Positions 1 to 53,497 of a DNA stretch of 53,497 bases are shown here, in pieces; position 1 is the stretch's first letter, and every line of letters begins with the position of its first letter. The stretch covers positions 91,629 through 145,125 of the forward strand of contig NZ_BBPQ01000014.1 of NCBI RefSeq assembly GCF_000787855.1, written 5' to 3'. The translations under genes and the position numbers were made by a program. A model generated the notes under the pieces. The model saw only the letters and a list, made by a program, of their open reading frames with translations. It was not told the DNA's origin and did no database searches. Origin of the DNA: Streptacidiphilus anmyonensis. GTDB taxonomy: Bacteria; Actinomycetota; Actinomycetes; Streptomycetales; Streptomycetaceae.

Positions 1-522
1 CTGGAACGGGTCGAGTCCGAGCAGCCGGACGCAGGCCGTCACCGGCCCGGAGACGGTCTCGTAGGCCACGGCCGTCGCCGCCTCCAGCGGGCCGAGGCCC
101 GCGGCTGCGGCGACCACCCCGAAGGCGACGGGCTGGTGCGCGCCGCGCGGCAGGGTGCGTGCCAGCCGGTCCAGCGCCGGATCGGGCCATGCCGCGCGTG
201 CGGCGCGCAGGAGTTGGCGGCCCAGGCGGCGGGAGGCCGCCCGCAGCGCGGGGGAGGGGGTGCGGGCCTCGGCGGCCTCGTCGAGCGCCGCCGGGTCGGT
301 CCCGGCCGTGGCGGCGGCAGCCGCGAGCGCGGCGGACGTCAGGCCGACGGTGTGGAGGCGTCCGGCGCAGAACTCCCGCAGGCTCGCGGTGTCGCCGACC
401 CGCCCGGCCCGTACCGCCGCCTCGACGCCGCCGGAGTGGGCGTGGCCGCCCGCCGGAAAGCGCCCGTCGGCGAGGACGAGCAGCGCGGCGGGGAGCCTGA
501 GGGGGAGCGCGAGGTCGGTCAC
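1..522 (-). CDS. ureF: Urease accessory protein UreF (partial, 3' end outside window)
   Basis: Reads leftward off the window, so only the first 174 residues are visible. UreF works with UreD and UreG as the GTP-dependent chaperone complex that loads nickel into the urease active site in the cytoplasm. The translated start (VTDLALPLRLPAALLVLADG) is followed by FPAGGHAHSGGVE, the conserved N-terminal UreF signature, and then by Ala/Leu-rich helices typical of this all-alpha family. The GTG start at 522 lies 9 bases after the ureC stop and is preceded by a GAGGGGGA ribosome binding site overlapping the end of ureC, so the two genes are translated together. ureG and ureD are expected just left of the window, but this cannot be seen. 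Confidence 0.9.
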   Translation of the reverse strand, partial: MTDLALPLRLPAALLVLADGRFPAGGHAHSGGVEAAVRAGRVGDTASLREFCAGRLHTVGLTSAALAAAAATAGTDPAALDEAAEARTPSPALRAASRRLGRQLLRAARAAWPDPALDRLARTLPRGAHQPVAFGVVAAAAGLGPLEAATAVAYETVSGPVTACVRLLGLDPFQ

Positions 523-531
523 CGGTCCCCC

Positions 532-2283
532 TCAGAACAGGAAGTACCGCTGAGCCATCGGCAGTTCCTCCGCCGGGTGCGGCTCGACCGCCTCGCCGTC
601 GATCCGCACGGTGAAGGTGTCCGGCTCGACGCTGACGTGCGGGAGCGCGGTGTTCTCGTGCAGGTGCTCCTTGCGCACGCCGCGCGTGTTCCGGATCGGG
701 GCGAAGGTCTTGGCGACGCCGAGCTCCTCGCCGAGCCGGTCCGCCAGGCCGTCCTCCAGCGCCCACGGCGTCACGAAGTTCAGCGAGTTCGCCGCCGGGG
801 CCCGGCCGCTCGCGCCGAACATGGGGCGCGGCAGCACCGGCTGCGGGGTCGGGATGGAGGCGTTCGCGTCGCCCATCTGCGCCCAGGCGATCTGCCCGCC
901 CTTGACGACCAGGTCCGGCTTGACCCCGAAGAACGCCGGGGTCCACAGCACCAGGTCCGCCAGCTTGCCCGGCTCCACTGAGCCGATCTCCGCGTCCAGG
1001 CCCTGCGCGACGGCCGGGTTGATCGTGTACTTGGCCACGTAGCGCCGCGCCCGCAGGTTGTCCGCGCGCCCGTCGCCGGGCAGCGCGCCGCGGCGGCGCT
1101 TCATCACGTGGGCGGTCTGCCAGGTGCGCAGCACCACCTCGCCGATCCGGCCCATCGCCTGGGAGTCCGAGCTGATGATGGAGATCGCTCCGAGGTCGTG
1201 CAGCACGTCCTCCGCCGCGATCGTCGACGGACGGATCCGGGACTCCGCGAACGCCAGGTCCTCCGGGACGTCGGCGCTGAGGTGGTGGCAGACCATCAGC
1301 ATGTCCAGGTGCTCTGCCGCGGTGTTGCGGGTGTGCGGACGGGTCGGGTTGGTGGAGCTGGGCAGGATGTTGGGCTCGGACACCACCGTGATGATGTCGG
1401 GCGCGTGCCCGCCGCCCGCGCCCTCGGCGTGGTAGGCGTGCAGGCCGCGCCCGGCGATCGCCGCCAGGGTGTCCTGCACGAAGCCGGCCTCGTTGAGGGT
1501 GTCCGTGTGCAGGGCGAGCTGGGCCCCGCTCTCGTCGCAGACGCGCAGGCAGGCGTCGATGGCGGCGGGAGTGGCGCCCCAGTCCTCGTGGATCTTGAAG
1601 CCGACGGCCCCGCCGCGCAGTTGGGCGCGGAGCGCGTCCGCCGAGACGGTGTTGCCCTTGCCCAGCAGGCCCAGGTTGACGGGGTACTGCTCGGCCGCCG
1701 CGAACATCCGGGCCAGGTGCCAGGACCCGGGGGTGATCGTCGTCGCCTTCGACCCCTCCGCCGGGCCGGTGCCGCCGCCGAGCAGCGTGGTCACCCCGCT
1801 CGCCAGCGCCTCCTCGAACAACTGCGGGCAGATGAAGTGCACATGGGCGTCGACGGCGCCTGCGGTCAGGATCCGGCCGTTGCCCGCGATCACCTCGGTC
1901 TCCGGGCCGATCACCAGGGCCGGGTGCACCCCGTCCATCGTCTCGGGGTTCCCGGCCTTGCCCAGCGCGGTGATCCGGCCGTCGCGGATGCCGACGTCCG
2001 CCTTGACGACGCCCCAGTGGTCCAGCACCACCGCGCCCGTGACGACGGTGTCCGGCGCGCCCTCGGCGCGGGTGGCGCGGCCCTGGCCCATCGACTCCCG
2101 GATCACCTTGCCGCCGCCGAAGACCGCCTCGTCGCCGCCCCCGCACAGGTCCTGCTCGACCTCGATCAGCAGGTCCGTGTCGGCCAGCCGGATCCGGTCC
2201 CCGGCCGTCGGGCCGTAGAGGTCGGCGTAGCGGCGGCGGGTCACGGTCAGGGCCGCCGCGGCCCTCGGGCGCTGCTCGTTCAC
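532..2283 (-). CDS. ureC: Urease alpha subunit (catalytic)
   Basis: Catalytic subunit of nickel urease, hydrolysing urea to ammonia and carbamate. At 583 residues it is close to the usual 570. All active-site landmarks are present: the HVHF nickel ligands near residue 147, the Lys carbamylated to bridge the two nickels (GFKIHEDWG, Lys230), the His ligands around LALHTD and [10 protein letters not shown] (258-291), the flexible-flap CHH motif (331-333) and the Asp ligand in SSDSQAMGR (about 372). It starts with GTG overlapping the ureB stop (GTGA), so translation is coupled. Third gene of ureA-ureB-ureC-ureF. Confidence 0.97.
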
Positions 2284-2609
2284 GCCTCCACCCGCCCTGC
2301 CGTCTCGCCGCGCAGCCCCCAGACCTCGCGCCGGCCGCCCAGCGGCACCAGCTCCACCGTCATCGCGATGCCCGGTTCGAACCGCACGGCCGTGCCGGCC
2401 GGCACGTTCAGCCGCCGCCCGCGCGCGGCGGCGCGATCGAAGCGGAGCCCGGGGTTGGCCTCCGCGAAGTGGTAGTGGGAGCCGACCTGCACCGGCCGGT
2501 CGCCGGTGTTGACGACGGTCAGCGCGGTCACCTCCCGGCCCGCGTTGAGCTCCACCACGCCGTCACCGAGCAGCAGTTCGCCTGGGATCACGTCTCGTCC
2601 GCCGCTCAC
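2280..2609 (-). CDS. ureB: Urease beta subunit
   Basis: Structural beta subunit, 109 residues, separate from gamma as is usual in actinomycetes. The conserved N-terminus [11 protein letters not shown], the central [18 protein letters not shown] and the RFEPG segment are all visible. The open frame extends further upstream, but that part is only the shadow of ureA in another frame. The chosen GTG at 2609 overlaps the ureA stop (GTGA) and puts VSGGRD immediately before the family's usual first residues. Forms the (alpha-beta-gamma)3 assembly with ureC and ureA. Confidence 0.95.
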
Positions 2610-2908
2610 TGGATGGGGTCGTGCAGGGTCACCAGCTTCGTCCCGTCCGGGAACGTCGCCTCCACCTGCACGTCGCGGATCATCTCGGGCACGCCGTCCA
2701 TCACGTCCTCGCGGCCGAGGACCGACCGCCCCGACACCATCAGGTCGGTGACGGTCCGCCCGTCCCGCGCGCCCTCGAGCACGTGGACGGTGAGGACGGC
2801 GAGCGCCTCGGGGTGGTTGAGCCGCAGCCCGCGCGCCCGGCGGGCCAGGGCGACGTCGGCCGCGACATGGATCATCAGCCGTTCCTGCTCGTGCGGGGTC
2901 AGTCTCAT
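2606..2908 (-). CDS. ureA: Urease gamma subunit
   Basis: A 100-residue gamma subunit, the standard length. [20 protein letters not shown] and the [11 protein letters not shown] segment are textbook UreA. The frame continues upstream without a stop, but the ATG at 2908 matches the family start exactly. First gene of the urease operon; its promoter must lie in 2909-3149, the divergent gap shared with the DUF1800 gene. Confidence 0.95.
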
Positions 2909-3016
2909 CGGCGTCGAACTCCTCGGGTGGGAGGAAGGACGCGAGCACACCCTCGTGCCGCGGGTGCGGTCACCGTATCCGACGGACAGGCCGCCTCCTG
3001 CGCGCGTCACACGGAA

Positions 3017-3044
3017 GTAACCTGACCGACCCACACCGGGTTAC
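3017..3044. promoter_or_regulatory. Inverted repeat GTAACC...GGTTAC in the urease upstream region
   Basis: Six-base arms GTAACC (3017-3022) and GGTTAC (3039-3044) flank 16 bases, about 110 bases upstream of ureA. GTAAC half-sites resemble those bound by the nitrogen regulator GlnR, which is known to control urease genes in actinomycetes. The b-site half is a poor match, so this is only a candidate operator. Confidence 0.25.
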
Positions 3045-3149
3045 GGCCCCGACGGCCGTCCGGGCCACAGAGATTCCACAAAGAGCGCTCCTACCGTCGG
3101 CCGTGACGGCGCGCGGGCGGTCGGCCCGGGTGGGTCGGGGAGGTGCACG

Positions 3150-4490
3150 GTGAAGGCGGACGCGACGGGTGCGGCGGCCACGGCTCCGTCGACGCGCGCA
3201 CAGGTGGCGCACCTGCTGCGGCGGGCCGGGTTCGGCGGGCGGGCCGACGAGATCGACGCCGCCGAGCAGGCCGGCTACGAGGCGACCGTCGCCGCCCTGC
3301 TGGCCGGGCCGGTCGGCAGCGCCGACCCGGGCGTCGCGGCGACCCCGCCGCCGGCGTTCGCCGACATTCCCGCCCCGGGCCGCGACCCGGCCGCCCGCAA
3401 GCAGGCCAACCGACAACGCGCGCAGCAGTACCTCCAGTTGGCGAGCTGGTGGCTGGACCGCATGGTCCGGGCGAGTGGGCCGCTGGTGGAGAAGCGGACC
3501 TGGTTCTGGCACGGCCACTGGGCCACCTCGGTCGTCAAGGTGCGCAGCGCCGCGCTGATGCTCCGGCAGAACCAGACCCTGCGCAGCCTCGGCGGCGGCG
3601 ACTTCGGCGCGCTCGCGCAGGCCATGGTCCGCGACCCCGCCCTCGCCGTCTGGCTGGACGAGGCCGGCAGCACCAGGCAGGCCCCGAACGAGAACCTGGC
3701 CCGCGAGCTCATGGAGCTGTTCACGCTCGGCGTCGGCCACTACACCGAGGACGACGTCCGCGCCGCCGCCCGGGCGCTCACCGGCTGGCGGCTCGACCGG
3801 ACCAGCGGTCAGCTCGTGTTCGTGCCCGCCGCGCACGACGACACACCCAAGACCGTCCTCGGCCGCACCGCCAACTACGACTCCGTCGCCCTCGTCGACC
3901 TGCTCGTCGACCAACCCGCCTCGCACGCCTGGGTGGTGACGCGGATGTGGAACCGCTACGCCGCGCCCGGCCCGGTCCCCGCCGACGTGATGAGCCGCCT
4001 CCAGACCGCCTACGGCTCCGGCCGCGACCTCACCGCGCTGCTGCGCGCCCTCCTGCTCGACCCGGTCTTCCGCGGCCCGGCCGTCGTCGGCGCGCTGGCC
4101 AAGCAGCCCGTCGAGTACGTCGTCGGCGCGCTGCGCGCGCTCGGCGTCACACCGGACGACGCCGACCGCACGATGCTGCTCGCGGCGCTGCGCCGCCTCG
4201 GGCAGGTGCCGTTCGAGCCGCCCAATGTCGGCGGCTGGCCGTCCGGGGACGCCTGGCTGACGGCGGCGGCCGTGCAGGCCCGGCTCGACTTCGCGCGCTG
4301 GGCGGTCACCAAGGCCGACCTGGGCGTGGTGAGCTCGGCCCCGGTCGGCTCCCGCGTCGACGCGACGGCGCGGCTGCTGGGGCTCGACGCCTGGAGCGCG
4401 CGGTCGCGCGCCGCGCTCCAGGAGGTGGCCGGCCAGCCGCGCACGCTCGTCGCGCTGGCGCTCGCCGCGCCCGAGTACGCCGTCAACTGA
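3150..4490 (+). CDS. DUF1800 family protein
   Basis: A 446-residue DUF1800 protein. The start STRAQVAHLLRRAGFGG is the family's N-terminal hallmark. Later hallmarks are the NENLARELMELFTLGVGHYTEDDV segment (about residues 177-200), the Trp-rich WFWHGHWATS near residue 115 and PPNVGGWPSGDAWL near residue 355. The biochemical role of the family is not established; its genes are very often next to DUF1501 genes, as here (88 bases downstream, same strand). No export signal is seen in this protein. The GTG start at 3150 has a GGGGAGGT ribosome binding site six bases upstream. Confidence 0.85.
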   Translation: MKADATGAAATAPSTRAQVAHLLRRAGFGGRADEIDAAEQAGYEATVAALLAGPVGSADPGVAATPPPAFADIPAPGRDPAARKQANRQRAQQYLQLASWWLDRMVRASGPLVEKRTWFWHGHWATSVVKVRSAALMLRQNQTLRSLGGGDFGALAQAMVRDPALAVWLDEAGSTRQAPNENLARELMELFTLGVGHYTEDDVRAAARALTGWRLDRTSGQLVFVPAAHDDTPKTVLGRTANYDSVALVDLLVDQPASHAWVVTRMWNRYAAPGPVPADVMSRLQTAYGSGRDLTALLRALLLDPVFRGPAVVGALAKQPVEYVVGALRALGVTPDDADRTMLLAALRRLGQVPFEPPNVGGWPSGDAWLTAAAVQARLDFARWAVTKADLGVVSSAPVGSRVDATARLLGLDAWSARSRAALQEVAGQPRTLVALALAAPEYAVN

Positions 4491-4577
4491 CCCGCGCGCT
4501 CGACTGATTCGCGTGCGGAAGCCGCGCATGCCGCATTCGACGCGGCAGACCGAGAGGACAGAGAGGACGTTGCGGGA

Positions 4578-5837
4578 ATGGACCTGTGGACCCGGCGTAA
4601 GTTCCTGATCGCCTCCGGGGTGGTCGGCGCGGGCGCGCTGGCGGCCGGAGGCGCGGTCATCGGTTGGCAGGACCTGGCCCACGGCGCGGCCACCCGCCCG
4701 CTGGCGGGCGGTACACCCGTCCTGGTGCTGGTCACCCTCTACGGAGGCAACGACGGTCTCAACACCGTGATCCCGGCCGGAGACTCCGCCTACCAGGACG
4801 CCCGGCCCGACCTCGCCTACACCCCCGGCCAGGTCCTCGACGTCGGCGAAGGCCTCGGCCTCAACCCCGCCCTCAAGGGGCTGCACTCGCTTTGGGGCGC
4901 GAAGGAGTTGGCGATCGTGCGCGGCGTCGGCTACCCGCAGCCCAGCCACAGCCACTTCCAGTCGATGGACATCTGGCAGACCGCCTCGCCCTCCGCCCCC
5001 GCCACCACGGGCTGGCTCGGCCGCTGGCTCGACGCGCACGGCCGGGACCCGCTGGCCGCGGTCTCGCTCGGCGGCACCCTGCCGCCGCTGCTGGCCGGGG
5101 CGACGACGTCCGGCTCCGCGCTTCCGCTCGGCGCCTTCCACCTGCCGAAGGGACGGACCCTCGCCTCCTTCACCGCGCTCGGAGCGGCGGCCTCCGACGA
5201 CCCGGCCACCCTCGCCGCGGCGGCCACCGCCGACCGCGACCTGCTGACCGTCGCGCACACCTTCGGCCCGGTGCTCGACGGACTCCCGACTTCCAACTCC
5301 ACTGCCACCTCGACGCCCACCTCCACGTCCGCGTCCACGGGCGGGGCCGCCTCGGGCTCCGGCGGGGAGGGCTCGCTCGCACAGCAGCTGGACGTGGTCG
5401 CGGCCTGCGTCGCCGCGAAGGCGCCGACCCGCGTCTACGCCGTGAGCCTCGGCGGCTTCGACACGCACGCGGGCGAGAAGGCCACCCAGGAGCAGCTCCT
5501 CGGCGAGTTCGACCAGGCCGTCAGCGGCTTCCTCGGCAAGGTGGCCCACAGCGCCAACCCGGTCGTGCTGGCCGCGTACTCCGAGTTCGGCCGCCGCGTC
5601 CAGGCCAACGCCAACCAGGGCACCGACCACGGCACGGCCGCCCCGCTCTTCGTCGCGGGAGCGCCGGTCAGGGGCGGCTTCTACGGGGCCCAGCCGAGCC
5701 TGACGGACCTCGACGCCGGGGACCTGAAGTTCACCACCGACTTCCGCTCCGTCTACGCGACCCTGCTCGACCGGGTTCTCGCCGCGGACCCGAAGCAGGT
5801 CCTCGGCCAGGACTTCCCCCGGCTCGGTTTCGTCTGA
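4578..5837 (+). CDS. DUF1501 family protein, Tat-exported
   Basis: A 419-residue DUF1501 protein. The N-terminus carries a twin-arginine signal (TRRKFLIASG at residues 5-14, then a Gly/Ala-rich hydrophobic stretch), so it should be exported folded. The domain starts with VLVTLYGGNDGLNTVIP, and later has SHSHFQSMDIWQT, GGFDTHAGEKATQEQLL and YSEFGRRVQANANQGTDHGTAAP. These conserved Asp/His clusters recall the alkaline phosphatase/sulfatase fold to which the family is related. A Ser/Thr/Gly-rich low-complexity insert lies at about residues 237-266. It follows the DUF1800 gene on the same strand, so the two are probably one operon; the shared function is unknown. Confidence 0.85.
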   Translation: MDLWTRRKFLIASGVVGAGALAAGGAVIGWQDLAHGAATRPLAGGTPVLVLVTLYGGNDGLNTVIPAGDSAYQDARPDLAYTPGQVLDVGEGLGLNPALKGLHSLWGAKELAIVRGVGYPQPSHSHFQSMDIWQTASPSAPATTGWLGRWLDAHGRDPLAAVSLGGTLPPLLAGATTSGSALPLGAFHLPKGRTLASFTALGAAASDDPATLAAAATADRDLLTVAHTFGPVLDGLPTSNSTATSTPTSTSASTGGAASGSGGEGSLAQQLDVVAACVAAKAPTRVYAVSLGGFDTHAGEKATQEQLLGEFDQAVSGFLGKVAHSANPVVLAAYSEFGRRVQANANQGTDHGTAAPLFVAGAPVRGGFYGAQPSLTDLDAGDLKFTTDFRSVYATLLDRVLAADPKQVLGQDFPRLGFV

Positions 5838-5838
5838 C

Positions 5839-5894
5839 GCCCGCGCATGTCCGCCCGCGTCTGTCCGCCCGCGTCTGTCCGTCCGCGCATGTCC
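5839..5894. repeat. Four tandem copies of a 14-bp unit
   Basis: Directly after the DUF1501 stop codon: units GCCCGCGCATGTCC, GCCCGCGTCTGTCC (twice) and GTCCGCGCATGTCC follow each other without spacer. Copies differ at two or three positions. No dyad symmetry that would make it a terminator is obvious. Confidence 0.7.
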
Positions 5895-5976
5895 GCGTGC
5901 GCGGACGGGCCGCGCCCGGCAGAGTGGCGGTCAGCGGTCAGGGGCGACAAGGGCGACAGAGCCAGGAGGAGCCGGC

Positions 5977-6852
5977 ATGGACGAGGTCATCGCGGTCACC
6001 GGAGCGACCGGACGGGTCGGCGGCCGGATCGCCGGGCGGCTCGCAGGCGAGGGCGTCACCGTGCGGGCGCTCGGGCGGGACGCGGCGAAGCTGGCGCACT
6101 CGCCCGCCCAGGAGACCGCGCAGGCGTCCTACGACGACGCGGACGCCATGCGCCGCGCGCTCACCGGGGCCACGACGTTGTTCCTGTGCTCCGCGCACGA
6201 GGGGCCGGGCCGGGTGGAGATCCACCGGACCGCCGTGGACGCCGCCCTCGCGGCGGGCGTGCGGCGGATCGTCTACCTGTCCTACCTGGGCGCCGCGCCC
6301 GAGGCCACGTTCACCTACGCGCGCGACCACTGGCACACCGAGCAGCACATCCGCGCCGCCGGGGTGCCGTTCACCTTCCTGCGGGACAGCAGCTACCAGT
6401 CCGACCTGGTCGCCATGACCGGCGACGACGGCGTCCTGCGCGGCCCGGCGGGCGACGGGCGCGTCGCCGCCGTCACCCACGACGACGTCGCCGACGCCGC
6501 GACCGCCGTCCTGCTGGACCGCGAGCGCGACGGCCGGCACGACGCCGCGACCTACGACCTGACCGGTCCGGAGGCGCTGGGCTTCGCCGAGATCGCCGCC
6601 GCCATCGGCCGCGCCGCCGGACGGGCCGTCAGCTACCATCCGGAGACCCGCGCGGAGGCGTACGCCTCCCGTGCCGTCTACGGCGCGCCGGACTGGGAGG
6701 TCGCGGGCTGGGTCAGCTCGTACGAGGCCGTGGCCACGGGGGAGATGGACGTCGTCTCCGACGCCGTCCTCGCCCTGACCGGCCGCGCCGCGCAGTCCTT
6801 CGCGGAGTTCCTGGCCGCCCATCCGGAGAGCTACCGGCGCCTGCGGGCCTGA
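5977..6852 (+). CDS. NmrA-like NAD(P)-binding oxidoreductase (atypical SDR, QorB type)
   Basis: A 291-residue Rossmann protein. VIAVTGATGRVGGRIAGRLA at the N-terminus is the GxxGxxG dinucleotide site of atypical short-chain dehydrogenases; RRIVYLSYLG and the following ARDHWHTEQHIRAAGVPFTFLRDSSY match NmrA/QorB-type NAD(P)H-dependent quinone or sensor proteins. The C-terminal part (YEAVATGEMDVVSDAVLALTGR) matches the QorB end, where the helix sets the substrate pocket. ATG start with a GGAGGAG ribosome binding site. It stands alone between two repeat-containing gaps; its substrate cannot be predicted. Confidence 0.85.
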   Translation: MDEVIAVTGATGRVGGRIAGRLAGEGVTVRALGRDAAKLAHSPAQETAQASYDDADAMRRALTGATTLFLCSAHEGPGRVEIHRTAVDAALAAGVRRIVYLSYLGAAPEATFTYARDHWHTEQHIRAAGVPFTFLRDSSYQSDLVAMTGDDGVLRGPAGDGRVAAVTHDDVADAATAVLLDRERDGRHDAATYDLTGPEALGFAEIAAAIGRAAGRAVSYHPETRAEAYASRAVYGAPDWEVAGWVSSYEAVATGEMDVVSDAVLALTGRAAQSFAEFLAAHPESYRRLRA

Positions 6853-6886
6853 GCGTTCCTCGCGCCCGGCGCTGTCCAAGGGCTTT

Positions 6887-6940
6887 CGGCTGGCACAGGG
6901 CTGTCGGTCGTCACAGAGCTGGCGGCTGTCACAGGGCTGT
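6887..6940. repeat. Three tandem copies of an 18-bp unit
   Basis: Units CGGCTGGCACAGGGCTGT, CGGTCGTCACAGAGCTGG and CGGCTGTCACAGGGCTGT lie head to tail in the gap between the oxidoreductase and the lipoprotein gene, about 130 bases before the lipoprotein start. This position could hold regulatory sites, but nothing else supports that. Confidence 0.6.
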
Positions 6941-7072
6941 TGCAAGGCCGTGGCCCGCATGAGGAATCGGGAGCCCGGCCGGTGGCTAGAGTTCCGAGCG
7001 GCGGGTGGGAATCGCTCACCACGCACCAAACACTGCCAAACGGCACACCGCCAGCTCCCAGGGGGACCCCTC

Positions 7073-7675
7073 ATGCGCTCCACTGCCCGCCGCGCGACTC
7101 TCGCGACCGCCGCCGTCACCTCCGTGCTGCTGCTCGGCGCCTGCGGTCCGGCCACCGGCTCCGCCACGGCGAGCTCGGGAACCGTCACCGCCTCCAGTGC
7201 CGCCTCCGCGTCAGCGACGGCGAGCACCCCCGCGGCTGTCGCCGGGACGACGGCGGCGAGCCCGACCTCCACCCCCACGTCGCCGACCCGGACCGCGTCG
7301 GCCACGGCCGCCGCCGCGCCTGCGTCCGTGCCCGTGCTGGGGACCGTCTGGGCGTCGGGTGTGCAGGGGTACGGCGTCGCCCGGCCCGCCGGGCTGGACA
7401 ACCACGGCGACCCCACCGGCATCGTGAGCAGCCTGAAGTGGTCGACGTGGGGCGGTGCGAGCGCCGACGGCACCGGCACGGCGGAGTACGTCGCCCCGGG
7501 GCAGTCGGTCGCCCAGGGGACCGCCGAGCAGGCCGTGGTCGTCGCCTTCGACCTGGGCACGTGCCACGGCAGGGCGGCCTACCGGGCGATCGAGTGGTAC
7601 TTCCCCGGCAAGGGCCAGCACTTCGACCCCGCCCACTACTTCGACGCGTGCACGGGCCAGGACCACGGGATGTAG
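7073..7675 (+). CDS. Secreted lipoprotein of unknown function
   Basis: A 200-residue protein with a type II signal peptide: Arg-containing start, hydrophobic stretch and lipobox LLGAC with the lipidated Cys at about residue 25. A long Ala/Ser/Thr/Pro linker (about 26-85) would span the cell wall. The C-terminal domain (about 86-200) is not recognised; it includes GYGVARPAGLDNHGDPTG, a Cys in FDLGTCHGRAAYRAIEWYF and a second Cys near the end (DACTGQDHGM), which could form a disulfide outside the cell. The ATG at 7073 has AGGGGGA just upstream. The frame is open further upstream, but without signal peptide or ribosome binding site. Confidence 0.75.
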   Translation: MRSTARRATLATAAVTSVLLLGACGPATGSATASSGTVTASSAASASATASTPAAVAGTTAASPTSTPTSPTRTASATAAAAPASVPVLGTVWASGVQGYGVARPAGLDNHGDPTGIVSSLKWSTWGGASADGTGTAEYVAPGQSVAQGTAEQAVVVAFDLGTCHGRAAYRAIEWYFPGKGQHFDPAHYFDACTGQDHGM

Positions 7676-7831
7676 ACCACGGCATGCAGGCACGGGACCG
7701 GCCGGGGACCGCACGCGGGTGACATGGCTTCAGAGACGTTTCGCGGCCCTCGGGTGCGGTGACGTTGTCAGCGGAATCTCGCCCGCCCGCGCAGACGTCC
7801 GGCTCTCCCGGGAGCCGGAGGCAGGAGTCCC

Positions 7832-8992
7832 ATGCCGTTCGCCCGTGGGCGGTCCGCCGCGATCGCCGCGCTGACCGCCCTGTGCATCGCCCTGACGACA
7901 GCCGCCGCTCCCGCGCGGGCCGAGCGGCCGGGGCAGGACCAACGCCTTCAGCGGCTGTTGGAGGCGCTGGTGCGCCAGGCGGGCGGTCCTCCGGGAGCCG
8001 TCGCGGTCTTCCGGATCGACGGGCGGACGGTCGTGGTGCGGGCCGGGGACGGCGACGTGCGCACCGGGCGGCCGCCCGGGATCGACGACCACATGAGGAT
8101 CGCGAGCGCCGCGAAGGCGTTCAGCGGCGCGGTGGCCCTCGCGCTGGTCAGCTGCGGTCGGCTGAGCCTCGACGACACCATCGCCGAGCGCCTGCCGCAG
8201 CTCCCGGCACGCTGGGGCAAGGTGACCCTGCGTCAGCTGCTCCAGCACACCAGCGGCCTGCCCGACTACAGCCGTGCCCCGGCCTTCGGCGCCATCCTGA
8301 TGAAGGATCCGCACCACCGGTTCGACTCCCGGCGTCTGCTGGACTTCGTGCGGAACAAGCCGCTGGAGTTCACCCCCGGGACCCGGTACGCCTACTCGAA
8401 CTCGGACAACATCGCGGTCGCCCTGATGGCCGAGGCGGTGACGCACCAGCGGTACGAGACGCTGCTCGACCAGCTCGTCTACGACCCGCTGCGGCTCGAC
8501 CGGACGAGCCTGCCGTCCGGCTTCACCCTGCCGCTGCCGTACCTGCACGGCTACGCCCACACGCCGACGGGCCTGGAGGACGTCAGCACCCTGTTCGGCG
8601 CGTCGGGCAGCTGGGCCTCCGGCGGCGTGGTGTCGACGCCGAGGGACCTGAACACCTTCATCCGCGCCTACGCGGGCGGCTCGCTGGTCGCGCCGTGGGT
8701 CCGGCGGCAGCAGCTGACGTTCGTGGACGGCAGCTCCGAGCCGCCCGGGCCCGGCCGCAACCAGGCCGGGCTGGCGATCTTCCGCTACACCACGCGCTGC
8801 GGCGTGGTCTACGGCCACACCGGCAACACCCCCGGCTACACCCAGTTCGCGGCCGGGACCCACGACGGCCGCCGGGCGCTCACGTTCTCGGTGAACGCGC
8901 AGATCACGCCCACCAGCGCCCCGGACGTCTTCACCAGGATGCGCGCCGTCCAGGAGGACTTCGTGTGCGCGCTGCTGCACGGTGAAGCGTGA
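7832..8992 (+). CDS. Secreted serine hydrolase (beta-lactamase class C / D-Ala-D-Ala carboxypeptidase family)
   Basis: A 386-residue exported protein with a Sec signal peptide ending near APARA (about residue 30). Penicillin-binding-protein fold motifs occur in order: SAAK (Ser nucleophile and Lys, about residue 92-95), LLQHTSGLPDY, the YSN motif in YAYSNSDN (about 190) and the C-terminal HTG in YGHTGNTPGY (about 330). Such enzymes are DD-peptidases, esterases or beta-lactamase relatives acting outside the membrane; the substrate cannot be told from sequence. ATG start with GGAG placed seven bases ahead. Monocistronic, convergent with the L36 gene. Confidence 0.88.
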   Translation: MPFARGRSAAIAALTALCIALTTAAAPARAERPGQDQRLQRLLEALVRQAGGPPGAVAVFRIDGRTVVVRAGDGDVRTGRPPGIDDHMRIASAAKAFSGAVALALVSCGRLSLDDTIAERLPQLPARWGKVTLRQLLQHTSGLPDYSRAPAFGAILMKDPHHRFDSRRLLDFVRNKPLEFTPGTRYAYSNSDNIAVALMAEAVTHQRYETLLDQLVYDPLRLDRTSLPSGFTLPLPYLHGYAHTPTGLEDVSTLFGASGSWASGGVVSTPRDLNTFIRAYAGGSLVAPWVRRQQLTFVDGSSEPPGPGRNQAGLAIFRYTTRCGVVYGHTGNTPGYTQFAAGTHDGRRALTFSVNAQITPTSAPDVFTRMRAVQEDFVCALLHGEA

Positions 8993-9024
8993 GCCGGGGG
9001 CGCTGACGGGCGTGATCGGGCGGC

Positions 9025-9147
9025 TCAGCCCTGGCGGGCCTTCATGCGCGGGTCGCGCCGGTTGATCACGTAGACACGGCCGCGGCGGCGGACGATCTGC
9101 GAGCCGGGCTGCTGCTTGAGCGAACGCAGTGAGTTGCGCACCTTCAC
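9025..9147 (-). CDS. rpmJ: 50S ribosomal protein L36, zinc-independent paralogue
   Basis: A 40-residue protein starting at GTG 9147: [20 protein letters not shown] and ending DPRMKARQG. The fold matches L36, but it contains no cysteine, so the Cys3-His zinc site of the standard L36 is absent. Such C-minus paralogues are made in many actinomycetes under zinc limitation and replace the zinc-bearing copy in the ribosome. No obvious Zur operator was found in the 100 bases upstream. No other alternative ribosomal protein gene (L31, L33, L28) is adjacent. Confidence 0.92.
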
Positions 9148-9253
9148 GGGGCATCCCCTTTCTTTGCGGCGAGGTCAGGTAAGGACCTCTGCCCTCGTGT
9201 GCTCCTTAACGCGGCCGGTCGTCCGGACATTCCCGCGGTCCTCGCCCCCCGTC

Positions 9254-10306
9254 TCAGCCGAGGCGGACGGCGACCGCGCAGGTGGGCGAGGCCGCGGGCT
9301 GCCGGTGCAGGAGGGTCAGCGCCCCGCTCCCCGGGTCGACGGCGTGGACGGCGAGGTTGTCGCCGCGTTCGTTGGAGACGTAGAGGTGGTCGCCCGCGAG
9401 TTCCATGTGGCGCGGCCAGGAGCCGCCGGACGGGTACTCCGCCTCGAATCGCGGCAGGCCGCCGGGCACGGTGCGGAACAGTGCGACCGTGTCCGCGCCG
9501 CGGTTGGAGAGGTAGAGCCGCGCGCCGTCCTCGCTCACGGTCAGGTGGGCGGGGTAGTTGCCGGACTCCGTCCCGGCCGCGCTCGCGGCCACGGAGCCGA
9601 GCACCTCGAACGCGCCGGGCCCGGTCTCGCTCAGCGCGTACAGGCGGGAGTCCAGCTCGCCGACCACATAGGCCGTCCCGTCCGTGCCGCGGACCAGCTG
9701 GCGCGGGCCCGCCCCGGCGGGCAGCGCCGTGACCGTCGGGTCCGCGCCGTCGGCGGTGCCGGGGTCGTCGGCGTGGAAACCGAGCAGCTGGTCGGTGCCG
9801 AGGTCCACGACGTGCCACAGCCCGGCCGGACCGGGGACGGCCATGTGCGCGTGCGGGGCGTCCTGGCGGTCGGCCCGCGGTCCGACGGCGCTCGGGTCGC
9901 CCTGCCACAGTCGCGCCACTCCGTCCGGGAGCCCGGTCTCGTCGAGGTCGAGCAGCAGCGTCGTGCCGGAGCCGTAGTTCGCGACCCCCAGCCGACGCCC
10001 GGCCCCGCCGACGGCCAGGTGGCACGGCGAGCCGCCGCGGCTCGACACCCTGGCCAGCTCGCGCAGCGACCCGTCCGCCCCGATCGCCACGGCGCTGACA
10101 GTCCCCTCCTCGCCGGCCTCGTTCGCCGTGTAGAGGACGGGGAGCGACGGGTGTTGGATCACGTAGGAGGGGGAAGGCAGGGCCAGCGCGTCCAGCGGCG
10201 TCAGCGAGCCGTCGTCGGGATCCCGCCGGTAGGAGGTGAGGCCGCTGCCGTGCCCGTTCATCTCCGGGGTGTAGCAGCCGGTCACGAGCAGGTGGGGTCC
10301 GTTCAC
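9254..10306 (-). CDS. Lactonase family beta-propeller protein (6-phosphogluconolactonase-like)
   Basis: A 350-residue seven-bladed propeller of the YbhE/Pgl lactonase family. Typical segments: GHGSGLTSYRRDPDDGSLTPL, PSYVIQHPSLPVLYTANE, DAPHAHMAVPGP, FEVLGSVAAS, GNYPAHLTVSEDGARLYLSNRGADT and WPRHMELAGDHLYVSNERGDN. Some members hydrolyse 6-phosphogluconolactone, others only look like them, so the substrate is open. The frame runs 35 codons further upstream, but the GTG at 10306 has a GAGGAG site nine bases ahead and starts directly at the first strand. No signal peptide. Divergent from the S53 protease gene. Confidence 0.85.
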   Translation of the reverse strand: MNGPHLLVTGCYTPEMNGHGSGLTSYRRDPDDGSLTPLDALALPSPSYVIQHPSLPVLYTANEAGEEGTVSAVAIGADGSLRELARVSSRGGSPCHLAVGGAGRRLGVANYGSGTTLLLDLDETGLPDGVARLWQGDPSAVGPRADRQDAPHAHMAVPGPAGLWHVVDLGTDQLLGFHADDPGTADGADPTVTALPAGAGPRQLVRGTDGTAYVVGELDSRLYALSETGPGAFEVLGSVAASAAGTESGNYPAHLTVSEDGARLYLSNRGADTVALFRTVPGGLPRFEAEYPSGGSWPRHMELAGDHLYVSNERGDNLAVHAVDPGSGALTLLHRQPAASPTCAVAVRLG

Positions 10307-10354
10307 GCTGTCGCTCTCCTCGGGTCGTGGGATGTGTGGATGGTGTGACCAGAG

Positions 10355-10384
10355 TGACGGACGCGCCTGGCGTGTCGCTACTAT
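10355..10384 (+). promoter_or_regulatory. Possible promoter of the S53 protease gene
   Basis: TGACGG (10355-10360) and TACTAT (10379-10384) are separated by 18 bases, about 100 bases upstream of the protease start. The -10 element is a good match to the housekeeping sigma consensus; the -35 is moderate. Assigned by eye only. Confidence 0.35.
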
Positions 10385-10485
10385 GCGCACGGGCGTGCGA
10401 GGAGTGTGCATGGCAACCGGGGGACCGAGCGCGCCTGACGGTCTGTCATGGGCTCCCGGGTGACTCTTGAGGAGACGGGCTCACG

Positions 10486-12936
10486 GTGAGCTACCCGCCC
10501 TACAGCAACGGACCGCGCGGTACGGGGCCGCAGTCGAACAACCCGTACCAGAACGGCCCCTTCCCGCAGCAGCCGCCCAACCCGTACGGCTCCCGGCCGC
10601 CCGTCGCGCCGCCGCCCCCGTCGTACGGCGGGCAGCCGCCCTACGGTGCGGGTCGGCCCCCGTACGGCGGACAGCCGCCCTACGGCGGCGGGCAGCCCGC
10701 GCAGGGCGGCGGCCTGCCCCCGTACGGCGGCGGCAGGCCGCCCTACGGCGGCGGACCGGGCCTGCCCGGCGGCGGTCCCGCTGGGGGCCCTGGCGGTGGT
10801 CCCGGTGGCGGTCCCGGCGGGCCGAAGCGTTCCAAGAAGGGACTGCTGATCGCGCTCGGCGTCGCGTTCGTCGTCGTGGTCGGCGGCTGTACCGCCCTGA
10901 TCGGCGCCACCGCCCACCACAGCTCCGCCAGCGGCACCACCGGGACGACGGGGGCGACCGGCACCGACGGTGGCAGCACCTCCGCCGACGGCGGCACCAG
11001 TTGGAGCCCGCCGGGCTGGGCCGCGAAGAAGAACGACATCGGCCCCGCCGACCCCCGGACCGTCGTCCAGGGCACCGTCTGGATCGCCAAGCAGCACCCG
11101 CAGGACCTCGCGAGCTACGCCGCCCAGGTCGGCACCCCCGGCACGCCCGACTACCACAAGTACCTGACACCGGCGGAGTTCGACTCCACCTTCGTCAACG
11201 TGCAGGACGCCGGATCCGCCGTCACCCAGTGGCTCCAGCAGGCCGGCATGCGGATCGTCTCCCAGGACGACCAGTCGATCGTGGTGTCGACGACCCTGGC
11301 CGAGGTCGAGTCCACGCTGAAGGTGCGGATCGACCGGTTCAAGCACGACGGCCGGGTCGACATCTCGCCCACCAGCCGCCCGCAGTACCCGTCCAACGTC
11401 GGCGAGTACGTCTCCAGCGTCACCGGTCTGACCACCACCTCGCCGGTCTCCAGCTACGCGGTCCGCGTCACCCCGACCGTCCCCTGGAAGACGGGCCGGA
11501 CGGTCTCGGCGGGGGCCGGGAAGTTCACCCCCGGCGCCGGATCGGGCGTCAACACCCAGTGGTGCAGCCGCTACTGGGGCGAGAAGCACTACAGCGACGC
11601 GCCGGCCGCGCCCTGGGGCGGCGCGCTGCCGATGCGGCTGTGCGGCTACACCCCCGGCCAGCTGCGGCACGCCTACGGCGTCTCGGCGAGCGGCCTGACC
11701 GGCAAGGGCGTCACCATCGCGATCGTCGACGCCTACGCCTCACCCACCATCGTGCGCGACCTCGCCCGCTACAACACGGAGATGGGCCTGCCCCAGTTCA
11801 CGCCGGGCCAGTTCACCCAGGTGACGCCCGCGGGCGGCTTCGACCCGGCCACCGACCCGCAGGCGGTGGAGAACTGGGCGGGCGAGGAGACGATGGACAT
11901 CGAGGCCGCGCACGCCATGGCCCCCGGCGCCAGGATCGTCTACTACGGCGCGCGCACCAACAACAACCCGGACTTCGACAACGTCATGGAGTCCATCGTC
12001 AGCAAGCGCTCCGCCGACATCGTCAGCTGCTCCTGGGGCGGCCCCGAGGCCGACAACCCCGAGGAGGAGTACCAGGCCGACACCCAGATCTTCGAGCAGG
12101 GCGCAGCCGAGGGCATCAGCTTCAACTTCGCCAGCATGGACAACGGCGACTACACCCAGCAGGCGACCGAAGCCTCCGGCAAGTCCGACATGTCGCCGAC
12201 CCCGGCGGTCGCCTTCCCGGCCTCCGACCCCTTCGCGACCGGCGTCGGCGGCACCAGCCTCGGCATCGACGCGGCCGGCCGCTACGCCTGGGAGACGGGC
12301 TGGGGCAACTGGTACCACCAGCTGTCCGGCGGCAGTTGGGGCGACGCCTCGGCCTTCGTCGGCGGCGCGGGCGGCGGCAACAGCAGGGTCTTCCCGGAGC
12401 CTCCGTACCAGAAGGGCGTCGTGCCCGACTCGCTGACCACGGCCGCCACCGGCGCCGCCGACCGCGAGGTGCCGGACGTCAGCCTGGACGGCGACTGGTG
12501 GACCGGCCTCCTCGTGGGTGAGACCGAGGGCACGGTCGGCGTCGTGCCGGACGGCTCCGGCGGCGCGCGCTTCACCATGAGCGGCGGCCCGTACGTCGTC
12601 TACCAGTCCGGTGGCACCAGCCTGGCCACGCCGCTGTTCTCCGGCGTGGAGGCCCTCGCCGAACAGGCCGCGGGCGGTGTGCCGGTCGGCTTCGCCAACC
12701 CGGTCCTCTACAAGCTCGCCGGGACCCCCGCGCTGCACGACATCGCCGGGCAGCCCGCCGCGCTGGGCCACGAGCCGGGTGCGGAGACCTGGGACCAGAA
12801 CCACGACCCGATGATGATCGGCATGGACTCCGACAGCTCGCTGAAGACCGCGCAGGGCTACGACGACGTCACGGGCGTCGGCAGCATCGCCCCGGGCTTT
12901 CTGACCTGGTTCAAGGACCATCCGAACGGCCGGTAG
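10486..12936 (+). CDS. Membrane-anchored S53 (kumamolisin/sedolisin-type) serine-carboxyl protease
   Basis: An 816-residue protein. Residues 1-115 are a Pro/Gly/Tyr-rich tail with repeated PPYGG units, followed by a basic KRSKK patch and one membrane helix (about 120-140), so the tail is cytoplasmic and the enzyme outside. A Thr/Gly/Ser linker leads to a pro-kumamolisin activation domain (about 175-320; VQGTVWIAKQHPQDLASYAA, PDYHKYLTPAEF). The catalytic domain shows the sedolisin triad by motif: Glu467 and Asp471 in EETMDIEAAHAMAPGA, oxyanion Asp552 in FASMDNGD, and Ser712 in SGGTSLATP. The C-terminal YDDVTGVGS matches the calcium-site loop. GTG start with GAGGAG upstream. Confidence 0.9.
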   Translation: MSYPPYSNGPRGTGPQSNNPYQNGPFPQQPPNPYGSRPPVAPPPPSYGGQPPYGAGRPPYGGQPPYGGGQPAQGGGLPPYGGGRPPYGGGPGLPGGGPAGGPGGGPGGGPGGPKRSKKGLLIALGVAFVVVVGGCTALIGATAHHSSASGTTGTTGATGTDGGSTSADGGTSWSPPGWAAKKNDIGPADPRTVVQGTVWIAKQHPQDLASYAAQVGTPGTPDYHKYLTPAEFDSTFVNVQDAGSAVTQWLQQAGMRIVSQDDQSIVVSTTLAEVESTLKVRIDRFKHDGRVDISPTSRPQYPSNVGEYVSSVTGLTTTSPVSSYAVRVTPTVPWKTGRTVSAGAGKFTPGAGSGVNTQWCSRYWGEKHYSDAPAAPWGGALPMRLCGYTPGQLRHAYGVSASGLTGKGVTIAIVDAYASPTIVRDLARYNTEMGLPQFTPGQFTQVTPAGGFDPATDPQAVENWAGEETMDIEAAHAMAPGARIVYYGARTNNNPDFDNVMESIVSKRSADIVSCSWGGPEADNPEEEYQADTQIFEQGAAEGISFNFASMDNGDYTQQATEASGKSDMSPTPAVAFPASDPFATGVGGTSLGIDAAGRYAWETGWGNWYHQLSGGSWGDASAFVGGAGGGNSRVFPEPPYQKGVVPDSLTTAATGAADREVPDVSLDGDWWTGLLVGETEGTVGVVPDGSGGARFTMSGGPYVVYQSGGTSLATPLFSGVEALAEQAAGGVPVGFANPVLYKLAGTPALHDIAGQPAALGHEPGAETWDQNHDPMMIGMDSDSSLKTAQGYDDVTGVGSIAPGFLTWFKDHPNGR

Positions 12937-12981
12937 CGGCGACCGGCACCGACCGGGGCCACGATCCTCACCGGTCAGCCG

Positions 12982-13009
12982 GGCCCGGCGGCCTCACGGT
13001 CGCCGGGCC
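12982..13009. terminator. Hairpin between convergent protease and LanC genes
   Basis: GGCCCGGCG (12982-12990) and its exact complement CGCCGGGCC (13001-13009) around a 10-base loop, in the 82-base gap between two convergent genes. No T-tract follows, as is common in actinomycetes. Confidence 0.45.
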
Positions 13010-13018
13010 GTCCGGTGG

Positions 13019-14272
13019 TCAGCGCCTCGGCGCCTCGGCGGGATGGTGGTCGGGCCACGCGACCGCGTAGGCCGGGTCTCCTCCGGTGCCGGCGCGGGCG
13101 AAGCGGAGCAGCTCTCGAATGATGCCCGCGTTGCCCATCGCCCACCCGGTCCGCGGTTCGAGCGCGCTGGGAGTGTTCCGGTGCTCGAGGTTCGACCAGC
13201 GGACGCCGTCCGCGTCGACGGTCGCCCGGGAGGCGAGGTCCGAGACGAGGACGTTCGCGAAGTCCAGTCCGTCGCCTTGCTCGACAAGCCGGTCGCAGGC
13301 CAGAGCCAGCACCCCCGCCGTCCCGCAGCAGCGGCCGTTGTTGTCCCAGAAGCCGGGCCGCAGCCGGCGTGGCAGGCCGGAACGGGTGACGGTGTACCAG
13401 CACTGGTCCGCCAGCCTCGACCAGGCGGAGTCGCCGAGGACGTCGCGCAGCAGTCGGAAGACCTGGGCGTCGCCGGCCGGGCCGTGGCACCAGCCGTAGC
13501 TGTAGCGCTCGATGCGGTCGGGCCGCAGCGCGGGATCGGAGTGGGGGACGAGGAAGCCCGTCGGACCGGCGTCGTTGCGTGCCGTGACGCCCAGGGCGCC
13601 GGCCACGGCGAGCTCGATCAGGTCCGCCCTTCCGGCGGCCCGGCCCACCGCGGCCAGGGCGTGCACGACGCCCAGCGTGCCGTGCGACACGTGGTGCAGC
13701 CGTGCCGACCGGCCGGCGCGCGTCTCCCACTGCACGCCGCCCGGGGTCGGTTCCGTCGTGCGCAGGTACGGCGTCACCGCCTGGAGCGCGAGTTCGACGT
13801 CGCCGGCGGCCAACGCGCCGAGCGCGATACCGGCGTTGCCGGAGAGCAGCTCGAACTGCTCGCTCCAACGCGTCCCGTCGAAGCGTGAGCGCACCCGGTC
13901 CCAGGCGCGTTCCGCGGCAGCGCCTGATGCCACGTCACCCAGCTCGCCGTGGACGGCGCCCAACGCGACGGCCATCCCGGCCAGACCGAGATACAGGGAA
14001 CTGGAATCCCACCCCTCGACGGCGGCCGCGACGCTCCGGGCCCCGCGCACCGCCGCGTCGCCGTACCGGTCGTCGCGGAAATGCCGCCGGGCCTCCAGCA
14101 GCGCCAGGACGACACCTGAAGTCCCGCTGTAGAGCGTGGGATCGAGTTCGTCATCGGTCGGGGTGCCCGTCCAGGCCAGGGCACGGTCCGCCACACTGCG
14201 CGCGGATCCGAGGAGCCAGTCGAGAGCCCCCGCCGCCAGCGTCTCCGCATCACCTGGTCGCGTCGTCGACAT
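13019..14272 (-). CDS. LanC-like lanthionine synthetase C family protein with CCG zinc motif
   Basis: A 417-residue stand-alone LanC-type alpha/alpha toroid. Repeated GxxG motifs are present (SGTSGVVLAL, LYLGLAGMAVALG, LSGNAGIALGALA). The active-site region has HHVSHGTLGVVHA (His197 region), YGWCHGPAG with zinc ligand Cys262, and GRCCGTAG with Cys315-Cys316. Classical LanC proteins have Cys-His in the last motif; here it is Cys-Cys, the arrangement seen in CCG-type LanM enzymes such as ProcM. LanC enzymes cyclise dehydrated peptides by adding Cys thiols. No lanB, lanM or precursor gene was found nearby. It lies 28 bases after the ATPase/HTH gene on the same strand and is probably co-transcribed with it. 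Confidence 0.82.
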   Translation of the reverse strand: MSTTRPGDAETLAAGALDWLLGSARSVADRALAWTGTPTDDELDPTLYSGTSGVVLALLEARRHFRDDRYGDAAVRGARSVAAAVEGWDSSSLYLGLAGMAVALGAVHGELGDVASGAAAERAWDRVRSRFDGTRWSEQFELLSGNAGIALGALAAGDVELALQAVTPYLRTTEPTPGGVQWETRAGRSARLHHVSHGTLGVVHALAAVGRAAGRADLIELAVAGALGVTARNDAGPTGFLVPHSDPALRPDRIERYSYGWCHGPAGDAQVFRLLRDVLGDSAWSRLADQCWYTVTRSGLPRRLRPGFWDNNGRCCGTAGVLALACDRLVEQGDGLDFANVLVSDLASRATVDADGVRWSNLEHRNTPSALEPRTGWAMGNAGIIRELLRFARAGTGGDPAYAVAWPDHHPAEAPRR

Positions 14273-14300
14273 GAGGGCGAGTCTGCCATGGCGACCGCCG

Positions 14301-16300
14301 TCACCGGGGGCCGTGCAGCTCCTGCTCCCACAGGGCCTCGCAGAGGAGGTCCAGGCCGTGGCGGAGGTGGCGGCGGTAGGTGCCGTAGGGCAGGCCCAGG
14401 CGGCGGGCGGCGGCCTCCTGGGTGGGGGCGCCGGAGAAGTAGCTCGCCGTCAGGGCCTCGCGGGCGCGCACGCCGCGCGGGTCGCTCGCGAGGTCGTCCA
14501 CGGCGCGGCGCAGCAGGGCGCGCAACTCCTCGGCGGGGTCCGCGAGATCGGCGGCCAGGCGGGAGCGCGTCAGGGCGCAGGCCGCGAACGCGTGGGCGTC
14601 GCGCCAGTGGGCCAGGGCCTCGCGGACGGCCTGGTCGAACGCGGCGCGGGAGAGCCCGGACGGTCCGGACGGCGCGGGGACGGCGGTGGCCGTGATGAAG
14701 TGGCGCAGCCAGGTCTCGACGGGGGTGCGCCGCCAGTCGACGGCGAACACGCCGTAGCTGTGCTCGCCGACCTGCGGGCGCGCGGCGGTGTCGGTGAGGC
14801 TGCCCTTGACGCGCTCGGCCCACGCGTCGGCGTCGCGCCAGACGGCGAAGCCGTAGGCGCGCCCCCGGGCGCGGGCGGACTCCGCCTGCGCGCGGGAACT
14901 GCTCAGGTCGATCACGCGCGAGGGCACCTGGTAGCGCTCGGGGTAGACCGAGAAGCGGCTCACGCCGATGTGCTCGCCGGGTCGCACCGGCCCGGCGGTC
15001 TCGGTGTACTCCCACGCGGCCGCGACGACGGGGTCGGTGGCGAGGTCCGCGGGGTCCGCCGGGGCGGGCAGGGCGAGCCGGGCGGTGAACGCGACGATCC
15101 GGCCCGTCGTCACCAGGCGGTAGACGCTGAACGCCTCGGGCTGCCGCTGCGCCCAGTAGCGGACCAGCTCGGCGGAGGCGGGGCCCTCGGTCTCCTCGGC
15201 CATCCGCAGCACGACGGGCAGGTCGTCGGGGTGCAGCGGCCGGTCGTGCACCTCGTCCTCGCGCCGCCAGGTACGGGTGCGCGCGACGATCCGGCCGTCG
15301 CGGAAGAGGTGGAACAGCTCGTCGGTGACGGTGAAGACCTGCTCCTCGGGAGCCTCGCGCAGCAGCCGCAGGTACTCCTCGGCCAGACGCTGACGCATCG
15401 TCTCGAACGCGTTGGGAGCCCGCCAGCGCAGGTCGGCGGCCAGCGTCTCGCGCGCCGCGTCGTGCGGGTGGAGCCCCCGGTGGGTGGACTCCATGAAGGG
15501 CAGGTCCCGCAGCCAGGTGAACAGCTGGTGCGCGTCGTGCTCGGGCAGCACCGCCGCGAGCAGCTCCTCGGAGGTCGAGTAGGCCTGGGCCGCCACCTCC
15601 AGGGCGCGCCGGTGGGCCGCCGTCGGCACCTCGCCGATCAGGCCCGCCAGCAGCGGGCGCAGGATGTCGGCCGACGGCGCCCAGGACTCCTCCCGGCCGA
15701 AGGAGGCCGTCCCGGCGGCCGCCGCGAGGGAGAGCGCCAGCGGGTTGCCTCCGGCGAAGCGCATGATGCGCTCCCGCAGGCCGGGCAGGACCTGGGTGGT
15801 GGTCAGCAGGCTGCGGGCCTGCTCCTCGGAGAACGGCTCCAGCTCGTGGACGTAGAGGATCTCGGTCCACGCCGGGTCGGCCGTCCACTGGGGGTGCGGC
15901 GCGAGCCGGCCCGCCAGGACCACCAGGGTGTCGTCAGCGGCGCGCGGCAGGAAGCGCTGCCACAGCCGCTCTCCAGCCACTGGCAGTGTTCGAAGGAGTC
16001 CACGAACAGCACCGTGCCGGGCGCCCCGAGGAACGGGGCCGCCTCGCGTTCGAAGTCGGCCGGGTCCCGGCTGACGAAGCGGCCGTCCAGGTCCAGGATC
16101 GTGCGGCCGACCGCGCGGGCCTGGTCCGCGAGGCGGCGCAGCAGCGTCGACTTGCCGATGCCGCCCGGCCCGAAGACGTAGAACGCGAAGGGGGCGTCGG
16201 CCTCACCGGCCAACGCGTCGGCGAAGCGCTCGAGCTCCTCGTCCCGGCCGACGAACGCCTGGACGCGCGCGCTGCTCAGTCTCTCTCCCACGGACGCCAT
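14301..16300 (-). pseudogene. ATPase/HTH regulator, split by a frameshift
   Basis: Two overlapping frames make up one protein of about 665 residues. The first, from ATG 16300 (ribosome binding site GGGGGAGG), has VQAFVGRDEELERFADAL and a Walker A site GPGGIGKSTLLRRLADQ, then LFVDSFEHCQWLE, where it loses homology. The second frame picks up at once with RLWQRFLPRAADDTLVVLAG and runs to 14301. The junction is near 15975-15985; one extra base there would restore the frame. The C-terminus (QEAAARRLGLPYGTYRRHL) is a sigma-region-4/LuxR-like HTH. This looks like a STAND-type ATPase regulator. It may be a true pseudogene or a base-call error. It sits between the P450 and lanC-like genes, all on the minus strand. 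Confidence 0.75.
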
Positions 16301-16401
16301 GACGGCCTCCCCCTTCCCCATGTCGCTGCGCACGATCCTAACCAAGGGCGGTGTGCGGGCCGCGGGAGCGGCGACCGCACGGCAGCGGACGGCCCGTGGC
16401 G

Positions 16402-17637
16402 TCAGCGGAGCGCGGCGACCGGTTCGGGCACCGGCGTGAAGTCCAGCGGCAGGGCGACGGGGCCGCGCGTGTACAGACCGGCCTCCCGGTAGGCGAAACC
16501 GGGCCGCAGGCGCACCCCGTCGAGCTGCGGCAGCAGCAGCGCGGCGACCGTCTCGATCTCGGCGCGGGCGAACGCGGCGCCGACGCACTGGTGCAGCCCG
16601 GTGCCGAAGGCCAGGTGCTGGGCGGCGGCGGTGAACGAGCGCGCGGTGCCGAGGTCCTGGCGGTGGATGTCGAAGGTGTCCGGGGCGGTGAACGCCTCGG
16701 GGTCGCGGTTGGCCGCGCCGACCATGCAGAACACCGTGGCGCCCGCCGGGACGACGCCGCCGTCGAACTCGGAGTCCCGCTCCGCACGGCGGGGGATGAG
16801 CTGGACGGGCGGGGTGTAGCGCAGCGTCTCGGCGATGGCCGCGGACAGCAGGGCCGGGTCGCGCCGGACCTGCGCCAACTGCTCGGGGTGGTCGATCAGA
16901 TGCTTGAAGAGGAGCCCGAGCGTCTTGTCGGCGGGCTCGACGGCGGCCACCAGCACGTTGACGACCAGTGCGGTGACCTCACGGGTGGTCATGGTGACGC
17001 CGTCGAACGCGGTGGTGCTCAGCAGCGATATCAGGTCCTCGCCCGGGTGGCGGCGCCGCTGCTCGATGGCGGGGACGAGGTAGCCCTCCAACGCCTCGGC
17101 GCAGTCCAGGCAGTGGCGGCGGCGTTCGGGGGTGAGGCCGATGCTGGTGATGAACTCGCCGACCCCGGCGAGCCAGGCGGTGACCTGCCGCCAGTCCTCC
17201 TTGTCCAGGCCGAGGACGTCCAGCGTCACGCGGACGGCGAAGGGCTTGCCGAAGTCGTTGACCAGGTCCATCCGCCCCTGGGCCAGCAGCGGCGCGAGGA
17301 GCTCGGCGGCGTTGGCGCGGATGACGCGGGTCTGGTCCTGCAGCACCTGGCCGGTGAAGCCCCGCACGACGATCTTCCGCTTGGCGGTGTGCTCCGCGCC
17401 CGTCATCTGGGCCAGGACCGGGCCGCGCATCACCGGTTCGGCACGCACCTGCAGCGTCTCGGTGGTGAACGCCTCGTGGTCGGTCAGCACCCGCCTGACG
17501 TCCCGGTAGCGGGAGAGGAACCAGCTGTCGGCCGCCGGCTCGTGGTGCACCGGCGCGTGCTCCCGCAGTCGGGAGTAGTACCGGTGGGGCGCGGCGGCGA
17601 AGTCCTCGGACAGGACGCTGAAGCGGGGATCGTGCAC
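16402..17637 (-). CDS. Cytochrome P450
   Basis: A 411-residue soluble bacterial P450. The heme loop is FGTGLHQCVGAAFAR with axial Cys351, the K-helix ExxR is ETLRY (270-273), and RRAERDSEFDGGVVPAGA precedes the heme domain as usual. The I-helix is unusual: AAVEPADKT (231-239) replaces the common AGxDTT, so the acid-alcohol pair for oxygen activation is altered. GTG start at 17637 with a GAAAGG site. No ferredoxin gene adjoins. It is upstream of the ATPase/HTH and LanC-like genes on the same strand and divergent from the exporter operon. Substrate unknown. Confidence 0.93.
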   Translation of the reverse strand: MHDPRFSVLSEDFAAAPHRYYSRLREHAPVHHEPAADSWFLSRYRDVRRVLTDHEAFTTETLQVRAEPVMRGPVLAQMTGAEHTAKRKIVVRGFTGQVLQDQTRVIRANAAELLAPLLAQGRMDLVNDFGKPFAVRVTLDVLGLDKEDWRQVTAWLAGVGEFITSIGLTPERRRHCLDCAEALEGYLVPAIEQRRRHPGEDLISLLSTTAFDGVTMTTREVTALVVNVLVAAVEPADKTLGLLFKHLIDHPEQLAQVRRDPALLSAAIAETLRYTPPVQLIPRRAERDSEFDGGVVPAGATVFCMVGAANRDPEAFTAPDTFDIHRQDLGTARSFTAAAQHLAFGTGLHQCVGAAFARAEIETVAALLLPQLDGVRLRPGFAYREAGLYTRGPVALPLDFTPVPEPVAALR

Positions 17638-17703
17638 GGGTGCTGCGGGCCTTTCGGAAGGGGGACGGGCGCGCGGAGGCGCCGGGACGTCCGGCTGCTG
17701 CGG

Positions 17704-17733
17704 ACTATAGACAGCCCCGGGCCCCGGCCGACA
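17704..17733 (-). promoter_or_regulatory. Possible promoter of the P450 gene
   Basis: On the minus strand, TGTCGG (complement of 17728-17733) and TATAGT (complement of 17704-17709) are 18 bases apart, about 65 bases upstream of the P450 start. The -10 element is strong, the -35 weak. Confidence 0.4.
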
Positions 17734-17753
17734 CCGTCGATCGGCGGGACTTG

Positions 17754-17803
17754 CGTGAACAGCCGTGAACAGCCGTGAACAGCCCTGGACAGCCGTGGAC
17801 AGT
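17754..17803. repeat. Five direct 10-bp repeats in the P450/exporter divergent region
   Basis: CGTGAACAGC occurs three times in a row, followed by CCTGGACAGC and CGTGGACAGT. TGGACAG appears again at about 17830, just ahead of the exporter start. Ten-base spacing puts every copy on one face of the DNA helix, as expected for cooperative binding of a regulator to the shared control region. No regulator binding such a site is identified. Confidence 0.65.
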
Positions 17804-17859
17804 GCCGGGGTCCCGTCCGGCCTGGGAAGTGGACAGTGGACGCGGCCACGCTACGAGCC

Positions 17860-19344
17860 ATGAACCCCACCGACACCGACCGCAGTCCCGGAGCCGCGCT
17901 CGCGGCGCTGGCCGGGGCACAGTTCCCCGTCATGCTGGCCACCTCGATCGTGAACGTGGCCCTGCCCCAGATCCGCTCCGGTGTGGGCCTGTCCGACAGC
18001 GGCACCACCTGGGTCGTCAACGCCTACGGCCTGGCTTTCGGGGCGCTGCTGCTGGCCGGCGGTCGGGCGGCGGACCTGCTCGGCCGACGCCGCGTCCTGC
18101 TCGCGGGCCTCGCCGTCTTCGCGGCGTCCTCGCTGGCCGCAGGGCTCGCGTCCGCCTCCGCCGTGCTGATCGCCGCGCGGGCGGTGCAGGGCCTGGGAGC
18201 GGCGGCCATCGCCCCCGCCGCGCTGGCGCTGGTGATGGACCTCTTCCCGCCGGGGCCAGGCCGCGGAAAAGCCCTGGGGGTGTGGGGAGCGGTGTCCGGC
18301 GCGGGAGGCGCGGCCGGAGTCCTCCTCGGCGGGGTGCTCACCCAGGCGTGGGGCTGGCCGTGGATCTTCTACGCGGTCGCCGTCGGCGCGCTCCTCGTGC
18401 TGGCCGCCGTCCTGGCCGTCGTGCCGAAGCAGCAGCCCCGGGCGTCCGGACGGTTCGACCTCCTCGGCACCGCCACCGTCACCGTCGCCCTCACCGCGCT
18501 GGTGTGGAGCCTGACCACCGCGCGCGGCACCGGCTGGACCGACCCCTCCGTTCTTGGCGGCTTCGCCGTCGCCGCCGCGCTGCTGACGGCGTTCGTGCTG
18601 GTGGAACGCCGCCACCCGAACCCGCTGCTGCCACCCCGACTCTTCCGGACCGGCCGGGTCGCCTCCGGCAACCTGCTGATGGCGCTGCTGGGATCGGTGT
18701 GGATCGCCCTGTTCTTCTTCCTGCCGCTGTACCAGCAGCAGGTCCTCGGCTCCAGCCCGCTCGCCACGGGGCTGGGCCAACTCCCGCTCGCCTTCGCCAA
18801 CATGCTCGGCTCCACGCTCGCGTCGCGGGTCTCCCGCCGTCTCGGCGCCACCGCGACCGTCACCGCGGCCCTGCTCACGGAGGCAGCCGGAATGCTGTGG
18901 CTGTCCCGGATCAGTGCCCACGGCAGCTACGCGGCCGACGTCGTCGGGCCCAGCATCCTCATCGGCCTCGGCCTGAGCGTCGCCTTCGTGCAGCTCACCG
19001 CGCTGTCCGTGGAGGGCGTCCCGGGCCAGGACGCGGGGCTGGCCGGCGGCCTGGTCAACACGACCCGTCAGGTCGGGGGAGCGGTGGGCCTCGCCGTCCT
19101 GGCCACCCTCGCCGGCTCCGCAACCGCCCACGCCGCCGCCCACCAGCCGCACCCCGAGGCGCTGACGGAGGGCTACCGCCTCGCCTTCGGCATCGGCTCC
19201 GGCGTCCTGGCCGCGACCGCCGTCCTGGCGCTGCTGCTGTCGTGCCGACGCACGGCGACCCCGACTCCGACTCCGCCCCCGACTCCGGACCCGGCCCCCG
19301 CGGCCGACCGACCCGCGGCCCTGCAGCCGGTCGCGCACCACTGA
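17860..19344 (+). CDS. MFS drug exporter, DHA2 (14-helix) family
   Basis: A 494-residue multi-pass transporter of the DHA2/EmrB type. The first loop motif GGRAADLLGRRRVLLAGLAVF and the helix-5 antiporter motif (WGAVSGAGGAAGVLLGGVL) mark it as a proton-coupled drug exporter; about 14 hydrophobic helices can be traced. A Pro/Thr-rich cytoplasmic tail ends the protein. An in-frame GTG at 17836 with a GGGAAG site is an alternative start, adding eight residues. Followed after 42 bases by the SRPBCC gene and then the carotenoid oxygenase gene, all on one strand up to a terminator, so a three-gene operon is likely. Probably exports a small hydrophobic compound. Confidence 0.9.
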   Translation: MNPTDTDRSPGAALAALAGAQFPVMLATSIVNVALPQIRSGVGLSDSGTTWVVNAYGLAFGALLLAGGRAADLLGRRRVLLAGLAVFAASSLAAGLASASAVLIAARAVQGLGAAAIAPAALALVMDLFPPGPGRGKALGVWGAVSGAGGAAGVLLGGVLTQAWGWPWIFYAVAVGALLVLAAVLAVVPKQQPRASGRFDLLGTATVTVALTALVWSLTTARGTGWTDPSVLGGFAVAAALLTAFVLVERRHPNPLLPPRLFRTGRVASGNLLMALLGSVWIALFFFLPLYQQQVLGSSPLATGLGQLPLAFANMLGSTLASRVSRRLGATATVTAALLTEAAGMLWLSRISAHGSYAADVVGPSILIGLGLSVAFVQLTALSVEGVPGQDAGLAGGLVNTTRQVGGAVGLAVLATLAGSATAHAAAHQPHPEALTEGYRLAFGIGSGVLAATAVLALLLSCRRTATPTPTPPPTPDPAPAADRPAALQPVAHH

Positions 19345-19386
19345 CCCTCTCGCTCTCCAACCGCCCTACCGAAAGGAATCACCGCC

Positions 19387-19827
19387 GTGTTCACCATCGA
19401 CGAGACCGCTCCCGTGATCGTCCGCCTCTCCACCGTCGTCGACGCCCCGCTGGAGCGCGTCTGGGCCCTGCACACCGACATCGACGCCTGGGCCGAGTGG
19501 AACGCGGACGTCGACCACGCCGAGATCGACGGCCCGCTGCTGCCCGGCTCCTCCTTCCGCTGGCAGACCCACGGCCTGGACATCAGCTCAACCCTCCGCG
19601 AGGTCGTCCCCGGCCGGCGCATCGTCTGGGGCGGTCCGGCCGGCGGCATCGAGGGCGTCCACGTGTGGACGTTCGAACAGACCGGCGAGCAGGTCACCGT
19701 GCACACCGAGGAGTCCTGGAGCGGAGCCCCCGTCGACGCCGCCGCCGAGCAGCTCGGCGAGGCGCTGCACCAGTCCCTGACCGCCTGGCTCGCACGCCTC
19801 AAGTCCCGCTCGGAGCAGCACGGCTGA
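19387..19827 (+). CDS. SRPBCC family protein (polyketide cyclase/dehydrase-like)
   Basis: A 146-residue START-like helix-grip protein. STVVDAPLERVWALHTDIDAWAEWN is the usual beginning of these hydrophobic-pocket proteins; GSSFRWQTHG, LREVVPGRRIVWGG and the C-terminal helix LGEALHQSLTAWLARLK complete the fold. Members bind lipids, polyketides or other hydrophobic ligands, some as cyclases. Its place between an exporter and a carotenoid-cleaving enzyme suggests a role with an isoprenoid ligand; that is inference. GTG start after a GAAAGGAA site. Confidence 0.85.
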   Translation: MFTIDETAPVIVRLSTVVDAPLERVWALHTDIDAWAEWNADVDHAEIDGPLLPGSSFRWQTHGLDISSTLREVVPGRRIVWGGPAGGIEGVHVWTFEQTGEQVTVHTEESWSGAPVDAAAEQLGEALHQSLTAWLARLKSRSEQHG

Positions 19828-19881
19828 TCGTCCATCAACTCCCACGCCACAACCACGACAACCAACAAGCGAGGTACCGCC

Positions 19882-21237
19882 ATGACCGCCGACAAGCCCT
19901 ACCTGACCGGCCACTACACCCCCGTCGCCGACGAGGTCACCGCCACCGAGCTCACCGTCGAGGGCAACCTGCCCACCGAGCTGACCGGCCGCCTGCTCCG
20001 CAACGGCCACAACCCCAAGCCCGGCGTCACTCCCACCCACTGGTTCAAGGGCAGCGGCATGGTCCACGGCATCCAGCTGCGCGAGGGCCGCGCGGAGTGG
20101 TACCGCAACCGCTGGGTGCACACCCCCGCTCTCGACGGCGCCCCCTACATGACGGACCACGGCCCGGACCTGACCGCCAGTGCCGCCGGCACCCACGTCA
20201 TCGAGCACGGCGGCCGCCTGCTCGCCCTGTGCGAGGCCAACTACCCCTTCGAGCTCACCGCGGAGCTGGAGACGGTCGGCGCCTTCGACTTCGGCGGCAA
20301 GCTGCGCACCGCGATGACCGCGCATCCCAAGGAGGACCCGGTGACGGGGGAGCTGCACTTCTTCGGGTCCTCGCCCTTCCCGCCCTACCTGGTGTACCAC
20401 GTCGCCGACGCCAAGGGCCGAATCGTCCACAGCGCCGAGATCCCGGGAGCCAGCGCCGCCCTCAAGCACGACTTCGCGATCACCCGCCGCCACGTCGTCT
20501 TCATCGAGGGCAACGTCACCTTCGACCCCGCCGACCACTCCGGCATCCCGTACGGCTGGAGCGACGAGCAGCCCGCCCGCATCGGTGTCATGCCCCGCGG
20601 TCAGGACGGCGCCCAGAGCGTGCGCTGGTTCACCATCGAACCGGGCAACGTGCTGCACGTCGCCAACGCCTACGAGGACGGCCAGGGCCGCATCGTCCTG
20701 GAAGGGCCGACCGTCGACCGCGAGGGCTTCCACCTCTCCTGGAACTGGTGGATCGGCGCCCCGGGCCGAGGCTCCGAGCCCGTCTCCCGCTCCTACACCC
20801 GCCGCTGGGTCGTCGACCCGGCCGCCGGCACCGTCGACGAGCAGATCGTCGACGACCTGCCGGTGGAGTTCCCGACCCTCAACGAGCAGTACCTGGGTGC
20901 CGAGAACCGCTACCAGTACGCCGTCTCCTTCCCCGATGAGAAGGGCTTCGGCGGCTACGGCGTCGTCAAGTACGACCGCACCACCGGCGCCCGCCGCGTC
21001 CACCAGGTCGGCGACGCCCGCATGCCCGGCGAAGCCGTCTTCGTCCCCGCCGCCGGGGCCACCCGCGAGGACGACGGCTACCTGCTCACGGTCGTCTCCG
21101 ACCTCAAGCAGGACGCCTCACAGCTGCTGGTGCTCGACGCCTGCGGCCTCGACCGGGTCGCCACCGTCCACCTGCCGCACCGGGTGGCCGCCGGACTCCA
21201 CGGCTCCTGGATCCCCGACAGCGACCCGCGCGGCTGA
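19882..21237 (+). CDS. Carotenoid cleavage oxygenase family protein
   Basis: A 451-residue beta-propeller non-heme iron enzyme of the RPE65/CCD family, which split C=C bonds of carotenoids or stilbenoids with O2. The start LPTELTGRLLRNGHNP is typical. The four iron-binding histidines can be assigned: TAHPKEDP (about 149), LKHDFAIT (about 196), VLHVANAY (about 259) and the near-terminal GLHGSWIP (about 442). No signal peptide. Start ATG with GCGAGG ahead. Last gene before a strong hairpin; no carotenoid biosynthesis gene is in the window, so the substrate is open. Confidence 0.93.
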   Translation: MTADKPYLTGHYTPVADEVTATELTVEGNLPTELTGRLLRNGHNPKPGVTPTHWFKGSGMVHGIQLREGRAEWYRNRWVHTPALDGAPYMTDHGPDLTASAAGTHVIEHGGRLLALCEANYPFELTAELETVGAFDFGGKLRTAMTAHPKEDPVTGELHFFGSSPFPPYLVYHVADAKGRIVHSAEIPGASAALKHDFAITRRHVVFIEGNVTFDPADHSGIPYGWSDEQPARIGVMPRGQDGAQSVRWFTIEPGNVLHVANAYEDGQGRIVLEGPTVDREGFHLSWNWWIGAPGRGSEPVSRSYTRRWVVDPAAGTVDEQIVDDLPVEFPTLNEQYLGAENRYQYAVSFPDEKGFGGYGVVKYDRTTGARRVHQVGDARMPGEAVFVPAAGATREDDGYLLTVVSDLKQDASQLLVLDACGLDRVATVHLPHRVAAGLHGSWIPDSDPRG

Positions 21238-21257
21238 GCCCCGCCGACGCGACGGCT

Positions 21258-21292
21258 GACGCCCTCCGGCCGCAAGCGGCTCGGAGGGCGTC
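21258..21292 (+). terminator. Hairpin after the carotenoid oxygenase gene
   Basis: GACGCCCTCCGGCCG and CGGCTCGGAGGGCGTC form a stem of about 15 pairs with one bulged base and a CAAG loop, starting 20 bases after the stop codon. Confidence 0.75.
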
Positions 21293-21306
21293 GGCGTCGT
21301 AGGGAC

Positions 21307-21594
21307 GTGACGACCGAGCCGCCGCAACGAGACGCGGTGGCCCTTCCGGGCGACGACCCACGCCGTCTCGACCTCCCGGTCGAGCTCGGGCCCGAGGCGG
21401 CGGAGCAGGAGGAGATCCGCCGCCTGGTCGTCGCACAGGAACGCGCGGGGATCCCGGACCGCGACGTGATCCTGAGAGGGCACCAGTCCCACCACCACGA
21501 GGACCTCGGCGAGCTGCTGGCCGCCGCGCCCGCGAACGGCAGCGGGCGCGCCTGGACGCCTACGCGCCCTGACACCGCCGCGACGCAGCGGTGA
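21307..21594 (+). CDS. Small hypothetical protein
   Basis: A 95-residue frame with strong third-position G/C bias, beginning at a GTG with a weak TAGGGA site. The middle is charged and helical (GPEAAEQEEIRRLVVAQERAG) and followed by a His cluster (GHQSHHHEDLGELL). No family is recognised. It fits exactly between the terminator of the preceding operon and the mgtC-like gene; a long frame on the other strand makes the call uncertain. Confidence 0.45.
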   Translation: MTTEPPQRDAVALPGDDPRRLDLPVELGPEAAEQEEIRRLVVAQERAGIPDRDVILRGHQSHHHEDLGELLAAAPANGSGRAWTPTRPDTAATQR

Positions 21595-21681
21595 GGCAGC
21601 CGCGACGCAGCGGGTGACGCAGCCGGGCGACACCGGGCCGACCTCCGCGCCCGACGGCGTCGGCCGGGGCACGATGGCGCC

Positions 21682-22437
21682 ATGGCACAGTTCACCGCCC
21701 TGGAGGTCACCCAGCCGCTCGGCGAGGGATGGAGCCAGCTGCTGGGCCTCGCCTTCGCCTTCGTGCTGTCCGGTGTCATCGGGCTGGAGCGGGAGCTGCG
21801 GCAGAAGGCCGCGGGGCTGCGCACCTACATCGTCGTCGGGGTCGGCTCCGCCCTGTTCGTGATGGTGAGCAAGTACGGCTTCCTCGACATGACCCGCTAC
21901 GGGAGCGCGATCCACATCAACCCGGCCACGATGGCCGCCCAGATCGTCTCCGGGGTCGGCTTCATCGGTGCGGGCGTCATCTTCGTCCAGCGGACCTCCG
22001 TGCGCGGTCTGACGACCGCGGCCAGCATCTGGCTCGTCGCCGCCGTCGGCGCGGCGGCGGGGGCCGAACTGCCGATCCTCGCCTCCGTCGCCACGGCCGG
22101 ATACCTGCTCGTCACCTTCGCGTTGCGCCCGCTCGTGCACCTGCTCCCCTCGTTGCGGACCACCCGGTACACCTACCGCGTCACCTACATCCAGCGCCTG
22201 GGCATGCTGCGCGAGCTGGTCGAGGCGTGCCTGGACCGGGACTTCCTGCTGGCGGAGCTCGCGACGCTCTCGGCGGGCAGGCCGGCGGGCCCGGTCTTCC
22301 TCGCGCAGGAGGACGAGTCCACCGTGGAGGTCTCCCTCTCCGTCGAGGGCCGCGGCGACCCGCACCGCCTCCAACTGCAGATCGCCGCCCTCCCCGGCGT
22401 GCTGGCCTGCAGCAGGACCGACCACTCGGACGAGTGA
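21682..22437 (+). CDS. MgtC/SapB family membrane protein
   Basis: A 251-residue protein with the MgtC signature: [26 protein letters not shown] at residues 32-57 and [15 protein letters not shown] near 90. Four to five hydrophobic helices are followed by a cytoplasmic ACT-like C-terminal domain (about 155-251; [21 protein letters not shown]). MgtC proteins are linked to growth in low magnesium and to control of membrane ATPase; the exact role in actinomycetes is unclear. CACGAT six bases before the ATG may be a leaderless -10 element. Convergent with the FAD enzyme. Confidence 0.9.
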
Positions 22438-22453
22438 GCGGGGACGGGCAGGC

Positions 22454-23875
22454 TCACTCCCGCGCCCGCGCCTGCGTCGCCACCGCGCTGGGGGTCCTCG
22501 CGGCGGGCGCCGGCGGCACGCGGTGGGCCGTGCCCGGCCGCAGGACCCTGGCCAGGACCGACGGGTGGAACAGCGTCGCCGGGGAGGCGACCATGTTCAC
22601 CACCCGGGCGAAGCGCGCCCACACCGCGGGATCGTGCACGGCCGCCGCGAACAGGCGGCGGTTGTAGGCGTGGGCGATGCGCGCGCCGATCGGCCGGTGC
22701 TCCGGGTCCCACATCAGGTCGGAGTTGCCGGAGATCGTCCACGGCGCGAGCAGCACTCGGGCCACCCCGCGCTGGTAGCGCCGGGCGAGGCCGTCCAGCC
22801 CGCCGGCGGCGTCCTGGCGCTGCCCGAGCATCCGGCGCAGCAGGTCCGCCTCCAGGGCGGCGACGGTCAGGCCCTGCCCGTAGACCGGGTCGAAGACGCA
22901 CACGGCGTCGCCCAGGGCGATCAGCCGCTCCGGCCAGTTCCGGCTGCGGTGGTACTGGAACCAGCGGCTGTTGACGTTGGTGTACCGGTGGACGGGCTCG
23001 GCGCCGGTGCGGTCCGCGAGCTGCTCGGCCAGGTGCGGGTTGCCGAGCGAGTGCGCGAAGTCCAGGTACCCCTCCGCGTCCGTGGGCGGCGCCTGGTCGT
23101 CGTAGCCGAACAGCGAGCAGGTCCAGCGTCCGTGCTCGACGGCGAGCAGGACCCCGCCGCGCGGGATGTCGGGCGCGAAGGTCATCTGGTAGGCGACGTC
23201 GTAGTCCAGGCCGTCGGGGCGCGGGAAGTGCACGGTGGTGTAAGTGATCCGCGCGTCCAGCACCCGGGGCGCCGGTGCGTGCACGCCCAGGGCGCGCAGC
23301 CGGTCCTCGAGCCGTCCCGAACGGCCCGACGCGTCCACCACCAGGTCGGCTTCCAGCTCGACCGGCGTCTCGTGGCCGGCCGCGCCGCCGACCGGCCGGT
23401 AGCGGACGCCGGTCACCCGTCCGTCCGGCCCGGCGATGAGCTCCTCGCACCGGACGGGTGCGAGGGAACGCACCTGGGGCAGCGTCAGCACGCGGCGGCG
23501 GATGCCGCGTTCCAGCACGTCGCGGGTGAACGACTGGATCAGCACACCGGTGCGGGCGCGCGGTGCGTACCCGGTCGGCAGCAGGAAGCTGATGCGCTCC
23601 CCGTAGTCGTAGACCGGTGCGCCCTGCTCGCCGAGCTCCGCGCGCAGGCCGGGGAAGAGCCGCTCCAGCACCTCGGCGCCTCTGGCCAGCAGCGCGTGGG
23701 CGTGCCAGCCCTGGGGCGCGTGCGGGTGCACCCCGGTCTCGGGCGTCACCGGATCCTGTTCGAGCACCGTCACCTCGTCGAACCGGTCCGCCAGGACGCG
23801 CGCCGCGACCAGGCCCGCGAAGCCGCCTCCCACGACCACGGCCCTGCCCCGACGTCCGGCCGTCTCGCCGCTCAT
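22454..23875 (-). CDS. FAD-dependent oxidoreductase / monooxygenase
   Basis: A 473-residue flavoprotein. The N-terminus AVVVGGGFAGLVAARVLADR is the GxGxxG FAD-binding fold, ended by an acidic residue in VLEQD. The second FAD motif is present as ERLIALGDAVCVFDPVYGQGLTVAALEA (about 320-347), with the GD that contacts the ribityl chain. WHAHALLARGAEVLERLFPGL resembles the tryptophan-halogenase/geranylgeranyl-reductase-like group of actinomycete FAD enzymes. The PVYGQG loop and aromatic sheet suggest a hydrophobic substrate. Alone on the minus strand; substrate unknown. Confidence 0.88.
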   Translation of the reverse strand: MSGETAGRRGRAVVVGGGFAGLVAARVLADRFDEVTVLEQDPVTPETGVHPHAPQGWHAHALLARGAEVLERLFPGLRAELGEQGAPVYDYGERISFLLPTGYAPRARTGVLIQSFTRDVLERGIRRRVLTLPQVRSLAPVRCEELIAGPDGRVTGVRYRPVGGAAGHETPVELEADLVVDASGRSGRLEDRLRALGVHAPAPRVLDARITYTTVHFPRPDGLDYDVAYQMTFAPDIPRGGVLLAVEHGRWTCSLFGYDDQAPPTDAEGYLDFAHSLGNPHLAEQLADRTGAEPVHRYTNVNSRWFQYHRSRNWPERLIALGDAVCVFDPVYGQGLTVAALEADLLRRMLGQRQDAAGGLDGLARRYQRGVARVLLAPWTISGNSDLMWDPEHRPIGARIAHAYNRRLFAAAVHDPAVWARFARVVNMVASPATLFHPSVLARVLRPGTAHRVPPAPAARTPSAVATQARARE

Positions 23876-24085
23876 CCGTCCCCCTCCTGTGGTTGTGCCC
23901 CTGACACCTGCCCTACCCGGCCATCCCTACCGGCAGCGGGCGCACGGATGCGCGCGAGGGGGGCACAGTGGCACGAAGTCGCGCGCCCGACGGGCAGGTT
24001 GGCCGAATCCGCGCGCGGCCGTCGCGCCGTGCCGCGTACGCTGACTGCCCGTCGGAACGATCGGGAACCGGGCGGGGGAGCGGGC

Positions 24086-25042
24086 ATGGGCATCCGGGGC
24101 AGGACACAGGGACTTCGGCGCGCCGTGGTGGCCGTGCTGGTGTCGGCGGCGGCGCTCGGCGCCGCGGTGGGGGCGGGCGGCCCCGCCACCGCGGCATCGG
24201 CGCCCGCGGCGCCCACGGCGCCATCCGCGCCGGCGGGCATCCTCGCGGCGCCCACGCAGGTCGCGCACACGCGTCTCGGCGACGTCGGCTACCGCGAGGA
24301 GGGGCAGGGCAGTCCGCTGCTGCTGATCACCGGGCGCGGCGCGTCGATGGACGACTGGGCCCCCGGCTTCGTCGACGCCCTGGCCGCCCGGCATCGCGTC
24401 GTCGTCTTCGACAACGCGGGCGTCGGCCTCACCAGCCCGCTGCCCGGGCCGCTCACCGTGCCCGGGATGGCCGACCAGACCGCGGCGTTCATCGCGGCGC
24501 TGCACCTGCACCGTCCTGCCGTGCTCGGCTGGTCCATGGGCGGCATGATCGCCCAGGCTCTGGCCGTCCGTCACCCGGACCGCACAGGCCCGCTCGTGCT
24601 CGCCGCCTCCCAGTCCGGCACGGGCAGCGCGCTGCCCATCCCCGCGGCCGCCGCGGCCGCGCTGGACAGCCCGGACCCGCTGGAGGCGCTGTCCGTCCTC
24701 TTCCCCGCCGACCAGCGGCAGGCGATGCTCGCCTACGGCTACGCGGTCTCGCAGTACCCCGGCTTCTACCACGCGTCCACGGCGGTCAAGTCCGCGCAGG
24801 ACTCCGCCATCGCGCGGTGGATGGCCGGTCAGGACCCCTCCGGCCGCCGCGTCGACCGCATCCGGGTGCCCGTCCTGGTCGCCGACGGCGCCGAGGACGC
24901 GCTCGACCCGTCCGCCAACGCCGCCGACCTGGCCGCCCACCTCCGCCGTGCCCGTGTCCTCCTCGAACCGGACGCCGGCCACGCCTTCCTCTTCCAGGAC
25001 GCGCCGCAGTTCACCGCGACGGTGGACCGGTTCGTCGGCTAG
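24086..25042 (+). CDS. Secreted alpha/beta hydrolase
   Basis: A 318-residue alpha/beta-fold hydrolase with a Sec signal peptide (about residues 1-38; hydrophobic VVAVLVSAAALGAAVGA, cleavage near TAASA). The nucleophile elbow is GWSMGG, the acid is in ADGAEDALD, and the His is in DAGHAFLF near the C-terminus, a complete triad. LLLITGRGASMDDWAP forms the oxyanion loop. The frame is open for over 1.5 kb upstream, but that stretch is antisense to the FAD enzyme; the ATG at 24086 has GGGGGAG before it and starts the signal peptide. Confidence 0.9.
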   Translation: MGIRGRTQGLRRAVVAVLVSAAALGAAVGAGGPATAASAPAAPTAPSAPAGILAAPTQVAHTRLGDVGYREEGQGSPLLLITGRGASMDDWAPGFVDALAARHRVVVFDNAGVGLTSPLPGPLTVPGMADQTAAFIAALHLHRPAVLGWSMGGMIAQALAVRHPDRTGPLVLAASQSGTGSALPIPAAAAAALDSPDPLEALSVLFPADQRQAMLAYGYAVSQYPGFYHASTAVKSAQDSAIARWMAGQDPSGRRVDRIRVPVLVADGAEDALDPSANAADLAAHLRRARVLLEPDAGHAFLFQDAPQFTATVDRFVG

Positions 25043-25342
25043 GCGCGGAAGGCGTGTGCGCTGGAGCCCACTCCGGGACACAGCGTGCTGCGCGGACGGC
25101 CATGCCGATCGCCGAGGTGCGGGAGTTCACCCGTCTGCTCGGTGGCAACCAGCGCTAGCCCGACGCCGTCGAGCGCCTGGCGGCCGTCGGGGAGGAGTGG
25201 GGTCTCGCTGACGCACCTGACGCTCGCCGTCGCCGCGGCGTCGCACCGGGCGCACCGGGCCGTCCGTGCGGTGATCCTCGGCCCGTACCCTGGCACCGTT
25301 CCCACCTGGCTACGGAGCGGCCGGTCGGGAAGGCTGGAGGGC
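25043..25342. other. Intergenic region, 300 bases, with possible decayed coding sequence
   Basis: No complete gene. A short frame from 25103 (MPIAEVREFTRLLGGNQR) ends in a stop, and the same frame then continues with PDAVERLAAVGEEWGLA, which reads like ordinary coding sequence. This could be a remnant of a small gene. No repeats, tRNA or hairpin were noticed. Confidence 0.35.
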
Positions 25343-26083
25343 ATGGACAACGCAACCACCACCGCACTCGTGACCGGCGCCAACAAGGGGATCGGCAAGG
25401 AGATCGCGCGGCAGCTCGCGGCGTCCGGCGTACGCGTGCTGCTCGGGGCACGCGACGCCGAACGCGGCCGACAGGCCGTCGCGGAGCTGAACGCGGACGG
25501 CGACGGCGCCGCGGACGTGCGGCTGCTCGTGCTCGACGTCACCGACCCGAGCGGCGTCGCGAAGGCCGCTGCCGAGGTCGAGCGGCTGGACATCCTGGTC
25601 AACAACGCCGGGATGATGGCCGAGGGCAGCACCGCGCCCGACGCGGACCTCGACGCCTTCCGGCGGACCTTCGAGACCAACCTCTTCGGCGTGCTGACGG
25701 TGACCAACGCCTTCCTCCCGGCGCTGCGCCGCTCGCCCGCGCCGCGGATCGTGAACATCTCCAGCGGCACCGGATCGCTCGCCTGGAGCGCCGACCCGGC
25801 CCGCGAGTTCGCACTCGCGGCCGGTTCGGGTGCGGCCTACCGCAGCTCCAAGACCGCGCTCAACGCGCTCACCCTCTTCTACGCCCAGACGCTGGCCCCC
25901 GAGGGCATCAAGGTCAACGCCCTCGCCCCCGGCCTGCGGCGCACCGACCTCAACGAACGCGCCGCCGCCAGCGACGGCGATCCGGCCGAGGCCGCGGCCG
26001 GCGCGGTCCGCCTGGCGCTGCTCCCCGACGACGGCCCGACGGGCGCGTTCCTGTCCTGGGACGGCACGCCCGTGCCGTGGTGA
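25343..26083 (+). CDS. Short-chain dehydrogenase/reductase
   Basis: A 246-residue classical SDR. Cofactor site VTGANKGIGKEIARQL (TGxxxGIG), NNAG motif (ILVNNAGMM), catalytic Ser in IVNISSGTGS and YRSSK (Tyr and Lys). The Tyr-x-x-x-Lys spacing is correct: AYRSSKTALN. Arg in LLGARDAERG suggests NADPH preference. It resembles the carbonyl-reductase-like SDRs that end in DGPTGAFLSWDGTPVPW. The ATG at 25343 has GGAGG six bases ahead. Convergent with corA. Confidence 0.93.
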   Translation: MDNATTTALVTGANKGIGKEIARQLAASGVRVLLGARDAERGRQAVAELNADGDGAADVRLLVLDVTDPSGVAKAAAEVERLDILVNNAGMMAEGSTAPDADLDAFRRTFETNLFGVLTVTNAFLPALRRSPAPRIVNISSGTGSLAWSADPAREFALAAGSGAAYRSSKTALNALTLFYAQTLAPEGIKVNALAPGLRRTDLNERAAASDGDPAEAAAGAVRLALLPDDGPTGAFLSWDGTPVPW

Positions 26084-26101
26084 TCGTCGGACGGCGGGTG
26101 A

Positions 26102-27094
26102 TCAGATCCAGTCGCGGCGCTTGAAGCTGAAGTAGAGGGCGACCGAGAGCGCGACGGTGACGCCGGTGGAGCACCAGAAGCCCCAGGCGGTGTTGAACCC
26201 GGGGTAGGGGACGTTCTGCCCGTAGAAGCCGGTGACGGCGGTGGGGACGGCGACGATCGAAGCCCAGCTGGTCACCTTCTTCATGATCATGTTCATCCGG
26301 TTGCCCTGGATGGTCAGGTTGGTCTCCATGATCGAGCCGACCATGTCGCGCAGCGACTCCGTCCACTCCGTGACCCGCAGCACGTGGTCGTAGACGTCCT
26401 GGTAGTACGGCACCATCGACTCGTTGACGAAGTGCAGGTCGCGGCGCATCAGCGTGTTGACCATCTCCCGCATGGGCAGCACGATCCGGCGCAGCCGCAC
26501 CAGGTTCTTGCGCAGCGCGAACGCCGCCCGCTGGATGTCGCGGTCCTCCCCGGCGGTCCCGTCGAAGAGGCCCTCCTCGATCTCCTCGATCCGGTCGTCC
26601 ATCTCCTGCACGGCCCGGAAGTGCCCGTCGACCACCTGGTCGAGCAGGCCGTGCAGCAGGAAGCCGACGCCGTGCTCGGCGAGGGCGGGCGCGTTGTCCC
26701 AACGCACCACCACGTCGTCCATGTCGAACCGGTCGTCCAGGCGGACGGTGATCAGCGCGTTCGCGGTGACGAACACCGACAGCTCGCTGATGCTCAGCTC
26801 CTCGCCGCCCCGGCCCGCGCACACCGCGTACATGCTGAGGAAACAGTGGTCCGCGTACCGGTCCAGCTTGGGCCGCTGGTGCTCGTGCCGCGCGTCCTCG
26901 ACGGCGAGCTCGTGCAGGCCGAACTCCTCGGTGATCACGTCGAAGTCGGCCGGCGTCGGCGCGCACAGGTCGAGCCACACGACCGTGCCGGTCTCGGCGA
27001 GGTGATCGGATATCTCCGGGAGGGGGAAGCCCTCCAGGACGAGCTTGCCGTCCTGGTAGAGACGGGTCCGGGCGGAGCGAGCGGTTTCGGCCAT
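26102..27094 (-). CDS. corA: CorA-type magnesium/cobalt transporter
   Basis: A 330-residue CorA-family channel. The cytoplasmic part is alpha/beta followed by a long helix (about 160-280); two membrane helices sit at the very end, with the selectivity loop between them. That loop reads YGQNVPYPG, so the usual GMN is GQN. The last residues FKRRDWI match the basic end of CorA. The GTG at 27100 is an alternative start two residues earlier. Pentameric inner-membrane divalent cation uptake is the expected role. Confidence 0.9.
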   Translation of the reverse strand: MAETARSARTRLYQDGKLVLEGFPLPEISDHLAETGTVVWLDLCAPTPADFDVITEEFGLHELAVEDARHEHQRPKLDRYADHCFLSMYAVCAGRGGEELSISELSVFVTANALITVRLDDRFDMDDVVVRWDNAPALAEHGVGFLLHGLLDQVVDGHFRAVQEMDDRIEEIEEGLFDGTAGEDRDIQRAAFALRKNLVRLRRIVLPMREMVNTLMRRDLHFVNESMVPYYQDVYDHVLRVTEWTESLRDMVGSIMETNLTIQGNRMNMIMKKVTSWASIVAVPTAVTGFYGQNVPYPGFNTAWGFWCSTGVTVALSVALYFSFKRRDWI

Positions 27095-27268
27095 CGGCAC
27101 ACCCTATCGGCATGTCCTGCCAGCTCCGCCGTGTCCTTCGTCACCCGGGTGGCCGGATCCGGTCGACTCGTCGGCGCCGGGCGGCAGTTGCGTGCGAGAG
27201 CGCCCGCCGGACGGGCGGCTGGGCGGGCCGCCCCGGAGCGACCGTCACCAGCCGCCTCCCACCCCGCG
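27095..27268. other. Upstream region of corA, no gene seen
   Basis: Contains the start region of corA. Reading frames here lack the third-position G/C bias of the neighbours. No repeat or hairpin was noticed. Confidence 0.4.
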
Positions 27269-27481
27269 ATGGGCGCGGACGCCTACGCCTCGACCGGCGA
27301 CCTCGCCGTCCTCGCCGACCCCCAACGCAGCGGCGTCTGCGTGGACATCGGTCTCGCTCGTGCCGCCGGCGGCGCGGTGGACCTCAGCGCCTGGCCGACG
27401 CCGAGCGGCGCTCCGTGCACCGGCCGGGCCGCGTTGTCCGCGGCGGAGTTCGTGACCGGGGACCCGCGCGCGGGTGGCTGA
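27269..27481 (+). CDS. Possible small hypothetical protein
   Basis: A 70-residue frame from ATG 27269 with strong codon bias (nearly all codons end in G or C), while the same frame upstream of the ATG loses this bias. It fits between corA and the LysR gene, ending 25 bases before the convergent LysR stop. GVCVDIGLARAAGGAVDLS followed by ALSAAEFVTGDPR is faintly like the DUF397 pattern (Cys-Val-x-Val, then a terminal AEW-like helix), but the match is too weak to name. No ribosome binding site is seen. Could also be a gene remnant. Confidence 0.35.
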   Translation: MGADAYASTGDLAVLADPQRSGVCVDIGLARAAGGAVDLSAWPTPSGAPCTGRAALSAAEFVTGDPRAGG

Positions 27482-27506
27482 CGGTCCGACAGTCGGTCGC
27501 GCGGGT

Positions 27507-28478
27507 TCACTGCTCGGGGGCGGGCCGGTCGCCCGGCCCCTGCGACCCCGGCCCCGTCGACCTCGGCCGCCGCGGCCCCGGGTGGTCGTCCCGCGCGCGG
27601 CGGCGGAGCAGGTCGGCGAGGAGGGCCAGCGGGGGCCAGTCCGAGCGGCCGCGGCGGGTCACCGCGTAGGCGCGCAGGGACACCTCGGGGTTGGTCAGGG
27701 GCAGCAGGCGGACCCCGGGCGCGGTGGGGCGGTCCGCCGGCAGCAGGCCGACGCCGAGACCGGCGACGATCATGGACTCGACCAGGTCGAGGCTGTCCGA
27801 GCGGTGGGTGAGCCGGGCGCTGAACCCGGCCATCGAGGACAGCGTCCGGATCACCGTCTCGTCGGCCGTGTTGCGGGAGTTGCCGATCCAGTCCGCCGAG
27901 CGGAAGCGGGCGAAGACCTCCGCCGAGGTGGCCGGTCCGGCGTCGGACTCGCTCGCCGGCACGCCGAGACCCCAGGCGGCCGTCCACAGCGGAACCGCTT
28001 TCACGGCCGGGTCGGGCGCGGCGGGGGCCAGGTTGTAGTCGTAGACGAGCGCGAGATCCACCTCGTCCTCCGCCAGCAGCGCCAGCGCCTCGGCGGGTTC
28101 GTGTTCGCGCACCAGGACGTGCAGGCGCGGGTGCTCCTCGGCGAGCGTGGCCACGATCGGCAGCAGGTGGGCGCGCAGCCCCGTCGCGAAACCGGCCACC
28201 CGCAGCGTGCCGCTGGGCTCCGCGTCCGCGGAGAGGTCCCGCTGCGCCGCCTCGACGGCGGCCAGGATGACGGTCGCGTGCTCGACCAGCCGCCGCCCGG
28301 CGGGTGTGAGCCGCACCCGCCGCCCATGCGGCTCGACCAGCGGCGCGCCGGTCTCCCGCGCCAGCGTGGCGATCTGCTGGGAGACGGTGGACGTGGTCGT
28401 GCGCAGGGTGTCGGCCACGGCCCGCATCGAACCGAGCCGGGCCAACTCCACCAGGACTTGCAGGCGACGTGTCTCCAT
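27507..28478 (-). CDS. LysR-family transcriptional regulator
   Basis: A 323-residue LysR regulator. The winged-helix N-terminus (residues 1-60) is typical: LQVLVELARLGSMRAVADTL, TTTSTVSQQIATLARETGAPL and RRVRLTPAGRRLVEHA. The effector domain starts at about 88 (GTLRVAGFATGLRAHLLP), with the VESMIVAGLGVGLLPAD motif near 250. Divergent from the EamA transporter gene, with a perfect palindrome in the shared gap, so it very likely controls that gene and itself. GACAAT lies six bases before the ATG and may be a leaderless -10 box. Confidence 0.93.
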   Translation of the reverse strand: METRRLQVLVELARLGSMRAVADTLRTTTSTVSQQIATLARETGAPLVEPHGRRVRLTPAGRRLVEHATVILAAVEAAQRDLSADAEPSGTLRVAGFATGLRAHLLPIVATLAEEHPRLHVLVREHEPAEALALLAEDEVDLALVYDYNLAPAAPDPAVKAVPLWTAAWGLGVPASESDAGPATSAEVFARFRSADWIGNSRNTADETVIRTLSSMAGFSARLTHRSDSLDLVESMIVAGLGVGLLPADRPTAPGVRLLPLTNPEVSLRAYAVTRRGRSDWPPLALLADLLRRRARDDHPGPRRPRSTGPGSQGPGDRPAPEQ

Positions 28479-28517
28479 AGGGCCATTGTCGGGCCGCCCG
28501 CCCGCGATCGTCCGGAA

Positions 28518-28540
28518 ATCATGGACGGTACGTCCATGAT
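28518..28540. promoter_or_regulatory. Perfect palindrome in the LysR/EamA intergenic region (probable LysR operator)
   Basis: Arms ATCATGGACG (28518-28527) and CGTCCATGAT (28531-28540) are exact complements around GTA. The site fits the LysR T-N11-A box style and lies 40 bases upstream of the LysR start and 45 upstream of the EamA start. Confidence 0.7.
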
Positions 28541-28584
28541 CCGCACGTGGACGTGGACGTTTGCGGCGCGATGTACTCGTACAC

Positions 28585-29592
28585 ATGAGCACCACCGGCC
28601 ACTCCACCGCCCTCCCCGCGCCCACGTCCACGCCCATGTCCGTTTCCGCCCGCCACCGGGCCGCCCGCACGGGAACCCTCATGGGCGTGGCCTCCATGAG
28701 CACCGTCCAGCTCGGCGCGGCGCTCACGGTCCCGATGTTCGCCAGTCTCGGCGTCCTCGGCACCGCCGGACTGCGGCTGGCCTGGGCCGGCCTGGTGCTG
28801 CTGGTGCTGGTCCGGCCGCGCCGCCGCGACTTCGCGGGCCGCGATCTTGCCGCCTGCGTGCTCCTCGGCGTGGTGACCTCGGGCCTGACGGTGTTCTTCG
28901 CCCTGGCCATCGCCCGGCTGCCGTTCGGCACGGTGAGCGCGCTGGAGTTCCTCGGCCCGCTCGCGGTGTCCCTGTTCGGCCCCGGACACGGCCGCCGCGT
29001 GTGGACCCTGGCCGCCGGGTTGGGCGTCGTCCTGCTCACCGAGCCCTGGCACGGCGGCCTCGACCCCGTCGGCCTGGCCTTCGCACTGGCGGCCGCGTCC
29101 TGCTGGGCGGCGTACATCCTGCTCACCCAGCACGTCGGCGACCGCGTCACCGGCCTGAGCGGACTCGCCGTCTCGATGCCGGTCGCCGCGGTCGTCGCCA
29201 TGCTGGTGGCCGCGCCCACGCTCGGCGGACGGCTGTCCTGGGGGCCCGCACTGATCATGCTCGGGCTCGCGGTGCTGAGCCCCCTCGTGCCCTACGCCCT
29301 GGAGTTCCAGGCCCTGCGGCGGCTGACGGCCTCCTCGTTCGGGACCTTGATGAGCCTGGAGCCGGCGATAGCGCTGCTGGTCGGCATCCTGGTGCTGCAC
29401 CAGGTCCCGGGCGCGGGCCCGGCACTCGGCGTCGCCTTTGTGGTCGTCGCCGGAGTGGGCGCGACCCGCAGCGGCGCCCGGCCGGAACCGGTCCCGTCGG
29501 CCCTGCCGACCCCGTCGGTCCAGCCGGAGCGCCCCGCGGAACCCGCCGACGACGAGCGCCTCGTCCCGGTCTGCACGGGCCGGGCCGCCTGA
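28585..29592 (+). CDS. EamA/DMT-family transporter
   Basis: A 335-residue, ten-helix drug/metabolite transporter with two EamA repeats (about 35-150 and 165-290). Typical segments are ALEFLGPLAVSLFG in the first half and PYALEFQALRRLTASSFGTLMSLEPAIALLVG in the second, as in RhtA-type amino-acid or metabolite exporters. Polar C-terminal tail rich in Pro. An earlier in-frame start at 28561 adds eight residues; ATG 28585 begins the usual N-terminus. Divergent from its presumed LysR regulator. Confidence 0.92.
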   Translation: MSTTGHSTALPAPTSTPMSVSARHRAARTGTLMGVASMSTVQLGAALTVPMFASLGVLGTAGLRLAWAGLVLLVLVRPRRRDFAGRDLAACVLLGVVTSGLTVFFALAIARLPFGTVSALEFLGPLAVSLFGPGHGRRVWTLAAGLGVVLLTEPWHGGLDPVGLAFALAAASCWAAYILLTQHVGDRVTGLSGLAVSMPVAAVVAMLVAAPTLGGRLSWGPALIMLGLAVLSPLVPYALEFQALRRLTASSFGTLMSLEPAIALLVGILVLHQVPGAGPALGVAFVVVAGVGATRSGARPEPVPSALPTPSVQPERPAEPADDERLVPVCTGRAA

Positions 29593-29614
29593 ACGGCCGG
29601 TCCCCGAACAGGAC

Positions 29615-30511
29615 CTACACCGCGTAGGCGCCCGCGGCGATGTCCTCCAGCAGGGTGGGGCCGGTCGGGGCCCAGCCGAGCAGGTCCCGGGTGCGGGCGT
29701 TGGACGCGACGATGTCCATGCCGAAGAAGTGCCCGATCCAGCCGAAGTGCGCCTCGGCGTCCTCCCGCGCGACGGAGACCGTCGGCAGGCCGAGGTACTC
29801 GCCGAGCGCGGCCGCGATGTCGCGGGAGGGGATGCCGCTCTCGCCCACCGCGTGCATCCGGGACCCCGCCGGGGCCTTCTCCAGGGCGAGCCGGACCATG
29901 CGCGCGGCGTCCGTGCGGTGCACGGCCGCCCAGTGGCTCGCGCCGTCGCCGATGTAGCCCGCCGCGCCGTGCTCCTTGGCGATCTGCGCGAGCCTGGCGA
30001 CGAAGCCGTGGTCGCCGCCCAGGCCGTGGACGGTGGGGGAGAAGCGCAGCGCCACCGCCCGGACGCCGCGGTCGGCGGCGGAGAGGGCGAGGTTCTCGCT
30101 GCCGCCGCGCATCGAGTCCTCGCCGTGGAACGGTGAGGCGTCCTGCTCGGTCAGCGGTCGGCCGGTGACGGAGGAGGCCAGGCCCGAGGCGAGCAGGAAC
30201 GGACGCTCGCTGCCCTCCAGCGCGTCGAGCATCCGCGCGACCGCGGCGTTCTCGGTGCGGCCGGCGCCCGCGTAGTCGGTGAAGTCGTGCTTGAACGCGA
30301 GGTGGATCACGCCGTCGGCCGCGCCGGCCGCCTTGGCCAGACCCTCGGGGTCGTCGAGGGTGCCGCGGTGGGCGACGGCGCCCTTGGCCTCGAGCGCGGC
30401 CGCGCTCTCGTCGGAGCGGGCGAGCCCGACGACCTCGTGGCCGTGGGCGAGCAGTTCGTCGGTGACGGCCGAGCCGATCCAGCCGGAAGCGCCGGTGATG
30501 AAGACGCGCAT
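29615..30511 (-). CDS. NAD-dependent epimerase/dehydratase family (extended SDR) protein
   Basis: A 298-residue extended SDR. MRVFITGASGWIGSAVTDEL has the GxxGxxG site; the acidic or Arg residue after strand 2 (LARSDESAAAL) suggests NADP. The usual YxxxK is not evident: RGGSENLALSAADRGV replaces it, so the catalytic role is uncertain. Late segments AVHRTDAARMVRLALEKAP and RTRDLLGWAPTGPTLLEDI match the family found in many actinomycetes as a TetR- or HxlR-controlled oxidoreductase. ATG start with AGGAAGG. Two inverted repeats lie in its promoter. Confidence 0.88.
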   Translation of the reverse strand: MRVFITGASGWIGSAVTDELLAHGHEVVGLARSDESAAALEAKGAVAHRGTLDDPEGLAKAAGAADGVIHLAFKHDFTDYAGAGRTENAAVARMLDALEGSERPFLLASGLASSVTGRPLTEQDASPFHGEDSMRGGSENLALSAADRGVRAVALRFSPTVHGLGGDHGFVARLAQIAKEHGAAGYIGDGASHWAAVHRTDAARMVRLALEKAPAGSRMHAVGESGIPSRDIAAALGEYLGLPTVSVAREDAEAHFGWIGHFFGMDIVASNARTRDLLGWAPTGPTLLEDIAAGAYAV

Positions 30512-30532
30512 GGCAGGGGTCCTTCCTGGACT

Positions 30533-30549
30533 ATGTCAGTGGCTGACAT
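30533..30549. promoter_or_regulatory. Operator-like inverted repeat 1 upstream of the extended SDR gene
   Basis: ATGTCAG (30533-30539) and CTGACAT (30543-30549), perfect 7-base arms with a 3-base spacer. It sits just downstream of the proposed -10, in a repressor position. Confidence 0.6.
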
Positions 30550-30566
30550 CAACTACCGTAACACTC

Positions 30567-30585
30567 GATGTCAGCGACTGTCATC
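30567..30585. promoter_or_regulatory. Operator-like inverted repeat 2 overlapping the proposed -35
   Basis: GATGTCAG and CTGTCATC around CGA, with one mismatched pair per arm; same core as repeat 1 and centred 35 bases away. On the minus strand, TGACAG inside this repeat could be the -35 and TACGGT, 17 bases on, the -10. The regulator is not adjacent. Confidence 0.5.
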
Positions 30586-30768
30586 AATCTCCTGTCGCCG
30601 CCACCCGGAACGGCGGGCATGGGAGGCTCGGCGCTCGCACGGGCGGGCGCGGTAGCAGGCCGCCGGCAGCCAGGTCGGAACGCGGTCGCCGCGCCGACGG
30701 GCCGACAGGCCAGGCGAACTGGCTGGTGCCGCGCCCGCCGACCTTTGCCCTGCCGCGACGCCTGGCAC

Positions 30769-30798
30769 GCACTCCCCCCGCCTTCGGCTGGGAGGTGC
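30769..30798. repeat. REP-like palindrome with a TTC loop
   Basis: GCACTCCCCCCGCC (30769-30782) and GGCTGGGAGGTGC (30786-30798) pair almost fully around TTC, just after the end of the MocR gene's 3' side. Similar C-run/TTCGG/G-run palindromes are, from memory, dispersed in Streptomyces genomes. It could also act as a terminator for the MocR-type gene, although it lies beyond its stop on the minus strand. Confidence 0.45.
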
Positions 30799-30845
30799 CC
30801 CCACGACGCCGCGGCTGGCCGGGCAGAGGTTGGCGGCCGCCGGCC

Positions 30846-32267
30846 CTAGCGGGCCAGGGAGGAAGGGGCGGCCAGCAGGTCGCCCACCGCCGCGATGCCC
30901 GCCCTGACCGCGCGGATCCCGACGTTGCCGAAGCCCAGGACGAGCTGCGGCGGACGCGCGTCGCGCGAGGCGCGGCACGCGCTCATGCCGTGCAGCCCCA
31001 CCGACCGTGCCCGCGCCGCGCGGACCACCCGCTGCTCATCGGCCTCCTCCGGCAGGTGGGCGACGGCGTGGAAACCAGCGGCGAGACCCGTCACCCGCAC
31101 GCCCGGCGCGTGTTCGGCCAGGGCCTCCAGCAGCGCGTCACGGCGTGCGGCGTAGGTCGCCCGCATCCGACGCAGGTGGCGGTCGAACCGGCCGGACTCC
31201 ATCAGGCGTGCCAGGGCCAGCTGTTCGAGCGTGGGAGTACCGCGGTCGCTCAGGTGCTTCTGCGCGGTGACGGCGTCGGTCAGCCCCGGCGGGCACAGCA
31301 TCCAGCCGATCCGAAGCGCCGGAGCGAGGGACTTGCTGACGGTGCCGAGGGAGACGACCCGGTCCGGCGCCAGCCCCTGGAGCGCCCCGACCGGCTCGCG
31401 GTCGTAGCGGTGCTCGGCGTCGTAGTCGTCCTCGATGACGAACCCGTCGCGTTCACGGGCCCAGGCCAGCAGCGCCAACCGCCGCTCCGGGGCCAGGGCG
31501 ACACCGGTCGGCCACTGGTGCGCCGGGGTGACCACCACCGCCCGCGCGTCGGTGCGCGCGAGCGCCGCCACGTCCAGGCCGTGCGCGTCCACGGGGACGG
31601 GCACCGCGCGCAGGCCGGCCGCCGCCGCGGCCGCGCCGACCGTCGCGGGGGAGCCCGGGTCCTCGAAGGCCACGGCCCGCACCCCGCCGTCCGCCAGGAC
31701 CCGCAGGGTCAGCCCCAGCCCCTGGGCGTACCCGTTGCACACCACGATCCGCTCCGGATCGGCCGCCGCGGCCCGCACCCGGCGCAGATACCCGGCCAGC
31801 ACCTCCCGCAGTTCCGCGCTGCCGCGCGGGTCGCCGTAGCCGAACGCGGCCGGCGGCATCGCCCGCGCCGCCTCGCGGGTCGCCCAGAGCCAGTCCTGGA
31901 GCGGAAACGAACGCAGGTCGGGGACGCCCCAGCAGAAGTCGGCCAGCAGCCGCTCCCCGCCCGGGTCCGGCCGGGCGGTCCCGGCGGGCGCCGCCGCGCC
32001 CGCGGCCACCCGGGTCGCGGAGCCAGGACGCGTCACCAGGTAGCCCTCGGCCTGGAGTTGGGCGTAGCACTCCTGTACCAGACCGCGCGAGACTTCCGCC
32101 GTCCGCGCGAGCTCCCGCGAGGACGGCAGCCGCTCGCCCACCTGGAGCCGACCGGTCCGGATCGCGTCGCGCAGTGCGTGCTCCAGCTGCGCGCGCAGCG
32201 GCCGACGGTCCGAGCGGTCGACGCTCAGCAGCAGCTCGGGCGAGGAACTGGACCACTGCGGAGGCAT
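30846..32267 (-). CDS. MocR/PdxR-type regulator (GntR HTH fused to aminotransferase-like domain)
   Basis: A 473-residue two-domain regulator. The GntR winged helix is at residues 15-85 (LRDAIRTGRLQVGERLPSSR, then SRELARTAEVSRGLVQECYAQLQAEGYL). The rest is a class I aminotransferase fold that binds PLP, with the cofactor Lys in GTVSKSLAPALRIGW, FGYGDPRGSAELREVLAGYL and VIEDDYDAEHRYD. MocR proteins sense PLP or amino compounds. Divergent by 47 bases from the MFS gene, which it probably controls. TAAGCT eight bases before the ATG suggests a leaderless transcript. Confidence 0.92.
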   Translation of the reverse strand: MPPQWSSSSPELLLSVDRSDRRPLRAQLEHALRDAIRTGRLQVGERLPSSRELARTAEVSRGLVQECYAQLQAEGYLVTRPGSATRVAAGAAAPAGTARPDPGGERLLADFCWGVPDLRSFPLQDWLWATREAARAMPPAAFGYGDPRGSAELREVLAGYLRRVRAAAADPERIVVCNGYAQGLGLTLRVLADGGVRAVAFEDPGSPATVGAAAAAAGLRAVPVPVDAHGLDVAALARTDARAVVVTPAHQWPTGVALAPERRLALLAWARERDGFVIEDDYDAEHRYDREPVGALQGLAPDRVVSLGTVSKSLAPALRIGWMLCPPGLTDAVTAQKHLSDRGTPTLEQLALARLMESGRFDRHLRRMRATYAARRDALLEALAEHAPGVRVTGLAAGFHAVAHLPEEADEQRVVRAARARSVGLHGMSACRASRDARPPQLVLGFGNVGIRAVRAGIAAVGDLLAAPSSLAR

Positions 32268-32314
32268 GGAACTGGAGCTTACCGGCGGTCCGGTCGGCCG
32301 CTTAGCGTCCTGCC

Positions 32315-33520
32315 GTGACCGAAACCGTCGCTTCCTCCCCCGCCTCCGTCACGCCCCGGCCGCCGTTGGTGACACGGCCGTTGCTGCTGCGGTTCGTCTC
32401 CCTGCTCGGCGGCTCCACCAGCTTCTACCTGCTGCTCGCCGCCGTCCCCGGCTTCGCCGCCGCGCACGGAGGCGGGGGCGGGAGCGCCGGTCTGGCCACG
32501 GCGGCCCTGATGCTCTCCACCGTCGCCGGTGAGCTCGCCACCCCCGCGCTGGTCGGCCGACTCGGCTACCGCGTGGTGCTGGCCACCGGGTTGGCGCTGC
32601 TGGGCGCGCCCGCGCTGGCGCTCACCGCGTCCGGCGCGCTGTGGGCGGTCGCCACCGTCTGCGCGCTGCGCGGCATCGGCTTCGCGTTCACCGTCGTGGC
32701 CGGAGGCGCGCTCACGGCGTCGCTGGTCCCGGCCGAACGGCGGGGCGAGGGGCTGGCGTTGGTCGGGATCGTCAGCGGCGTGCCGGCCCTTGTCGCGCTG
32801 CCGCTCGGCGTCTGGCTGGCCGCGCACGCCGGCTACGGCGTGGTCTTCACCGCCGGCGCCGTGTCCGCACTGGCCGCGATCGTCGCCGTGCCGGGCCTGC
32901 CCGACCGGGTCCGGGCGGCAGGACGCGGCGTCAGCGTGGCCGAGGGCCTCCGCACCGGCGAACTCCTGCGCCCGGCCCTGGTGTTCGCGGCGACCACCCT
33001 CGCGGTCGGGATCGTCGTCACCTTCCTCCCGCTCACTGTCCCACGCTCGCAGAGCGGGACGGTCACCGCCGCGCTGCTCGTCCAGCCCGCCGCCGCCACC
33101 GTCGCCCGCTGGGTGGCGGGCCGCCGCGGCGACCGCCGGGGCCCCGCCGGTCTGGTGATCCCCGGCCTGCTGCTGGCCGCGCTCGGCACGCTGCTCCTGG
33201 CCCTGGCGGGCGGCCCGGTGGCCGTCGTCGCCGCGATGGCGCTGTTCGGCACCGGCTTCGGCCTCGCCCAGAACTCCACGCTGACGCTGATGTACTGCCG
33301 CGTCCCGGAGGCCGCCTACGGCACCGTCAGCGCGCTGTGGAACTTCGCCTACGACGCCGGCATGGGCGTCGGCGCGCTCGCCTTCGGCTGGGTCGCGACC
33401 GCCACCGGCTACCGGTGGGCCTTCGCCCTGACCGCCCTCGCGATGCTCACCGCCCTCGCCCCGGCCCTCACCGACCGCCGCTCCACCCCGACCCCTCAGA
33501 CGAAGGAGACCCCGAAGTGA
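32315..33520 (+). CDS. MFS transporter
   Basis: A 401-residue 12-helix MFS protein. The loop after helix 2 is atypical (VGRLGYRVVLATGLALLG), but RGIGFAFTVVAGGALTASLVPAERRGEGLALVGI and the mid-protein RWVAGRRGDRRG loop are normal for the family. GTG start six bases after TAGCGT, a probable leaderless promoter facing the MocR gene. The stop overlaps the start of the next small frame (GTGA). Substrate unknown; the neighbouring MocR protein suggests an amino compound or B6-related molecule, which is inference. Confidence 0.9.
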   Translation: MTETVASSPASVTPRPPLVTRPLLLRFVSLLGGSTSFYLLLAAVPGFAAAHGGGGGSAGLATAALMLSTVAGELATPALVGRLGYRVVLATGLALLGAPALALTASGALWAVATVCALRGIGFAFTVVAGGALTASLVPAERRGEGLALVGIVSGVPALVALPLGVWLAAHAGYGVVFTAGAVSALAAIVAVPGLPDRVRAAGRGVSVAEGLRTGELLRPALVFAATTLAVGIVVTFLPLTVPRSQSGTVTAALLVQPAAATVARWVAGRRGDRRGPAGLVIPGLLLAALGTLLLALAGGPVAVVAAMALFGTGFGLAQNSTLTLMYCRVPEAAYGTVSALWNFAYDAGMGVGALAFGWVATATGYRWAFALTALAMLTALAPALTDRRSTPTPQTKETPK

Positions 33521-33711
33521 ACCCGCACCACGCGATCCCGCACGACCTGAACCCCCACGACCCGAACCCGCGCGGCTTGTACCCGGGGTCCGACGACGCG
33601 CACCGCGACGACTCCCACCGCGACGGCGCGCAGCCCGAGGACGCCCCCGCCGCACCGGACGCCCCCGCCAACGCCAGCGCCAACGGCGGCCCGCGCCTGT
33701 GCCGCTGGTGA
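33517..33711 (+). CDS. Small His/Pro/Asp-rich peptide coupled to the MFS gene
   Basis: A 64-residue frame starting at GTG 33517, overlapping the MFS stop codon and preceded by AAGGAGA eight bases away, a better ribosome binding site than most genes here. Third-position G/C bias is strong. The N-terminal half repeats NPH and PHD units with six histidines (NPHHAIPHDLNPHDPNP), then DDAHRDDSHRD, an Ala/Pro stretch and the end GGPRLCRW. It has no signal peptide, helix or known domain. It could bind metal, act as a small accessory to the exporter, or be a precursor peptide; none of these is shown. Confidence 0.6.
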   Translation: MNPHHAIPHDLNPHDPNPRGLYPGSDDAHRDDSHRDGAQPEDAPAAPDAPANASANGGPRLCRW

Positions 33712-33775
33712 CGCCCGCGCCGGCGCTTCCCGCCGACGCGGTGGAAACCCAGGTGGCCTCGGCTCCCCGCCTGAG

Positions 33776-33788
33776 TACAGTTGCGCCG
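33776..33788 (+). promoter_or_regulatory. Probable leaderless -10 element of the GNAT gene
   Basis: TACAGT (33776-33781) ends six bases before the GTG start, with no ribosome binding site between, the usual layout of actinomycete leaderless mRNAs. Confidence 0.45.
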
Positions 33789-34288
33789 TGCCTGAGCTGC
33801 AGCAGTTGGACGCCGACCACGCCCCGGCGGTCCTGGCCTTCGAGCTGGCCAACCGTGCCTACTTCGCCGCCTCGATCTCGGACCGGGGCGACGAGTTCTA
33901 CGACCGGTTCGCCGACCGGCACAGCGCCATGCTGGCCGAGCAGGAAGCCGGCGACTGCGCCTTCTACGTCCTGGTCGCCGACGACGGCTCGGTGCTGGGC
34001 CGGTTCAACCTGTACGACCTGAAGGACGGCACGGCCAACCTCGGCTACCGGGTCGCGCAGCACGTCGCCGGGCGCGGCGTAGCGACCGCGACCGTCCTGG
34101 AGCTGTGCCGGCTGGCGGCCGCGCGGCACGGCCTGCGCTCCCTGCGGGCAGCCACCTCCCACGCCAACGCCGCGTCCCAGAAGGTGCTGGCCAAAGCCGG
34201 GTTCGTCCCGACCGGCCCGGCCGACCCCGCCGACCTCGGCGGCAAGCCGGGCACCTGGTACCAGCGCGAGCTGGAACCCCGACCGTAG
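33788..34288 (+). CDS. GNAT family N-acetyltransferase (RimJ/RimL-like)
   Basis: A 166-residue acetyltransferase. FNLYDLKDGTANLGYRVAQHVAGRGVATATVLELCRLA contains the acetyl-CoA pyrophosphate loop (Q/RxxGxG/A as AGRGVA), and RAATSHANAASQKVLAKAGF is the RimJ/RimL C-terminal motif. Acceptor unknown. GTG start, convergent with the UvrA-like gene. Confidence 0.92.
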   Translation: MPELQQLDADHAPAVLAFELANRAYFAASISDRGDEFYDRFADRHSAMLAEQEAGDCAFYVLVADDGSVLGRFNLYDLKDGTANLGYRVAQHVAGRGVATATVLELCRLAAARHGLRSLRAATSHANAASQKVLAKAGFVPTGPADPADLGGKPGTWYQRELEPRP

Positions 34289-34384
34289 CCCGCGGTCTCG
34301 CCGACGCAGCGTCGGGAGGGACGGCTGCTCCCGGACGCGCCGGCGCGGCCCGCTGATCTCGCGCGCCGCCGGCGCAGGGTCTCC

Positions 34385-34429
34385 CCGGCTCCCGTCCTGC
34401 CTTCCCAGCTGAGGCAGGACGGGAGCCGG
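34385..34429. terminator. Strong bidirectional hairpin terminator
   Basis: Perfect 18-base arms: CCGGCTCCCGTCCTGCCT (34385-34402) and its exact complement (34412-34429), with a 9-base loop, between the convergent GNAT and UvrA-like genes. Confidence 0.9.
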
Positions 34430-34434
34430 CGGGC

Positions 34435-36843
<2,409 letters not shown>

Positions 36844-37041
36844 CGTGTCTCCCTCAGGATCGCCGTGGCCGACGTGACCACCGACGGGCACGACCGATCG
36901 TAGCCGGGCCCTACGACAGCGCTCCGGTCCGCCGGCGCCTGCCGGCCACCCGAGGTGACGACGGCCCAGGCGCGGGTCGCCGTGCCCTCCGGGCATCGGC
37001 CGGAGGTCAGCGGCCAGACCTCCGCGGCACCGCGCCGGGCG

Positions 37042-37419
37042 TCATGCGCCGCCGCTGTCGTCGCCGCGTGCCGGACGTGCGGCGAGGAAGCGGTCGCGGT
37101 CCACGACGGCGCGGTCGATCTCGCCCGAGCCGACCAGTCGGCCGTCGTCGTCGACCGCCCGCACGCGAAACGTCAGCCGGCGCCCGTCGGCGGGCCCGGC
37201 CTCGGCGGTGACCGCCACGGAACCGCCGACCGCCGCGGCCCGCAGGTGCTCCACCCGCACCGCCGTGCCGACGCTGGTCTGCCCCGGCCCCACGAACGGC
37301 CGCGCCGCCTCGACGGTCGCCGCCTCCATCCACGCGACCAGCCGGGGCGTGGCCAGCACCGGCACGTCGCCGCTGCCCAGCGCGATCGCGGTGTCCTCTT
37401 CGTTCACGTGATGCCGCAT
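37042..37419 (-). CDS. Hot-dog thioesterase (FlK-like)
   Basis: A 125-residue protein of the fluoroacetyl-CoA thioesterase-like group. VNEEDTAIALGSGDVPVLATPRLVAWMEAATVEAARP and GQTSVGTAVRVEHLRAA are its characteristic segments: the Thr/Glu/His-type hot-dog active site is suggested by TSVGTAV followed by VEHL. Many actinomycetes carry such a gene without making fluorinated compounds, so it probably hydrolyses another short acyl-CoA. Alone on the minus strand. Confidence 0.85.
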   Translation of the reverse strand: MRHHVNEEDTAIALGSGDVPVLATPRLVAWMEAATVEAARPFVGPGQTSVGTAVRVEHLRAAAVGGSVAVTAEAGPADGRRLTFRVRAVDDDGRLVGSGEIDRAVVDRDRFLAARPARGDDSGGA

Positions 37420-37524
37420 GGCAGCACGCTATCCCGCGCGCCCACCGCGGGTGGGCATCGGTTGCTGGTCCCCCGGCGGGGTGGTGAGCTTGAAGGACGC
37501 GAGGAGGAAGGCGGTGAGCGGCAG

Positions 37525-37734
37525 ATGAAGGCCAAGGCAGGGGACCGGCTGCGATTTCTCGGGCATCAGGTGGGCACCCCGGACCACTACGGGCGGGTCC
37601 TGAAGGTGATCGGCCCGGACGGCGGACCTCCGTACCTGGTGGAGTTCGACGACGGGCACCAGGCCGAGGTGTACCCCGGCTCCGACTGCGAGCTGGAGCA
37701 CCCGAAGGAGCACGGAGCGGGAGCGGTCGGCTGA
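37525..37734 (+). CDS. DUF1918 protein
   Basis: A 69-residue protein with KAGDRLRFLGHQVGTPDHYG, then IGPDGGPPYLVEFDDGHQAEVYPGSDCEL, the DUF1918 (SH3-like barrel) pattern. Function unknown. The ATG at 37525 is preceded by GAGGAGGAAGG about 15 bases away, and the longer upstream frame lacks codon bias. It faces a second DUF1918 gene across a strong terminator. Confidence 0.88.
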   Translation: MKAKAGDRLRFLGHQVGTPDHYGRVLKVIGPDGGPPYLVEFDDGHQAEVYPGSDCELEHPKEHGAGAVG

Positions 37735-37782
37735 CGCCGGAGGCTTCACCCGTTCGGTGGCGGGGGCTGCGGGCACGCACCT

Positions 37783-37814
37783 GCGCGGCCGCCGTTCACG
37801 GACGGCGGCCGCGC
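37783..37814. terminator. Bidirectional hairpin between two DUF1918 genes
   Basis: Perfect arms GCGCGGCCGCCG (37783-37794) and CGGCGGCCGCGC (37803-37814) with an 8-base loop, in the gap between convergent genes. Confidence 0.85.
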
Positions 37815-37870
37815 GGCGCGCTCCCGCGCGGACGGGAGCGAGGCGGACGGGACCGAGGGAGACAGAGAAC

Positions 37871-38092
37871 TCAGAGATACGACGCGTCAGGGCGGATGGT
37901 CTCCACCCGCTGCTTGACGCAGCGGATGTGCGAGCCCGGTCCCGGCCCGACGACGGCCGAGCGGCCGTCCGGGTACTCGACCCGGTAGGGCGGCCCGCCG
38001 CGCTCGCCCAGCACCTCGGTGACCCGCGCGACCTTGCCGTATGCCGCGGCGCGGCCCTGCATCGACAGCCAGTCGCCTCTGGCGGCTTGCAT
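37871..38092 (-). CDS. DUF1918 protein, second copy
   Basis: A 73-residue DUF1918 protein: RGDWLSMQGRAAAYGKVARV, then GGPPYRVEYPDGRSAVVGPGPGSHI. Clearly related to the protein at 37525 in pattern but divergent in sequence, so not a recent duplication. Divergent from the peroxidase-encapsulin operon with a 53-base gap that must hold both promoters. Confidence 0.88.
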   Translation of the reverse strand: MQAARGDWLSMQGRAAAYGKVARVTEVLGERGGPPYRVEYPDGRSAVVGPGPGSHIRCVKQRVETIRPDASYL

Positions 38093-38145
38093 GCGGACCG
38101 CCTCCCTTCCGGGCCGAATCCGAGCCCCACCATTCTAGGAGCCCC

Positions 38146-39123
38146 ATGGCGACACCGCAGAGCATCGTCAGACCCCCGACGCGAGCCGCCGTCTTCTTGG
38201 TCGGCACGATCGCCGACGGCGGCGAGGAAGCGGTGCGGGGGCTGCTCCAGGACCTGGCGGGCCTGGTGCGGTCGGTGGGCTTCCGGTCCCCGGGCGACCT
38301 GCTCGGCTGCGTGGCCGGGATCGGTTCGGACGCCTGGGACCGCCTCTTCGACGGCCCGAGGCCGCGCGAGCTGCACCCGTTCCCGGCGCTGGACGGCCCG
38401 GTGCACCACGCGCCCGCGACGCCGGGCGACCTGCTCTTCCACATCCGCGCCCAGCGCATGGACCTGTGCTTCGAGCTCGCCCGCCTGATCACCGACCGCC
38501 TGCACGACGCCGTCACCGTCGTCGACGAGGTGCACGGCTTCAAGTACTTCGACGAGCGCGACCTGCTCGGCTTCGTCGACGGCAGCGAGAACCCCGAGGA
38601 CCAGGCCGCCGAGGCCGCGGTCCACCTCACCGACGAGGACCCGCGGTTCCGCGGCGGCAGCTATGTGATCGTGCAGAAGTACCTCCACGACATGGCCGCG
38701 TGGGCGGAGCTCACCACAGAGGAGCAGGAGCGGGCCATCGGCCGCAGCAAGGACGCCAACGTGGAGATGCCCGACGACGTCAAGCCGCCGAACTCGCACG
38801 TCGCGCTGAACACGATCGTGGGCGAGGACGGACGCCAGCGGCAGATCGTCCGCGAGAACATGCCGTTCGGCACGGTGGGCCGCGGCGAGTTCGGCACCTA
38901 CTTCATCGGCTACGCGCGCACGCCCGAGGTGACGGAGCGGATGCTCCGCAACATGTTCCTGGGCGACCCGCCGGGCACCACCGACCGCATCCTCGACTTC
39001 TCCACCCCCGTCACCGGATGCCTGTTCTTCGTCCCGAGCGCGGACTTCCTCGACGGCGTCCCCGGCGGCGCCGACACGGGCGGGTCCCTGGGCATCGGCA
39101 GTCTCAAAGGAGCGTCATCATGA
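38146..39123 (+). CDS. Dyp-type peroxidase, encapsulin cargo
   Basis: A 325-residue dye-decolorising peroxidase. The GxxDG motif is GFVDGSENP with distal Asp145, the proximal heme His is in PPNSHVALN (His218), and the distal Arg is in the VRENMPFGT region. The C-terminus ends in SLGIGSLKGASS, matching the known encapsulin-targeting consensus (SLxIGSLKG), after a flexible Gly/Ala linker. The enzyme should therefore be packed inside the encapsulin shell encoded by the next gene, whose ATG overlaps this stop (ATGA). ATG start at 38146 with AGGAG. Confidence 0.96.
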   Translation: MATPQSIVRPPTRAAVFLVGTIADGGEEAVRGLLQDLAGLVRSVGFRSPGDLLGCVAGIGSDAWDRLFDGPRPRELHPFPALDGPVHHAPATPGDLLFHIRAQRMDLCFELARLITDRLHDAVTVVDEVHGFKYFDERDLLGFVDGSENPEDQAAEAAVHLTDEDPRFRGGSYVIVQKYLHDMAAWAELTTEEQERAIGRSKDANVEMPDDVKPPNSHVALNTIVGEDGRQRQIVRENMPFGTVGRGEFGTYFIGYARTPEVTERMLRNMFLGDPPGTTDRILDFSTPVTGCLFFVPSADFLDGVPGGADTGGSLGIGSLKGASS

Positions 39124-39935
39124 CGGCCACCAGCGGGATGAACAACCTCCACCGCGAGCTCGCCCCGATCACGCCCGCGGCCTGGGCGCAGATCGAGGCG
39201 GAGGCGCGACGGTCCTTCCGGCGGCATGTCGCGGGCCGGCGCGTGGTGGACGTGACCGGCCCGGCCGGCCCCGAGCTGGCCGCCGTCGGGACGGGCCATC
39301 TCGCCGACATCGAGCCCCCGGCCGCGCGCGTCGCAGCGCGCCTGCGGGAGGCGCGGCGGCTGGTCGAGCTGCGGGTGCCGTTCACGGTCACCCGCGCGGC
39401 CGTCGACGACGTCGAGCGCGGCGCGCAGGACTCCGACTGGCAGCCGGTCAAGGACGCGGCGCGGGTGATGGCCTTCGCCGAGGACCAGGCGATCTTCGAC
39501 GGCTACCCGGCGGCCGGGATCGACGGCCTGCGCACCCGCAGTTCCAACCCGGTGATCAGCCTCCCGGCCGATCCGGACGCCTACCCCGACGTCGTCAGCA
39601 GCGCGCTGACCGCGCTGCGGCTGGCCGGCGTCGACGGCCCGTACGCGGTGCTGCTGGGCGCGGACCAATACACGGCCGTGAACGAGACCTCCGATCACGG
39701 GTACCCGGTCGCCAAGCACGTCGAGCGCATGGTCGACGGCGGGCTGGTCTGGGCGCCCGCGCTCAGCGGCGGCTACGTCCTGTCCACCCGCGGCGGCGAC
39801 TTCGAGCTGCGGCTGGGCCAGGACCTGTCGATCGGCTACACCTCGCACGACAAGGACAGCGTCGAGCTGTACTTCCAGCAGACGCTGACCTTCCTCACCT
39901 ACACGGACGAGGCCGTCGTGGTGCTGCGGCCCTGA
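39120..39935 (+). CDS. Family 1 encapsulin shell protein
   Basis: A 271-residue HK97-fold shell protein of the linocin M18/CFP29 family. NNLHRELAPITPAAWAQIEAEARRSFRRHVAGRRVVDV is the classic N-terminus that lines the cargo-binding pocket inside the shell; DDVERGAQDSDWQPVKDAARVMAFAEDQAIFDGY and the end QDLSIGYTSHDKDSVELYF are equally diagnostic. Family members form 60-subunit capsids about 24 nm across. Translation is coupled to the peroxidase gene by an ATGA overlap. Confidence 0.97.
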   Translation: MTATSGMNNLHRELAPITPAAWAQIEAEARRSFRRHVAGRRVVDVTGPAGPELAAVGTGHLADIEPPAARVAARLREARRLVELRVPFTVTRAAVDDVERGAQDSDWQPVKDAARVMAFAEDQAIFDGYPAAGIDGLRTRSSNPVISLPADPDAYPDVVSSALTALRLAGVDGPYAVLLGADQYTAVNETSDHGYPVAKHVERMVDGGLVWAPALSGGYVLSTRGGDFELRLGQDLSIGYTSHDKDSVELYFQQTLTFLTYTDEAVVVLRP

Positions 39936-40004
39936 TCGGGGCCGCTCCTGAGCGGGCGGGTGGGAAGGCGGGACGCCCAGGGCCGACGTTGGTCGGCGGG
40001 ACGC

Positions 40005-40286
40005 TCAGCCGCCGTAGTCGCTGGGCGGGAACGCCTCACGGTCCTTGCGGTGCGCACCCGCGTCCGAGGTCAGCTCGCCGCTCGCCGCCTCGCGGTCCAC
40101 CTCGGCCGACTCTCCCGCGTAGGCCTCGGCGTCGTCCGGTTCGGCCCCGGGGTCCAGGCCGACCTCCTCGCGGTCCAGCTCGGTGCGCTCTTCGAGTTCT
40201 TCCTCGTCGGGGCGTCGGGGCAGGCCACCGCCGTGGCCGGTGTCCGGGTCGCCCTCGACGGCCTTGTTCGACTTGTGGTGCGCCAT
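40005..40286 (-). CDS. Small acidic protein of unknown function
   Basis: A 93-residue, highly charged protein: MAHHKSNKAVEGDPDTGHGG, then runs of Glu/Asp (DEEELEERTELDREEVG) and a final PPSDYGG. No hydrophobic core is evident, so it is probably disordered. The ATG has AGGAGGAA directly upstream on the minus strand. It is convergent with the encapsulin gene and divergent from the molybdopterin enzyme. Confidence 0.7.
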   Translation of the reverse strand: MAHHKSNKAVEGDPDTGHGGGLPRRPDEEELEERTELDREEVGLDPGAEPDDAEAYAGESAEVDREAASGELTSDAGAHRKDREAFPPSDYGG

Positions 40287-40420
40287 GGTTCCTCCTCAGG
40301 ACGCCTACCCCCCACTCAAGCCCCATCGCCAAGCCCCCGCAAACGGGCTCACGGAGATCGCCTGGCCCGCGTTGATCAACCGGAATAGCCTGTTCCCACG
40401 AGCCGGGAAGGGTGAGTGTC

Positions 40421-42796
40421 ATGAACGCCTCCGAGGACCCGCAGCAGGAGCCGTCCCCCCGGGCGGACGTGGAGCCCAGTGTGGGAGCCGTCCCCGCGGA
40501 GCGTCCGGAGTTCCGCGCCTACCACCACCCCGCCGCGGGCTGGGGCGCGGCCAAGAGCGTCACCCGCTTCCTGATGCGCGAGGGCGAGTACGTCGACGGG
40601 CCGCGCGCGATCATGAAGATGAACCATGAGAACGGCGGCTTCGACTGCCCCGGCTGCGCCTGGCCGGACGACATCAAGGGCCTGAAGCTCGACCTCTGCG
40701 AGAACGGCATCAAGCACGTCACCTGGGAGATGACACGCAAGCGCGTGGACCGCGCGTTCTTCGCGGCGCACCCGGTGGCCGAGCTCTCCGAGTGGAGCGA
40801 CTTCGCCCTCGAGGACCAGGGGCGGCTGACCGAGCCGATGGTCTACGACGCGGCCACCGACCACTACGTGCCGATCAGCTGGAAGGACGCCTTCGAACTC
40901 GTCGGCAGCGCGCTGCGCGGGCTGGACGACCCGAACCAGGCGGCCTTCTACACCTCCGGCCGGCTCGGCAACGAGCCGACGTTCCTCTACCAGCTGATGG
41001 CCCGTGAGCTGGGCACCAACAACCTCCCCGACTGCTCCAACATGTGCCACGAGGCCAGCGGCCGGGCCCTTGAGGCCTCCCTCGGCACCGGCAAAGGCAC
41101 TGTGGACCTGAAGGACTGGGAGACCACCGACGCCCTGTTCATCATGGGCGTCAACGCCGCCTCCAACGCCCCGCGGATGCTCACGGCGCTCGCCCAGGCG
41201 TACAAGCGCGGCGCGCAGGTCGTCCACGTCAACCCGCTGGTCGAGGCCGCCGCCCGGCGCACGATCATCCCGCACGACTTCGTGGACATGGCGCTGTTCA
41301 AGTCGACCAGGACCAGCACGCTGAACATCCAGCCGCGCATCGGCGGCGACATGGCGCTGCTGCGCGGGATGGCCAAGGCGATCCTGGAGCAGGCGAAGAC
41401 CGACCCCAAGGCGCTGGACCAGCTCTTCATCGACCGGCACACGCACGGGTTCGAGGAGTACCGCAAGGTCTGCGAGGCGACCTCGTGGGAGGAGCTGGAG
41501 CGCCAGTCCGGCGTCCCACGCAAGGACATCCTCAAGGCCGCCCGGGTCTACCGCGACGCCGACCGCAGCATCGTCAGCTGGTGCCTGGGCGTCACCCAGC
41601 ACGAGCACGGCGTCGACACCGTCCGCGAGATCGTCAACCTGCTGCTCCTGCGCGGCAACCTGGGCCGCGAGGGCGCCGGGCCGTCCCCGGTGCGCGGCCA
41701 CAGCAACGTGCAGGGCAACCGCACCTGCGGCATCGACCACCGTCCGACGACGGAGTTCCTGGAGCGCCTCGGCGAGGTCTGCGGGATCGACCCGCCGCGC
41801 GAGCACGGCAAGGACACCGTGGCGACCATCGAGGCCATGCACCGCGGCGAGCTGAAGGTGTTCGTCGGCATGGGCGGCAACTTCGCGCTCGCCGCGCCCG
41901 ACACGCCGTACACGTACGCCGGGCTGCGCGGCTGCGAGCTGACCGTGCACGTCAGCACCAAGCTGAACCGCAGTCACCTCGTGCACGGACGCCAGGCGTT
42001 GATCCTGCCGTGCCTGGGCCGCACGGAGAGGGACCGGCAGCGCTCGGGCGAGCAGGCCACCTCGGTCGAGGACTCGATGAGCATGGTCCACCTCTCGCGC
42101 GGCATGAAGCACCCCGCCTCGCCGCACCTGCTGTCCGAACCCGCCATCATCGCGGGCATCGCCCGCGCCGCCCTCCCCGGCAGCAGCACCCCCTGGGAGT
42201 GGTACATCGAGGACTACGACCGCATCCGCGACACCATGGCCGAGGTCCTGGACGGCTTCGAGGACTTCAACCGGCGGGTGCGGCTCCCGCTGGGCTTCCG
42301 GATCAAGCAGCCGGCCCGCGAGCTGGTCTTCCTCACCCCGTCCGGCAAGGCCGAGTTCTCCGCCGCCGCGCTGCCGGACGTCGTCCCCGCCCCCGGCACG
42401 CTCGCGCTCGGCACGATGCGCTCGCACGACCAGTGGAACACCACGATCTACTCCGACGACGACCGCTACCGCGGCATCAAGAACCTGCGCACGCTGGTCT
42501 TCATGAACCGCGACGACATGCGCGAACGCGGCATCACCGAGTTCGACCCGGTCGACGTCACCGCCACCGCCCGCGACGGCTCCAGGCGCTCCCTGACCGG
42601 CTACCTCGCCGTCCCCTACGACATCCCGCGCGGCTGCGCGGCGGGCTACATGCCGGAGATGAACGTGCTGTGCGCCATCGGCGACTACAGCACCCAGAGC
42701 GACCAGCCCATCATGAAGCACCTGAAGGTCACGGTGACCCGCTCCGAAGCGATCTCCACCCCGCCGCACGGGGCCGAGCCCGCCCATCTGGCGTAG
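40421..42796 (+). CDS. FdhF/YdeP-type molybdopterin oxidoreductase
   Basis: A 791-residue member of the formate-dehydrogenase-like FdhF/YdeP family. The N-terminal FDCPGCAWPDD (about residue 70-80) is characteristic; unlike classical formate dehydrogenase it has no full four-Cys [4Fe-4S] site. Molybdopterin-binding parts follow: YTSGRLGNEPTFLYQLMARELGTNN, CSNMCHEASGRALEASLGTGKGTVDL, LRGNLGREGAGPSPVRGHSNVQGNRT and the C-terminal dinucleotide-binding NRDDMRERGITEFDPVDV. E. coli YdeP is tied to acid resistance; the electron acceptor is unknown. A GTG at 40412 is an alternative start; ATG 40421 has GGGAAGGG eight bases before it. No partner subunit or accessory gene adjoins. Confidence 0.93.
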   Translation: MNASEDPQQEPSPRADVEPSVGAVPAERPEFRAYHHPAAGWGAAKSVTRFLMREGEYVDGPRAIMKMNHENGGFDCPGCAWPDDIKGLKLDLCENGIKHVTWEMTRKRVDRAFFAAHPVAELSEWSDFALEDQGRLTEPMVYDAATDHYVPISWKDAFELVGSALRGLDDPNQAAFYTSGRLGNEPTFLYQLMARELGTNNLPDCSNMCHEASGRALEASLGTGKGTVDLKDWETTDALFIMGVNAASNAPRMLTALAQAYKRGAQVVHVNPLVEAAARRTIIPHDFVDMALFKSTRTSTLNIQPRIGGDMALLRGMAKAILEQAKTDPKALDQLFIDRHTHGFEEYRKVCEATSWEELERQSGVPRKDILKAARVYRDADRSIVSWCLGVTQHEHGVDTVREIVNLLLLRGNLGREGAGPSPVRGHSNVQGNRTCGIDHRPTTEFLERLGEVCGIDPPREHGKDTVATIEAMHRGELKVFVGMGGNFALAAPDTPYTYAGLRGCELTVHVSTKLNRSHLVHGRQALILPCLGRTERDRQRSGEQATSVEDSMSMVHLSRGMKHPASPHLLSEPAIIAGIARAALPGSSTPWEWYIEDYDRIRDTMAEVLDGFEDFNRRVRLPLGFRIKQPARELVFLTPSGKAEFSAAALPDVVPAPGTLALGTMRSHDQWNTTIYSDDDRYRGIKNLRTLVFMNRDDMRERGITEFDPVDVTATARDGSRRSLTGYLAVPYDIPRGCAAGYMPEMNVLCAIGDYSTQSDQPIMKHLKVTVTRSEAISTPPHGAEPAHLA

Positions 42797-42962
42797 CGGC
42801 CGAGCCGGGCTGCCGGGGTTCTCGTGCGCGGTCCCCTGGCGGGTGAGCGCCGCAGGAGGCGGAGAAGGGGGATCGGGCCGGGGGCGCTTGCGGATGGGCG
42901 GTGCGCTCACCCGGCAGACTGACGCGGCGTGCCCGGAGGCGACCCGGTTCGTTGACCCTTGC
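42797..42962. other. Region between the molybdopterin enzyme and the next small frame
   Basis: Part of a 427-base gap (42797-43223). TTGACC near 42952 may belong to a promoter of the small frame that follows. No clear terminator, repeat or RNA was seen. Confidence 0.35.
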
Positions 42963-43178
42963 GTGACTTCTGCGGAACCGTTTTCGCGGAGCGCCTCGCC
43001 CGGCGCAGCACGGTCGAGCGACACGCCGCTGTTCCACGCCATCGCGGCGTCCTGGAGCGCGCTCGGCCGCACCGTACCCGGAATTCCGGACCCCGAGTGG
43101 GACCGTCTCGTCGCCGCGCGTCCCCGGCCGCGCCGACGACTGGTCTTCCCCAACCCGCGCCAGAGCGGGCCGCCGTGA
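42963..43178 (+). CDS. Small basic hypothetical protein
   Basis: A 71-residue frame from GTG 42963. After a Ser/Ala-rich start, the conserved-looking part is LFHAIAASWSALGRTVPGIPDPEWDRLVAARPRPRRR. This Trp-containing helix followed by a basic tail looks like real coding sequence, but no family is named. The same frame is open from 42843, where codon bias is weaker. Start uncertain. Confidence 0.45.
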   Translation: MTSAEPFSRSASPGAARSSDTPLFHAIAASWSALGRTVPGIPDPEWDRLVAARPRPRRRLVFPNPRQSGPP

Positions 43179-43223
43179 CGGCCCGCCGCGCCGTCAGGAG
43201 GAGCCCCCGTCAGCCCTGCGCCG

Positions 43224-45734
43224 TCAGCCCAGGCCCGGCAGGGGGCCGTCGCCGGGCAGCGGTCTGAGGTCCGTCAGCCAGCGGGCGTCGGGGTCGTAGG
43301 CGGCGAAGAACGGACGGCCCACCAGCTCGGGGTCCCGCGCCTGGACGTAGTGGAGCACGAACGCGCGCCGGCCGCCGACCTCGGCCACCCCGTCGACCTG
43401 CACCTTGCCCGGCGTCGCCGACATGATCGGGCCGCGCACCGTCCGGGCCAGCCCGGAGACCTGCGCGTACGCCTCACGGAACAGCTCGTGGGCGCGGGCC
43501 AGCGGCACCGCGAAGTAGTCCTGCGGACCGGTGTCGCGCTCGACGAACATGTAGTACGGCACCGCGCCCTGGGCGACCAGCCGCCGCCACAGCACCGCCC
43601 AGTCCTGCGCCCGGTCGTTCACGCCCCGGATCAGCGGCGCCTGGCAGCGGACCACCGCGCCAGTGCCCTGCGCCCGGCGCAGCGCCCGCACCGCCGCCTC
43701 GGGCTCCAGCTCGCGCGGGTGCGAGTAGTGGCCCATCAGCGCCAGGTTGCGCCCGCTGCCGACCACCCGCTCGAACAGGCGCAGCAGCTCGTCCGCGTCG
43801 GGGTCCGTGAGGAAGCGGTGCGGCCAGTACGACAGCGCCTTGGTGCCGATCCGCACGGACTCCAGATGCGGGATCTCCAGCAGCGGCTCGACGTAGCGGG
43901 CCAGCACGGCACTGCTCATGATCAGCGGGTCGCCGCCGGTGATCAGGACGCTGGTGATCTCCGGATGCGCGCGCACGTAGGAGGTGAGCGCCGCCGCGTC
44001 TCCGCTGGCCATCCGCAGGTCGGGCTCGCCCACGAACTGCGGCCACCGGAAGCAGTACGAGCAGTACGCGTGGCAGGTCTGCCCCTGCCGCGGGAAGAAC
44101 AGCAGCGTCTCGGCGTACTTGTGCTGCATGCCCTCGACCGGTTCGCCGTCCAGCAGCGGGGTGTTGAGGTCCCGCTGGCCGCTCGGGTGCGGGTTCAGCC
44201 GCAGCCGGATCCGGTTCACGTCCGCGCGCAGCCGGTCGGCCGAGGCGCCGTCGCGCAGCATCGAGGCCAGGCGCTCCACGTCCGCGCGCGGCAGCATGTC
44301 CGGCTGGGGGAAGACCAGTCGGTACATCGGATCCTCGGGCGCCGCCTGCCAGTCGATCAGCTCGTCGACGACGTAGGAGTTGGTCCGGAACGGCAGCACC
44401 TCGGCGACGGCCCTGGCCCGGAGCCGGTCGGCCTCGTCCAGGCCGGCGCGCGCGAGGAGCCCGTCGAGGTGGGGGAGGGCCAGAGCCCGGAACACCGGCC
44501 GATGATCACCGTTCTGCACTGCCACGTTCTGCACTGCCACGCACTGAACCTCTGTCGCTCTCCGCCGTGCCGTCCTTACCGGCGCGCGCTCGGCCGACGT
44601 CGTCTCAATCATCGCACGAGGCACGCCTTTGACCCGCACGAACATCTCCGCGTCCGCGCCGTACTTCTCCGTGAACTCGGCGCGCAGCCGCCGGAGCAGG
44701 GCGAGCTCCCCGGGCTCCTCCGGGTCGATCAGCTCCAGTTCGTGGACCTGCTCCGCGCTGCCGTCCACCCGGACCGTCACCGGCCGGTCCCGGTGCCGGG
44801 CGAGCTCCACGACGAGCCGCTGGTCGCTCAGGTACAGCACGCCGTCGTCGTCGACGTACTCCAGCCACATCGGCGTCCCCGGCTCACCGGACTCCGGCTC
44901 GACGAACTGCACGTGACGGGTCAGCACCTCGTTCACGGAGCGGGAGCGGCTCCACAGCTCGGCGAAGCGCTCGGAGACGAAGGAGCCGAGCGGTGTGGTG
45001 ATCCGGACCTCCAGCTGCTGCCCCTCGCCGGAGAGCCGGTCCACCGGGTAGAAGCTCACCATCATCCGCTCCCCGCACCGGTACAGCTGGATGGACGGCG
45101 CGGCGGCGTAGACCCGCACCTGCAACCGGTCCCGGTGCTCCTCCGGGAGCACCGCCTCCAGGCGGCGCAGTTCGCGGAGGTTGCGCATGACCTCGCGGCG
45201 CACGTCCGCGCTGAGCTCGTGCGAGCGCTGCCGGGCCGCCATCGAGTCGGGGTCGAGCAGCATGACGCGGACCGTCGCGCCCCGCCGGATCGCGGTCCGC
45301 GCCGCGTCCGCGAAGCGCGTGGCGCTCGCACCGGACAGCAGGTAGGAGAAGGTGTCCAGGACGCAGACGATGTCGCCGGTCTGCGCCACCTTGTCGCAGA
45401 ACGACGGGTAGTCGAGCCGCAGGTGCTCGCGGACGCGCTCCTCCTCCAGCCGGCTCAGGACCGGCTGGATCACCAGCAGGGTGACCATCGTGGTGAGCAT
45501 CTCCGGCGCCAGGTTCAGCAGCAGGTTCTCGCGGAAGTCCGGCAGTCCCCGCGCGAACCAGATGCACAGCCCCGCCACCACCCCGATCCCGGCGCAGAGC
45601 AGCAGCACACCGCGGCGCACCCCGCTGTCCCCGAACAATCGGCACCCCCGTACCCGGATCCGGAACGCGTTCCTTCCGGTGGAATGGGCGCGTCTGTACG
45701 GACCCTGGTACCCCCGCGGTACGGGGGCATGCAC
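43224..45734 (-). CDS. Membrane module fused to KamA-like radical SAM domain
   Basis: A single 836-residue frame. Residues 40-95 hold two hydrophobic helices (VLLLCAGIGVVAGLCIWFA and MLTTMVTLLVIQPVL). Residues about 105-260 resemble phospholipase-D-like or DUF5919 sensor modules (GDIVCVLDTFSYLL, GATVRVMLLDPDSMAARQRS, ERMMVSFYPVDRL, FVSERFAELWSRS). From about 400 on, it is a lysine 2,3-aminomutase relative: FRTNSYVVDELIDWQ, the radical-SAM cluster CHAYCSYCF (Cys554, 558, 561), SVLITGGDPLIM and NLALMGHYSHPRELEPEA. The linker has a duplicated VAVQN. The GTG start has AAAAGG ahead; an internal ATG (MIETTSAER, near 44610) could start the enzyme alone. Reaction unknown. Confidence 0.85.
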   Translation of the reverse strand: MHAPVPRGYQGPYRRAHSTGRNAFRIRVRGCRLFGDSGVRRGVLLLCAGIGVVAGLCIWFARGLPDFRENLLLNLAPEMLTTMVTLLVIQPVLSRLEEERVREHLRLDYPSFCDKVAQTGDIVCVLDTFSYLLSGASATRFADAARTAIRRGATVRVMLLDPDSMAARQRSHELSADVRREVMRNLRELRRLEAVLPEEHRDRLQVRVYAAAPSIQLYRCGERMMVSFYPVDRLSGEGQQLEVRITTPLGSFVSERFAELWSRSRSVNEVLTRHVQFVEPESGEPGTPMWLEYVDDDGVLYLSDQRLVVELARHRDRPVTVRVDGSAEQVHELELIDPEEPGELALLRRLRAEFTEKYGADAEMFVRVKGVPRAMIETTSAERAPVRTARRRATEVQCVAVQNVAVQNGDHRPVFRALALPHLDGLLARAGLDEADRLRARAVAEVLPFRTNSYVVDELIDWQAAPEDPMYRLVFPQPDMLPRADVERLASMLRDGASADRLRADVNRIRLRLNPHPSGQRDLNTPLLDGEPVEGMQHKYAETLLFFPRQGQTCHAYCSYCFRWPQFVGEPDLRMASGDAAALTSYVRAHPEITSVLITGGDPLIMSSAVLARYVEPLLEIPHLESVRIGTKALSYWPHRFLTDPDADELLRLFERVVGSGRNLALMGHYSHPRELEPEAAVRALRRAQGTGAVVRCQAPLIRGVNDRAQDWAVLWRRLVAQGAVPYYMFVERDTGPQDYFAVPLARAHELFREAYAQVSGLARTVRGPIMSATPGKVQVDGVAEVGGRRAFVLHYVQARDPELVGRPFFAAYDPDARWLTDLRPLPGDGPLPGLG
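44511..44540. repeat. 15-bp tandem duplication inside the fusion gene
   Basis: GTTCTGCACTGCCAC occurs twice without spacer, in frame, giving VAVQN twice in the linker between the membrane module and the radical SAM domain. Confidence 0.85.
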
Positions 45735-45781
45735 GCGTCGCCTTTTGTTGAGGGGGAGTTGAGGATACGGGCGGAACCCGG

Positions 45782-46765
45782 TCAGGCCGTGCGGGCGCCG
45801 GGCTCGGGTTGACTGCCGCTGGTCGAGCCGTGCACCAGGTCCTTCCCGAGGCGGGTCGGGGCGTGGTGGACCGTCTGGCCGTTGCGGACGGTGGCGAGGA
45901 GCCCGGACTCACGAAGGACGGAGGCGTGTCGTGAGGCGGCGGCAGCGGACACCCCGAGGGCGGCCGCGAGTTGTCCGGTGGTCAGGGCCGGTGTCCGCAC
46001 CAGGGCGACCAGCGCCGCCGCCCGTGTCGTCCCGAGGAGCGCCACCAGCGCCGGGGGCGGGGTCTCGAGTGCGACGTCGCGCGTGAGGGGTCCGGCGGCG
46101 ACGGGGTAGCTGACCGTCACCGAGTCCTCCAGCGGATTGAAGGTGATATGGGTGGCCAGGGTCGTGGGCTGGAAGATCAGTGGGCGTCCCTCCAGCGACT
46201 CGACGCATTCGACCTGCGTGTTCAGCCGCAGCTCCCGGCCGTCCCAGCGGATCGAGGGATGCAGGGAGGCCAGCAGGCCGTCGACGCCGCCCATCGCGGC
46301 GCGGACCGCCGCCTCGGCGGAAGCGGTGGCGACGGCCGAGGCGATCCTGCGGCGGTAGGGGTCCAGTGCCGTGACCCGGAAGCCGGCCAGGATGTGGTTC
46401 AGCGTGCTGACCGCGCCCGTGTGGCAGTCGGAGAGCGCGCGCGTGAACGGGGTCAGGGCCCGGGACCGGGCCAGGTCCCGCAGGTGGGCGGTGGCCGGTG
46501 CGGACTCCGGGTCGATCCCCGACGGCGTCGGCTGGACGATCTCGTCGAAGAAGGCCGGCATGTAGAGGTGGGTGTAGAGGTCGAACAGCCGGCTGTGGCT
46601 GGGGTTCCAGTCGCGGGCGACCTCCAGCCGCCAGGACGCCAGCTGCCGGTCGGGGGTCCGGTCGGCCAGGTGCCCAGCGCCCAGCGCGAGTTCGTAGCCG
46701 AAGTCAGGTGCGTCGGCGACCTGTAACCGCTCGAGGTCGTCCGTCGTCAGACCGATCCGTATCAA
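45782..46765 (-). CDS. DUF5937 / ArsR-like winged-helix transcriptional regulator
   Basis: A regulator with a large N-terminal DUF5937-type domain and a C-terminal ArsR winged helix (RTPALTTGQLAAALGVSAAAASRHASVLRESGLLATVRNGQTVHHAPT). The proposed TTG start at 46765 gives LIRIGLTTDDLERLQVADAPDFGYELALGAG, the usual family beginning, and has AGGGA seven bases ahead. The frame is open to 46888 with an ATG at 46825, but that lies within an inverted repeat. About 327 residues. It follows 48 bases upstream of the fusion gene on the same strand; the ligand is unknown. Confidence 0.8.
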   Translation of the reverse strand: MIRIGLTTDDLERLQVADAPDFGYELALGAGHLADRTPDRQLASWRLEVARDWNPSHSRLFDLYTHLYMPAFFDEIVQPTPSGIDPESAPATAHLRDLARSRALTPFTRALSDCHTGAVSTLNHILAGFRVTALDPYRRRIASAVATASAEAAVRAAMGGVDGLLASLHPSIRWDGRELRLNTQVECVESLEGRPLIFQPTTLATHITFNPLEDSVTVSYPVAAGPLTRDVALETPPPALVALLGTTRAAALVALVRTPALTTGQLAAALGVSAAAASRHASVLRESGLLATVRNGQTVHHAPTRLGKDLVHGSTSGSQPEPGARTA

Positions 46766-46815
46766 CCTGGCGTCCCTGGGTCTCGTGTCGGTGGATTGGT
46801 CCCGTTGGTCCCGGA

Positions 46816-46839
46816 GCTTTTGCATGCCCACGCAAAAGC
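46816..46839. promoter_or_regulatory. Inverted repeat upstream of the ArsR-like gene
   Basis: GCTTTTGC (46816-46823) and GCAAAAGC (46832-46839) are exact complements around 8 bases, about 50 bases before the proposed start; an A/T-rich island in GC-rich DNA and a likely autoregulatory operator. Confidence 0.5.
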
Positions 46840-46956
46840 CTAGCCGCCGGAACGGCGACCGTCGATCGTGTATCCACAGCTGCGTCACAGACGACCGCGG
46901 GCCACGGGGGACCCGCGCTGTGGCCGCGCGCGATGTATGGGAAACCGGGGGGAACC

Positions 46957-47241
46957 ATGCGTCAATTGATCAGTCACACGTGTCCGAACTGCGCTTCGCC
47001 GAGCCCGGAGGGCGGTCGGGGCGCAGGCGTCCTCCAACGTCCGTCCGCTGTGGGGCCCAGTGATCTGGAGCGGGAGTTGCTCCGCCTTCTTGCCCAGGGA
47101 CTGACCGATGCCACCGTCGCCAAGCGGCTCAACGTGTCGCTGCGCACCGAACGCCGCATGGTCGCCGACCTGATGCGCCGTCTCGGGGCGAGCGGCCGGT
47201 TCGAGGCCGGGGTCAAGGCCGCTCGCCGGAGGTGGATCTGA
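46957..47241 (+). CDS. Small LuxR-type HTH protein
   Basis: A 94-residue protein that is almost only a LuxR/GerE helix-turn-helix: SDLERELLRLLAQGLTDATVAKRLNVSLRTERRMVADLMRRLGASGRFEAGVKAARR. The Cys pair near the N-terminus (CPNC at residues 9-12) has only one partner pair site and is probably not a zinc finger. ATG start with GGGGGGAA seven bases ahead. There is no receiver or sensor domain, so it may be a stand-alone DNA-binding regulator. Convergent with the giant secreted protein gene; a strong terminator lies between. Confidence 0.85.
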   Translation: MRQLISHTCPNCASPSPEGGRGAGVLQRPSAVGPSDLERELLRLLAQGLTDATVAKRLNVSLRTERRMVADLMRRLGASGRFEAGVKAARRRWI

Positions 47242-47250
47242 CCCGATACG

Positions 47251-47295
47251 GACGGCGGTGGCCCGCCCCGGATTCCTCCGGGGCGGGCCGCCGTC
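47251..47295. terminator. Strong bidirectional hairpin terminator
   Basis: GACGGC and GGCCCGCCCCGG (47251-47271) pair with CCGGGGCGGGCC and GCCGTC (47278-47295) around an ATTCCT loop, between the convergent LuxR-type and giant protein genes. Confidence 0.9.
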
Positions 47296-47314
47296 TGTCC
47301 GGCGCAGGGGTGGA

Positions 47315-50300
47315 TCAGGTTCCCTGGACGCCGATCTGACGCAGTTGCAGATAGTGGTCACCGTACTGGTCCGCACCCAGGACCGTCGCGTTGACCTTGA
47401 TGTATCGCGCTCCCGTCGTGTTGAAGCGGAACGGCTGGGGTGCGTCACCCGGCCTGGGGTAGTTCGACTCGTTGGCCACGGTGGTCCAGTTCGTCCCGTC
47501 CACGCTCACCTGGATGGTGAAGGTGACCGGGAAGCCCGCACCGATGGTGTTCGTGGTGTCGTCGCGCGGATAGAGGTCGACTTCGCCGATCTGGTGCGTG
47601 GTGCCGAGGTCCACCTGGGCCCACTCGTTCGCGCCGGCGGCGGCGTCCTTCTGGCTGGAGTACCCGCTCACCGTCGGGATGCCCCGGTAGACGCCGTCGG
47701 TCAGGTGTGTTGCCTCCCAGCCGGTGAGTTGGCTGGACGCGGTCGCGGCCGCGCCGACCGCCAGGTTGGTGCCCAGCGGGGGAGTCCAGGCCTGGTTGGC
47801 GTTGCCCAGGCAGTCGTAGATCTGCAGTTGGGTGCCGTTGTTCAACGAGCCGCCCGGGTCGTCCAGGCAGCGCCCGGAGTTGGGGTTGAGCAGATGGACG
47901 TGGCCGCTGCCGTCGGACTGGGCGACCCACTGCTGGTTGACCCCGCCTTGGCAGTCCCACAACTCCACCAGCGTGCCGTTGGCGGTGGCGCTGGACCCTC
48001 CCGTGATGTCCAGGCACTTGGTGCCGTTGGAGGAGGTCAGCGAGAGGGACCCGGTGGGGCTGAGCGTCCAGTTCTGTGCGGATCCGCCGTTGCAGTCCCA
48101 CTCGTTGACGTGGGTGCCGTTGGTCTGGTTGGCGGTGTAGTCGTCGATGCACTTGCCGGTCAGCGTCGGGCTGTAGAACGACCCGCTCGTCCTGGTGGAG
48201 GTGAACGCGCTGTTCTGGAAGAGCCAGGAGACCTGGTCGGGCGTCAGGGTCTGCTGGTAGACCCGGGCGTCCGCGATGCTGCCGTTGAACCGGTACGCGA
48301 GCGTCCCGGCGCGGTCGGACGCGCCGATCACCAGCGCGCTGCCGGTCTTGCCGGCGCTGTTCCACGCGGAGTGGTTCGTCCCCGTGCCGGCCAGCTGGCC
48401 GTTCACGTAGAGGCGGATGGTGCCGGTGGTCGCGTCGAACGTGCCGACCAGGTGGGTCCAGGTGTCGAGCGACACGTCCGAGGCAGGGGCCGCGGCCCAG
48501 GTCCAACCGGGGCCCGGGTTGTCGCTGGTGGGCATGACCATCGCCCAGGAGTGCTGCGGCGGGTCGTAGTCCAGGTAGAACGACTCCATGTTGGTCCCGG
48601 CCTGCGCCAGGACGAAGCGGTAGTCGCTGGTGTCCCGGAGGTTGACCCACGCGGCGGCGGAGAACGACTTCGAGGTGTCGACCGTCGTCGCCGCGGTGAT
48701 CTGGCCGGTGCCGTCGAAGGCCGCCGACCCGCCCGGGTTCCAGGTCACGCCGGAGGCGCTGAGCGTGCCGGGGTCACCGCCGGGCGTGCCGGTGTCGGCG
48801 GCGGTGGTTCCGCTGCCGTCGGACAGCTTCCACTGACTGACCGCGCCCCCGGTCACCACGACCGTGCTCGACGTGGTGGCGGTGACGCCGCCGGCGTCGG
48901 TGGCGGTGACCTTGACCTGGTACGTGCCGGCCGTGGCGTACGTGTGGCTCGCGGAAGCGGTGGCCTGCGGCCCGAGCACGGTGCCGTCGCCGAAGTCGAA
49001 CGTGTAGCCGGTGACGGCCGTGGTGCCGGGGTAGGAGGCGGTGGCGTCCGCCGTGACCGGCACACCGGTCAGCCCGGTGGCCGGGATGTTCAGCCCGAGG
49101 CTCGGGCCGTTTCCGGCGGTCGGGACGAGGTTCAGCGTGTCGACGCCGATGACGTACCGGTTGCCGACGCTCGCCGCGTTGGTCCCGGTCATGGTGAACG
49201 TGAAGCTGTGCATGCCGGCGCTGAGCGTCACCGTCCCGAAGTGGACCGGGGCGATGGACACGCCCGACGCCTGGTAGGCGTCGTAGGTGAGGGGCAGGTT
49301 CGTCGGCTGCGATGAGCCGGAGTCGACCGTGACCGCCACCTGCCCGCGGTCGTTGGTCTTGGTCAGCGCCGCGGTGACGGAGTACGTCCCCGCGTTGGCC
49401 ACGAAGTAGTTCATCGTGACCGACTGCCCCTGGGCGGTGCCGGGGAAGTAGAGCTGCTCGCCGTTGGACAGCGAGATGCCGCAGCAGTTGCCCTGGACCT
49501 GCGTCGCCGGACCGTTGACGCTTCCCCAGGTGGACTCGGCCTCGACGCTCTGAGTCTGGCCGGGACCGGTGGGCAGGACGAAGCGCTGCGCGGCGTCGGG
49601 GTTGCTCGCGGTGTCCCAGCACGGCCACAGCTGGAACGGGTTGAGGTTGCTGTTGCTCTCGCCGGTGTCGTCCAGGCACATGCCCGCGGCCGGGTTGTAG
49701 ATCCAGTAGTGGCCGGCGGCCGAGGGGGAGGGGATGATGCGCCAGGTCTGGAACGCGGCCCTGCCCGTCAGGTCGCAGCCCTGGAGCGTGACCTTGGTGG
49801 CCTGGACCAGCGAGCCGCTGGTGTCCATGCAGGTGTTCTGCTGGCCGTTGCCGCCCATGAACCGGATGGTTCCGTCGGAGCCGAACGCCCACTGCTGGGG
49901 GCCGGTTCCGTTGCAGTCGTAGAGCTCGATGGTGGTGCCGTTGGCCGTGCTGCCGTACTCGTCGTCCACGCACTTCTGACCCGAGGGGCCGCCCGTGACG
50001 TCGCTGACGATCTGGCCGTTGATGCCGGTGGTGATGGGCGTGCCCTGGAGGTTGCTCACGCCGGCGGTGGCGCCCCAGTTGATCGCGGTGGCGGTGGTCT
50101 GGCCCTGCGAGGCCAGGTTGTTCCCGATCGGTCCGAGCAGGACGGAGACCTGTCCGTCGGGGCTCATGGTCCACAGGTCGGGGTTGCCGTCGCCGTTGAG
50201 GTCGCCGGCGGTGTTCACCCAGGTGTAGGGGGCGAACTGGCCGGTGGCGCCCAGCTGCTGCTTGTTGCTGAGGTCACCGAGGCCGGCGCCGAGGGTGCCG

Positions 50301-53300
50301 GTGTCCGTGTGGTTGGTGAACTGCCACAGGGTGCCGGCCGGGTCCTCCGCCCACAGGTCGGGCATCCCTCCCGAACCACCCGCGTGGCCTGCGGCGTTGC
50401 CCGGGGCCATGACCCGCATCCGGGACCAGTCCCAACCCGGCTGGGAGACCGAGATCAGAACGGGGTTGGTCAGCTGGCCGGTGCCGGCCGGTGAGAACAG
50501 CCAGACCCGGGCAGTGCCCTGGTAGTTCTCGACGGTCACCAGGTTGGTCTTGCACGCGGTGGTGGGAGCGCTGATGGTGCAGCCGCCGCGAACGGGCCCG
50601 AGCGCGATGATCTGCTGGACGGAGTTCCAGGTCGGATCGTAGCCCTGGCAGCCGCCGTTGAGGGCGCCAGGGGTACAGGTCGGCCGGGTGACCACAGCCT
50701 GCTGGGTCTGGGCGAAGGCGTTCAAGGTCGTCGGCGGGGTGTAGCCGGGCTGGGTGCTGGCCGACGCGGTCTGGGAGTTGAAGTAGTAGGAGAGATGCCC
50801 GTTGCCGGAGCTGTCCTTGTCGTACGCGAACAGGTCGTCGGTGGGCTGGACGCGTTCGGCGCCGCGGTGCGTGATCAGCGCGGTCGACCAGGAGGTGCCG
50901 TTGGGGGCGGATGCGGCCGGCGCCGCCTGGACGGCGTTGACCGAACCCGCCGGATCCAGGTTCGTCGGGTAGATGATCAGGTTGCCGTTCTTGTCGGCGC
51001 CCATCAGGTTCGGGGTGCCGTCACCGCTGACGTTGCCGAACGACACCGGCTGGAACGCCTGCGCCAGGAAGAAGTCGTAACGCGCGTACGGCGAGACGTT
51101 CCCGGCCTTGTCCACCGCGGAGACGTACAGGTAGTTGGTCCCCCAGTGCTCGCCGTCGCCCGCACCGGACGCCAGGGTGATCGGCACGGTGGCGTTGGTG
51201 GTGCCCAGGCCGCTCGTGCCGGAGGCGCTGGCGTTGACGGTGCCGCAGGCGGCGTTCGCGATGCCGGTGCAGTTCCCCGCGCCCTCGTTCGTGCTGGTGG
51301 TGTTGAGCGCCCAGTCGAAGTGGTCGATCCCGGTGGTCGGCGCGGTGGCGTTGACCGTGATGGTGCCGCCCGTGCCCACAGTCGGGTACGAGGCCAACTG
51401 CTGGCCCGTGGCCGGGAAGGTCGACTGGGAGACGGTGGGCTGGTGGGGCGGGGTGAGCGCGGCGGTGAACCAGCACTGTGGGCTGGACGGCGCCGGGTAG
51501 TTGTTGCCGTTGTTGTTCCAGGCGTTGTACAGGTCCTGGCCGTTCGTGTTCACGAACGTGCCGTTGGTCATCCACTCGTCGTCGAGAGCCTGGCCCCACA
51601 GCGCGTAGGTGTGGCCGTCCTGCAAGGACATCGGCGTGCCGTTCCAGCCGTTGGAAGCGGTGGGGCTGATGGTGGTCAGCGCCTGGCCGGTCGCGGTGGT
51701 CGGCGCGGTGCTGTAGCCGTAGCCGCCGTTCTCGGTCTGGCTCGGGTAGGTGGCGCCGGGTGGGTAGTCGTCCACGTTCAGCTGCCAGGACACCACACGG
51801 CTGTCCAGATCGTTGATCGGCATGTTCAGGCCGACGGATGCCGCCTGAACGGGCAGGTACCCGGCGGTGGCCTGGGTGTTACCGCACGGGTTGGTGTGCT
51901 GTCCGTGGTTGTTGACCGGGGCGCTGTTCAGCGTCGGCGTCCCGAGCCACGGCTCGGAGACGAAGTTGACGGTGACGTTGGGGTTGTTGCTGCCCGCGTT
52001 CTGCACGAAGTACGAGCCGTAGTTGTTCGTCGTCGAGCCCTCGTTCGCGGCACGCAGGCCGATGGTGTAGGTCCCGCCACCGGCGTTGTAGACGTCCCGC
52101 ACCTGCTGGGTGATGTTGACGCTGAACCAGTTGTTCTTGCAGTTGGTCGACCCGCCGAAGGTGGTGATCGGGTTGGTGAAGTCGCTGCCGGAGGTCGGCC
52201 ACAGGTTGGTGTCGCTGCCGCCGTTCTGGTTCGACCAGTTGGAGCCGGTGTTGAACTGGTTCGCCCGCCACGCCTGGGTCGTGGGGCAGGTGGCGCTCTG
52301 GGAGATCAGGTTCAGGAAGGCCCCGGTGACGAAGGTGACGTTCTGGCTCTGGTCACCTGGGTGCGCGCTGTAGTCGCTCGGCTTGGGCAGGTTGAACGCC
52401 GAGAACGACATCAACGAGCGCACCAGGGTGCCCGCGGAGTTGCCGACCCGGACGGCCGAGGTGTCATAGCCGCCGTACGGCCACGGGTTGCCGTCGTAGA
52501 CGGAGTTGCCGTTGGACCAGAGCTCCAGCCAGTTCTGCGGGTTCTCGACCCACTGCGGGTCGATGCGGACCGGCCAGACCGTGGACGGCGAGCTCAGCAG
52601 GGACTGGCTCGGCGTCACCGTCACGGACCCGTGCGACACGGTGGTGGGCATCTTCGCCACGTGCGGGCTCGCGGCCGACCCCGAGGCCGACCCTGCCGCC
52701 GACCCTGCGGCCTGCGCATTCTTGCCCGTCGTGGCCCCGGGCGCCGGTTGCGGCGCCGAGTCCCACATGGTGGGAGCGGGACCGCCGAAGACCTGGTTCC
52801 CCTTGGCGTCCTTGGCTGTCACCCCGCCGTCCGCGGTGGTGCCGATCGTCAGCCCGGTGCCGGTGACGCCGAGGCGGATGCTCCTCAGCGCCGGGTTGGC
52901 GGCGGCCTTGGCGTCGTGGACCACGAACACGTCCTGCACGCCGGACGGCAGCGCCACCAACTGCAGGTCCACGCCCGGATACACGTCGCGATAGGTCGCG
53001 GTGGCACCGGACAGGGTCGGGGCGGGCAGCGCGCCACCGGGCCAGGTGAAGGTCAGGGCGTGCCCCGCGCCGTCGTCCACCACGGCCAGCGGGCCGGTCC
53101 CGCCGCCGGAGAGCTTCACCGACGCCAGGGTGACCTTGGAGCTGACGCTTCCGTCCGCGTTCTTCACCAGGGTGGTGTCGATGGGCTTCCAGGAGCCGCC
53201 CACCTTCGCCCGCTGGGGGTTGAGGAACTCCTGGGCGGTGAAGTGCCCGGCGGGGTTGGCCGTCAGGGTGGTGTAGGGGTTCGTCGCGACGTCCACCTGC

Positions 53301-53497
53301 ACCGGCTTGTGGGTCTTCTTGGCCTGCGTCATGGCTGCGGCCATGCTCTTGAGCAGCGGGTTCGTACTGGCCTGCGGCGCGGTGCCGCCCGGCGTCCCCC
53401 GCGTGCCGGAATGCGACGCCGAGGGCTTGGCGGGCGCCTTGGACGTCCCGGCCGCGCGCGAGGGCGATGCTGTGGCGGTTGTGGGGGTGCCCGCCCG
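47315..53497 (-). CDS. Giant secreted multi-domain carbohydrate-binding protein (partial, 5' end outside window)
   Basis: Open to the right edge: at least 2060 residues, with no start needed inside the window. Reading from the N-terminal side: a Ser/Pro/Thr/Ala-rich stretch; a DNRLRE/surface-like module at about 51950-52600 (VWPVRIDPQW, NITQQVRDVYNAG, YGSYFVQNAG); FG-GAP/VCBS-like blades (SGDGTPNLMGADKNGN, GDLNGDGNPDLW); a ricin-B-type lectin at about 49570-49985 (CVDDEYGS, LYDCNGTGPQQW); a CBM35/6-like domain at 49110-49545; a PKD domain (FDFGDGT); a LamG-like domain at 48190-48840; a second ricin-B lectin at 47770-48170; and a terminal F5/8 type C (CBM32) domain at 47315-47760. Extracellular glycan binding is likely; no catalytic domain is seen. 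Confidence 0.88.
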   Translation of the reverse strand, partial: RAGTPTTATASPSRAAGTSKAPAKPSASHSGTRGTPGGTAPQASTNPLLKSMAAAMTQAKKTHKPVQVDVATNPYTTLTANPAGHFTAQEFLNPQRAKVGGSWKPIDTTLVKNADGSVSSKVTLASVKLSGGGTGPLAVVDDGAGHALTFTWPGGALPAPTLSGATATYRDVYPGVDLQLVALPSGVQDVFVVHDAKAAANPALRSIRLGVTGTGLTIGTTADGGVTAKDAKGNQVFGGPAPTMWDSAPQPAPGATTGKNAQAAGSAAGSASGSAASPHVAKMPTTVSHGSVTVTPSQSLLSSPSTVWPVRIDPQWVENPQNWLELWSNGNSVYDGNPWPYGGYDTSAVRVGNSAGTLVRSLMSFSAFNLPKPSDYSAHPGDQSQNVTFVTGAFLNLISQSATCPTTQAWRANQFNTGSNWSNQNGGSDTNLWPTSGSDFTNPITTFGGSTNCKNNWFSVNITQQVRDVYNAGGGTYTIGLRAANEGSTTNNYGSYFVQNAGSNNPNVTVNFVSEPWLGTPTLNSAPVNNHGQHTNPCGNTQATAGYLPVQAASVGLNMPINDLDSRVVSWQLNVDDYPPGATYPSQTENGGYGYSTAPTTATGQALTTISPTASNGWNGTPMSLQDGHTYALWGQALDDEWMTNGTFVNTNGQDLYNAWNNNGNNYPAPSSPQCWFTAALTPPHQPTVSQSTFPATGQQLASYPTVGTGGTITVNATAPTTGIDHFDWALNTTSTNEGAGNCTGIANAACGTVNASASGTSGLGTTNATVPITLASGAGDGEHWGTNYLYVSAVDKAGNVSPYARYDFFLAQAFQPVSFGNVSGDGTPNLMGADKNGNLIIYPTNLDPAGSVNAVQAAPAASAPNGTSWSTALITHRGAERVQPTDDLFAYDKDSSGNGHLSYYFNSQTASASTQPGYTPPTTLNAFAQTQQAVVTRPTCTPGALNGGCQGYDPTWNSVQQIIALGPVRGGCTISAPTTACKTNLVTVENYQGTARVWLFSPAGTGQLTNPVLISVSQPGWDWSRMRVMAPGNAAGHAGGSGGMPDLWAEDPAGTLWQFTNHTDTGTLGAGLGDLSNKQQLGATGQFAPYTWVNTAGDLNGDGNPDLWTMSPDGQVSVLLGPIGNNLASQGQTTATAINWGATAGVSNLQGTPITTGINGQIVSDVTGGPSGQKCVDDEYGSTANGTTIELYDCNGTGPQQWAFGSDGTIRFMGGNGQQNTCMDTSGSLVQATKVTLQGCDLTGRAAFQTWRIIPSPSAAGHYWIYNPAAGMCLDDTGESNSNLNPFQLWPCWDTASNPDAAQRFVLPTGPGQTQSVEAESTWGSVNGPATQVQGNCCGISLSNGEQLYFPGTAQGQSVTMNYFVANAGTYSVTAALTKTNDRGQVAVTVDSGSSQPTNLPLTYDAYQASGVSIAPVHFGTVTLSAGMHSFTFTMTGTNAASVGNRYVIGVDTLNLVPTAGNGPSLGLNIPATGLTGVPVTADATASYPGTTAVTGYTFDFGDGTVLGPQATASASHTYATAGTYQVKVTATDAGGVTATTSSTVVVTGGAVSQWKLSDGSGTTAADTGTPGGDPGTLSASGVTWNPGGSAAFDGTGQITAATTVDTSKSFSAAAWVNLRDTSDYRFVLAQAGTNMESFYLDYDPPQHSWAMVMPTSDNPGPGWTWAAAPASDVSLDTWTHLVGTFDATTGTIRLYVNGQLAGTGTNHSAWNSAGKTGSALVIGASDRAGTLAYRFNGSIADARVYQQTLTPDQVSWLFQNSAFTSTRTSGSFYSPTLTGKCIDDYTANQTNGTHVNEWDCNGGSAQNWTLSPTGSLSLTSSNGTKCLDITGGSSATANGTLVELWDCQGGVNQQWVAQSDGSGHVHLLNPNSGRCLDDPGGSLNNGTQLQIYDCLGNANQAWTPPLGTNLAVGAAATASSQLTGWEATHLTDGVYRGIPTVSGYSSQKDAAAGANEWAQVDLGTTHQIGEVDLYPRDDTTNTIGAGFPVTFTIQVSVDGTNWTTVANESNYPRPGDAPQPFRFNTTGARYIKVNATVLGADQYGDHYLQLRQIGVQGT

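What the first reader, a model, noticed from the sequence alone, without database searches (positions are those of the whole stretch)
43224..45734. Single-frame fusion of a two-helix membrane/PLD-like module with a KamA-like radical SAM enzyme
KamA-type aminomutases are normally soluble stand-alone enzymes. Here one frame joins a membrane-anchored module, of a type otherwise seen in sensor or stress proteins, to a full radical-SAM domain with CxxxCxxC. That would tether a beta-amino-acid-forming or related radical enzyme to the membrane, under an adjacent ArsR-like regulator. The duplicated 15-bp segment in the linker suggests recent change at the joint.
Basis: partly seen in the sequence, partly recalled or inferred. 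Interest (0 to 1): 0.7.

Follow-up and report, generated by a model that had tools for sequence, protein, structure and literature searches.

The report
Frameshift joins membrane sensor and aminomutase
In this soil bacterium a small deletion has run two neighbouring genes, a membrane sensor-like protein and a radical enzyme, into one reading frame, whereas the relatives examined keep them as two separate but closely linked genes of unknown joint function.

Summary
The frame is real: 836 codons are open at 43224-45734 (-), likely start TTG 45638 (804 aa). It is not a conserved fusion. All 23 other paired loci examined keep two genes, as do 15 of 15 other adjacent pairs in a 297-genome family sample (7 genomes shared). 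Against its two nearest relatives the window lacks one base (about 44580-44573) in the 3' tail of gene 1. The old tail and stop survive out of frame (44508-44506), and the KamA gene keeps its own AGAGG/GTG start (44540). Gene 1 is a two-helix membrane protein with a PLD-like fold (HKD motif in 0 of 39) and a probable split barrel. The same module ends AfsR-like SARP-STAND regulators in another actinobacterial family. Gene 2 has the lysine 2,3-aminomutase fold, CxxxCxxC and the presumed PLP lysine, but Arg (38 of 38) where the lysine enzyme has Asp293, so lysine is an unlikely substrate. The ArsR-like neighbour is not kept with the pair in congeners. The lasting novelty is the conserved, overlapping or abutting gene pair; the fusion is a single-genome event. 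Substrate, sensing and coupling are inferred. Assembly error is not excluded.

The parts
43224..45734 (-). Open frame as reported (836 codons); likely translated part 43224-45638 (804 aa) from TTG 45638
   Evidence: start by comparison with relatives
45639..45765 (-). Leader of gene 1, similar in the two nearest relatives; similarity fades further upstream, at the end of the ArsR-like gene
   Evidence: alignment of 3 sequences
45441..45626 (-). Two predicted membrane helices (model residues 5-29 and 35-66); the second is less hydrophobic
44919..45443 (-). PLD-like domain without HKD motif
44616..44927 (-). Probable split-barrel domain (HutZ type fold)
44573..44580 (-). Site of the one-base deletion, relative to the two nearest relatives, that shifts gene 1 into the KamA frame
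44549..44553 (-). AGAGG, ribosome-binding-site-like, 8 nt before GTG 44540; AGAGG kept in L001-L006 (6 of the 8 congeneric junctions compared, window included), not in L007 and L008
44511..44540 (-). Tandem 15-bp repeat (two copies); the first copy begins with the KamA GTG start codon
44506..44508 (-). Relic TGA: the relatives' stop of gene 1, now out of frame; their tail is readable in that other frame with the repeat inside it
43224..44540 (-). KamA-fold radical SAM gene; CxxxCxxC 44075-44052, Arg335 at 43538-43536 (LAM Asp293 position), Lys379 at 43406-43404 (presumed PLP lysine)
45782..46888 (-). ArsR/MarR-like HTH protein, a neighbour not kept with the pair in congeners
40412..42796 (+). 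FdhF/YdeP-family molybdopterin oxidoreductase, convergent neighbour; seen next to the pair in 2 of 7 other congeneric loci (L114 has only 680 nt downstream)

Best explanation
Two genes that normally overlap or abut were merged in this one genome. A one-base deletion in the variable 3' tail of gene 1 (two-helix membrane protein with degenerate PLD-like and probable split-barrel domains) moved its reading into the frame of gene 2 (LAM-fold radical SAM/PLP enzyme). That frame was already open over the overlap, so the old stop is bypassed. The KamA gene keeps its own ribosome-binding-site-like sequence and GTG, so free enzyme is probably still made, alongside a membrane-tethered fusion (inferred). 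The ancestral arrangement suggests translational coupling of a membrane sensor or scaffold with a PLP-dependent radical 2,3-aminomutase. Its pocket has Arg instead of a lysine-binding Asp, so an acidic amino acid such as glutamate or aspartate is the likelier substrate (inferred). Shown: frames, indel, conservation of the pair, predicted folds, residues. Inferred: coupling, products, substrate, sensing.
Against: No reads were available, so an assembly error in the draft (153 contigs) is not excluded; if so, the window simply has two genes. No expression data: internal initiation is not shown. dN/dS was measured over the whole divergence and says little about the time since the fusion. KamA was found without a detected adjacent gene 1 in 72 of 80 loci (at least 4 of these have under 1.6 kb upstream), so its chemistry does not need the membrane partner. 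AGAGG is absent in the two more distant congeners L007 and L008. The acidic-substrate inference rests on one residue and on homology. The split-barrel match is one region of a single AF2 model.
Confidence: 0.72

Rival explanations
1. The fusion is an assembly or sequencing error and the genome really has two overlapping genes like its relatives.
For: Single draft genome of 153 contigs; every other paired locus examined has two genes.
Against: The site is not a long homopolymer (GGTAAGGACGG) and shows neighbouring substitutions relative to relatives. The region around it otherwise differs by whole-codon insertions (+15, +3), as expected of real divergence.
Confidence: 0.2
2. A functional membrane-tethered enzyme: the fusion has been selected and the 804-aa protein is the working form.
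For: Frame open throughout; both halves show dN/dS well below 1; the partners are already neighbours in relatives, so joining them could be tolerated or useful.
Against: Found in one genome only; KamA start and RBS-like sequence retained; a one-base deletion explains it fully; among the 120 best of 3888 matches to the nearly full-length query none covered more than 57% of it.
Confidence: 0.15
3. The enzyme is an ordinary lysine 2,3-aminomutase or an EpmB-like EF-P modifier.
For: LAM fold and presumed PLP lysine; sources name such proteins 'L-lysine 2,3-aminomutase' or 'KamA family protein'.
Against: 103 of 525 bits for AblA and 102 of 369 for EpmB. Asp293 replaced by Arg, and S, I or V at the Asp330 position, in 38 of 38, while E. 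coli EpmB keeps acids at both. Own genome has no over-cut-off EpmA/GenX (best 188 of 286.9 bits) or AblB (best 30 of 205).
Confidence: 0.1
4. The gene-1 protein supplies a cofactor or electrons to the radical enzyme through its split barrel rather than sensing.
Against: The same module ends SARP-STAND regulators in genomes without a KamA match at E <= 1e-100, which fits sensing better; no cofactor-site test was made.
Confidence: 0.12

Closest known systems
Lysine 2,3-aminomutase (KamA/AblA; PDB 2a5h)
   Different: Asp293 replaced by Arg; no acid at the Asp330 position; far below the TIGR03820 cut-off
Glutamate 2,3-aminomutase (TIGR04368)
   Same: Same fold family; there too the lysine-binding aspartates are exchanged, for Lys and Asn (PMC3965090, passages); that the Lys sits at the Asp293 position is recalled
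   Different: 93 bits against a cut-off of 650; Arg, not Lys, and S/I/V, not Asn, at the two positions
PLD-fold proteins incl. TrmB-type effector domains (TrmBL2 5bqt, FAM83, Nuc 1byr)
   Different: No HxKx4D motif in any of 39 members; two N-terminal membrane helices
AfsR-like SARP-STAND regulators (Trans_reg_C, BTAD, NB-ARC, TPR)
   Same: In actinobacterial family f20 they end in the same module (32% over 267 aa, E 1e-22 for L127)
   Different: There it is fused to a DNA-binding STAND protein, not to membrane helices or next to KamA

Membership tests
KamA family radical SAM protein (TIGR00238) | Curated score cut-off 199.2 bits | tested here: not met
   135.2 bits
KamA family radical SAM protein (TIGR00238) | CxxxCxxC for the 4Fe-4S cluster | tested here: met
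   38 of 38 rows of A4
KamA family radical SAM protein (TIGR00238) | LAM-type fold | tested here: met
KamA family radical SAM protein (TIGR00238) | PLP-binding lysine in the C-terminal segment | tested here: met
   Lys379 in 38 of 38; aligned with the EpmB lysine in A5, which aligns with LAM Lys337. PLP binding itself not tested
Lysine 2,3-aminomutase (TIGR03820) | Two aspartates (293 and 330) that bind the lysine side chain (numbers recalled; the aspartates and their replacement in the glutamate enzyme: PMC3965090 passages) | tested here: not met
   Arg at the first in 38 of 38; S 30, I 4, V 4 at the second
Lysine 2,3-aminomutase (TIGR03820) | Curated cut-off 525.4 bits | tested here: not met
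   103.3 bits
Glutamate 2,3-aminomutase (TIGR04368) | Curated cut-off 650 bits | tested here: not met
   93.2 bits
Glutamate 2,3-aminomutase (TIGR04368) | Activity on glutamate | not testable with these tools
   Needs enzyme assay
EpmB (TIGR03821) | Curated cut-off 369.3 bits | tested here: not met
   102 bits
PLD superfamily enzyme | HKD motif HxKx4D | tested here: not met
   0 of 39 rows of A3
PLD superfamily enzyme | PLD fold | tested here: met
DUF5919 (PF19319) | Curated cut-off 23.5 bits | tested here: not met
   19.1 bits for the window protein; 34 of 39 members incl. the window match at E <= 0.1
FMN-binding split barrel | Split-barrel fold of residues 238-341 | tested here: inconclusive

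The most novel reading that the evidence does not exclude
A widespread, uncharacterised clade of LAM-fold radical SAM/PLP enzymes isomerises an acidic amino acid (glutamate or aspartate), and in several actinobacterial lineages it is coupled to a membrane sensor whose degenerate PLD/split-barrel module is shared with AfsR-type SARP-STAND regulators. The window shows a natural tethering of the two that still makes the free enzyme from an internal start.
Probability: 0.22. Interest if true: 0.6.

Novelty: new variant of a known kind. Interest (0 to 1): 0.36.

Why it matters
The fusion is probably a recent accident, but it points to a conserved pair: 16 of 18 full-length gene-1 matches in the family sample sit directly before this enzyme. 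That makes the membrane partner a handle on an enzyme clade found from Actinomycetes to Myxococcus and Planctomycetota, whose substrate is not established in anything seen here, and on a sensor-like module that also ends large SARP-type regulators.

Tried and rejected
Conserved fusion: rejected. The 15-bp repeat as the joining event: rejected, because a similar repeat is in L005 where the genes are separate. ArsR-like control of the unit: not supported; no match at E <= 1e-5 in the fetched 14-19 kb regions L112-L118, and upstream similarity fades at the end of that gene. Told against this: one weak match to the ArsR-like protein (31% over its last 171 residues, E 4.6e-9) lies about 1.4 kb from KamA in L123 (G016), a genome without a gene-1 match; a shared HTH is enough to explain it. 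Lysine aminomutase and EpmB readings: see Membership tests. Defence-system link: 0 PADLOC matches for 4 proteins at E <= 0.01. Neighbours of KamA at large: across the 80 loci, gene 1 adjoins in 8; the argS- and plsX-like neighbours in Streptosporangiales run divergently and look like lineage synteny (names given by eye from translations).

Papers: searches used the term '... 2 3-aminomutase', which seems unable to match the printed comma (one search finds the phrase in PMC9105233, which one search missed), so their zeros mean little. Usable searches: 9 of 9 listed; 15 of 15; DUF5919, 0 papers; 10 of 162 listed; 15 of 60; 10 of 12; 8 of 39. Titles and abstract starts in those listings describe neither this gene pair nor this enzyme clade; unlisted papers and papers outside the library were not seen. 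Passages read: PMC9105233, PMC3965090, PMC7966384 (cystobactamid aminomutase domain without the cluster motif, not related). The glutamate 2,3-aminomutase paper is not held.

Full-length homologue search: only proteins of about 460-1463 aa qualify, only 8000 candidates were scored and only the best 120 of 3888 were seen, so a distant fusion is not excluded. Six gene-1 hits under 100 bits, from 6 genomes of which G117 also has a full-length hit, left out of the 18.

Full report
Observation. The frame 43224-45734 (-) is open over 836 codons; the genome search reads it as one 894-aa open frame. Relatives' starts align at TTG 45638, preceded by GGGGG, so the likely product is 804 aa.

Two genes elsewhere. 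Of 41 genomes searched with the whole protein, the window's own included, 29 matched. In congeners the two halves hit as separate, adjacent matches. Across 24 paired loci, the 23 other than the window all have a stop that ends gene 1. In L112, L113 and L115 the stop lies inside the KamA gene (17 nt after the first base of its GTG in L112 and L113, by coordinates); in the others it lies before or about at the KamA start. In a 297-genome family sample, 23 genomes matched gene 1 at E <= 1e-20, 18 of them over 460 bits. KamA matched in 45. Comparing the two tables by eye, 16 of the 18 have KamA directly downstream; G138 has it elsewhere and G186 has none at 1e-60. Only G000 has one open frame of equal length for both (894 aa); in the other 15 the frames differ. 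The two sets share 7 congeners. Co-occurrence gives Fisher p 9e-15, or 6e-14 without the window genome, not corrected for kinship.

What made the joint. Aligning eight junctions, the window differs from its nearest relatives G006 and G008 by one missing base near 44580-44573, a 15-nt tandem repeat and a 3-nt insertion. The last two keep frame; the first does not. In another frame the window still reads the relatives' gene-1 tail, with the repeat inside it, and its TGA at 44508-44506. In those relatives the KamA frame is already open for 17-18 codons upstream of its homology, so a shift is enough to join the genes. A similar tandem repeat occurs in L005, where the genes are separate.

Internal start. 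AGAGG precedes the KamA GTG in six of the eight congeneric junctions compared, the window included (L001-L006; five with GACAGAGG, L003 with CAAAGAGG), and is absent in L007 and L008. In the window it lies 8 nt before GTG 44540. Independent translation of the enzyme is therefore likely (inference). Against G006 and G008, dN/dS is about 0.16-0.22 for gene 1 and 0.11 for KamA: neither half looks decayed, although this covers the whole divergence, not only the time since fusion.

Surroundings. Gene 1 adjoins KamA in 8 of these 80: two Streptacidiphilus, five Streptomyces, one Catellatospora; some contigs are cut short upstream. The ArsR-like gene has no match in the fetched regions of seven congeneric loci; the FdhF/YdeP gene is seen in two of the seven. 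About 125 bp before gene 1 are alike in three genomes, and similarity fades upstream.

Conclusion. The most likely working state is free enzyme plus, perhaps, a tethered form. The pair and the Arg-pocket enzyme deserve the attention, not the fusion itself. An assembly error remains possible.

Noticed in passing
L127, L128, L130, L131 (family f20 genomes): The PLD-like module forms the C-terminus of AfsR-like SARP-STAND regulators (Pfam scanned for L127, L130, L131); in L131 only the PLD part matches and the frame ends after it.
   Followed up: partly
window 47315-53344 (-): 2009-aa protein with PKD, LamG-like, ricin-type lectin and F5/8 type C domains; a counterpart (88% over the first 1500 aa) lies upstream of the pair in G006 (L113).
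   Followed up: partly
window 40412-42796 (+): FdhF/YdeP-family molybdopterin oxidoreductase (869 bits to TIGR01701), convergent with the fused frame and kept next to the pair in the two nearest relatives.
   Followed up: partly
window 46498-47241 (+): Frame with a LuxR-like HTH motif at its end, seen by eye only.
   Followed up: no
L028, L029: A second type of KamA-like protein (about 480 aa) in other Actinomycetes that keeps Asp at the LAM Asp293 position; 158 bits to AblA for L028, below its cut-off.
   Followed up: partly
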